Below are positions 1 through 42,359 of a DNA stretch of 42,359 nt, piece after piece. Origin of the DNA: Candidatus Parvarchaeota archaeon (GTDB taxonomy: Archaea; Nanobdellota; Nanobdellia; Parvarchaeales; Parvarchaeaceae); NCBI GenBank assembly GCA_023261805.1, contig JAGDXV010000022.1, forward strand, positions 1 through 42,359, in the 5' to 3' direction. The notes under the pieces were generated by a model. That model was not told the origin of the DNA, did not search any database, and saw only the letters and a list, made by a program, of their open reading frames with translations. The translations under genes were made by a program, and so were the position numbers. Position 1 is the first letter of the stretch; every line of letters begins with the position of its first letter.

Positions 1-2
1 GT

Positions 3-938
3 TTGCCGACGCAAGTGGAGGTCCCTGTGATAACGGATCTGTCAGACATATGTCAGGTTGCCCAGACAACATACAAACCAGGCGTAAATCTGAATATAGA
101 ACTGCAGCCAAGCGGTAATGGTTCTATTACCTTTTCTCTTTCACAAGGATTATTTAATACTCTTTGTAACAAAAACAGCAAAATATATCCTCACTCGATG
201 GCGACTTTCATTAATGACATAATCTCTGCAGGTAACAATGGCGGCGGATATGTGAGCATGCTTCTTCCCCCGCAGTATTCTCTCGGAATAACGGAGGGAA
301 ATAACGCAGATCTGTGCTTATTTCAGAATTTAATTCAGCCGGATGGAAATCCTTTCATGGTAACTGGAAATATCAGAGGAAGCAGGTTTTATCGGCAGAG
401 CGAGTATCCTATTCAGTATGGAAGGGAAGAAGTTTGTATCAATCTTACAAACATAACAAACGGCGCATACAGTATTAGTCTCTCGCCTCCTTCACAAAAT
501 TATCTCACAAATGGAAATCTCTCTTTCATCAATAATGCATCCGTCATCGGCTTTTCAATACCGGCCAATTCTTATCCAAATCCATTTTCTTTGGGCTCTC
601 CTTATGTGCAGGCTAACTATATCGCTTCAAATAGATTTTTTACTATAGAACCTTCACTCGGTATAACTTCTCCTTTATATAACACTTTTCTTTCAAAGTT
701 AGCTACCAAATTATCTCCTATGTTTTCGAGTACTGCTCAAGCAGCCATTTCAGCTTCATTCACATTCAGTTCTCCCGGTCCAGATCTTCTCTATTATCAA
801 ACAGGATACACAAATGTAACGTTTGAAGTGAATAAAATCGGAGACAATTATCAGCTAAGTTTTATATCAAATAAGATAGTGTTTGGAGTGTATCCAAATA
901 ATGATAATGAAATAGGAGGTACTTACACGCAAAGTTAG
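3..938 (+). CDS. exported/surface protein, probably truncated by the window start
   Basis: Open frame from the window edge; Asn/Ser/Tyr-rich, several NxS/T sequons (NLT, NIT, NLS); no start signal or leader visible, so the 5' end probably lies upstream. Confidence 0.6.
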   Translation: MPTQVEVPVITDLSDICQVAQTTYKPGVNLNIELQPSGNGSITFSLSQGLFNTLCNKNSKIYPHSMATFINDIISAGNNGGGYVSMLLPPQYSLGITEGNNADLCLFQNLIQPDGNPFMVTGNIRGSRFYRQSEYPIQYGREEVCINLTNITNGAYSISLSPPSQNYLTNGNLSFINNASVIGFSIPANSYPNPFSLGSPYVQANYIASNRFFTIEPSLGITSPLYNTFLSKLATKLSPMFSSTAQAAISASFTFSSPGPDLLYYQTGYTNVTFEVNKIGDNYQLSFISNKIVFGVYPNNDNEIGGTYTQS

Positions 939-941
939 GAT

Positions 942-1769
942 ATGGCTTTACCAGAGTTGATGGGGTTTGCGGATGCAGGGATACTCTTAGCAGCTTTCGC
1001 ACTGTTGCTTGTCGTTCTGTCTTACAATGTATCGCAGATCAATAGCCTTATGATATTTGCCAATGCAAAAGCATTTGTAACGGCGCTCAGCACAAGACTG
1101 GTCACCTCTCCAAACTGTTTTGCATATGAACAGCAGATGCCTTATTATAATCAGCAAGGTTACTCTGGTATTCCTGCAGACAGTGTGAGCATTCAGAGCT
1201 CTGAAACACCAGGCGTAATCAGTTTTTCAAAGTTTATCACAAATAATTTTCTTTCATGTGCTCAATACACTTATTATGGCGGTGCTACAGACGTACCCTT
1301 TAGCAAGACTCTAATACCAGATATGGTGGGTATATCCGTAACATTAACTGACACGCAGGATCCAACAGGCCTCGCTGGGCAGAGGTCGTTGACCTTGTCC
1401 AACTTTCCTCAGTATGAGTATGGATCAGCATTTGTATCCGCTGAGGAAGGTACAGCAAGGGCGGCTGAGGTCGCGGAGGCCGTGTTATTTGTAGGAAGTG
1501 TCGCAATAAATGTTGCGATAGGAGTGCTTACTGCTGGGATATCTTATGCTTCCGGTATAAATGTCAATCTCATAGGAGTACTGGGTTCAAATTCTCATAA
1601 CAGTATAGCTCCACAGTATGTTTTGTCCTATCTTTTGCTTTCAGAGAACCGGTATACAGAGTCAATACCTGTAGTGATACAATTTACCAATCCTGAAAAT
1701 CAACCAACATACACGAACTATGGTGTGATGAAGATAACAGTCTTGTACGGGACTAATTATGGAAGTTAA
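942..1769 (+). CDS. pilin-like exported protein with an N-terminal TM segment
   Basis: N-terminal hydrophobic segment (ADAGILLAAFALLLVVLSYNV) followed by RLVTSPNCFAYE...PGVISFSKF, a pattern I recall from archaeal pilin-like proteins; starts 3 nt after the upstream stop. Confidence 0.6.
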   Translation: MALPELMGFADAGILLAAFALLLVVLSYNVSQINSLMIFANAKAFVTALSTRLVTSPNCFAYEQQMPYYNQQGYSGIPADSVSIQSSETPGVISFSKFITNNFLSCAQYTYYGGATDVPFSKTLIPDMVGISVTLTDTQDPTGLAGQRSLTLSNFPQYEYGSAFVSAEEGTARAAEVAEAVLFVGSVAINVAIGVLTAGISYASGINVNLIGVLGSNSHNSIAPQYVLSYLLLSENRYTESIPVVIQFTNPENQPTYTNYGVMKITVLYGTNYGS

Positions 1770-2328
1770 TAGAAAAGGTCAGATAACACTGATAGATCTT
1801 ATTTTAGCGCCGTTGGTAGCGGTGATACTTTCGGTGATAGCTGTTATGATATTACAGGGATCCACATTTCATCTGATCAATGAGGTTAACATGGAGCCTA
1901 CTGTTGAAGCGTGCAACTTTGGACTTGAAACGCTTTTTTCTTCCTATTATGTTCATACAGCTTCTTCATTGCAATATCTTCAGTCAGCTCATCCGAATCA
2001 GTATGCGGTGGCCACGACAGAACCATTGCAGATCCAGACAGTAAGCTGCGGATATAATTGTTCTGTATCATATGAAGATATTCCTAACACATTGGGAACA
2101 TCATCAGATTTCTATGTAGATTTCATACAGTATTTCGATCCTTTTGCGTTGAGCGTTTTCAATGTTTCCGTTGGGGAAGATGCACCCGAAATGCAGGCCT
2201 TTGGGATGCAGGTGTTTTTGAATAGAGTACCTGCGTTGCCATATACACCATCAGAAGTATGCAGTCTCACTGTATTTAATCCGCAGGATCCAAGCAATCC
2301 ATATACTATCTATGGGGTGATGAGATAA
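1759..2328 (+). CDS. class III signal peptide (pilin-like) protein
   Basis: N-terminus MEVNRKGQITLIDLILAPLVAVILSVIAVMIL: basic KG|Q motif followed by a hydrophobic helix; overlaps the upstream ORF. Confidence 0.65.
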   Translation: MEVNRKGQITLIDLILAPLVAVILSVIAVMILQGSTFHLINEVNMEPTVEACNFGLETLFSSYYVHTASSLQYLQSAHPNQYAVATTEPLQIQTVSCGYNCSVSYEDIPNTLGTSSDFYVDFIQYFDPFALSVFNVSVGEDAPEMQAFGMQVFLNRVPALPYTPSEVCSLTVFNPQDPSNPYTIYGVMR

Positions 2329-5300
2329 TGAGTAAGAAAGGTCAGGTCAATATAATCGCAGTAATAGGGATGATAGCAGCGACAATAATTGCGCTGATGA
2401 ACCTGATGAACTACGTTAATGAATTAGGTCTCAGCTCAGCAATATACATAAACGCACAAAACAGCATCTATCAGGTGGCGGGGATGAAGGATTATATCCT
2501 TCAGCAAGCTCAGTACAACTTTGATAAGGCACAGTTGATGACTGGATTGAATCTTGTGCCATCAACAACTTCATGCGGTTATATAAATGGGACACAGCTA
2601 CTTCCACAATTGGGAATTCCGAAGATATACTATTGGAACACACCTTCTGGTCAGACATGCTTGCCTTACAATTCAGAGATAGAATATGCGATACTTAAGA
2701 TATTGAGTCAACCAAGCTTTTCAACGATTCCCGTGAATAACAGTCCTGACTTCAAAGAGTACATTGACATAAATTTAACACATGAGTCAGGTGATCTGTA
2801 TCAAGGTTCATTCACCTCGCCTGTTTTCAATGGGCAATATGTAATAACTTTGGATAAGTCTCAGGACACCGTCAGTGTGACCTATAATGGTAATACTGTC
2901 GCATCCGGCCCGGTTCTATCCACATATCTTTCTATCGGAAATTACTCCTTCCTTTTGGGTCCGGTTGAGAGCACAGTAACAGGAGTATTAAATCAACCGG
3001 CATATCAGGCATCTTTCTTTTCAGGGTCCTTTGTTTCTCCAAGTTCTCAGTACGGTCTGATAACTTTCAATGGTCAGCAGGCGATAGTATATAGCAACCA
3101 GACAAACGGAATGTTTTCATTCCATTTAGCTATTCTCCAAAATCCGTATGCATACACCCTTTCAGAGGCAGATGGAGGGAAAGTTTATAACCTCATAAAC
3201 GGATCAGACACGACTATAGATGGTGAGCCGTATCTTTTCCTTATTACAAACGATACAAACGGGATATTTTCCCTCTCTCCAGTTGATTACACAACTCTTG
3301 CGATCCAGCCCAATTTTGTCTTCATGAAATACCTTGTTAATTCCTTCCAATTGTCAGGTAGTCAGAATCTCCTATTCCCATCGGAAAAGAATCTGTATGT
3401 ATCCCTTTTCACATTTCCTCTGTATAATCCGCAGGTCTGTGTTTCCTCGAATGTAGGCACCTTTTCTATACAGGACTGCTTAAGTCTCGCCGGGCAGGTC
3501 TCTTCGCAGGATTATCTTAGCAATCTTTTGCAGCTGAGCATCGCCTTCGTAAATCAGTCTTTTCCTATCGGTCAGATAAGCATACAGGGCTTTCCGCAGT
3601 ATCTGATATACAATTATCTGGAAAATGTTATCCATGGCGTAAACATGAGGACGGTCTCCGTGAACGGAAGGCCGAAATATGATTGGTACTCATCATTGAT
3701 TTTTGCGATAGGGTCACCGAATGGGCAACAGTATTTGGAGAATGAGATAAGTTGTGCGAAGGAAAATTATTATGGCACTACAATATACGATTGTTCACAA
3801 ACTCCTTCCTGTCTGAGTACATGCAGAAGTGTTCTTTCACAGACCCTTGGATACGCCATCAACAATCTGCTCAGCAATCAAGAGCAGGAGGAATTAAGTT
3901 TCTTGAGCGGTTATCCATTCTCTGTGAGTGTATTGAATGTATCAGTTTCAGCAGCGGAAGCGGCCAACTGTGGAAGCGGAAGTGCATCGTACAGTTATAC
4001 ATATCAGCCCCCTTCATCAGCAGGAACATCATCAGAAGAAGTATTAGGTGTTCCCATCTCTCTTATATTTGGTTACAAAAATGGACTCAAGCTCACACCA
4101 ACTGAGGGCTGCGGTTTACAGGAGGACCCTCAAACAGCCTGTTATCCTGGCTTCTCAACCACTTTGTCTGGAAATTCCAAATCTGGTTTTGATATATTCT
4201 CTTGCTGCTCACCGATATTAGCAAACCAATTCCTAAATAGGACATGCATCGCTAACCTTGGTACGAATAACAGAGCAGTAGCAGAATACATAAACTACTC
4301 AACCGGCCCTCAAAACAACGGTATATGTAGCGCAGGGACGCAAGATGGGCAAACTTATTACTATTGCAATCATTTTATTTTTAATGAAACGAATCCCCTG
4401 TTCGAACCGCAAGGATATATATCGGATTGGGTTCTTCACAGCAATTCCTGTCCAAGTACGATAACTATCGCTGGCCAAACTTTCTCTCAAGGAAATAAGG
4501 ATTACGATATATTATCAGAATACGGCGGTGGTACAAGTCAACCGACTTACTCCCTTTACAACTGGACTTCAGCTTACATTGACAATTTGGATTTGGCAAA
4601 CATATCCGTTCACATGTCAGCAAATTTGGGCGGTGCTGCACCGAACTTAGCCGTCATATTCTCCAGCGGGAATATATCATCTTCTCAGAAGCTCAGTTCT
4701 CCAGCCTTTGCGGTCGATGTGGACATACATGACGGCTCAACCTTTGCTTATAATTCTAATGCAGGGATGATGACAAATGTAGGTGCCGGGGCCGTATACG
4801 CATCCACTGGAAATAATCAAGTGGTCGTTGATAAATCTTGTCTGTCGGGCGAGTGTACTGTGGTGGCCTACGAGAATTCAAGGGAAGCTCTGAATCAATC
4901 CTTCTCCAGCGGTAGCGAGACAGAATCGCTAGGAATATCAACAGGTTCATTACCGTCAAATGTTATTGTACCTGAGTTTTTCGTTACAAATTACTTCCCA
5001 AGCTATGCACCAAAAATAATCATATCATCATATCAGCCAGCCACATTTTTGAATCGTGGCCTGCCAAGCGCAAGTGCTTTTAATATAAGCTACAAATATT
5101 TGGGTCAGACTTACTTCAACGTGATTTCTATAGAAAACGGCAGGAAGTTACCTGCATCCTATCAGCTTGAGGTTCCCCTGACCTCACAGTTTTATGTTTC
5201 ACAGATGTTTCCCAACGAGATAAAAGTTTTTGCAGTATATTCACTTGGAAATGTTAAAGAATTAAGCTGGTGGAATGAGACACCAATCTCTGTTGGGTCT

Positions 5301-6017
5301 CCGCTATGGATAAATATCACAAACAATCCTCCAAGAACCATTTACATTGTCTATGGTCAGGGCGTTGCGTACAACAGTGATTCATACGCTGACAATGGAT
5401 CAAAAGTTTTTCCAGTCTTCTTTTCGAACATCACTCTTCCTTCATCCGAGAGCTTTTCCTTGCTTTATCCTGCAATGCCGTCAGATAATTCGACCGTCAG
5501 CAGCGCCGGACTAGTCCTTCAGCAGAATTCACCCATTCCGCCTTACATTTACAACGTAAGCAGCGGAAGGTTCTATGAGCAATTCGCCTGTGTTACGAAG
5601 TCCTCTATGCTACTCGTAAATGCTTCTTATGCATCTTCATTGCCTTCTATTAACCTTCAGGATCTTTATGGAGCATATGATCCTCTTTATCCAAATCTTT
5701 ATATAATAGGAACTTCCACCCCCTCGGCTCAAGCATCTTCTTTTGTAACAACTTTCTACGCTACCAATTTGCTGCAAGGTGCAACTTGGGAAGTAACTTA
5801 TGATGGAATAGAGAAAACGTCTACAAATCCAACCATCTCTTTCGTCACCCCTCTGGGAACTTATCCGTTTACGATAGGTGGGTCGGTTGCCATTTCTACG
5901 TGCTATGACTATTTTGGAGCTCCTTCTGTGACGAGTGGAAATGAGCTTGCTGGCGGTTCAGTCAGTGTGACCTATGATTATCATGGGGTTCCAACCCATG
6001 CTCCGGGGTGCGGATGA
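2328..6017 (+). CDS. large surface protein with class III (pilin-like) signal and DUF2341-like segment
   Basis: N-terminus MSKKGQVNIIAVIGMIAATIIALMNLMNYV; 1229 aa, many sequons and Cys; overlaps the upstream stop (TAATG). Confidence 0.7.
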   Translation: MSKKGQVNIIAVIGMIAATIIALMNLMNYVNELGLSSAIYINAQNSIYQVAGMKDYILQQAQYNFDKAQLMTGLNLVPSTTSCGYINGTQLLPQLGIPKIYYWNTPSGQTCLPYNSEIEYAILKILSQPSFSTIPVNNSPDFKEYIDINLTHESGDLYQGSFTSPVFNGQYVITLDKSQDTVSVTYNGNTVASGPVLSTYLSIGNYSFLLGPVESTVTGVLNQPAYQASFFSGSFVSPSSQYGLITFNGQQAIVYSNQTNGMFSFHLAILQNPYAYTLSEADGGKVYNLINGSDTTIDGEPYLFLITNDTNGIFSLSPVDYTTLAIQPNFVFMKYLVNSFQLSGSQNLLFPSEKNLYVSLFTFPLYNPQVCVSSNVGTFSIQDCLSLAGQVSSQDYLSNLLQLSIAFVNQSFPIGQISIQGFPQYLIYNYLENVIHGVNMRTVSVNGRPKYDWYSSLIFAIGSPNGQQYLENEISCAKENYYGTTIYDCSQTPSCLSTCRSVLSQTLGYAINNLLSNQEQEELSFLSGYPFSVSVLNVSVSAAEAANCGSGSASYSYTYQPPSSAGTSSEEVLGVPISLIFGYKNGLKLTPTEGCGLQEDPQTACYPGFSTTLSGNSKSGFDIFSCCSPILANQFLNRTCIANLGTNNRAVAEYINYSTGPQNNGICSAGTQDGQTYYYCNHFIFNETNPLFEPQGYISDWVLHSNSCPSTITIAGQTFSQGNKDYDILSEYGGGTSQPTYSLYNWTSAYIDNLDLANISVHMSANLGGAAPNLAVIFSSGNISSSQKLSSPAFAVDVDIHDGSTFAYNSNAGMMTNVGAGAVYASTGNNQVVVDKSCLSGECTVVAYENSREALNQSFSSGSETESLGISTGSLPSNVIVPEFFVTNYFPSYAPKIIISSYQPATFLNRGLPSASAFNISYKYLGQTYFNVISIENGRKLPASYQLEVPLTSQFYVSQMFPNEIKVFAVYSLGNVKELSWWNETPISVGSPLWINITNNPPRTIYIVYGQGVAYNSDSYADNGSKVFPVFFSNITLPSSESFSLLYPAMPSDNSTVSSAGLVLQQNSPIPPYIYNVSSGRFYEQFACVTKSSMLLVNASYASSLPSINLQDLYGAYDPLYPNLYIIGTSTPSAQASSFVTTFYATNLLQGATWEVTYDGIEKTSTNPTISFVTPLGTYPFTIGGSVAISTCYDYFGAPSVTSGNELAGGSVSVTYDYHGVPTHAPGCG

Positions 6018-6080
6018 AAAGATAAATATGAGATACGGGAAAAATCTTAATAGTGAGCGGCTTGGCGAACAGAATCACAA

Positions 6081-6088
6081 GGTGGTGA
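6081..6088 (+). promoter_or_regulatory. Shine-Dalgarno-like site for the giant ORF
   Basis: ggtggtga immediately 5' of ATG at 6090. Confidence 0.6.
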
Positions 6089-6089
6089 T

Positions 6090-9000
6090 ATGGCAATAAC
6101 AAGACTGAATGGTTTTCTACTGTCTATCCTTTTTTTATTAGTTATAGTTTTCGTTTTCAGTTTTTCTGCGAGTAGAAATACTGTTAATTCTACTCCTGTA
6201 GGTAACTCCATTTTATCTCCATATGTATTATCGAGCTTAAACAAAACAGTTTCAAGTGTTGATTCAATAAGCAGTCTGGATCCATCATTTTCAAATTTGA
6301 TATCCAATAATGAGTATATTTGTCCTTCTTATCCATGCGCCTTGAACAGCAGCATTTGGAACACTTACTCCCAACTTGCTGAACAATCAGGAACACTTTC
6401 AAGTATCTTCTCAATTTTAACAACCAGTATCCTTGGTATACTCTCCGTTCCTTTGAACAACGGATTCGATCAAGTTAACCAGTTTATACCAGGTGCCGTA
6501 AGTGGCACTACCTGCATTGCTCCATCCTCATTTTCTTATTATGGCCCTTTTTTGCCGTCTGGTTCGACTGACACTTCATACAGTGATTTCACGGGCTTCT
6601 TTGGATATCCTCAGGAGAGTACTATCACGCCAGAATATAATGTCAAATTTCCTTCTTTGTTTTCTGGGATAATAAATCTGACGGAAGTATTGACTTTTAA
6701 TCTAGCTGAGGGCAGTGTTAGATCTCCTTATGATGAACCAGGTTCAAAGGGAGTCTATAACATAATTGAATGGGGTCAGAGCTCGCTTCACTATTATCCT
6801 GGCACTAGTTACATGTATGCGGAGAGCACTGATGCAGATCTTTATGTGAATGCATCGCCCGGTCAATCCAGTATGATATCTGGGAACACTTTTATAGTGC
6901 CTGCAATATCTTGCGGTGCAACTGCTACTCCGCCCGTTTTAATCGGCACGACGTATGCAGTTCCTCTAACTTCCGGGTTTGTACCCGCTGTTGGTCTGGC
7001 GGCACAGTCTTCAGTAGGATCGATAGTTAAATCACTTGTTGTAAACGAGTTTTCGAGTGATGACATGTTCTGGTCTTTTTATCAGTATGAGGGCCAGTTC
7101 CCGCAGCTTGCTGTTAAAACACTGAAATCGGATTTCAACTTCACTGAGCCCTCGTTGAATTATGCCGCTTTTCCACCTGGAAACAATGGGGATTCACAAT
7201 ATATTAACAATTCAGGTTTCTTTTCGGTTCCTGTTAATGCAACTTTATTCTTTGGGCAGCAGTTTAATCAGCAGAACTTCTTTGTGTACGAAAGCAACAA
7301 TACAATTTTAACATATCAAACAAGTTCAGATACTCCATCCCTTGCAGATGCTACTAAGGTTTCAAATGTTTCAGCATATTCTGTCCCGAACTTAGTGCCT
7401 GCATATTGGCCTTTCTTAGGCGTATTCGGGGGTTCTTTTGGGTCGAGTAGCGGTCCAGATCCTGCTCTCATATACGATACTTTCAAGGTAGATGGGATTC
7501 TCCCGGTTTGTAATATCGGAAATGGGTACAGTTACTGCACCATGAACAACGCAACGAGCGTAAATCCGATATCACCATACAGGCTTTGGGATTATGAAGT
7601 TAGTGGAAATACTTATAGAACAGGATCAATGTTTGGTGGCAGAACAACAACTCAAAACATAGGAACTTGCCATAACGGAATATGTGCTGTTCAGCCGCAG
7701 TCATATTCTGAGCCGCTGAATCAAAATCCGTATGCTCCGGGTTACGATCCGAACGATGTTTACATTAATACTCTGGAAGAAGATGCTCTGAACAGTTTCT
7801 GTTTCTATGGAGATAATTTTGATACATCAACCGGAGTTTACGATTCGCCGAGCTATACAAGGATAATTCCTCCTCTTTCATCAGAGAACTACACTGTAGC
7901 TTTAGGGAAGTGTAATGGCTTTTTCAATAGCACGGATTGCTTTGGCAGTAGTAATGGGAACTATCTCAATTTTGAATCGGGAATATTTTTATCCAAAGTT
8001 TCATGTACATCAAACGGGATATATCCAACTAATGTTACAGATGCATGGATAAGCAGCGTATCGATAGCTAACAATGCTGGGCAATTCTGTGGTTACTTCG
8101 GTGGTAAGAAGGCTCCAGTGAATCCAGTGACGTTTACTGGACTAGGTCAGCTTTATGCCAACAACACAGTTTTCACCGATACGGTTTCCTCCTGTCCTAG
8201 TTTTAATAACGGTTCTGCTTATGTCAATCTACTCGTGACGGTCCAAAACGTTGGTAATTCCTACATCACTGCCCCCTATTTGTATGTTTTGTATGGAAAT
8301 GTTCAACCGAGTCAGATGTTTTATGCAGAGCAGAATACACCGCAAAATGATTACGAGCTTTATCAGACTTTTCTTCTGAACATGAACTCTCAGTCAAGTG
8401 GGCTGATCCAATTGAGATATCTTAATGGGGGACCGCAAGAAGACATGTTCTTCTCAAGGCCCGGAAATTCAGCTCAGGATATCCCTATCTCCGAACTGTT
8501 TTCTGGGGATCAGGAGTATGTAAACGGTCCATACAACAATTCGCTGTTAGGAATGTGGCTGGATTATAATGGAAAAATAATAAGGACTTCGAATACCTTT
8601 CTGTCTTACTCCAATTCAGGCAATACTTTTCCAACTGTTATAATACCTGGAGGAAAGGCATCCTTTGATATAGAAATTCCCCTTCCAGTTTTTGAGATGC
8701 TTCTGAAGAACAACGAAAAGATAGGGATATACTTTGGAAACATGTTCAATGTTAATTGGTGGAACACACAGATTGGTCAACAATACGTTCCTTCAAGCAC
8801 CTCAAACTCAACTTATACCCACAATACTGAATATCTTGATCCTTCATCTTCTTATCCTATGCCGATCTGGCAATACATAGTCGGATCGGAGATGAACATT
8901 GGAAATTCTGTTTTCAAATCCGTTTCAATCTACTCGGATAGTTTCAGTTTGTCGGTTTCGGCTGATAACAATAATGCAAGCATACTTGATTTGGGTGTCA

Positions 9001-12000
9001 GTACAAACATATTGAAATTCAATGGAAGCGGTTTGTATAACCTGACTAAGATTCAAGAGGGATCGAACGGCGTCGGTCCTTTATCAGGTTCTTCTTTGAC
9101 CTGCTTTGCTACGCAGGACAACATGAACGACTTTGACGTTTTCTGGAGCGTTCACGCGGCTTCGTCATCAAATCTTAAGTTTTTGATGGAGAAATACTAC
9201 GGTGAAAATGCCTATCAAAATGAGATAATTAATATTTGGCGTGGGCTTGTATTCATGCCGTATGCTTCGAATGTCGTTTTGAACTACAATAATCTCCCGT
9301 ACTTCCCAACTGATACGGCATCCTTTTCTCTGGAGGAGCCTGCTATTAATTCTTCTTCTACCGTGAATCAAAAGATCGGTTTCGTTTCGCTTCAGGAGAC
9401 CGGGGAACAATCCTCCCTGAAGGCGCTTTCCGATGTTTATCATACGCTAAATACGACGAGAGTGAATATTTCGCAGGCTTTTCCTACGCCAGCAAGTATG
9501 TACGGTTTCTCGATATCTGCCCTCGTCCCAATTAAAAATCAATCGATTCTGAAGATAGGCGCTATGACTCAGGTATCGAATTCTTCTCCTTTCTCCGATA
9601 TTCCGGTATCTATCACTTTGCTTAATGCTGATGGATCCACTTGTTTGTCTGGAGTGTATCCGACAGATCAGTATGGTGTTGTCAATATCACAGAAGCATG
9701 CAGTGGACTGGAAGGCGGTAAGGCCATAATTACTTCTCCTTCAGGGCCGTTCAGCGTCACAATGTATAACAATACTCCTTTGAATATCACAAATACCTCC
9801 TATAACGGAGCCATGGTTGTGGCCGGGAATTTCTCTAGCTTTTCTTCCAACAACGGGTATAGAGTTACTTTGAACTTGGCCAATTCGGTTTTCAACGGTA
9901 ATGGAGTCTCATTTACGTTCTCCTATATTCCGGAATCGTTAGTTTACAAAAATTCCTTGCTCTATCTGTATTATCTTAATGGGACTCCATTTAACTGTAA
10001 TCCCGTGGATGAAAACATCTTCGGGGTTAGCACTTTGGCTCCTGGAGAATACAGACTTTACAATGGCTCAATACTTTGTTCAATCAATTCTCCATTCAAC
10101 TATCTCCGTGCTGTCTTTTTCAACGTCACAAACGGCGCATATCTTGGTGGAGGAGACATAGAAAGTGGATTGATGATAGCATACAATCAATCTTCGCAGG
10201 GCAATTTGTTGAAGTTTTGGTATAATGGCAAGCCAGTGACTTCCCAGGACGTCAACATGTCGGAAATATTTCCATCTCAATCACCGCCATATTATACAGC
10301 AAACAGTTGTGTTCAAAACCAGCTGATCACGAATGGTGTCCTTAATCTATCTGATTCAAGTGTGTCTTCTTGCAGTTCACTGGGAAATGGGCAAAATTAT
10401 ACTATTGATTTATATGTTAGTTCTGGTGGGGTAATGACGAAGGTCTCCGCTGCAATTTTCAATCTGTCTTTGCCGGCATCGGGAAGTGGGATGATTTCGA
10501 TGTCTCCGCAAGTAGTTTTGGATGCTCCATCGGGCATACAGAACTTAACTATAAACAATCCTAGTGTACCTACCCCTGTCTTCTTCAGCGTGGCTTCAAC
10601 CGCTGTTACATCTTGCAACGACATCAGGTTAATACAACCGAGTGGAAATGCATTCCCATATGAGGAAATTCCTTTCCAGGTAGTTTCAAATGTAAGTCTA
10701 TGCGATTATGTGTTTATTGCCCGGCCATCTTTATCTGGGAGTAAGATAACATATGAAATCTATAGGTCGACGCAACCGGCGATCCCATACTCATCTAATT
10801 GGGGTAGCTTTTCGAATGATGTTTACTATTATAAAATTAAAGCTGATAACTATTCAGCGGATCTTCTTCCGAATTGTATGGCCTCTTTGGGTCCTTGTCT
10901 TTCTAATGTCACCGCTTTTGGAAAGTCTGTTGGTACTTTGCTTTTGAACAATGCTTCCGCTTATTCTACTGAAATGAGACCGGTGGCAAGCGGGCCAGTC
11001 ATGAACTGCATAGACGTTTTGTATACTTCCTCATATACATTAAAGCTTCCGGTCAGCGGGTTTGGAGGATTAAATTACAACCTTAATAGACTTTATCAGA
11101 TAGCCACTCCTTCTCAGCAGATAATAAGTTCTTACTGTTTCTTTAGAGGAAGCGACGTTATCCTTGATTATATTTCAATGACGGGCCCTCAAGTTCCGTT
11201 TAGTTTAGAAAATAAACTTAACACTACTTTCATATCTGCTCAGTCTGGAAATGGTTTATCAATGGGCCTTCCAAAGCCAATCTCTACCTCTTGCCTAAGC
11301 AGTACGACAGCTTCATATACAACGACGACTGTTGGTGTTGGTGGAAGCACAACAACCTATGTTATCTCCCCAAACTGTTTGTCAATACCTCCTCCGCCTC
11401 AAGAACCCAACATGAAAAATGTTACATTGCCAAGCTCCTATTTCAATACAGCTAATGGTCCGTTTTTCTGTCTTGGTCAAACCTATCCAACTTATACACC
11501 TCAATTTGAATTTTACTCCACTGGTACACAAGCTGATTCGTATGGAAATTACAACAATATGTCTGGCGGTCTAAGTTACCTTTATACTCCTGGTAATTAT
11601 AGTATCACAACTCAGTATGGAAATACGATATACTATGATACTTGCATACCACCGAGTGGAACTGCGGAGACTGTAAATACGCTCAATGAGCCAAAGTTCT
11701 ATTTTGGTTCTTCAATTGGGCAGCCATATGATGGCTCTTCAGGGGAAAATTATCTTGAGAAAAACGTGGCGATGACAGCGATTAAGAACACAGGTGTTTC
11801 AAGCAACATACTCTTTAATCCAAATGGCGGTGAACTCATAGGAAAGTGTCCGATCAATACATCGATAAGTGATTACACATTTTGTATCAAGCCTGTAGGA
11901 AGCCAGTACTTTTATCCAACCAATTCATATCCAGGTGGACTTGAAGGGCTTCCAAATAATCGTTCGAGTGTTTACAATTATCCAATAGGGGGCGGCTGCC

Positions 12001-14081
12001 TTGTCGATACTAATAATCCCTCAGGTCAGTATTACTGCGCACCTACTTTCGGCAATCTTAGCAATTCTTATCCAGGAAGTACTTCATATGATTCAGTCAA
12101 TGTCAGCTCTGAAGGGTCACTTCCTTATGAATGGTCAAGCAGCAAGAATTCGAATACTTTGTCTTCGCAGAGCCTTGAGGCAAGTTTCAGCTGCTCCGGT
12201 CAGGCAACTGTAGAGGAAAGCGAGTCGGTAGAGTACTATGAGTATAACACAACAACTGGCAATATACTTAATCCAGACGCAGGATCATGTACATTTTATA
12301 CGACACAGAATGAACCAGTTTCATGTAGTTATAATAATGGAATGAGCTCAGGTAGCAGATGCAGTACAAGTTTCTCAAATGGAAATCTTCAATCAGCAAT
12401 AAGCAGTCCTTCGACAGAGATCACCCTGAGTCCAGTTTCCTACTGCAAGCTTAATGAGAACCCGGCTGAGTACAGCACCTGGTACGTCTCTCCTGAATGT
12501 GCCCCTCCTCCAGGAAATGCAACTGCAGGTTATGCTTATGCAGTTTACACTTCACCAAGTGAAGCTAGAGAATCTGTCGTCAAAGTATATCCATATTCAC
12601 TGACTATATACACCACCGCCATAAGCTTGAATCAGGGTGAGAATACAACCTACTATCCAGGGGATTATTCTGATAGTTGTCAAAATGGAACCACTGCCAT
12701 AAAAGATGATGTTGGATTTGGATGGTCTTGGCATCCATATATGTCTTATGAGTTCGGTGTTTACACAACAAATCCTGATGGAATACCTTTAGTTGGTGGC
12801 TGCGAGGCGAACAGGGATACTTATGATGTAACAAATCCGACAATTTCTGTATCTACAAGTGGAAATGGATACCAATATACCTATTCCTGTCCTTCAGGCT
12901 ACTCCGGAAGCATACTGTCATGCGAAAACGAGTCAGCGTCGCGATCAGCAACTTTGAATAGCTCAGTCTTCAGTGCATCGTGTACATCAACATCCCCTGT
13001 GCTTACACAGACCACACAGCAATATTCGTCAAATTCACCGTATTATGGTGCAGCATGCACATCATGCGCCTCTCTTCCAAGCGGGGATCAGAATCTTTAT
13101 CAGCAACCGAATCCTCAAGCGTCTTGTCTTGCTCTTCCAAGGACGCAATTCAACAGTACAATGGCTCCGTATGTGCTTCAGTATTCGAATGATTCCAATA
13201 TAGGAATAGGTCTCGGAGTTTTAGGACCAAATTCAAGGTTGAATATCACTTTGCCCGGAGACACCGAGTCTACGCATAAGGATCTTTATATGACAAGTCT
13301 TTCTGAGGTGCAGACAGAAGCAGAGAATCTGTTCCTTCAGCTTTATCCTTTCTCTGCTTTGAATCAGAAAACTCTCGCATCAGGAATGGAAGAATCGTTC
13401 ATGTTTCCTTTCGATCTTCTGGATGCGTATCTCCTTCAGAATCCTTACTTTGGTGTGAGCGGCGAGCCAGGATTTATCAATGGAAGTGTATATGATGATG
13501 CAATGAATATCTTTTCAGGAGGCACACAATACAATTGTCCTAGCTCCAGCTTGAGGGGGAACTACGGAATATACGCCCTTGGAGAAGGTGTTCTTTGCGA
13601 TGGGAATAACCTGCCAAGCGACTATGTCAATGGAATCTACGCTTCATTAGGCACGTTGAATGAGGGACCACATGCTGTTCAGTTCTATAGCGTATCTGCT
13701 GGAAACAACAGCATACCTCCTACCGTTGGACTTTATAGTAGCGGCGGTCGGGCGGTTTCATTGAATACCGCTTGTTCGAATGGAAATAGCAGGTCTTTTA
13801 CGTTCTCCTATGATGGGACACAGAAGACGTTTGATATTTCATCGGATGACGAATGCGATCCAATAAACAATCTTTTGTATGGGTACATAATAAATTGCAT
13901 GTATCAGACACCGGAAAATCAGACCTATAACATAGGGTCAGTTTATTATTTAGCTTATGATCTACCAACAGTTTGGGATGTTAGTTATACCCTTCTTGTT
14001 TCTCCAAGGAGCTATAATGTTGTGCCGGTCAAGGTGAAGCTAGCGACAGGAAGCAGTGGCTCTTACATAACGATAGGCTAA
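6090..14081 (+). CDS. giant secreted/cell-surface protein (2663 aa)
   Basis: Single uninterrupted ORF; N-terminal hydrophobic anchor FLLSILFLLVIVFVFSFSAS; dense NxS/T sequons, frequent Cys, Thr-rich linker; SD-like ggtggtga before ATG. Confidence 0.8.
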   Translation: MAITRLNGFLLSILFLLVIVFVFSFSASRNTVNSTPVGNSILSPYVLSSLNKTVSSVDSISSLDPSFSNLISNNEYICPSYPCALNSSIWNTYSQLAEQSGTLSSIFSILTTSILGILSVPLNNGFDQVNQFIPGAVSGTTCIAPSSFSYYGPFLPSGSTDTSYSDFTGFFGYPQESTITPEYNVKFPSLFSGIINLTEVLTFNLAEGSVRSPYDEPGSKGVYNIIEWGQSSLHYYPGTSYMYAESTDADLYVNASPGQSSMISGNTFIVPAISCGATATPPVLIGTTYAVPLTSGFVPAVGLAAQSSVGSIVKSLVVNEFSSDDMFWSFYQYEGQFPQLAVKTLKSDFNFTEPSLNYAAFPPGNNGDSQYINNSGFFSVPVNATLFFGQQFNQQNFFVYESNNTILTYQTSSDTPSLADATKVSNVSAYSVPNLVPAYWPFLGVFGGSFGSSSGPDPALIYDTFKVDGILPVCNIGNGYSYCTMNNATSVNPISPYRLWDYEVSGNTYRTGSMFGGRTTTQNIGTCHNGICAVQPQSYSEPLNQNPYAPGYDPNDVYINTLEEDALNSFCFYGDNFDTSTGVYDSPSYTRIIPPLSSENYTVALGKCNGFFNSTDCFGSSNGNYLNFESGIFLSKVSCTSNGIYPTNVTDAWISSVSIANNAGQFCGYFGGKKAPVNPVTFTGLGQLYANNTVFTDTVSSCPSFNNGSAYVNLLVTVQNVGNSYITAPYLYVLYGNVQPSQMFYAEQNTPQNDYELYQTFLLNMNSQSSGLIQLRYLNGGPQEDMFFSRPGNSAQDIPISELFSGDQEYVNGPYNNSLLGMWLDYNGKIIRTSNTFLSYSNSGNTFPTVIIPGGKASFDIEIPLPVFEMLLKNNEKIGIYFGNMFNVNWWNTQIGQQYVPSSTSNSTYTHNTEYLDPSSSYPMPIWQYIVGSEMNIGNSVFKSVSIYSDSFSLSVSADNNNASILDLGVSTNILKFNGSGLYNLTKIQEGSNGVGPLSGSSLTCFATQDNMNDFDVFWSVHAASSSNLKFLMEKYYGENAYQNEIINIWRGLVFMPYASNVVLNYNNLPYFPTDTASFSLEEPAINSSSTVNQKIGFVSLQETGEQSSLKALSDVYHTLNTTRVNISQAFPTPASMYGFSISALVPIKNQSILKIGAMTQVSNSSPFSDIPVSITLLNADGSTCLSGVYPTDQYGVVNITEACSGLEGGKAIITSPSGPFSVTMYNNTPLNITNTSYNGAMVVAGNFSSFSSNNGYRVTLNLANSVFNGNGVSFTFSYIPESLVYKNSLLYLYYLNGTPFNCNPVDENIFGVSTLAPGEYRLYNGSILCSINSPFNYLRAVFFNVTNGAYLGGGDIESGLMIAYNQSSQGNLLKFWYNGKPVTSQDVNMSEIFPSQSPPYYTANSCVQNQLITNGVLNLSDSSVSSCSSLGNGQNYTIDLYVSSGGVMTKVSAAIFNLSLPASGSGMISMSPQVVLDAPSGIQNLTINNPSVPTPVFFSVASTAVTSCNDIRLIQPSGNAFPYEEIPFQVVSNVSLCDYVFIARPSLSGSKITYEIYRSTQPAIPYSSNWGSFSNDVYYYKIKADNYSADLLPNCMASLGPCLSNVTAFGKSVGTLLLNNASAYSTEMRPVASGPVMNCIDVLYTSSYTLKLPVSGFGGLNYNLNRLYQIATPSQQIISSYCFFRGSDVILDYISMTGPQVPFSLENKLNTTFISAQSGNGLSMGLPKPISTSCLSSTTASYTTTTVGVGGSTTTYVISPNCLSIPPPPQEPNMKNVTLPSSYFNTANGPFFCLGQTYPTYTPQFEFYSTGTQADSYGNYNNMSGGLSYLYTPGNYSITTQYGNTIYYDTCIPPSGTAETVNTLNEPKFYFGSSIGQPYDGSSGENYLEKNVAMTAIKNTGVSSNILFNPNGGELIGKCPINTSISDYTFCIKPVGSQYFYPTNSYPGGLEGLPNNRSSVYNYPIGGGCLVDTNNPSGQYYCAPTFGNLSNSYPGSTSYDSVNVSSEGSLPYEWSSSKNSNTLSSQSLEASFSCSGQATVEESESVEYYEYNTTTGNILNPDAGSCTFYTTQNEPVSCSYNNGMSSGSRCSTSFSNGNLQSAISSPSTEITLSPVSYCKLNENPAEYSTWYVSPECAPPPGNATAGYAYAVYTSPSEARESVVKVYPYSLTIYTTAISLNQGENTTYYPGDYSDSCQNGTTAIKDDVGFGWSWHPYMSYEFGVYTTNPDGIPLVGGCEANRDTYDVTNPTISVSTSGNGYQYTYSCPSGYSGSILSCENESASRSATLNSSVFSASCTSTSPVLTQTTQQYSSNSPYYGAACTSCASLPSGDQNLYQQPNPQASCLALPRTQFNSTMAPYVLQYSNDSNIGIGLGVLGPNSRLNITLPGDTESTHKDLYMTSLSEVQTEAENLFLQLYPFSALNQKTLASGMEESFMFPFDLLDAYLLQNPYFGVSGEPGFINGSVYDDAMNIFSGGTQYNCPSSSLRGNYGIYALGEGVLCDGNNLPSDYVNGIYASLGTLNEGPHAVQFYSVSAGNNSIPPTVGLYSSGGRAVSLNTACSNGNSRSFTFSYDGTQKTFDISSDDECDPINNLLYGYIINCMYQTPENQTYNIGSVYYLAYDLPTVWDVSYTLLVSPRSYNVVPVKVKLATGSSGSYITIG

Positions 14082-14085
14082 AAAT

Positions 14086-14094
14086 TTTAAATTC
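14086..14094 (+). promoter_or_regulatory. TATA box, leaderless promoter for adenosine-specific kinase
   Basis: ttttaaatt centred about 27 nt upstream of ATG 14116. Confidence 0.5.
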
Positions 14095-14115
14095 ATGCTA
14101 CGATTAGAATAACCA

Positions 14116-14610
14116 ATGGAAAGCATAAAGATCGAGAGGATATACTTTGAAAATAAGGAAGGTTACAATGTAATAATAGGTCAAAGTCACTTTATCAAGA
14201 CAGTGGAAGACATATACGAGGCGATAGTCACCGCCTCTCAGTCGATCAAGTTTGGAGTCGCTTTCAATGAGGCGTCAGGTACAAGGCTAATAAGATATGA
14301 TGGGAATGATGATAGGGCGGTAAATTCAGCCATAGACATAGCAAAAAGAATCGGTGCAGGCCATGTTTTCTGTGTTGTTTTGACACAGGGGTATCCAATT
14401 AACATACTAGACAGAATAAAGGGTGTGGAAGAAGTTGTGTCTTTATACATATCAACGGCGAACGATTTCTCAGTAGTCATAGCGGATGACGAGAAAGAAG
14501 GAAGGGGCGTCCTTGGTGTCATAGACGGTAAATCTCCGAAAGGAGTGGAAGATGATCAAGAGAAATCAAAAAGACATAAATTTCTCAGGGACATAGGGTA
14601 TAAGAGATAA
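14116..14610 (+). CDS. adenosine-specific kinase family protein (PF04008-like)
   Basis: NVIIGQSHFIKTVEDIYEAI...GVAFNEASGTRLIRYDGND...AGHVFCVVL..GYPINILDRIK matches the conserved family pattern. Confidence 0.85.
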   Translation: MESIKIERIYFENKEGYNVIIGQSHFIKTVEDIYEAIVTASQSIKFGVAFNEASGTRLIRYDGNDDRAVNSAIDIAKRIGAGHVFCVVLTQGYPINILDRIKGVEEVVSLYISTANDFSVVIADDEKEGRGVLGVIDGKSPKGVEDDQEKSKRHKFLRDIGYKR

Positions 14611-14611
14611 A

Positions 14612-14698
14612 GTCGGGGTTGTATAGTGGTTAGTACGCTGCCCTCATGAAGAAAATTAAGAAAGGCAGAGATCGAGGGTTCAAATCCCTCCCCCGACA
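14612..14698 (+). tRNA. tRNA with CAT anticodon (elongator Met or Ile2) with putative 14-nt anticodon-loop intron
   Basis: Acceptor GTCGGGG/CCCCGAC + A, D arm GTAT..GTAC, anticodon stem CTGCC/GGCAG flanking 21 nt, T arm GAGGG TTCAAAT CCCTC. Confidence 0.85.
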
Positions 14699-14700
14699 GT

Positions 14701-15504
14701 TCAGGAGTGGAGCTCTGGTACTATAAATGTAGGCGATACGCCGTATTCTTCCAGGTATCTTTCATTCTTTTTTATTATTATGTCTCCATAAAAAACAAAG
14801 GGTATACCACTTTTGTCAAAGTTTAATTTACCTTTTACTTCACTTTTTAGATGATCCTTGTCCTCTTCTAAAAGAGATATCGCCGCTATCAACTTGCTGT
14901 GATAAGCGGCCTCCAGTCTTTCTTCCAGTCTTCTTCTTATATCAGCCAGATCGAAGGAGGAGTATTTGTCAGGATAATCATTTATCGTCCCGTCCTTTAT
15001 GTTTATTCTTAAGTTTTGATCCACAGGTATTGTGCCGATGTTTATTCTTTGCCACAATAGATCAAATAAGTAATCTATAGTTTTTTCATAAAACTTTATG
15101 CTTTCCTTCCCTTCAGGCAGTCCGGTGATGACATTGAGATTTTTTACTATCCTTTTTTCCTGGTTTTCATAGTATTCCCCTTCTCTGAGTCTAATCAATT
15201 CATATTCAAACAATGCACGATAAATAGCATATTTCTCTCCATACGGCAAGACAATCAGATAATTTTCCTTGTCATTTTTAGATTCAATAGTTTGTACGAT
15301 ATAATCGATTGTATGCTTGATTTTCTCGTCTACTTTTTCTTCAACCATTTTAAAGGGGGAGAATTCACCTGGATTAATTATAAATTCTTTCCTATTTGGA
15401 TAATCTACTATTTTTTCCAGATCAGTTTCAGTTTTCATAAAAACCGAGTTATATTCAGTATTATAATGTAGTGATTCTATTAGATATTTAAACATTTCTA
15501 ACAT
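14701..15504 (-). CDS. hypothetical protein (267 aa)
   Basis: Long ORF between tRNA and a divergent gene; no family recognised. Confidence 0.6.
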   Translation of the reverse strand: MLEMFKYLIESLHYNTEYNSVFMKTETDLEKIVDYPNRKEFIINPGEFSPFKMVEEKVDEKIKHTIDYIVQTIESKNDKENYLIVLPYGEKYAIYRALFEYELIRLREGEYYENQEKRIVKNLNVITGLPEGKESIKFYEKTIDYLFDLLWQRINIGTIPVDQNLRINIKDGTINDYPDKYSSFDLADIRRRLEERLEAAYHSKLIAAISLLEEDKDHLKSEVKGKLNFDKSGIPFVFYGDIIIKKNERYLEEYGVSPTFIVPELHS

Positions 15505-15539
15505 GATTTGTTTTTATAGATAGGATTGTAATGTATGTT

Positions 15540-15950
15540 ATGGATAGCTTTCTTTTAGGCATACTCATAGGGATAATACTTTCAGCAGTAGCCTCCTTTT
15601 TGTTGTACAGATTGATTTTATTTAGGAGAATAAGGCGGTGGAAGGAAACTGAGCTGCAGAAGGAAATAGAAAAGGCATTAGAAAGGCAAAGATCCGTGGT
15701 GAAAGGAAAAATAAGCGAACAGTTGGTGCCTTTTCTTTCAGATGAGCTCGGGACGCCATCAGATGCAAGATTCATCGGTGATCCGGTGGATTATGTTGTT
15801 TTTGATGGACTATCAAGAGGGGATGATCAAAAGGTCTCTGTCAAATTTGTCGAAGTGAAGACAAGCGGATCGAAATTGAACGATCGTGAGTCTAGGGTGA
15901 GAGACGCAGTTATCGATAAACGTGTTGAATGGAAGGAGATCAGGGTGTGA
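15540..15950 (+). CDS. membrane-anchored endonuclease related to archaeal Holliday junction resolvases (PF10107-like)
   Basis: N-terminal TM, then GDPVDYVVFDGL...VKFVEVKTSGSKLNDRESRVRDAVIDKRVEWKEIRV; start moved to the second Met, which lies about 25 nt from TATA. Confidence 0.8.
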   Translation: MDSFLLGILIGIILSAVASFLLYRLILFRRIRRWKETELQKEIEKALERQRSVVKGKISEQLVPFLSDELGTPSDARFIGDPVDYVVFDGLSRGDDQKVSVKFVEVKTSGSKLNDRESRVRDAVIDKRVEWKEIRV

Positions 15951-15954
15951 AGCC

Positions 15955-16266
15955 TCACAATTTTCTCACAATAAATCTCTCCTGAACCTTGCTGTTTTTA
16001 ACCACAATTCTGTCTCTTTTCAATTTTTGGATCTTCATAAGAACTGTTTTCCTATTATTCTTTCCTTTGATCGTATATCCCCCAACCCTGTGATCGCTCC
16101 TCACAACCTTGTAACAAGGATATCTATCCGGTTGTCCGTTCTTGCTCAGGATTTTTCCAACATATCTCGCCGGAAGTCCAACTTTTTCTCCTATTGCTTT
16201 GTATGTTGTGACTTTTCCCTTGGGTATTGAAAGCAAGAGCTTATAGACCTTCATTTCCTTTTTCAT
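15955..16266 (-). CDS. methylated-DNA-[protein]-cysteine S-methyltransferase DNA-binding domain protein (OGT-like)
   Basis: IPKGKVTTYKAIGEKVGLP.RYVGKILSKN...PCYKVVRSDHRVGGY; active-site Cys retained. Confidence 0.8.
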   Translation of the reverse strand: MKKEMKVYKLLLSIPKGKVTTYKAIGEKVGLPARYVGKILSKNGQPDRYPCYKVVRSDHRVGGYTIKGKNNRKTVLMKIQKLKRDRIVVKNSKVQERFIVRKL

Positions 16267-16945
16267 TCGTAATCATCTCCAGTATCTGTTCCTCTTTCAT
16301 CGTCTCCAATCCAAGCCTTCTGAACCAGTCATTGATATTGCGTATGTCCCTGATCAGATACTGCCTTGTTGCACTGCTGAGTTTAAGCGCTTGGGAAAAA
16401 TCGATTATGTAAGGTTCTTCGTTGAAATTGAGTATGTTGTATGGACTAAGGTCTCCGTGTATTATCCCTCTTTTTGCAAGTTTTATTATATCATCGATTA
16501 TTTCCTTGTACCATCTGTCCACATCAAATGAACTGCTTTTTACAGCCAGTTCGGCGGGTCTTTTATCTGAGCCTATGAACTGCATCACTATCACATTTCC
16601 GCTTCTTCCATACGGCTCGGGACACTTTACTCCGGCGGAATATGCTCTTTTCAAGGTCTCATATTCGTAGCGGGTCCATTCATCTATTATTTTTATGAAG
16701 CCGCCCGCCCTTTTTCCCCTCAGTTTGAGGTATTCGGGTATCGATTTGAAGGTGTTTATGTTGTGTCTGTGTATTTTGATCGCCGAGGCCCTTCCAAAGT
16801 CGTCTTCTGTATAAAATATATTGGCTTCTTTTCCGCTTCCGATAGGGCCAGAGATCTCGTTTATCAGGCCCGAATTTATAAGCCTGCTTATGTTTTCACC
16901 GGTGTTTTTGTCAAATAAGGGGGAATATTTTTTATCTTTCTCCAT
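16241..16945 (-). CDS. rio1: RIO-type Ser/Thr protein kinase (Rio1-like)
   Basis: [45 protein letters not shown] motifs. Confidence 0.9.
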
Positions 16946-18851
16946 GTTTCTTGAAAGCGGTTTTGATCGCCCTTATAAGCCTCATCTTCTCCCTTTTTCC
17001 TGTCATCGCGTAGTTTATCACGTCTGTTATAGATGTGGCGGTTATTATTTTTACCTTGTTTTTAAGCTGCGGTATAACATCGTCTTTGTTTGTTGATGGT
17101 ATGATCACTTCCTTTATCCCTGCGTTGATCGCTGCCTCAATCTTCGGATTGACACCCCCTATTGGAAGAACTTCTCCGAGTATGGAAAGTGAGCCAGTCA
17201 TCGCAACATCCTGTCTAACAGGTATGCCCGTAAGTGCAGAGAGGATGCTGACAGCTATACTTATGCTCGCACTATCCCCCTCAACACCTGAATAAGCCTG
17301 AAGGAATTGGATGTGTATATCATAGTCGCTCATCTGCTGCTTCGAATACGCCTTCACTATGGCTGAAACGTTTTTCACGGCCTCCTGTGCGATCTCACCG
17401 AGTTTTCCTGTGGCGATTATCTCACCGGCTCCCTTCCTCATGCTTTTTGTTACTATCGCTTCTATGGGCAGAAGCAAGCCAGAATCTGAATTTTCTATCA
17501 CGGCCAGTCCATTGACCCTTCCAACCCTCGCACCTTTTGTCTGTATGACATCATATTCCTTTTTCTCTTTGATGTACCTTGAGGCGACCTGTTGTTCAAA
17601 GGACGTCGCATACTCCTTTGCATTTATCACATCCTCGGCCTCAACTATTTTCTTCCCTTTCTCCCTCGCCATGTCGCCGGCAACACGTATTATGCCGCCA
17701 AGCTCTCTTAATTTCAGTGTGAGGGCATTCTTTTTGTCCGCTCTTCTTTTAGCTTCATTGACTATCTCTATAACGGCGTTTCTTGAGAAGGGAGGGATCC
17801 TTCCATCTTTTTTGATCTCCTGTGCCACAAATCTGGCTATTTTATCTCTGTTCTCGACCGTATCATCCATGAAATCATTCATGTAAACCTCATAACCATA
17901 CCCTCTTATCCTGGATCTCAGTGCCGGGCTCATCTTCGTTATTGACTCTGGGTTTCCAGCACCGACAAGAATAAAATCACAAGGTACAGGCTCGGTTTTG
18001 ACCATCGCTCCCGCACTTCTTTCGCTTCTTCCTGTTATAGGGGCTTTCTTTTCCTGCATCGCCGTAAGCAGCTGTATTTGCATCTCAGGGGTCATATCTG
18101 CTAATTCATCGATGAAGAGGACCCCTCCATTGGCCTTGTGTATGTCACCTAAAACGACCCTTTCATGAGGAGGTGTTCCAAGGCCGCCTGTTTGGAAAGG
18201 ATCATGTAGGACGTCGCCCAGCAGAGCCCCTTCCCTTGCCCCTGTTGCATCTACGAAAGGTGCAACCTTAACGTTCGAATTATCAAGCAGAAGTTTTGGA
18301 GTCAGAACATTGCTCACCCTTGTCCTTGTTAATCTATACATCAGGAGAACCATCAAAAAGCCGATAAGCATCGTTATTATGAAGAGCGTTCCGGAGATCT
18401 GATCAGCCGCTGCAAGCACCGCGTTTGACTGGGAGTTTACGATCAATTCGACGATATAACTGGCTATGAAAAAGGCAACAAGGATGCCCAAGAATATTAC
18501 CGTGCTGTTACCGTTATTGATCGATGCGAGGGCCTTAGCTTTGGATTGTGCGACTATCTTTTTTCCCTCACCGGCAGGGACGGTCTTTATTATTGGATTG
18601 TTCTCGTCTTTGGGGTTTGGATAAGCAAGAATATCCACGAGTTTTTCTGTTGGCAGCAACTCAGAGAGTGCCTGACCAAGCATACTCTTTCCAACGCCGG
18701 GCTGACCAACGAGAAGCACGTTCCTGTGCTGTATTGCAGCTTTTTTGATTATCTCGACCGCCCTATCTTGTCCTATGACTTGATCGATCAGCCTTTCAGG
18801 TACCTTGATGTCTTCCGTTGTTTTGAATTTAATGCTGAATTCCTCATCCAT
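16932..18851 (-). CDS. lonB: archaeal membrane-bound Lon protease (LonB)
   Basis: Walker [11 protein letters not shown] pair, [12 protein letters not shown], catalytic GDSAS and [12 protein letters not shown]. Confidence 0.95.
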
Positions 18852-18890
18852 TTTGAGTAAAACCCCTAATAATGAATACTTCTTTCAGGA

Positions 18891-18898
18891 ATTTATAC
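18891..18898 (-). promoter_or_regulatory. TATA box for lonB-rio1-ogt cluster
   Basis: ggtataaat on the minus strand about 43 nt upstream of the lonB ATG. Confidence 0.4.
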
Positions 18899-18915
18899 CC
18901 TAATGCGGTCGTCGT

Positions 18916-19191
18916 TCACTCGGTTTTTTCTTCCCCTTCAGAAGGGGCAGACACAACGCTCGAGATGATGAATATGTCCTCAATGGCTCTGACAAGGCTG
19001 TGCTGTATGATAGCACCTCTAGCCCCGCTGATCATCTTTGATAGATTTGATGAGGGCCCGGCTTTTACCCTCCAGCCTATTATCCTGTTGTCTTGAATTA
19101 TCGCCTCCTCGACCTCTCCAAAATATGCACCACTGTCAGTATACACCTTTAAACCGTACGTGCTCGAGACCGTTTTAAGCTTCAATGCCAT
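18916..19191 (-). CDS. PRC-barrel domain protein
   Basis: LKVYTDSGAYFGEVEEAIIQDNRIIGWRV PRC-barrel-like pattern. Confidence 0.75.
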   Translation of the reverse strand: MALKLKTVSSTYGLKVYTDSGAYFGEVEEAIIQDNRIIGWRVKAGPSSNLSKMISGARGAIIQHSLVRAIEDIFIISSVVSAPSEGEEKTE

Positions 19192-19230
19192 ATCTATTTT
19201 GATTATCCCTGAATTTAAATATCTTCTTTT

Positions 19231-20250
19231 TTAGTTTGGTAGAAATTCTTTTCCAAGTTTTTCAAGCCAATCTCTTCTCTCAGCGAAATAATCTCTCGCC
19301 GATTTGAAAGTTTCTATAAGATAACTTGAAACGGCTCCCTTAATGTCATCCGGATGTATCTTTTTTTGTATAAACGCCTCTTCAAACGCGTTGTAATCCT
19401 CGAATTCAATTGTGCCTCCGTATTTCTCAGGCCTCTCTATCTTTATCCTTCCAGTGGCAGGGAAAATTACATACCTGACAATTTGAAGGATCATATTGTT
19501 TTCAACGATGCCCGCCGGGCAATAGGCGTTCTTTATCTTTCTCTTTATCGCCTCCTCACTGTCGTATATTTTGATGTGGCTTTCAGGTATGGATGAGCTC
19601 ATCTTTGTTCCGGGTCCATTCAGAGATGCTATCAATGGCGTCATCACCTCTATTCTTTTTCTGTAACCCAAAAGGGGGAGGTATTCCCTCGCATACATGA
19701 GAATATGTCTTTGATCGGTCCCGCCTAGCTGTATGTCGACATCAAGGTATTGCTCGTCCAATGCCTGCATTATCGGATATATCATCTCACTAACCTTTGG
19801 ATTTTTCATCCTTGTAACCTCAGATGCAGCTCTCATCGCCCTATCAATAGTCGTCTGTGTGGACAATTTAAGCACATCCAATACATATTCTCTCTTCAAT
19901 TGATAACTTGATCCGCGTATGAATTCAGGTTTCTTTATCCAAGGAAGCGCAAGTTCGATGCATCTCTGTGTGTATTCGCTTCTGGCATCAAGAGCCTCCC
20001 AGGGAGCTTTCAGATCATCAAGCGCTGCATGCACATCAGCTATAAGTATCTTTGTTTTTACCCCCGCCTTTTGGAAGTCCAGCAGTTTGCTCAAAGCAAC
20101 GATATGTCCTATATGTAATGGTCCAGTCGGTGCCCTACCTATATACATCGACAGATCCTTCTTTGTTTTCAATGCTTCTCTAAGTTCAGTCTCCTCAACT
20201 ATTTCGACCGTACCCCTCTTTATTAGGTTGAATCTCTCTTCGGCATCCAT
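19231..20250 (-). CDS. tyrS: tyrosyl-tRNA synthetase
   Basis: GRAPTGPLHIGHIV, QLGGTDQRHI, KMSSS motifs; archaeal-type length. Confidence 0.93.
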   Translation of the reverse strand: MDAEERFNLIKRGTVEIVEETELREALKTKKDLSMYIGRAPTGPLHIGHIVALSKLLDFQKAGVKTKILIADVHAALDDLKAPWEALDARSEYTQRCIELALPWIKKPEFIRGSSYQLKREYVLDVLKLSTQTTIDRAMRAASEVTRMKNPKVSEMIYPIMQALDEQYLDVDIQLGGTDQRHILMYAREYLPLLGYRKRIEVMTPLIASLNGPGTKMSSSIPESHIKIYDSEEAIKRKIKNAYCPAGIVENNMILQIVRYVIFPATGRIKIERPEKYGGTIEFEDYNAFEEAFIQKKIHPDDIKGAVSSYLIETFKSARDYFAERRDWLEKLGKEFLPN

Positions 20251-20352
20251 GGATAATAGTTTGTTTCTATTGTTTTAATACCTTTGAGCAACCTTTTTCG
20301 CTGAAGTTCAAGATATGAAAAAGAATTAAACTCTGAGGGATGTCATATTTTT

Positions 20353-21516
20353 ATGAAATTCATACATACTGGAGATTCACATATAGGGGAAGTTTATAAG
20401 GACAGGCAAAGAAACGAGGACATAAAGGATGCATTCAGACAAGTCATAGATGCGGCCATAGATGAGAAGGCAGATTTCATCATTCACTCAGGCGATCTTT
20501 TTGATACAGGAGTCCCCTCCTTTCAGGACATGCTTTTTGTAACCGATCAATTGAAGCGGTTGAAGGAGAAAGGAATAAAGATGTTCATCGTCCCCGGATC
20601 CCATGATATAGGTCTTGGAGAAGAAACAAGCGTGATAGAACTTTTCGATAGGAACGATCTGCTGGTAAATCTGAATTCAAGCAGGTACATAAAGAAGGAA
20701 GAAGACAAGGTTCTATTGAAAGGAGAAGTCTACAAAAACGCCTTCATAGCGGGGATAAGGGGCAAGCGCAGCAGGGTTGAGGACGAGATATTTAAGAGAC
20801 TGAAAGTTGAGATGAGGGACGCATGGATAAAGATATTCGTCTTTCATCATACGATCTCAGCCTTAGGCGAGCCCTTCAGCGATCTTGATACAGATTCTCT
20901 TCCAAAGGGCTTCGATTATTATGCAGCTGGGCATTGGCACGGTCATAGGGACAATATACCTTATGGAAAAGGGATAATACAGTATCCGGGCTCAACTGAG
21001 TACTGTGATGAGAAGGAGATAGTTGATTACAAGAACAGAGGCTTTTATGTCATAGACTACAATGAAAAAGGAATAGGGAAGATATCCTACAGCATCCTCA
21101 AGACAAGGGAAAAGGAGATCCTGCATATAGATGCTAACGGGAAGACTGCACAGAAAGTAAGAGAAGAGATAGGGCAGAAAATAAGCGAGAACGATGGAAA
21201 GATCCTTGTCATAAGGATAGATGGAAAGCTGAACGATAAGCGGTCCTCCTTAGATATCGAGGGAATAAAACAGGATGCGAAATCGCTGGGCTATTCATAT
21301 GTCAGCGTAAATATCTCAAGGTTATCCGACAAATCTGAGGAAGAAGTGAAGGTTTCATCTGACAGCATAGAACAGATAGAGAAGGAATTCCTTGAGAAAA
21401 AGGGGTATTCAGACAAGGACATAGCTGTCGCGAAGCTCTTGATAGATGCAGCCGAAACTGGTCTCAGTATAGATGAAACAAGAAAGAAAACGGAGGAGCT
21501 CTATAAAGACTTATGA
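20353..21516 (+). CDS. mre11: DNA double-strand break repair nuclease Mre11
   Basis: HTGDSHIG, HSGDLFD, PGSHD, FHH, AAGHWHGH phosphoesterase motifs; overlaps rad50. Confidence 0.93.
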   Translation: MKFIHTGDSHIGEVYKDRQRNEDIKDAFRQVIDAAIDEKADFIIHSGDLFDTGVPSFQDMLFVTDQLKRLKEKGIKMFIVPGSHDIGLGEETSVIELFDRNDLLVNLNSSRYIKKEEDKVLLKGEVYKNAFIAGIRGKRSRVEDEIFKRLKVEMRDAWIKIFVFHHTISALGEPFSDLDTDSLPKGFDYYAAGHWHGHRDNIPYGKGIIQYPGSTEYCDEKEIVDYKNRGFYVIDYNEKGIGKISYSILKTREKEILHIDANGKTAQKVREEIGQKISENDGKILVIRIDGKLNDKRSSLDIEGIKQDAKSLGYSYVSVNISRLSDKSEEEVKVSSDSIEQIEKEFLEKKGYSDKDIAVAKLLIDAAETGLSIDETRKKTEELYKDL

Positions 21517-23915
21517 TAATAAGAGCCATAAGACTGAGGAATATAAGGAGTCACGTCTCATCCGAGATACCTTTCAAAGAAGGGATAAACGTCATAATCG
21601 GAAACACAGGCAGCGGTAAATCATCGATTCTGATGGGCATAGAATACGCACTTTTCGGCAAGATAGGGGAAGGAAGAGGGGAGGGAAAGATGCTGCTCAG
21701 GCACGGTTCAAGACAGGGAAGCGTTGAATTGGAAATACAGGAGGGAGATGATGTTTTCAAAATAAGGCGCGGTCTGAAGAGAACCTCAGAGGATGTGAGA
21801 AACGACGATGCGCAGAACTCTATATCAAAGAATGGAAAGGACGTTGACATACTTAACAGGGCGATGGATCTCAGCTTCTACATGAAAAATCTTTTTGGAA
21901 TTTCAACAGCATCACCAATAAAAGTCTTCGAGGCGATAACATACATAAAACAGGATGAGCTTAAAGAATTGATATTTGACACCGGGCAGGAGAAGCAAAC
22001 ATACATAGATGGGCTTCTCCAGGTCGACAGATACGCAAAAACATATGAATGGATGAGGGATCTTCTGTCGGCTATAAACAAAGATGTCGATGTTTACAGG
22101 GCTCAGCAGCAGTTGCTAATAGGGGAGGAAAAGGCTATAGAGCTCGAGGAGAAGATAGTTGATCTAAGAACAAGCATATCTTCACTTAAAGCAAGCGAGG
22201 AGGTTCTGGTCGGCAGCATAAGAGAGAAGGAGGAGTACACGAGTCAGCTTGAGAAAGATGTAAGTTCAGGGAGAGAATTGAGACTGAAGCACGAAAGCCT
22301 GGTGTCGAAGCTAAATGAGAAGAAAGAAGAGATAATTAGACTTAACAAGCAGGCTGAGGAGAATCTGAAGATAATAAAGGAGAAGGAGGCGGACGCTGGA
22401 AAGTATTCCGCCGAGAAAGAGAGGGAATTAACGGAAAAGGAGAGAGCACTCTCGGATAGGCTCTCATCAAAGAACATCGAGATGAATTCTCTTTATCATA
22501 TGATGTCTGATTTGGAGAGCAAGTACAACTCCTCCTCGAACAGGCTGGGACAGATAGAAAAGGAGCTGTCAGATCTAACTTTATCAAAAAATAAACTGAA
22601 AGAAAGGAAGGAAGTGATATTGAGGGAATTGCCAGCTGCTGAGAAGCGTCCGTCGGCGGATGAGATAGGTGGCAGGATAAAACAGATACAGGACGACATC
22701 AAGAAACTCGAGAAAGAGAAAGAGGATGCACTGATTTCAAAGACCTGTCCATATTGTGGAGCTCACTTCGAAGATCCATCTCATATCGCCTCGGAGTTTG
22801 GGAAGAGAATAGGAGAATACGAGGTTCTCTTAAAAGAGTATGAGGGGGCGAGAAAGACCGGCTTCGCCTCGGCAGAGACGATGAGAAAAGAGATGGAGGT
22901 GATAGATGAGAGGCTCGCAGAGATCGATTCAAGGGTCAGTCTTTTATTGATGGAAAAAGAAGGGATGGATCTGGATTCTTTATCGTCTTCATTGAAAAGA
23001 TCAAAAGAAGAATACGCTAAAGCCGTCAAGGAAACCTCCGAACTTAATTCTCAAAGGGAAGATATACTTAAAGAGCTGGATGAGATAGTCAAGTTCAGAG
23101 GGATAGCTGATGAGATAAAAGTCCTTCGAGCAAGGGTCGAGACACTTAATGAGAGCATCGTAAAGGCTGATGAAGAGATATACAAGGTTTCATCGGAATT
23201 GAATATGCTTCAATTCAACGCTGAAGATCTGGAGAGAAAAGAAAAAACACTTAAAGAGACGCAGGAGGAGTTGAACAGAGCGAAGGCGCAGATAACAACG
23301 ATCAAAAGGGAGATAGAACTGAAAGAGGAGACAATGAAAGAGTATGAGGATGAGATGAAAGAGATAAAGGAGCAGATGGAGAAGAAGGAAGAGATACAAA
23401 AGAAACTATCGCATGAGGAAAAGATTTTGGAAAGGCTCAATAATCTAAGGGAGGACATAAGAAGCATAAGAGAATATGTGAGAAATAAGTTTCTCAGTGA
23501 TTTCAGAAGCATATTTCGTGAGAGGTTCTATGAGATAAGAAGCGAGGCCGACTACGATGTAGATATAGACAACAATTACAACGTCGTTATATCGGCTTCG
23601 AATGAGATTTTCGAGTCCAGGACCCTTTCAGGAGGGGAAAAGACGTCAGTTGCACTGGCTTACAGGATCGCACTATCGGCGATAGTTTCAAGGCTGGGCG
23701 GAATCAGCAGAAACGAACTTCTGATAATGGATGAGCCGACATCAGGATTGGATAAAGAAGATGTGAACGCATTGGCCTCATCTATAACGAAAATAAGCGG
23801 CATAAATCAGATAATAATAGTCACGCACGATGATACACTTAAAGGGATAGCTGACAGGGTGATAAGCGTTGACAAGGTAGAGGGGAAAACAAACATCAGC
23901 GTCAGCGACTTCTAA
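21513..23915 (+). CDS. rad50: DNA double-strand break repair ATPase Rad50
   Basis: Walker A GNTGSGKSS, CPYC zinc hook, long coiled coils, LSGGEK signature, MDEPTSGLD. Confidence 0.96.
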   Translation: MIIRAIRLRNIRSHVSSEIPFKEGINVIIGNTGSGKSSILMGIEYALFGKIGEGRGEGKMLLRHGSRQGSVELEIQEGDDVFKIRRGLKRTSEDVRNDDAQNSISKNGKDVDILNRAMDLSFYMKNLFGISTASPIKVFEAITYIKQDELKELIFDTGQEKQTYIDGLLQVDRYAKTYEWMRDLLSAINKDVDVYRAQQQLLIGEEKAIELEEKIVDLRTSISSLKASEEVLVGSIREKEEYTSQLEKDVSSGRELRLKHESLVSKLNEKKEEIIRLNKQAEENLKIIKEKEADAGKYSAEKERELTEKERALSDRLSSKNIEMNSLYHMMSDLESKYNSSSNRLGQIEKELSDLTLSKNKLKERKEVILRELPAAEKRPSADEIGGRIKQIQDDIKKLEKEKEDALISKTCPYCGAHFEDPSHIASEFGKRIGEYEVLLKEYEGARKTGFASAETMRKEMEVIDERLAEIDSRVSLLLMEKEGMDLDSLSSSLKRSKEEYAKAVKETSELNSQREDILKELDEIVKFRGIADEIKVLRARVETLNESIVKADEEIYKVSSELNMLQFNAEDLERKEKTLKETQEELNRAKAQITTIKREIELKEETMKEYEDEMKEIKEQMEKKEEIQKKLSHEEKILERLNNLREDIRSIREYVRNKFLSDFRSIFRERFYEIRSEADYDVDIDNNYNVVISASNEIFESRTLSGGEKTSVALAYRIALSAIVSRLGGISRNELLIMDEPTSGLDKEDVNALASSITKISGINQIIIVTHDDTLKGIADRVISVDKVEGKTNISVSDF

Positions 23916-23946
23916 GAATTAATATTCAAAAATAGATATCTTAATT

Positions 23947-24213
23947 GGCAGGCTAACCGGGAAGTCAGTCCCTTCCTGTGAGCGCAAATGGACTTTAGGC
24001 GCGGTGACTACATCGGCGAGGGACAAGATCCTCTAATATGATGGCAAAGCTATCGATGAATGAGGGCCCTACAGGGATGGAGCCGTTAGAAACCCGGCCA
24101 GGTCCGGAAGGAAGCAACCGTAACTGATGGTTTCATCGCTTGTAGACACTCCTTCATGAGAGAATGTTGCCACCCTCTGTAGGGGTTATTGCCTCGAACC
24201 GATGGTGCCTGCC
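23947..24213 (+). ncRNA. signal recognition particle 7S RNA
   Basis: Helix-8 motif GGCCAGGTCCGGAAGGAAGCAACC; terminal complementarity GGCAGGC (5') / GCCTGCC (3'). Confidence 0.92.
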
Positions 24214-24263
24214 TTTCTGAGAGGACAGTAAAGATATTAATTGAAATAAGTAAATCAATTCTA

Positions 24264-24346
24264 GTCAGGGTACTCAAGTGGTTACGAGGCAGGCCTGCTA
24301 AGCCTGTTGGCGAAAGCCTGCGTGGGTTCGAATCCCACCCCTGACG
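24264..24346 (+). tRNA. tRNA-Ser (GCT)
   Basis: GTCAGGG/CCCTGAC acceptor with G discriminator, loop CTGCTAA, long variable arm, TTCGAAT. Confidence 0.95.
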
Positions 24347-24385
24347 AGCTGTTTCATTTTCTGATGAAGTCCCTCCCTTCTAACG

Positions 24386-24394
24386 TTTATAAAT
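24386..24394 (+). promoter_or_regulatory. TATA box, leaderless promoter for L10e
   Basis: tttataaat centred about 26 nt upstream of ATG 24416. Confidence 0.5.
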
Positions 24395-24415
24395 GATGAT
24401 GATTTACTGAAAGCA

Positions 24416-24949
24416 ATGGGAAGCTTAAGGCCAGGAAGAACGTACAGGGATCTCAAGCAGCCTTACACGAGAAAGTCTAAATATAAGAGCAAGAGCTTCG
24501 TAAAGATCGCTCAACAGCCAAGGATAACGCAGTTTCATTCCGGCGGAAAGATGGCTGATTTTGATACTAAGGTAGTAGTCATCAGCAAACGAACACTCCA
24601 GATAAGAGACAATGCATTGGAAGCTGCAAGGATCGTCGCTAATAAGTACCTCACCGACAATCTCGGCGAAACAGGCTTTCACCTTTTCGTTGTCAAGTTC
24701 CCACACCAGGTTTTGAGGGAGCACAGGTTTGCGACGATAGCAGGTGCTGATAGGTTCTCCTCGGGTATGCAGAAATCCTTTGGTAAACCGATCGGTCTCG
24801 CGGCGAGGCTCTTTGCAGGGGATGAGATATTCGAGATCTTCCTAAACAAGGAGAACGTTAAGATCGGAAAGGAAACAGCCAAGAAGATAGGCAAGAAGCT
24901 CGGTTTTCCTGTCTTAGCGATAGTTTCACAGGCGCGCGTCAGCTCATGA
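24416..24949 (+). CDS. rpl10e: 50S ribosomal protein L10e (uL16)
   Basis: Full-length match to the archaeal L10e pattern (RPGRTYRDLKQPYTR..., PHQVLREHRFATIAGADRFSSGMQKSFGKPIGLAAR). Confidence 0.95.
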   Translation: MGSLRPGRTYRDLKQPYTRKSKYKSKSFVKIAQQPRITQFHSGGKMADFDTKVVVISKRTLQIRDNALEAARIVANKYLTDNLGETGFHLFVVKFPHQVLREHRFATIAGADRFSSGMQKSFGKPIGLAARLFAGDEIFEIFLNKENVKIGKETAKKIGKKLGFPVLAIVSQARVSS

Positions 24950-25430
24950 GCTCTTCTTTGTCATTGAGATACCTAAATAGTACAAAAAACAGGGACGATA
25001 GTCTATTCATGTAAGAGAGGATCTCTTTATTTTTTGTGACGCTGACGGTGTGTCTTTCAGCTCTCCTACATACAGCCCTGCAGATGTTTATTATTGTCGA
25101 TTCAGTGTTTCCGTTCGGATAAACAAACTTGTGTATGTCCTTCACATTTAATGAGTATTCATCGATCTCTTTTTCAATTCTTTTTAGATTCTCCTGCAAG
25201 GAATCTTTTCTATACCCAGCCAGCTCAGAATTGATGATATATAGGTCCTTTTCGATGTTCTTCAATGTCTCCTTTACTTTCTCGTTCGACGTCAACGAAT
25301 AGGCGAGGCCGATGATTGAACTGAGCTCATCTATATCGCCTATTGCCTCGACAGCATTGGAATTTTTCTTGGTTCTTTTTCTAAACAGGTCGGTTTCACC
25401 GTTATCTCCCCTTCCTGTATAGTATTTCAT
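24939..25430 (-). CDS. PduO-type ATP:cob(I)alamin adenosyltransferase
   Basis: MKYYTGRGDNGETDLF N-terminal motif, GDIDELSSIIG, FVYPNG, ICRAVCRRAER. Confidence 0.88.
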   Translation of the reverse strand: MKYYTGRGDNGETDLFRKRTKKNSNAVEAIGDIDELSSIIGLAYSLTSNEKVKETLKNIEKDLYIINSELAGYRKDSLQENLKRIEKEIDEYSLNVKDIHKFVYPNGNTESTIINICRAVCRRAERHTVSVTKNKEILSYMNRLSSLFFVLFRYLNDKEELMS

Positions 25431-25777
25431 TTTTTCTCCTCTTCAGTATCCTCAGTATTGTTTGTGAGGTAATATTTCACCTTTCTTCTGATCCCATCTA
25501 TATATACCCTGAACATGTCATATGAGAGATGATACAAAACAGTCTTTCCGCTTCTTTCCGATACAAGTATCTTATTGAACATCGGTGATATCAGCGTATA
25601 GAAATGTTTTTTTCCATTGGACGTGCTTATGTCTATCCCAAGAAAAGAGGCAAGCTCCTCCCTACTGACGGACTTTTTCTCCCTGAGAAAGTTTATCGTC
25701 TTTTCAGCTTCAGGATACAGTCTCACACTTTTTGGGTGAGTACCATATAAAATCTGGAGCAGTTCATCCATTGCCAT
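25427..25777 (-). CDS. putative winged-helix DNA-binding protein
   Basis: VSREELASFLGIDIST.NGKKHFYTLISPMFNKILVSERSGKTVLYHLS wHTH-like; 4-nt overlap with the adenosyltransferase. Confidence 0.55.
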   Translation of the reverse strand: MAMDELLQILYGTHPKSVRLYPEAEKTINFLREKKSVSREELASFLGIDISTSNGKKHFYTLISPMFNKILVSERSGKTVLYHLSYDMFRVYIDGIRRKVKYYLTNNTEDTEEEKK

Positions 25778-25799
25778 TATCTATATTAATTGCTGAACC

Positions 25800-25809
25800 T
25801 TTTTAAATA
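25800..25809. promoter_or_regulatory. putative bidirectional TATA box (TTTTTAAATA)
   Basis: Centre lies about 25 nt from ATG 25830 (+) and about 27 nt from ATG 25777 (-). Confidence 0.55.
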
Positions 25810-25829
25810 TCTGCGCTCTTCTATAAGGA

Positions 25830-26042
25830 ATGCTTATAGGAAGGGATATTTTTGTCGTGGATAAAAATATTAAGGGAAAAGTGATCGATGAAACTAAGAA
25901 TACCCTTTTGCTCTCCACGGAGAAGGGAATAAAAAGGATATTAAAGGATAAAAGAAAGATTATTATATACTTAAAAGATAAAGAAATTAAAGTCCACGGG
26001 GAAGATATCCTGATGAGACCTTGGGAATATGCGATACGCTGA
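25830..26042 (+). CDS. rnp1: ribonuclease P protein component 1 (Rpp29/Pop4)
   Basis: MLIGRDIFVVDKNIKGKVIDETKNTLLLST.KGIKRILK...VHGEDILMRPWEYAIR; canonical position before S17. Confidence 0.85.
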   Translation: MLIGRDIFVVDKNIKGKVIDETKNTLLLSTEKGIKRILKDKRKIIIYLKDKEIKVHGEDILMRPWEYAIR

Positions 26043-26340
26043 TCTGGCTAAACCAGCCGTAGAATGCAAGGACAAGAACTGTCCGTATCATGGCACATTG
26101 AGAGTGCACGGTCTGCACTTTGAAGGCGTGGTGGTATCGAGCAGATCGCCGAGAACAGCTGTCGTCGCTTGGGAAAGGCACATGAAGCTAGAAAAGTACG
26201 CTATATACGTTAAGAAGAGAACAAAGGTCATAGTTCATAATCCTGACTGCATAGGTGCAAAGGAAGGAGACAAAGTAATAGTGTATGAGACTAGGCCTAT
26301 CAGCAGGTGGAAGAGGTTTGTGATCGTGAGGAAGTTGTGA
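26029..26340 (+). CDS. rps17: 30S ribosomal protein S17 (uS17)
   Basis: CPYHGTLRVHGLHFEGVVVSSRSPRTAVV.WERH. Confidence 0.95.
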   Translation: MRYADLAKPAVECKDKNCPYHGTLRVHGLHFEGVVVSSRSPRTAVVAWERHMKLEKYAIYVKKRTKVIVHNPDCIGAKEGDKVIVYETRPISRWKRFVIVRKL

Positions 26341-26341
26341 T

Positions 26342-26773
26342 ATGGGAACCGGTAGGAAGGGCGGAGGTTTGAAGCCCTTGAAGGCGCGTATTTCGAAGGG
26401 GATCAACGTAAGCAGTTATATCAATGTCGCTGATAACTCAGGAGGAAAAATAGCAAAGGTGATTAATGTTCGCGGTTATCACGGCGTCAAGAACAGACAG
26501 CCGAAATGCGGTGTCGGTGATACCGTCTTTGTGGTTATCAAACGCGGCGACACAGCCGTCGTTCATAAGGTTTTTCCAGCGGTGATAATAAGGCAGAGAA
26601 AGGCCTACAGGCGGTTGAACGGTGTGAGGATCTGTTTTGAAGACAATGCATGCGTTCTGATAAAGGACACGGTCAAGTATGAGCCGGTCGGGACGATAAT
26701 AAAGGGTCCACTGCCAAGGGAAATTTCGTTTAGATTTCCTAATATAACAAAGATAGCAAACAAGATCGTATGA
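26342..26773 (+). CDS. rpl14: 50S ribosomal protein L14 (uL14)
   Basis: ISKGINVSSYINVADNSGGKIAKVINVRGYHGVKNRQP. Confidence 0.95.
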   Translation: MGTGRKGGGLKPLKARISKGINVSSYINVADNSGGKIAKVINVRGYHGVKNRQPKCGVGDTVFVVIKRGDTAVVHKVFPAVIIRQRKAYRRLNGVRICFEDNACVLIKDTVKYEPVGTIIKGPLPREISFRFPNITKIANKIV

Positions 26774-27165
26774 AATCTCATTCATTCAGTGAACATTGGA
26801 ACTCGAGTAAAAATCCGTCAAAGCAGAGGAGATACAGGAAGAACGCCCCATTGCATATAAAGCACAGGTTGCTTTCAGCTCATCTCTCAAAAGAGTTGAG
26901 GAATACTTACAAGATAAGGTCTTTTCCTTTGAGAACAGGGGACACTGTGATGATAATGCGCGGAAAGTTCAAGGGAATGGAGGGAAAGGTTGAGAAAATA
27001 TATATGAAACAGTTAAAAGTTTCCGTGGATACAGCAAAGATAACAACAAAGAAAGGCACGAAAGTACCGCTGAAGATAAGGCCTTCGGCACTGCTGATAA
27101 AGGAATTGAATCTTTCGGACAACAGGAGGGCTAAGGCACTGGAGAAATATGGCAAGGCACGGTGA
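26770..27165 (+). CDS. rpl24: 50S ribosomal protein L24 (uL24)
   Basis: SKQRRYRKNAPLHIKHRLLSAHLS...TGDTVMIMRGKFKGMEGKVEKI. Confidence 0.95.
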   Translation: MKSHSFSEHWNSSKNPSKQRRYRKNAPLHIKHRLLSAHLSKELRNTYKIRSFPLRTGDTVMIMRGKFKGMEGKVEKIYMKQLKVSVDTAKITTKKGTKVPLKIRPSALLIKELNLSDNRRAKALEKYGKAR

Positions 27166-27805
27166 GTCGAAGCATTTTAAGCGATCAGTTGTGACAGGAG
27201 CAGTGAGCATACCGAGAAAAAGGTATAAGTATTATGTTAGGAATCTTCCGGGCAAACACGAGAACCAGTATGCGATCGCCCTTTTGGGTGTCATCAGGGA
27301 TGTTGGGAAATTCGCGCTTAATGCGAAAGAGGCAAGGTATCTGATAAATAACGGCTTCGTGAAGGTAGATGGAAAGACAGTGAGAGAGGAGCGCTACAAC
27401 CTAGGTTTCGGAGATATCCTGACGGTGAAGGAAGACAGCTTCATCCTTTGGTTTGGTCCGAGCGGTAAATTTATTCTCAAGCCTTATGACACGCCGGAAG
27501 TGAAATTAATGAAGGTTGTATCGATCTATAGTGGTAAGAAGGGAAAGAAGATACTTTTCACAAATGATGGGAGAAACATAATTTATGATGGAAGTATCAA
27601 GGCTGGTGATTCGATAAAGTACAATCTTAAGGAGAAAAAGGTCGTAGAGATCATACCTTTTGAGCAGGGGAGGGAGGCTGTGATATACCGCGGTAAGAAT
27701 CTCGGGAAATCTGGAAAAATAGAGGAGATCGTAGGCGACAATTCCCTTCTCTCTATCAATGGCGAGAAATTAACCGCACTTTCAGATGCATGCATGGTGT
27801 TATGA
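27149..27805 (+). CDS. rps4e: 30S ribosomal protein S4e
   Basis: GESKHFKRSVVTGAVSIPRKRYKYYVRNLPGKHENQYAIALLGVIRDVGK. Confidence 0.95.
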   Translation: MARHGESKHFKRSVVTGAVSIPRKRYKYYVRNLPGKHENQYAIALLGVIRDVGKFALNAKEARYLINNGFVKVDGKTVREERYNLGFGDILTVKEDSFILWFGPSGKFILKPYDTPEVKLMKVVSIYSGKKGKKILFTNDGRNIIYDGSIKAGDSIKYNLKEKKVVEIIPFEQGREAVIYRGKNLGKSGKIEEIVGDNSLLSINGEKLTALSDACMVL

Positions 27806-28314
27806 ACATGGAAAATAAAATGAGGAACATCTCTGTTGAGAAGATTACGTTGAATGTCGGTGTTGGAGAGCCTGGGGAGAAGCTTGAAAGGGTCGTAACA
27901 TTGTTGAAGAACATCACTGGAAGCCAGCCGGTCAAAACCAAGGCGAAGAAAAGGATACCGGAGTGGGGATTGAGACCAGGTCTGGAGGTTGGCGTCAAAG
28001 TTACTCTGAGGGGAAAGAAAGCTGAAGAAATGCTTCAGAGGCTTTTCAAAGCCGTTGAGAACAAGATACCTGGCAATAAATTTGATGAACAGGGGAACTT
28101 TTCCTTCGGCGTGCCTGAATATGTTTATATTCCCGGCGTAAAATATGATTACACTGTCGGGATAATCGGCCTGTCTGTTGCAGTGACCCTCAAAAGACCG
28201 GGCTTCAGCATCTCAAAGCAGAGACAGAGAAGAAGCATCGGGAAAAAGCACATGATAACAAAGCAGGAGGCCATGGATTTTGTGAGGGAAAGATACAAGG
28301 TGGATGTCGTCTGA
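27802..28314 (+). CDS. rpl5: 50S ribosomal protein L5 (uL5)
   Basis: RNISVEKITLNVGVGEPGEKLERV...SQPVKTKAKKRIPEWGLRPG; start placed at the ATGA overlap. Confidence 0.95.
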   Translation: MNMENKMRNISVEKITLNVGVGEPGEKLERVVTLLKNITGSQPVKTKAKKRIPEWGLRPGLEVGVKVTLRGKKAEEMLQRLFKAVENKIPGNKFDEQGNFSFGVPEYVYIPGVKYDYTVGIIGLSVAVTLKRPGFSISKQRQRRSIGKKHMITKQEAMDFVRERYKVDVV

Positions 28315-28315
28315 T

Positions 28316-28552
28316 ATGGAAAGTGCGTATGAAAGAATATTGAGAACATTAGAGAAGAAACCTGCGAAGAAGGCGAGGTTCATCAGATTCAACAGCAGGA
28401 AACAGAGGAAATATGGTATCGCTACGCACAGATGCGTAAGATGTGGAAGATTTGAGGCTCACATCAGCGTTCATGGACTTAATTACTGCAGGGAATGCTT
28501 CAGAGAGGTTTCAAAGGACCTCGGTTTCAAAAAATACGGGAAGGAGGTATGA
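28316..28552 (+). CDS. rps14: 30S ribosomal protein S14 (uS14), zinc-binding
   Basis: CVRCGRFEAHISVHGLNYCRECFRE. Confidence 0.88.
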   Translation: MESAYERILRTLEKKPAKKARFIRFNSRKQRKYGIATHRCVRCGRFEAHISVHGLNYCRECFREVSKDLGFKKYGKEV

Positions 28553-28935
28553 CAGATACATTATCTGATGCAATAAACACGATAAAGATCGCGAGGAAGA
28601 CGGGAAAGGCAGTCTGCGTTCTGAAGCCGTTTTCTAAGCTGCTTGTTAACGTCCTGGGAATACTTCAGAAAAACGGTTACATAGAAAAATATGAAATGAT
28701 CTCGGATTCAAGGGGAGGCTTTATAAGGGTGACATTGAACGATTCGCTGAATGAATGCAAAACAATCAAACCGCGCATATCTGTGCGTTTCGAGGACCTT
28801 CAGCGTTACGAGAAGAGATTCCTTCCCGCCCTGAATTTCGGTTTGCTCATCCTTTCCACGAGCAGCGGCGTGATGACAAACATCGACGCAAGAAATAATC
28901 ATGTCGGTGGGAGGCTTTTACTATATGTCTATTAA
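28549..28935 (+). CDS. rps8: 30S ribosomal protein S8 (uS8)
   Basis: MTDTLSDAINTIKIARKTGKAVCVLKPFSKLLVNVL...LILSTSSGVMTNIDARNNHVGGRLL; SD ggaggt before ATG. Confidence 0.94.
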   Translation: MTDTLSDAINTIKIARKTGKAVCVLKPFSKLLVNVLGILQKNGYIEKYEMISDSRGGFIRVTLNDSLNECKTIKPRISVRFEDLQRYEKRFLPALNFGLLILSTSSGVMTNIDARNNHVGGRLLLYVY

Positions 28936-29449
28936 GTTCAATGTACTAGTACCGGAGAATGTAGATTTGAGAATAGATGGGAAGAAAATCTATGTCAAAT
29001 CAGAGAAGGGAGAATTATCTACGGACATACGTTATTCTTTCTTGAATGTCACAAAGGATGGCAAGCTTCTTCGTATAACAGCGCAGAAGGATAACGATTT
29101 TCAAAAAGCTATAGCCGGCACGCTGGCGGCAAGTGTGAGGAACATGATTAAGGGCGTGACGGAGGGATACACAGCGACCTTGGAGCTGGTTTACTCACAC
29201 TTTCCTGCCTCTCTGAAGCTTGATGGGAAGAAGCTTCTGGTCGAAAATTTTGTTGGTGAGAGAAAAAGCAGAGAAATCTTGATACCAGACGGTGTTGATA
29301 TCAAAGTCCATGGTACACAGATCACTCTCTCAGGTATAGATAAATATCTCGTTGGTCAAACCGCTGGAAGCATAGAGGCAGCAACAAAGTTGAAGGCAAA
29401 GGATAGGAGGGTATTTAAGGACGGGATATATATAACGAAGAAGCCCTGA
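28925..29449 (+). CDS. rpl6: 50S ribosomal protein L6 (uL6)
   Basis: KFNVLVPENVDLRIDGKKIYVKSEKGEL...VGQTAGSIEAATKLKAKDRRVFKDGIYI. Confidence 0.94.
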   Translation: MSIKFNVLVPENVDLRIDGKKIYVKSEKGELSTDIRYSFLNVTKDGKLLRITAQKDNDFQKAIAGTLAASVRNMIKGVTEGYTATLELVYSHFPASLKLDGKKLLVENFVGERKSREILIPDGVDIKVHGTQITLSGIDKYLVGQTAGSIEAATKLKAKDRRVFKDGIYITKKP

Positions 29450-29455
29450 AAAAAT

Positions 29456-29803
29456 ATGGAATTCACAAAACACGATGCGGGAAAATTGAAGCGTGTCGGC
29501 AGCTCCTGGAGGCTACCGAGAGGAAAGAAGAACAGAGACCGGCTTCAAAGAAGGGGACACAGGAAACTACCGCAAGAGGGTTTCAGGCGTGCAAGAGAGG
29601 AGAGGGGAAAGATAAACGGAAAGGAGGTTTTTCTGCTCCATTCTCTCTCTGAGATTTCACAGTTGAATCAGGATAACATCGTCATAATTTCATCATCCGT
29701 AGGAAAAAGGAAGAGGGAAGCTCTATTGAAGGCGTGCACGGAAAAGGGGATAGAGGTATTGAACCATGGTGTCACTAAAAACACAGAGAAGGGTAGCCAG
29801 TGA
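29456..29803 (+). CDS. rpl32e: 50S ribosomal protein L32e
   Basis: KLKRVGSSWRLPRGKKNRDR, VFLLHSLSEISQL; short form. Confidence 0.87.
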   Translation: MEFTKHDAGKLKRVGSSWRLPRGKKNRDRLQRRGHRKLPQEGFRRAREERGKINGKEVFLLHSLSEISQLNQDNIVIISSSVGKRKREALLKACTEKGIEVLNHGVTKNTEKGSQ

Positions 29804-30209
29804 AATACTGGGTGTTGGGGAGAAGAGGATCAAGATGGATCCATCGAAGATGAAGGAGATAAAGGAAGCGATAACAAGGGAAGACATCAAGAAGCTGATA
29901 GATCAGGGTGTGATCTCCGTCAGACCGATCGTCGGTCAGTCAAGAGCGAGGGCAAGGGTGCTCGCTGAAAAGAAATCAAGAGGACATAGGAAGGGCAGGG
30001 GAAGCAGAAAGGGAAAGCTTTCAGCGAGGGAGGCGACGGACTGGAGGCTTAAGATAAGAGCACTCAGGAGGGAGCTTAAGAAGCAGCTGAGTGCAGGAAA
30101 TATAAGTAAAGCGGAATATAGACTGCTTTACAGACGCGCAAAGGGAGGGGCATTTCACAGTGTTTCCCACCTTAGATACATGATAAGCGCGGAGCGGAAG
30201 AACCAATGA
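29766..30209 (+). CDS. rpl19e: 50S ribosomal protein L19e
   Basis: SLKTQRRVASEILGVGEKRIKMDP...KKSRGHRKGRGSRKGKLSAR. Confidence 0.95.
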   Translation: MVSLKTQRRVASEILGVGEKRIKMDPSKMKEIKEAITREDIKKLIDQGVISVRPIVGQSRARARVLAEKKSRGHRKGRGSRKGKLSAREATDWRLKIRALRRELKKQLSAGNISKAEYRLLYRRAKGGAFHSVSHLRYMISAERKNQ

Positions 30210-30721
30210 AAAAGAGAGCTGTTAAAACTGATTATAGGAGAAGGATGAAACTTTTGAAGTCCGGTTTACCAAGACTTGTCATCAGAAAGACGAACCGCTA
30301 CATAATAGGGATGATCGTTGAGTATTCTCCATCCGGAGACAGGACGAGTAAACTGATCACGAGCAAATCATTGAAGAAATACGGTTGGGAGCTTGGTCTT
30401 AAGAATACGCCTGCTGCCTATTTGACTGGCTTTCTGATCGGAAAGACAGGAGGGGTCAAGGAAGCCATCGTTGACAAGGGGAGACATACAATGAGCAAAG
30501 GAAGTTTCATACGTTATTTCATAAAAGGCGCGCTGGATGCAGGGATGGATCTTCATGTAAAGGAAATGGATATCGACAAGGAGAGAATGGTCGGAAAACA
30601 TATTTTAGATTATTATTCAAAGGACTCATCAAAGTTTTCAGAGCTCGGTGATAAGATTAAACTTATAACTGATGAGTTCAATAAGGTGATTGAGAAAATA
30701 AATCAGGAAAATGGAAGATGA
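30206..30721 (+). CDS. rpl18: 50S ribosomal protein L18 (uL18)
   Basis: TDYRRRMKLLKSGLPRLVIRKTNRYIIGMIVEYSPSGDRT; KNTPAAYLTGFLIGK. Confidence 0.95.
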   Translation: MKKRAVKTDYRRRMKLLKSGLPRLVIRKTNRYIIGMIVEYSPSGDRTSKLITSKSLKKYGWELGLKNTPAAYLTGFLIGKTGGVKEAIVDKGRHTMSKGSFIRYFIKGALDAGMDLHVKEMDIDKERMVGKHILDYYSKDSSKFSELGDKIKLITDEFNKVIEKINQENGR

Positions 30722-31427
30722 GGTTGAAGAGAAGCAAGAGATAGAAGAGGAGAAGCAGCAGAAGTCGTACAACTTCAAGACGGAACTTGGAAAAAAAGTC
30801 CTGTCTGGAGAAATAAAGAACATCGATGAAATACTCGACAGCAATCTAAAAATACTTGAGGAGGGCATCGTTGACTATCTTCTTCCTGATCTTGAAATAG
30901 AATATCTTTACATCGGCCAGTCAAGGGGAAAGCTTGGTGGAGGAAAGAGAAGGATCGTGAAGAACACACAGAAGGTTACCGCCGAGGGAAAGAGGCAGAG
31001 GTTCTCCGCTGTCGCCGTTGTAGGGGATAAGAAAGGCCATCTTGGGATAGGCAGAGGAAGCGGGCTAGAGTCGGTGATAGCAAAGGAAAAGGCCGTAAAA
31101 AATGCAAAATTGAACATCACGAAGGTGCTTCTGGGCTGCGGTAGCTCCGAGTGTGCCTGCAGGGAGAAGCATTCTATTCCATTCGTCACCACGGGGAGAA
31201 GTGGCTCAGTGAGGGTGACGTTGATTCCAGCTCCAAAAGGTGTCGGTGCTTGCACGGCAGATGATATCAAGACGATAATACGTCTCGCCGGGATAAAGGA
31301 TGTTTGGTCGAAGGTCATAGGTCAGACAGGTACAAGGGTCAATCTCGGTTATGCGACCTTCGATGCGCTGAGGAAATTAAATCTTTTCAGGTACAATGAT
31401 AAAAACAAGGAAGAGTTGGGTATCTGA
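30711..31427 (+). CDS. rps5: 30S ribosomal protein S5 (uS5)
   Basis: RQRFSAVAVVGDKKGHLGIGRGSG...SVRVTLIPAPKGVGACTADDIKTIIRLAGIKDVW. Confidence 0.95.
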   Translation: MEDEVEEKQEIEEEKQQKSYNFKTELGKKVLSGEIKNIDEILDSNLKILEEGIVDYLLPDLEIEYLYIGQSRGKLGGGKRRIVKNTQKVTAEGKRQRFSAVAVVGDKKGHLGIGRGSGLESVIAKEKAVKNAKLNITKVLLGCGSSECACREKHSIPFVTTGRSGSVRVTLIPAPKGVGACTADDIKTIIRLAGIKDVWSKVIGQTGTRVNLGYATFDALRKLNLFRYNDKNKEELGI

Positions 31428-31432
31428 TTCAC

Positions 31433-31858
31433 ATGGAAAAGCTTTGTGTGATAAAAATAAGGTCGGATATAAGGGCAAATGGTAAGCAGAAGGAGATTTT
31501 TTCGATCCTTGATTTAAGAAAACAAAATAATTGTGCGATATTTGATAAAACAGATTCGATTTTAGGTCTATTGAAGGAAGTGGAGGGTTACGTGACGTAC
31601 GGCGAGGTCGATGCCGAGAGCCTCAAAAAGCTACTGAAAAAGAAAACAACCATAGATGAACAGAAACTGGATCAATTTGTAAAGGATTTTTTTGATTCAA
31701 AGGCCAAACTTTCCGACCTCGGGATCAGAAACAGATTTTCGCTTCATCCGCCGAGGAAAGGATTTGAGAGAAAAGGTAAGAAAGTACCGTATAAATTGGG
31801 AGGAGCTGCCGGTTATCGGGGAAAAGATATAAATGAACTTTTGTTGAGGATGATATGA
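31433..31858 (+). CDS. rpl30: 50S ribosomal protein L30 (uL30)
   Basis: CVIKIRSDIRANGKQKEIFSILDLRKQNNCAI...FSLHPPRKGFERKGKKVPYKLGGAAGYRG. Confidence 0.92.
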   Translation: MEKLCVIKIRSDIRANGKQKEIFSILDLRKQNNCAIFDKTDSILGLLKEVEGYVTYGEVDAESLKKLLKKKTTIDEQKLDQFVKDFFDSKAKLSDLGIRNRFSLHPPRKGFERKGKKVPYKLGGAAGYRGKDINELLLRMI

Positions 31859-32262
31859 AACACAAGAAACTTAGAGGAAGCAACACCGCTGGAAGAGGGG
31901 CAGGAGATAGATCCCGCAGCGGAGCTGGGAGAAGGGGAGGAAGAGGAAAAGCTGGCGGGGGAAAGAGAGGACAGCAGAAGCTGATGTCTTTCCATGAGAA
32001 TAGGCATGCTCCGGAGGAAAGGCACATTAAAAAGATTCCCCTTAATTTGAATCGTATTCAATTTATTATCGAAAAGCTGAAAAAGGATGGAAAGCTGGTA
32101 TACGATGGTGATAGGATCGTACTTCACCTAGACGAGCTCGGTTTTTCAAAAGTCTGTGGCGGTTTCAAGGGCGAAAAGATGAAGCTTGTCGTTTACGGCA
32201 AGGCATCTGCCAAAGCGGAGGAGGACATAAAGGCGGGCGGTGGTGAAGTTAGATATGAATGA
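31855..32262 (+). CDS. rpl15: 50S ribosomal protein L15 (uL15)
   Basis: KLRGSNTAGRGAGDRSRSGAGRRGGRGKAGGGKRGQQK. Confidence 0.93.
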   Translation: MKHKKLRGSNTAGRGAGDRSRSGAGRRGGRGKAGGGKRGQQKLMSFHENRHAPEERHIKKIPLNLNRIQFIIEKLKKDGKLVYDGDRIVLHLDELGFSKVCGGFKGEKMKLVVYGKASAKAEEDIKAGGGEVRYE

Positions 32263-33652
32263 GAAGATCAAAAATTTTCTCTCAAATTTGCCATCCGTTC
32301 CAGTTCCAGAGGAGAAGCTTTCACTCAAAACTAAATTTATCTGGACAGGCATCATCCTTCTTCTTTTCATAATCATGTCCTTCACCCCTCTTTACGGGGT
32401 CAGTAGCGCATACAGTTTGAACTTTGAGATACTTCAGGTTCTTCTTGCTTCTCACTTCGGTTCACTTCTTTCCTTAGGTATAGGTCCGATAGTTAGCGCA
32501 AGCATAATAATACAAATGCTGCAGGGGACAGACATCATACACATAGATACCTCAACGAGGGACGGAAGGGTCCTTTTTCAGGGTCTGCAGAAGATATCTG
32601 CGATCATATTTGTTATAATAGAGAATGCGGTCTATGTTTTCAGTGGCGCACTCTCCCCTGCCGGTCCAGGCCTATTTTACCCGCTGGTGATGTTCGTTCA
32701 GCTTGTGATAGCTGGCTTTATCCTTGTACTGATGGATGAAGTTGTAAGCAAGTGGGGAATCGGTTCAGGTATAAGTCTCTTCATATTGGCTGGAATCTCC
32801 CTTCAGCTCATCAATACGACCTTCAATCCATTCATCTCACCGCAAGGTGCGATACCGGCGATCATATCTTCATTGTCAACAGGTGCACCGTTGAGCGCAT
32901 TGTTCCCTGTTATAACGATAATATCGACGATAGCGTTGTTCGCGGTTTCAATATGGCTTCAGGGTGTCAAGGTAGAACTTCCTCTCGCCTTCGGTAGGCT
33001 TAGAGGCTATGCGATAAGATGGCCGGTTGCGCTTTTTTACACAAGTATAATACCGATAGTGCTGATCGTTTCGATCGTCGCGGGTATCCAGTTTTTCGGT
33101 TTGGAGCTGTTCCATTCAGGAATAACGATACTTGGAACATATACACAAGAATCAACGATATTCGGCGTTCAAGAGGTTCCGGTGAGTGGAATAGCCGCGT
33201 TGTTGTCACCTCCAACTATACAACAATTGTATGTTAGTTATACCACCACGGGCATAACCCTTCTGCAGATCGAATCCATGATAGTCTATACCCTCGTTCT
33301 GGTGATAGGTGCTGCTATTTTTTCATATCTCTGGATGTTTCTTGGAGGGCAGGATCCAAAATCCGTCGCTACACAACTGATAGAATCCGGTCTTTCGATG
33401 CCTGGTTTCAGGAGGGATGAAAGGGTCTTGACGGAGGTTCTGAAGCGTTATATTATTCCTCTCGCTGTGATAGGCGGTGCGCTGACGGGTCTTATAGCGG
33501 CACTGGCAACGTTCCTTGATACGCTCACCGCGGGGATAGGTATATTACTTATAGTCATGATAATATATCAGTTCTATACATCTTTGATGAGCGAGAACAG
33601 GGAGGAATTCGAACCGATCAAGGACAAATTGGTCGGAGAATCTGAAGAATAA
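32255..33652 (+). CDS. secY: preprotein translocase subunit SecY
   Basis: Multi-TM; TPLYGVSS, LGIGPIVSASIIIQMLQG, GSGISLFI, QLIESGLSMPGFRR. Confidence 0.95.
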   Translation: MNEKIKNFLSNLPSVPVPEEKLSLKTKFIWTGIILLLFIIMSFTPLYGVSSAYSLNFEILQVLLASHFGSLLSLGIGPIVSASIIIQMLQGTDIIHIDTSTRDGRVLFQGLQKISAIIFVIIENAVYVFSGALSPAGPGLFYPLVMFVQLVIAGFILVLMDEVVSKWGIGSGISLFILAGISLQLINTTFNPFISPQGAIPAIISSLSTGAPLSALFPVITIISTIALFAVSIWLQGVKVELPLAFGRLRGYAIRWPVALFYTSIIPIVLIVSIVAGIQFFGLELFHSGITILGTYTQESTIFGVQEVPVSGIAALLSPPTIQQLYVSYTTTGITLLQIESMIVYTLVLVIGAAIFSYLWMFLGGQDPKSVATQLIESGLSMPGFRRDERVLTEVLKRYIIPLAVIGGALTGLIAALATFLDTLTAGIGILLIVMIIYQFYTSLMSENREEFEPIKDKLVGESEE

Positions 33653-33654
33653 AT

Positions 33655-34362
33655 ATGATTTGGGAAGCTTGGCTTGTTGTGATCCTAGGGGTGATCGTCG
33701 GTGTTTCCGGGCAGATCGCATATCTTTTGATCGTCGACCATGAGAAGGTAAGGGCAAGCAAATCAAGGATAAAAGAGCTTCAAACGAAGATAAAAGCGAC
33801 CCCGCCGACAGATCCTTCCTTCAAGTCATTGCAGACGGAACTTCTTTCAGAGAATGCGAAGATAATGAAGCAGACAATGAAACCAACTTATGTGACCTTC
33901 ATCCCTTTTCTTATAATATTTGTTTTGGTTGAGATGTATCTAAGTGCTGTTCCGATCACCATCGGCGTTCCAATTTCTGCTCAGATCATTGGGAATTTCA
34001 CAGGCAATATAACCTCAACCTGTCTCATGATCAACGGGGAGTTGACTAGGTCGCTTTCTGTCGTCAATGGGATGGCATTCAATGCGACTGTATTGAAAGA
34101 CAACTGCACCCTCTTTTTTATAAGCAATCATGCCAAAAGCAATGTGAGCCTTTCAGGCCTTGTCGGATCGGTACAGAAGAAGGTCTTTTCAGTGAACGGT
34201 GTGAAATTGGCTTTTACCCCCAATGACCTGATCGTAGCATCCTTTTACCTTCCACCTTTCGGAACGATCTATATAAACTGGTTCTGGGCTTACCTTATTT
34301 TCTCTCTCATCTCTGGATTGGGCTTGAACAGGGTCTTCATCCACTACAAGCTTGTGGCTTAG
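33655..34362 (+). CDS. DUF106 / EMC3-TMCO1-like (YidC/Oxa1 superfamily) membrane protein
   Basis: TM1, cytosolic helical hairpin, KPTYVTFIPFLIIFVLVEMYL, C-terminal TM; directly follows secY. Confidence 0.85.
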   Translation: MIWEAWLVVILGVIVGVSGQIAYLLIVDHEKVRASKSRIKELQTKIKATPPTDPSFKSLQTELLSENAKIMKQTMKPTYVTFIPFLIIFVLVEMYLSAVPITIGVPISAQIIGNFTGNITSTCLMINGELTRSLSVVNGMAFNATVLKDNCTLFFISNHAKSNVSLSGLVGSVQKKVFSVNGVKLAFTPNDLIVASFYLPPFGTIYINWFWAYLIFSLISGLGLNRVFIHYKLVA

Positions 34363-34378
34363 GAATTCTGAGGGTCAT

Positions 34379-34461
34379 CGCTGGGTACAGGATTCGAACC
34401 TGTGCATCCTTACGGAAACTGGCTCTCAAGGCCAGCGCTTTAACCACTCAGCCAACCCAGC
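34379..34461 (-). tRNA. tRNA-Ser (TGA)
   Basis: Reverse complement GCTGGGT...CTTGAGA anticodon loop...long variable arm...TTCGAAT...ACCCAGC + G. Confidence 0.95.
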
Positions 34462-34488
34462 ATTCATTATAGAAGGCTAACATCAATT

Positions 34489-35187
34489 TTATAGTTTTCT
34501 TTTCCTCTTTCTTTTGTTTTTTCTTCTGTACAGGAGCACAACGATGACAATTCCAAGACCGATCATCCCTGCCACGACTATCTCCCTTACAAAGGCGATA
34601 ATCGACAGGGAGAGCACCAAGGAAACATAAGTCATCCAGCTCCCGAGATCCCTGGCATCACCCCTTTTGGTTCCGAAGGTCAAGAACAGAATAGTAAAGC
34701 TTACAAGAAACCATCCGACGAAGTTTGATAGAGGGACACCATAGTAGAAATTATCAAGTGTTGTCAGCCATATCCATGCCCTTCCGCTCAGAAGCGGATC
34801 CATCACAACATCAATAAGCATGGTGAAAACAGCTGAAAGGAAGAGGGAATTGAAGGTCATATATGACACAGCAATGAATGAAAACCACATGAAAGGTATC
34901 AGCAACGGGATCCCGAATATCTTATAACCAAGGTTAGAGGTGTAAATGTATTTTCCAAAGGGAAAGCCGTAGTGCACACCGAGGAACTCAAACGCATAGG
35001 AAAGGACCACCGCCGTCAGCAGAAATTTTGTGCTTTTTTCCAGGCCATATTTTTTGACGGAGAGAAGAAAAGCGTATGGGATCAGAAGGGTATACGCAAG
35101 AAAGGAGAAGAAGTTGTTTGGAAAAGCGGTGGCGATTATTACCACAGATATTATGAGAGAAAGCAGCCAATACTTTTGTGCATCCAT
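34489..35187 (-). CDS. carotenoid biosynthesis protein, CruF / bisanhydrobacterioruberin hydratase-like (DUF422)
   Basis: Multi-TM; HYGFPFGKYIYTSNLGYKIFGIPLLIPFMWF, DVVMDPLL..RAWIWL, YYGVPLSNFVGWF. Confidence 0.8.
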   Translation of the reverse strand: MDAQKYWLLSLIISVVIIATAFPNNFFSFLAYTLLIPYAFLLSVKKYGLEKSTKFLLTAVVLSYAFEFLGVHYGFPFGKYIYTSNLGYKIFGIPLLIPFMWFSFIAVSYMTFNSLFLSAVFTMLIDVVMDPLLSGRAWIWLTTLDNFYYGVPLSNFVGWFLVSFTILFLTFGTKRGDARDLGSWMTYVSLVLSLSIIAFVREIVVAGMIGLGIVIVVLLYRRKNKRKRKRKL

Positions 35188-35193
35188 AATATT

Positions 35194-36471
35194 TTATGGG
35201 GTTACCCTTTCAGGAGTTCTTGGAAGAAGCGTGGCTTCAGCGATGTTTTGAAGGTCTAACATCTGCTTTACTATCCTCTCAAGGCCGGTGCCTCCTCCGC
35301 CATGCGGGGGTGCTCCATACTTAAAGAAGTCAAGATAGAATGAGAATTTTTCAGGATCAAGACCTTTCTCCTTCAATTGAGATACGAGAACATCGTACCT
35401 GTGTTCTCTCTGTGCAAGGGTCGTAATTTCTAATCCTTTGTATATCAGATCGGCCCTGTATGTTACATCCTCCTCACCTGCCTTTCGCATGTGATAGAAC
35501 TGCGCGGCTGACCAGGGGAATTCGGTCAGGAAGAAGAAGTCACTTTTGTACTTGTTCTTTACGTACTCTCCGAGCATTCTTTCGCCCTCAGGGTCTATGT
35601 CATCCCCTATTTCCTTGTTATATTTCTCCTTCAGTATTTTCTTAGCTTCCTTGAATGGAATGCGGGGGAACTTATAATGCTGGAGCTCCGCCCTCGCACC
35701 AAGTATGTCCAGTTCGGTCTTGTTTTTCTTGTGTACAAACTTTAGTAGCTTAACCATCAGCTCCTCCATTATTTTCATAATCTCCTCATACGACTCTATG
35801 AAGCCCATCTCTATATCCACACTAGTATACTCGCACAGGTGTCTTGTGGTATGGTGGGGCTCAGCCCTAAAAACAGGCCCTATCTCAAATACTTTCGGAT
35901 AGCCAGCTATCACCATCATCTGTTTGTAGAATTGAGGCGATTGTGCAAGATAAGCAGTCTTATCGAAATATACTATCGGAAATACATTTGCCCCTCCTTC
36001 TGTAGCCTGCGAAACTATCTTTGATGAATGAAAGTTGACAAAGCCTTTTTTCTGGAAGAAATCATTTATAAAGTATGTGACAGTGCTTTCTATTTTGAAT
36101 ATCGCGTGCTGTTTCTCCTTTCTCAGGCTCAGGAAACGGTAATCAAGCTGTTTATCGAGTGTTGAATCAATTTTTTCATTCATATTCAGCGGTATCGGCT
36201 GCTCAGCGTGCGCAAGTATCTTGATCTCCAAAGGGGTTATCTCGAAGTTATTGATGACATCGCTGTTGAGTTTTATCTTTCCCCTCAATACAATCACATC
36301 TTCAGGCTTGAGTGATCTTGCGATAGAAAAATTTGGTTCATTTTCTTCTGTCAGAGTAGCCTGATAGTATCTACCATCCTCCCTGACGATCAGAAATATT
36401 ATTTTATTTAGATCTCTGACGGCGCTTACCCATCCCTTTAAAACTACTATATCTTCTGTTTCGTAAAACAT
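35194..36471 (-). CDS. aspS: aspartyl-tRNA synthetase (archaeal/eukaryal type)
   Basis: SPQFYKQMMVIAGYPKVFEIGPVFRAEPHHTTRHLCEYTSVDIEM; GGTGLERIVKQMLDLQNIAEATLLPRTPERVTP. Confidence 0.92.
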   Translation of the reverse strand: MFYETEDIVVLKGWVSAVRDLNKIIFLIVREDGRYYQATLTEENEPNFSIARSLKPEDVIVLRGKIKLNSDVINNFEITPLEIKILAHAEQPIPLNMNEKIDSTLDKQLDYRFLSLRKEKQHAIFKIESTVTYFINDFFQKKGFVNFHSSKIVSQATEGGANVFPIVYFDKTAYLAQSPQFYKQMMVIAGYPKVFEIGPVFRAEPHHTTRHLCEYTSVDIEMGFIESYEEIMKIMEELMVKLLKFVHKKNKTELDILGARAELQHYKFPRIPFKEAKKILKEKYNKEIGDDIDPEGERMLGEYVKNKYKSDFFFLTEFPWSAAQFYHMRKAGEEDVTYRADLIYKGLEITTLAQREHRYDVLVSQLKEKGLDPEKFSFYLDFFKYGAPPHGGGGTGLERIVKQMLDLQNIAEATLLPRTPERVTP

Positions 36472-36513
36472 ATCTAATTCGAGTAAATGAAGGTATTAAT
36501 ATTTTATTCTTAA

Positions 36514-38400
36514 TTATCTCAATCTCAAGGCATCGAGAATCTTCGGTGCGACGGTTTCTATGTGCTCATTTGTCCTAGCGTATTTCATCAAAGCGATGAT
36601 TTTGCTCTCTTCTCCATGATCCAGCACAAGCCTCCTTGGTTTCGGTTTTATGTCCTTTAAGTACCTTTCCAGTTCTTTTCTATCCGAGTGGCCGGAGAAG
36701 CCTTGTATTGAGTATACAGGCAGGTTCACATTAAAATGTCTGAGGGATCCGTTCAGATCTATACTCACCTCCTTTGCTCCCTCCTGAAGTGCCCTTCCAA
36801 GTGTACCATTACCTTGGTAGGAAACAAGTACGACGGCGTTTCTATCGTCTTCGCAGAGATTGGCAAAGTAATAGACAGATGGGCCCCCATTAAGCATACC
36901 TGAGGTAGCAAGTATTATAGCAGGACCTCCAGACAGGACTTTTTGTCTTTCCTCTTCGCTCACAACATGTTTGAATATCTTTGACATGAAAGGACTGTTA
37001 TTGTACTCTATTATTCTCCTTTTTGTCTCAGCATTCATGAACTCTGGATATACGGTATATATCGCCGTCACATCCCAAAGCATCCCATCAACAATCACCG
37101 GCACATCCTGGAGGAAGCCGTAGCGTGTCCATTCCTCGGCCATAAGCATTATCTCCTGTGCCCTTCCTACTCCAAGCACCGGCACTAGAACCTTCCCCCC
37201 TTTATCAATGGTCTTCTTAACAATATCAAAGAAAAAGTTTTCGGCTTCCTCTCTGCTTGGCTGCTTATCATCATCACCACCGTATGTGCTTTCCATGATC
37301 AGCGTTTCAACCCTGTCGAATGTGTTATCGGCTTTGTTCAGTGTTTTTGAGTCAGCGTATTTGAAATCTCCGGTGTAAAGGATATTGTGGAAGCCGTTTC
37401 CTACATTAAGATGAACCATCATCGCTCCAAGTATATGGCCTGAATTGTGTAATGTCACTCTAACATCAGGCGTCACATCAGTCACCTCGTTTGGATTCAG
37501 GACTATAGAATACTTCAACATCTCTTTTATGTTGTCGATGTTGAACAGCTGCTTTTCATTCGTTTTGTCTGTAAGGGAGAGATAGTCGAGATGAAGCAGA
37601 GTCATCACATCTCTAGTTGGGGCTGTTGAAAAAACAGGACCCTTATAACCGTATTTGTACAGGACAGGAAGAAATCCGCAGTGATCCAGGTGGCTGTGGG
37701 TAATCACAACAGCATCAAGCTTTGATATGTCAAATTCAGGTGCATCGATCCTTGGGACCGGATCCCTTGAATTGCTGACATCTATCCCCGCATCCACAAG
37801 AACACTGCTTATTGGGGTTTGTATAAGGATCGCGGATCTTCCGACCTGTCTGAAGCCACCAAGGGCGCTCATCCTAACCCAATATTTATCGTTGACATCA
37901 AACTTCGAATTGTAGATTTTTTCGCCTATTGAATTCATCAGTTTCTTCCTGAAATCAGCGTTCGAGAAAAGCATCTCCCTAATCGCCCTCACGATATCGG
38001 ATTTTATCAGAGGGTATCTTAGTGTCGCTATCGACCAGCCTGTTTTGTCTTTTATTTCCTTGGCGACGTCCATTCCCTTGCTTATCATCTCAGGCCTCAT
38101 CACTTCTAATGTTGCAATGCTCCTGTCCCTTTCAAACCATATCTGCTTTATCTCCGCGGATTTAGGTACGATCTTTTCGATCTCTTTCTCAGCTTCCTTT
38201 TCATCCATTAGAAGAGAGGGATCCAGGCGGACCTCAATCCTTTTTTTCTTAGTGTTCACTATTGGTTTGATGATGTCCAGATTGTTAACAAGGAAATTTT
38301 TGTTTTTTGTGTAGACTATTATGTTGGATACTTCAAACTCTATATCGCTCACTAGAGAGGGATCGCCTATCATCTCCGCTATTTCCTTTTTTATGTCCAT
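36514..38400 (-). CDS. KH-domain beta-CASP ribonuclease aCPSF1 (FttA)
   Basis: N-terminal KH domains, ITHSHLDHCGFLPVLYKYGYKGPVFSTAPTRD, YTGDFKYAD, ESTYGG, HSGHILGAMM, FSGHSDRKEL. Confidence 0.95.
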   Translation of the reverse strand: MDIKKEIAEMIGDPSLVSDIEFEVSNIIVYTKNKNFLVNNLDIIKPIVNTKKKRIEVRLDPSLLMDEKEAEKEIEKIVPKSAEIKQIWFERDRSIATLEVMRPEMISKGMDVAKEIKDKTGWSIATLRYPLIKSDIVRAIREMLFSNADFRKKLMNSIGEKIYNSKFDVNDKYWVRMSALGGFRQVGRSAILIQTPISSVLVDAGIDVSNSRDPVPRIDAPEFDISKLDAVVITHSHLDHCGFLPVLYKYGYKGPVFSTAPTRDVMTLLHLDYLSLTDKTNEKQLFNIDNIKEMLKYSIVLNPNEVTDVTPDVRVTLHNSGHILGAMMVHLNVGNGFHNILYTGDFKYADSKTLNKADNTFDRVETLIMESTYGGDDDKQPSREEAENFFFDIVKKTIDKGGKVLVPVLGVGRAQEIMLMAEEWTRYGFLQDVPVIVDGMLWDVTAIYTVYPEFMNAETKRRIIEYNNSPFMSKIFKHVVSEEERQKVLSGGPAIILATSGMLNGGPSVYYFANLCEDDRNAVVLVSYQGNGTLGRALQEGAKEVSIDLNGSLRHFNVNLPVYSIQGFSGHSDRKELERYLKDIKPKPRRLVLDHGEESKIIALMKYARTNEHIETVAPKILDALRLR

Positions 38401-38403
38401 ATT

Positions 38404-39345
38404 TTATCTAAACTTGTCATAGAATGCGGTCCAATTGTAATATCCGCATATGTCTCCCGCTTTTTCATTTGCATTGCATATCGCTGCTATTATCATATCT
38501 GCCTCTATTCTCATCGCAACGGAATAAGCATCATCTTCTCCATACATGGCCTTTTGTGCCAGCTCGGTTGCATTCTGCGAGATGTTCATCGGTGCCAGTG
38601 CTGTCAGAGCTCCATTCATATAAACACCAGCAAAACTTTCGAGAGGAGTGCCGAAGGCATTGTTCACTATCGCCCCGTTTTTGACTCCAAGAGCATACAA
38701 GGGTTCAAATTCAGGATAAGCCTCGAGCATCTGCTGGGCAGGAGGGGGATAGAATCCATAGGGCATATAATACTCAACACTGTTGAATTGAACTGTCTTG
38801 GAACGGTATGTGTTTCCGACCATGAATTTGAGGGTAGTTTCATTCGTTTTCCCTTGGATCGATTCATTAGTCAGCGTTCCATTTTTGAGCCAGTAGACGA
38901 CGGGAACGGTAACATTTTTCTCCCCAAATAGGAATTCGGGAAGATTTCCATCACCGTATGAATATGAATCTATCAGGGACGAGAAGTTTCCAAACTGGTC
39001 TAATGCGATCACAAGTCCAACGCTCAATCTGGCGCAGAACTGGCAGTTTGTCATGCTGGCCAAATAAACCATCACCTTCCCATCGGTGTTATTGATCATC
39101 AACCCATCATTTTGAGACTTGGGGATGAAAATATCATACTGATTAGCCGTTATTTTTCCGCTCATAAGGGCGTTCGCCGTTGTTATCAGGTTGCTGGACA
39201 CATTATCTGAAGGCTGCGTTTGGTAATAGCTTGCATGGTATAGGAATTCATAAGTTGCAAATATCACAACTAAGACAGCCAAAGCGGCTATCACGGCGAT
39301 CACAATCAGCCTTGTTCTTCCTTTCGCACTTTTATTTTCCTCCAT
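38404..39345 (-). CDS. membrane-anchored thioredoxin-fold protein, DUF929-like
   Basis: N-terminal TM; KVMVYLASMTNCQFCARLSVGLVIALDQFGNFSSL CxxC context resembling DUF929; sequons downstream of the TM. Confidence 0.7.
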   Translation of the reverse strand: MEENKSAKGRTRLIVIAVIAALAVLVVIFATYEFLYHASYYQTQPSDNVSSNLITTANALMSGKITANQYDIFIPKSQNDGLMINNTDGKVMVYLASMTNCQFCARLSVGLVIALDQFGNFSSLIDSYSYGDGNLPEFLFGEKNVTVPVVYWLKNGTLTNESIQGKTNETTLKFMVGNTYRSKTVQFNSVEYYMPYGFYPPPAQQMLEAYPEFEPLYALGVKNGAIVNNAFGTPLESFAGVYMNGALTALAPMNISQNATELAQKAMYGEDDAYSVAMRIEADMIIAAICNANEKAGDICGYYNWTAFYDKFR

Positions 39346-39382
39346 ATTTTCTCAAAAGAATAATGAATGAGAAAGGAGAATT

Positions 39383-40006
39383 TTACTTGGAGATGATCTT
39401 ATTGATCTCCTCGTCTGTAAGCTTGTTATACCCTTTTTTGTTGATCACGACTATATCTATTCCATTTCCTGTGTAAACATCACGTTGAAGGGAGGAGGAA
39501 ACTGCTTTGTGCGCTAATCTTATCGCCTCCTCTTCGCTCATATTATCCTTGTAATCTGCTTGTAGGACGCCAAGCGCAAAGACACCGCCGGAACCGGTGA
39601 AAGCGTACTTGTCTTCGGTGTATGATCCAACCTCATCTATCACAAATAATCTCGGCTTTGTATCATATCCACCAACAATTAGCTCAGCGTACAATATATT
39701 CAGGGACAACCTCTTTTCGTAAAGCATTGAACTCAGCAACCCAACAACGGCCTCTGTTGTCATCTCAGACCCAGATCTTATTGTGAAAAGCCTTGTTTCA
39801 GCCTGTATGAGCTTGACAAGCACCTGTAGGTCAGACACCAATCCAGCTGTCGTTATTCCTATGTTTTTCGTCACAGGAAATATCTTTTGTCCATTTGGAT
39901 GTGCGACAATGTGATCCAAAGACACCCTTCTATCCGCTGCCAAAACTACACCGTCCTTGTAGACAAGCCCTATCGTTGTAGTTCCAGTTTTTTCAGCCAT
40001 AAACAT
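39383..40006 (-). CDS. psmB: 20S proteasome beta subunit
   Basis: TG|TTTIGLVYKDGVVLAADRRVS..., NLLYAELIVGGYD-like segment, SGGVFALGVLQADY. Confidence 0.94.
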   Translation of the reverse strand: MFMAEKTGTTTIGLVYKDGVVLAADRRVSLDHIVAHPNGQKIFPVTKNIGITTAGLVSDLQVLVKLIQAETRLFTIRSGSEMTTEAVVGLLSSMLYEKRLSLNILYAELIVGGYDTKPRLFVIDEVGSYTEDKYAFTGSGGVFALGVLQADYKDNMSEEEAIRLAHKAVSSSLQRDVYTGNGIDIVVINKKGYNKLTDEEINKIISK

Positions 40007-40025
40007 CAGATTGATTGTCGATTAT

Positions 40026-40037
40026 CGTATAAAAACC
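40026..40037 (-). promoter_or_regulatory. TATA box, psmB promoter
   Basis: ggtttttatacg on the minus strand, centred about 25 nt from ATG 40006. Confidence 0.5.
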
Positions 40038-40126
40038 TTTTTTGGTTAAGAGTATACAGACGTTTCCTATATTTAACCCTTTTCTTTTTTTGATTTTCCA
40101 CAAATCTGATCGTCAGTACAAAAAGA

Positions 40127-40134
40127 ATTTAAAT
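40127..40134 (+). promoter_or_regulatory. TATA box, promoter for 40156 ORF and exported Lon-like protease
   Basis: atttaaat centred about 26 nt upstream of ATG 40156. Confidence 0.5.
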
Positions 40135-40155
40135 CCTCACAGCATATTATAATGA

Positions 40156-40419
40156 ATGCAGTTTGAAGATATAGCTGAGCCGAACGAATTGATCGTCAGA
40201 GAGGGCTCCAACAATTTCATAAAGATAAACATGACAAAAGGAAAGGAAGGAGACAGGGAGATAACTTTTATAAGCATCAAGAAGGGTTATTATGTTGATG
40301 TAAACGGTAAAAAGCAGGAAAGGATAAAAACAAGCCTTTCCGTGAATTTCGACGAGTTACCTCTTCTGATAGAGGCACTGTCATCATTTAAGAAAAAACT
40401 TGAGTCAAGCACATTTTGA
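40156..40419 (+). CDS. small conserved-looking protein, possibly PC4-like
   Basis: 87 aa; FIKINMTKGKEGDREITFISIKKGYYVDVNGKKQERIKTSLSV beta-rich pattern; promoter in place. Confidence 0.55.
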   Translation: MQFEDIAEPNELIVREGSNNFIKINMTKGKEGDREITFISIKKGYYVDVNGKKQERIKTSLSVNFDELPLLIEALSSFKKKLESSTF

Positions 40420-42266
40420 TGCTTATGAATAAAATAATTTACGTATTGTTGTTTGTCGTAGCTTTATCACTAATAGGGGTCTCGCACGCGTCTCCATCAA
40501 ATCTGACTGTGATTGGAAAAGCAGGCCTCTACATCTTCGGCGTGACCCAAGAGCCGAATGGAACGATGGTCGGTGTACCCGCTATGCTTAATCTTACCGT
40601 CACGAAGGGGACAGGGCAGATATATATAGGTTCAACCCCCTTGACAGGCACGGATACACAAGCACAGGCAGTCATATCAACGGATGTTGCGTGTAGGTTA
40701 TTAAATGTCAACTGTAATCAGTATAATTTCTATTATTTCATCACCTCCTTTTCCCCAGAAGTGAGCGGGCCGAGCGCCGGTGGCGCTTTCACCATCGCCG
40801 CCATGTCGATTCTATCTGGTAAGCCGTTAAATCCGAATGTAGCGATGACGGGTACAGCGAATCCGGATGGGAGTGTCGGGATTGTCGGGGACGTATCTGA
40901 GAAGAGTGAGGCAGCTGCTCTTCAGGGGATAAAGATCTTCCTCTATCCTTCGACTGACAACGTATCTTCGAGCGCTGAATCTTTTGATCAGGCCCGTGGA
41001 ATGGAGACGATTCCCATAAGCACGATAGATCAGGCCTTCGAATATTTTACAGGCTATAGCGTGTATCAACCATTAAATTCTAGCATCTATACACCGTTTT
41101 ACAATGCGGTCATGAACAGGACATACTATGTAATTTCTTCCTATCAAACCCAGCTTTATGATAGCCTCCCAAGCGTCACGCCTAGCAATCAGACGGCTGA
41201 GTACTACATAACAACCGCGCAGAACGCCATCACTAGGGAGAGGAGTCTTTATTCGGAAGGCGATGCATACGATGCGGCTAGCCTGGCTATAAATACTTCC
41301 ATCCCCGATCTTGTGATGGCTAGAGTGATCGAATCAAGCGGCGGAAATCTCCAGTCTTATCTCAGTTCTTTAATCAATCAAGAATATGGACAGATCTCCT
41401 CGACTTACAATAATGTAACTCAAGACTACGTAACAAATTCCTCCGATCTCGATCTGAAGTTGATTGCTGTGGATAGACTTGCCCAGGCCAGTTATCTCCT
41501 GAACGCATCAAATTCCTCCCTGTCATCGAATCTCTCCCAGGCCCTTTATTACTACGCTCTTGCGAACACGAAGCGCGTCTCGGCTGTTTTTTGGGTTTCT
41601 ATTCTGCCAAGGGGCCATGTTTCGTTCAGTCAGGATTCATTTTATAATTACAGCTCCTATTATCTGTATAAAGCCTCTTCCTATGCCGATTATTCAGCGC
41701 TTCTGGGCGTGAATTCCCCGGATCAGATTTCACTGATGAATTATTATCTTAACAAGGCAAATAATTATTATAATGAAGGTCAGTATATACCATCGATCTT
41801 CGATTCTATTGAGGCGTTAGGGGTGTCACAATTGATAATAGAGGAAAACAGTGTGATAAATGGCTCCTTTGCTCCTATAAACTCTCAGCTTGCAAACATG
41901 GCCTTAGCATCCATAGACAACGCTGAAAGAGCAGGGGTCACGCCGTTCCTTGGAATAAGTTATTATCAGTATGCTCAGAGCTTCTCCCCTGATACAGGAG
42001 AGGCGTATCTGATACAATTCTATGCAAATTCTATGCTGTACTCGGAGTTTGAGGAAGACCTTGTCAGCGGTGCTACATTGAAAAGTGTGGCACTTGTTCC
42101 TTCATCTGCTCCTGTTCAGAATGTTTACACATTTCAGCCTGGAGACGCATATATTTTATATTTCCTCTTCATAGTTTCACTCATAATAATCGCTCTTAAA
42201 TTGATCTCAGAAAACAGATTTCATCCTGTAAGCAAAAATAAGAAAACCAGGCATCAAAAACACTGA
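40416..42266 (+). CDS. exported, membrane-anchored Lon-like Ser/Lys protease (COG1750-like), no AAA domain
   Basis: Signal peptide; SGPSAGGAFTIAAMSILSG and GIVGDVSEKSEAAALQGIKIFLYP match the Lon Ser/Lys dyad regions; C-terminal TM + basic tail. Confidence 0.87.
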   Translation: MMLMNKIIYVLLFVVALSLIGVSHASPSNLTVIGKAGLYIFGVTQEPNGTMVGVPAMLNLTVTKGTGQIYIGSTPLTGTDTQAQAVISTDVACRLLNVNCNQYNFYYFITSFSPEVSGPSAGGAFTIAAMSILSGKPLNPNVAMTGTANPDGSVGIVGDVSEKSEAAALQGIKIFLYPSTDNVSSSAESFDQARGMETIPISTIDQAFEYFTGYSVYQPLNSSIYTPFYNAVMNRTYYVISSYQTQLYDSLPSVTPSNQTAEYYITTAQNAITRERSLYSEGDAYDAASLAINTSIPDLVMARVIESSGGNLQSYLSSLINQEYGQISSTYNNVTQDYVTNSSDLDLKLIAVDRLAQASYLLNASNSSLSSNLSQALYYYALANTKRVSAVFWVSILPRGHVSFSQDSFYNYSSYYLYKASSYADYSALLGVNSPDQISLMNYYLNKANNYYNEGQYIPSIFDSIEALGVSQLIIEENSVINGSFAPINSQLANMALASIDNAERAGVTPFLGISYYQYAQSFSPDTGEAYLIQFYANSMLYSEFEEDLVSGATLKSVALVPSSAPVQNVYTFQPGDAYILYFLFIVSLIIIALKLISENRFHPVSKNKKTRHQKH

Positions 42267-42335
42267 ATATTTTTGTGTTAGAAAAACCATCAACCTAGAA
42301 ACACTTAAATATCCCAACTTCTATAATAATAATTT

Positions 42336-42359
42336 ATGAATACAATCCCTTATACCAAT
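42336..42359 (+). CDS. start of a further ORF, truncated by the window end
   Basis: ATG with open frame (MNTIPYTN...) about 28 nt downstream of cttaaata TATA-like box. Confidence 0.3.

Follow-up and report, generated by a model that had tools for sequence, protein, structure and literature searches.

A conserved five-gene cassette in Parvarchaeales proposed to encode the giant-headed tip of a type IV pilus

Tips of type IV pili (T4P) that contain minor pilins are known from bacteria. The T4aP tip of P. aeruginosa and M. xanthus contains the minor pilins FimU, PilV, PilW and PilX plus the much larger, Sec-secreted PilY1, and four minor pilins plus one large adhesin is the make-up of the M. xanthus tip (PMC11046646). 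In Streptococcus sanguinis, the modular minor pilins PilA, PilB and PilC include a minor pilin with a lectin-type module. In Myxococcus, the Kil/Tad minor pilins (KilL-KilM-KilN; TadE/F/G) are of graded size, the largest with extra domains, and form a tip that acts on a partner cell (PMC12075869). Among archaea, methanococcal T4P loci encode several class III minor pilins and a large DUF2341 protein (arCOG03508) proposed as the tip adhesin (Makarova et al., 2016; PMC4858521). Highly diverged T4P pilin islands have also been reported from DPANN genomes (PMC6393860), and the T4P 'dark matter islands' (Makarova 2019, Fig. 2A) contain diverged pilin-like proteins with signal peptides together with FlaI/TadC genes.

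Here, a window of 42,359 nucleotides from a Parvarchaeales archaeon was analyzed, the window being the whole stretch of DNA examined. Five consecutive genes on the + strand were identified at its start, the first of which is cut by the contig end (Table 1). The frame of ORF1 runs from position 3 and is open at the first base of the contig. ORF1 and ORF2 are 3 bp apart, ORF2 and ORF3 overlap by 11 bp, and ORF3 and ORF4 overlap by 1 bp. ORF5 follows after a 72 bp gap, with GGTGGTGA just before its ATG. Promoter and terminator scans, which use bacterial consensus sequences, were at chance level.

Table 1. Positions of the five genes and of segments within ORF4 and ORF5 in the window.
Position	Strand	Feature	Description
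1..938	+	ORF1	C-terminal ~311 aa only; aligns to residues ~488-805 of 809-aa relatives; relatives are ~800-1290 aa with class III prepilin leader (K/R)(K/T)AQ|IVIGI
942..1769	+	ORF2	275 aa; most conserved subunit; one N-terminal TM helix; conserved CFAY motif; Ala at -1 kept but no basic residue (relatives in other families have KKAQ/MLKAQ)
1759..2328	+	ORF3	189 aa; smallest pilin-like subunit; class III prepilin leader NRKG|QITLIDLILAP
2328..6017	+	ORF4	1229 aa; class III leader KKG|QVNIIAVIG; predicted long N-terminal helix (low confidence) and beta-rich ectodomain
2751..3317	+	ORF4, predicted N-terminal beta domain	Residues ~142-330 (AF2 pLDDT ~75-85)
4245..5357	+	ORF4, predicted C-terminal beta region	Residues ~640-1010 (mostly pLDDT 60-86); LamG/ConA-like and DUF2341 signals come from this family; Foldseek does not report which query segment matches lectins
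5247..5429	+	ORF4, DUF2341-like segment	About residues 974-1034, transferred from relatives by alignment
5703..6014	+	ORF4, C-terminal repeat module	~80-100 aa; in genus g2 the same module is tandemly repeated at the C-terminus of ORF5 instead
6090..14081	+	ORF5	2663 aa (2550-4016 aa in relatives); Cys-rich (54 Cys); N-terminal hydrophobic segment; clear Sec signal peptide in family f13; PilY1-like position
7677..9389	+	ORF5, best-conserved core	Residues ~530-1100
12627..14078	+	ORF5, conserved C-terminal region	Residues ~2180-2663; also matched in families f13 and f19

The original prediction described these genes as encoding exported, Asn/Ser/Tyr-rich proteins with pilin-type leaders, many NxS/T sequons and no recognisable enzyme domain. 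Our analysis confirms this description with two qualifications. The N+S+T+Y content of the five proteins is 27–38%, compared with about 10–28% in nearly all other ORFs of the window, and charged residues account for 9–11%, compared with roughly 25–35% in cytoplasmic neighbours. No enzyme domain was found. The high number of sequons, however, is mainly a result of composition. Observed against shuffled counts are 6 vs 6.0 for ORF1, 1 vs 3.1 for ORF2, 2 vs 1.6 for ORF3, 24 vs 18.6 (sd 3.7) for ORF4 and 64 vs 50.0 (sd 6.0) for ORF5, and we do not take these counts as proof of glycosylation. In addition, pilin-type leaders do not fit all five proteins. ORF3 and ORF4 are the only two of 41 window ORFs that match a class III-like motif, with a basic residue, Gly/Ala at -1, Gln at +1 and a following hydrophobic helix. 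Full-length ORF1 of relatives also carries such a leader (KKA|QIVIGIG). The leader of ORF2 is degenerate in Parvarchaeales, whereas the basic residue is present in the genomes designated G043, G036 and G276. ORF5 has an ordinary, Sec-type N-terminus.

The five genes form a conserved unit. Of 23 named Parvarchaeales contigs, 20 carry all five genes in the same order, and the other three run into contig ends. The genes are conserved at about 40–47% identity across the family and evolve under strong purifying selection (dN/dS 0.015–0.15; 0.015–0.036 for ORF2), indicating that the open frames are genes and not chance. A search of genome contigs with the single ORF4 protein of the window found nothing, whereas the alignment query worked. 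Three genomes (G002, G003 and G021) lack the cassette, but all three also lack a match to the adjacent CCA tRNA nucleotidyltransferase, so an assembly gap is a simpler reading than loss. Three others (G010, G025 and G027) carry only pieces.

Profiles of ORF1 to ORF4 match the corresponding position, and only that position, in five further families of the class. For ORF1/2/3/4, P is 94.6/96.2/91.7/97.3 in families f4, f6 and f9, and 98.9/99.8/92.6/99.7 in families f13 and f19, where ORF5 also matches (97.4). Off-diagonal matches are at most 14%. The ORF2 family reaches 33 genera, including compact pilin clusters without giants. In the compact clusters of families f36 and f61, the equally placed genes are the best of their rows for ORF3 and ORF4 but only with P=21, and homology is not claimed. 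In several more distant families, the cluster sits next to short KAQGLPxNxIVL pilin-like genes. It is possible that the genes are linked merely by descent and encode independent membrane-anchored surface proteins, since DPANN genomes carry many surface proteins and both DUF2341 and the repeat module also occur in unrelated stand-alone proteins. This is very unlikely, however, because order, orientation and tight spacing are kept across six or more families despite roughly 20% identity.

The genome also encodes T4P assembly proteins. A Peptidase_A24 prepilin peptidase was identified at G000:C30:718-1053 (genome:contig:positions; E 2.3e-11), and a match was found in all 15 genomes tested, over the cut-off in 14. 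A T2SSE assembly ATPase (E 4e-35) and two T2SSF proteins (TadC/FlaJ platform; E 6e-14) are encoded in tandem at G000:C9. These ATPase and platform genes are not beside the cassette in Parvarchaeales, unlike in the methanococcal loci. No link to an archaellum (FlaH/FlaF/FlaG/FlaJ) was found, with no Pfam-recognised archaellum gene among the cassette proteins and neighbours scanned. The position of the ATPase and platform genes would also be compatible with a static cell-envelope complex, such as an S-layer-like coat or adhesin patch, that uses pilin-type anchors and prepilin peptidase processing but is never assembled on a filament. Very large ectodomains would be bulky on a thin filament, S-layer proteins have been predicted among T4P-linked genes (PMC4858521), and ARMAN contacts include 'Velcro-like' surface densities (PMC4110969). 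We consider this alternative unlikely. Class III leaders on three subunits imply removal of the cytoplasmic leader for polymerisation, the same cluster adjoins small pilins in other families, and one copy per genome and the 4:1 pilin/giant make-up suit a low-copy tip rather than a coat.

ORF4 shows signals of adhesin domains. DUF2341, the domain linked to T4P adhesins by Makarova et al. (PMC4858521), was matched in 4 of 9 ORF4 members (best E 3.3e-4) and lies above Pfam's cut-off in genome G006 (24.5 vs 23.4 bits), whereas the ORF4 of the window itself was not matched at E≤1. DUF2341 also occurs in many other Parvarchaeales surface proteins, so it is not tip-specific. The predicted structure of ORF4 has helices at residues 3–32 and 39–73 followed by beta domains, but it is of moderate quality (mean pLDDT 56), and the helix pLDDT is only ~30–40. 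A Foldseek search with this model found CBM66, galectins, legume lectins and the S. sanguinis T4P minor pilin PilC (7oa8; E 5e-4). The PilC chain in the PDB is 376 residues, whereas ORF4 is 1140–1570 aa and unrelated in sequence, and the S. sanguinis system has no separate giant protein. In the Parvarchaeales cassette, the DUF2341 signal lies within a prepilin with predicted lectin-like folds, and ORF1, ORF2, ORF3 and ORF5 match no Pfam family, in contrast to the methanococcal loci.

The make-up of the cassette, with four minor pilin-like proteins and one much larger protein encoded directly after them, resembles that of the bacterial T4aP tip, but no sequence homology was detectable. ORF5 is two to three times larger than PilY1, the leaders are class III rather than bacterial, and ORF4 itself appears to carry the adhesin domains. 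The conserved C-terminal beta-propeller of the PilY1 family (Pfam Neisseria_PilC) was not found in ORF5 by Pfam searches of the whole protein (E≤1) and of 19 homologous fragments (E≤0.1); the model of residues 150–1100 was unusable (pLDDT 36), and the C-terminal region was not modelled. The Kil/Tad tips have three subunits in four paralogous sets, compared with four plus one in a single copy here. Four minor pilin-like subunits also recall GspH-I-J-K, and ORF5 has a Sec-type N-terminus. The cassette could thus be the pseudopilus and docking part of a T2SS-like secretion or DNA-uptake-like machine with ORF5 as a secreted cargo or receptor, as host-dependent archaea need uptake of nutrients and DNA. 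This reading is improbable, since lectin-like domains and giant variable ectodomains point to adhesion, and no nuclease, DNA-binding or channel protein was linked to the cassette among the proteins scanned.

Taken together, we propose, with a probability of about 0.6, that the cassette encodes the priming and adhesive tip complex of a type IV pilus. In this model, ORF1 to ORF4 are minor pilins: class III prepilins cleaved by the Peptidase_A24 enzyme, although ORF2 lacks a canonical leader in Parvarchaeales. Their N-terminal helices would bundle in the membrane and start the filament. ORF5 would be a giant Sec-exported protein held at the outermost end, as PilY1 is by PilX. The T2SSE ATPase and the two TadC/FlaJ platform proteins would then push the complex outward on a filament of stand-alone pilins. 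The lectin-like and DUF2341 modules of ORF4, ORF5 and the swappable repeat modules would bind surface glycans of the host or partner archaeon. Incorporation in a pilus, the tip position, the glycan ligand and host attachment are inferred. These results support the original prediction of one exported assembly with small pilin-like and very large subunits, and sharpen it to four minor-pilin-like proteins plus one Sec-type giant. The locus had also been called undescribed-looking, which holds as far as we could search. No Pfam, NCBIfam or PDB sequence family was found to cover ORF1, ORF2, ORF3 or ORF5, and we found no paper describing this cassette. A broader reading, which remains tentative, is that the cassette belongs to a class-wide, previously unnamed type IV filament subsystem of Nanoarchaeota, in which an ancestral compact minor-pilin cluster anchored by the ORF2 (CFAY) family was remodelled in host-dependent acidophiles into a giant, modular, lectin-bearing host-recognition tip, with domains shuffled between ORF4 and ORF5.

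How DPANN archaea recognise and hold their hosts is an open question. Cryo-ET shows ARMAN cells joined to Thermoplasmatales by pili-like fibres and surface contacts (PMC4110969), but no ARMAN adhesin was named in the papers we read. The cassette is a good candidate for how these tiny parasitic or symbiotic cells grab their hosts. It is a large coding investment for a small genome (14 kb of a 547 kb assembly, about 2.6%), is kept in practically every relative where the region is assembled, and names five proteins and testable domains. It also suggests how a pilus tip can be enlarged by adding and swapping domains.

Five consecutive frames fill the first 14 kb of the window, which corresponds to contig C15 of a 546,589-base draft genome in 33 contigs, with spacings of 3 bp, -11 bp, -1 bp and 72 bp between successive frames. 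These five frames are separated by composition from the ribosomal and other housekeeping genes that fill most of the rest of the window. The numbers of sequons are close to what composition gives, with a modest excess only in ORF4 and ORF5. Among 41 window ORFs, a scan for a class III prepilin-like motif picked out exactly ORF3 and ORF4. Elsewhere in the window, a 616-aa protein with an N-terminal signal-like segment, a Lon_C (S16 protease) domain (E 3.4e-10) and a C-terminal TM segment is an apparently extracytoplasmic Lon-type protein. A 313-aa membrane-anchored protein has a CxxC (NCQFCARL) motif and the densest sequons of the window, and is possibly a thiol-disulfide oxidoreductase that could serve the Cys-rich ORF4 and ORF5.

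Coordinates of the cassette genes and of other features in the window and in related loci (L numbers)
Sequence	Coordinates	Strand	Feature
Window	3-938	+	ORF1, open at the contig start
Window	942-1769	+	ORF2
Window	1759-2328	+	ORF3
Window	2328-6017	+	ORF4
Window	6090-14081	+	ORF5
Window	38404-39345	-	Membrane-anchored CxxC protein
Window	40416-42266	+	Lon_C domain protein
L045	16197-18808		Example of tandem copies of the ~80-aa repeat in a very large frame
L065	988-2364		With the frame before it, ORF1 in two frames
L121	1-289, 2866-3987, 12906-14078		Examples of matches to the pilin-type N-terminus

An alignment of ORF4 was used to retrieve homologous contigs, which are named Candidatus Parvarchaeota or Nanoarchaeota MAGs and Candidatus Rehaiarchaeum fermentans, i.e. 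Parvarchaeales, the ARMAN-4/5 group. ORF4 and ORF5 homologues occur in most genomes of the family. In 20 of the 23 retrieved contigs, ORF1-ORF2-ORF3-ORF4-ORF5 follow each other on one strand, and the remaining three contigs end inside the cassette. In one MAG (locus L065), ORF1 appears as frames of 299 and 459 aa, which may reflect a frameshift, an assembly error or a true split. The upstream neighbours in genus g2 (a genus label of this analysis) and Rehaiarchaeum are a CCA tRNA nucleotidyltransferase and a DEAD/Lhr-type helicase, while the downstream neighbours are an adenosine-specific kinase and a Holliday-junction-related endonuclease, as in the window. Three genomes without the cassette also lack the neighbouring tRNA nucleotidyltransferase, so an assembly gap is likely. 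Between three related species, dN/dS is 0.015-0.036 for ORF2, 0.04-0.08 for ORF3 and ORF4, and 0.07-0.15 for ORF1 and ORF5, although synonymous sites are near saturation in some pairs. The genes are functional, and ORF2 looks like the structural core and ORF1 and ORF5 the faster exterior.

Searches of the class with ORF4 and then ORF2 profiles retrieved the cluster from seven further families (here designated f13, f19, f4, f6, f9, f12 and f14). Profile-profile comparison with Parvarchaeales-only profiles gave matches only on the diagonal. For f4+f6+f9, position -1 relative to the ORF2 homologue matches ORF1 (P 94.6), position 0 matches ORF2 (96.2), position +1 matches ORF3 (91.7) and position +2 matches ORF4 (97.3). 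For f13+f19, the corresponding values are 98.9, 99.8, 92.6 and 99.7, and position +3 matches ORF5 (97.4). Off-diagonal values are at most 14. In f12+f14, only ORF2 is secure (97.1). Clusters containing ORF2 in f12, f14 and a further family, f2 (loci L154, L155 and L156), have other large neighbours (about 1000-1600 aa) whose relation to ORF4 and ORF5 could not be shown, and in L156 the large genes lie upstream of ORF2 instead of downstream. In families f36 and f61, only ORF2 is recognisable (P 96.9), inside a compact cluster of pilin-like proteins of about 100-400 aa with KKG/KKA leaders and no giants in the pilin-like positions. The ORF2 family was found in 58 of 376 class genomes, representing 33 genera, and a search of the phylum added no other class. 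The Parvarchaeales cassette thus looks like an enlarged version of an older pilin cluster, although the direction of that change is inferred without a tree.

ORF4 members match DUF2341 (4 of 9, best E 3.3e-4) and Laminin_G_3 (1 of 9, 7.6e-4). One member passes the DUF2341 curated threshold, but the window's own copy does not match. An AlphaFold2 model of ORF4 residues 1-1131 has beta domains at residues 142-330 and 640-1010 with pLDDT mostly 60-86, whereas the mean of the whole is 56. The PDB neighbours of this model are ConA-like lectin folds (CBM66, galectins, and legume lectins including one from Methanocaldococcus jannaschii) and the minor pilin PilC of S. sanguinis. The E-values are modest (1e-4 to 1e-3), the matching query segment is not reported by the structure search, and some listed hits (RyR2, coronavirus spikes) look like spurious whole-chain alignments. 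A module of about 80 aa at the ORF4 C-terminus of the window, not recognised by Pfam in ORF4, recurs as several copies at the C-terminus of ORF5 in genus g2 and in other very large proteins, representing domain movement between the two giant subunits. Other very large frames (about 3900-4700 aa) carry many tandem copies of this repeat, some with DUF2341, as in locus L045 and in contigs of five genomes (G019:C5, G022:C13, G023:C17, G013:C19 and G030:C19).

A T2SSE ATPase gene and two T2SSF platform genes, in tandem on contig C9 of the window's genome, and one Peptidase_A24 gene were identified. A trio of the same sizes and order is present in the genomes G004, G005 and G014. Stand-alone pilin-like proteins with a SALEYMMTYGWAIL N-terminus are numerous in genus g2 (up to 31 matches in one genome) and weakly present in the window's genome (2 matches), and are inferred to be the likely filament subunits. 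In the genomes G006, G005, G014, G009 and other Parvarchaeales genomes, up to 31 matches per sub-megabase genome to one 48-aa SALEYMMTYGWAIL pilin-type N-terminus, often 75-98% identical, are located on frames of very different length. Several of them lie at contig ends, suggesting that the repeats break assemblies. These matches possibly represent a pilin cassette or antigenic-variation system.

DUF2341 proteins and minor pilins have been described in methanococcal T4P loci (Makarova et al., 2016; PMC4858521), and diverged T4P-like islands have been noted in DPANN (Makarova et al., 2019; PMC6393860). The Parvarchaeales genome paper mentions pilA-type pilins and, in one Rehaiarchaeum MAG, archaellum genes (PMC10134863), but no such cassette in the passages found. 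We found no paper describing the five-gene cassette, in a search limited to the main text of open-access papers.

Four prepilin-like proteins plus one giant Sec-type protein, present in single copy alongside complete T4P machinery and lectin-like domains, are best read as a priming/tip complex, although none of this is shown experimentally for this cassette. In M. xanthus, the T4aP tip is composed of four minor pilins plus PilY1 (PMC11046646). In S. sanguinis, minor pilins carry lectin and VWA modules. In Myxococcus Kil pili, minor-pilin tips act on prey cells (PMC12075869). ARMAN cells are seen connected to Thermoplasmatales by pili-like fibres (PMC4110969), which makes host attachment the natural, though inferred, function of the putative tip complex.
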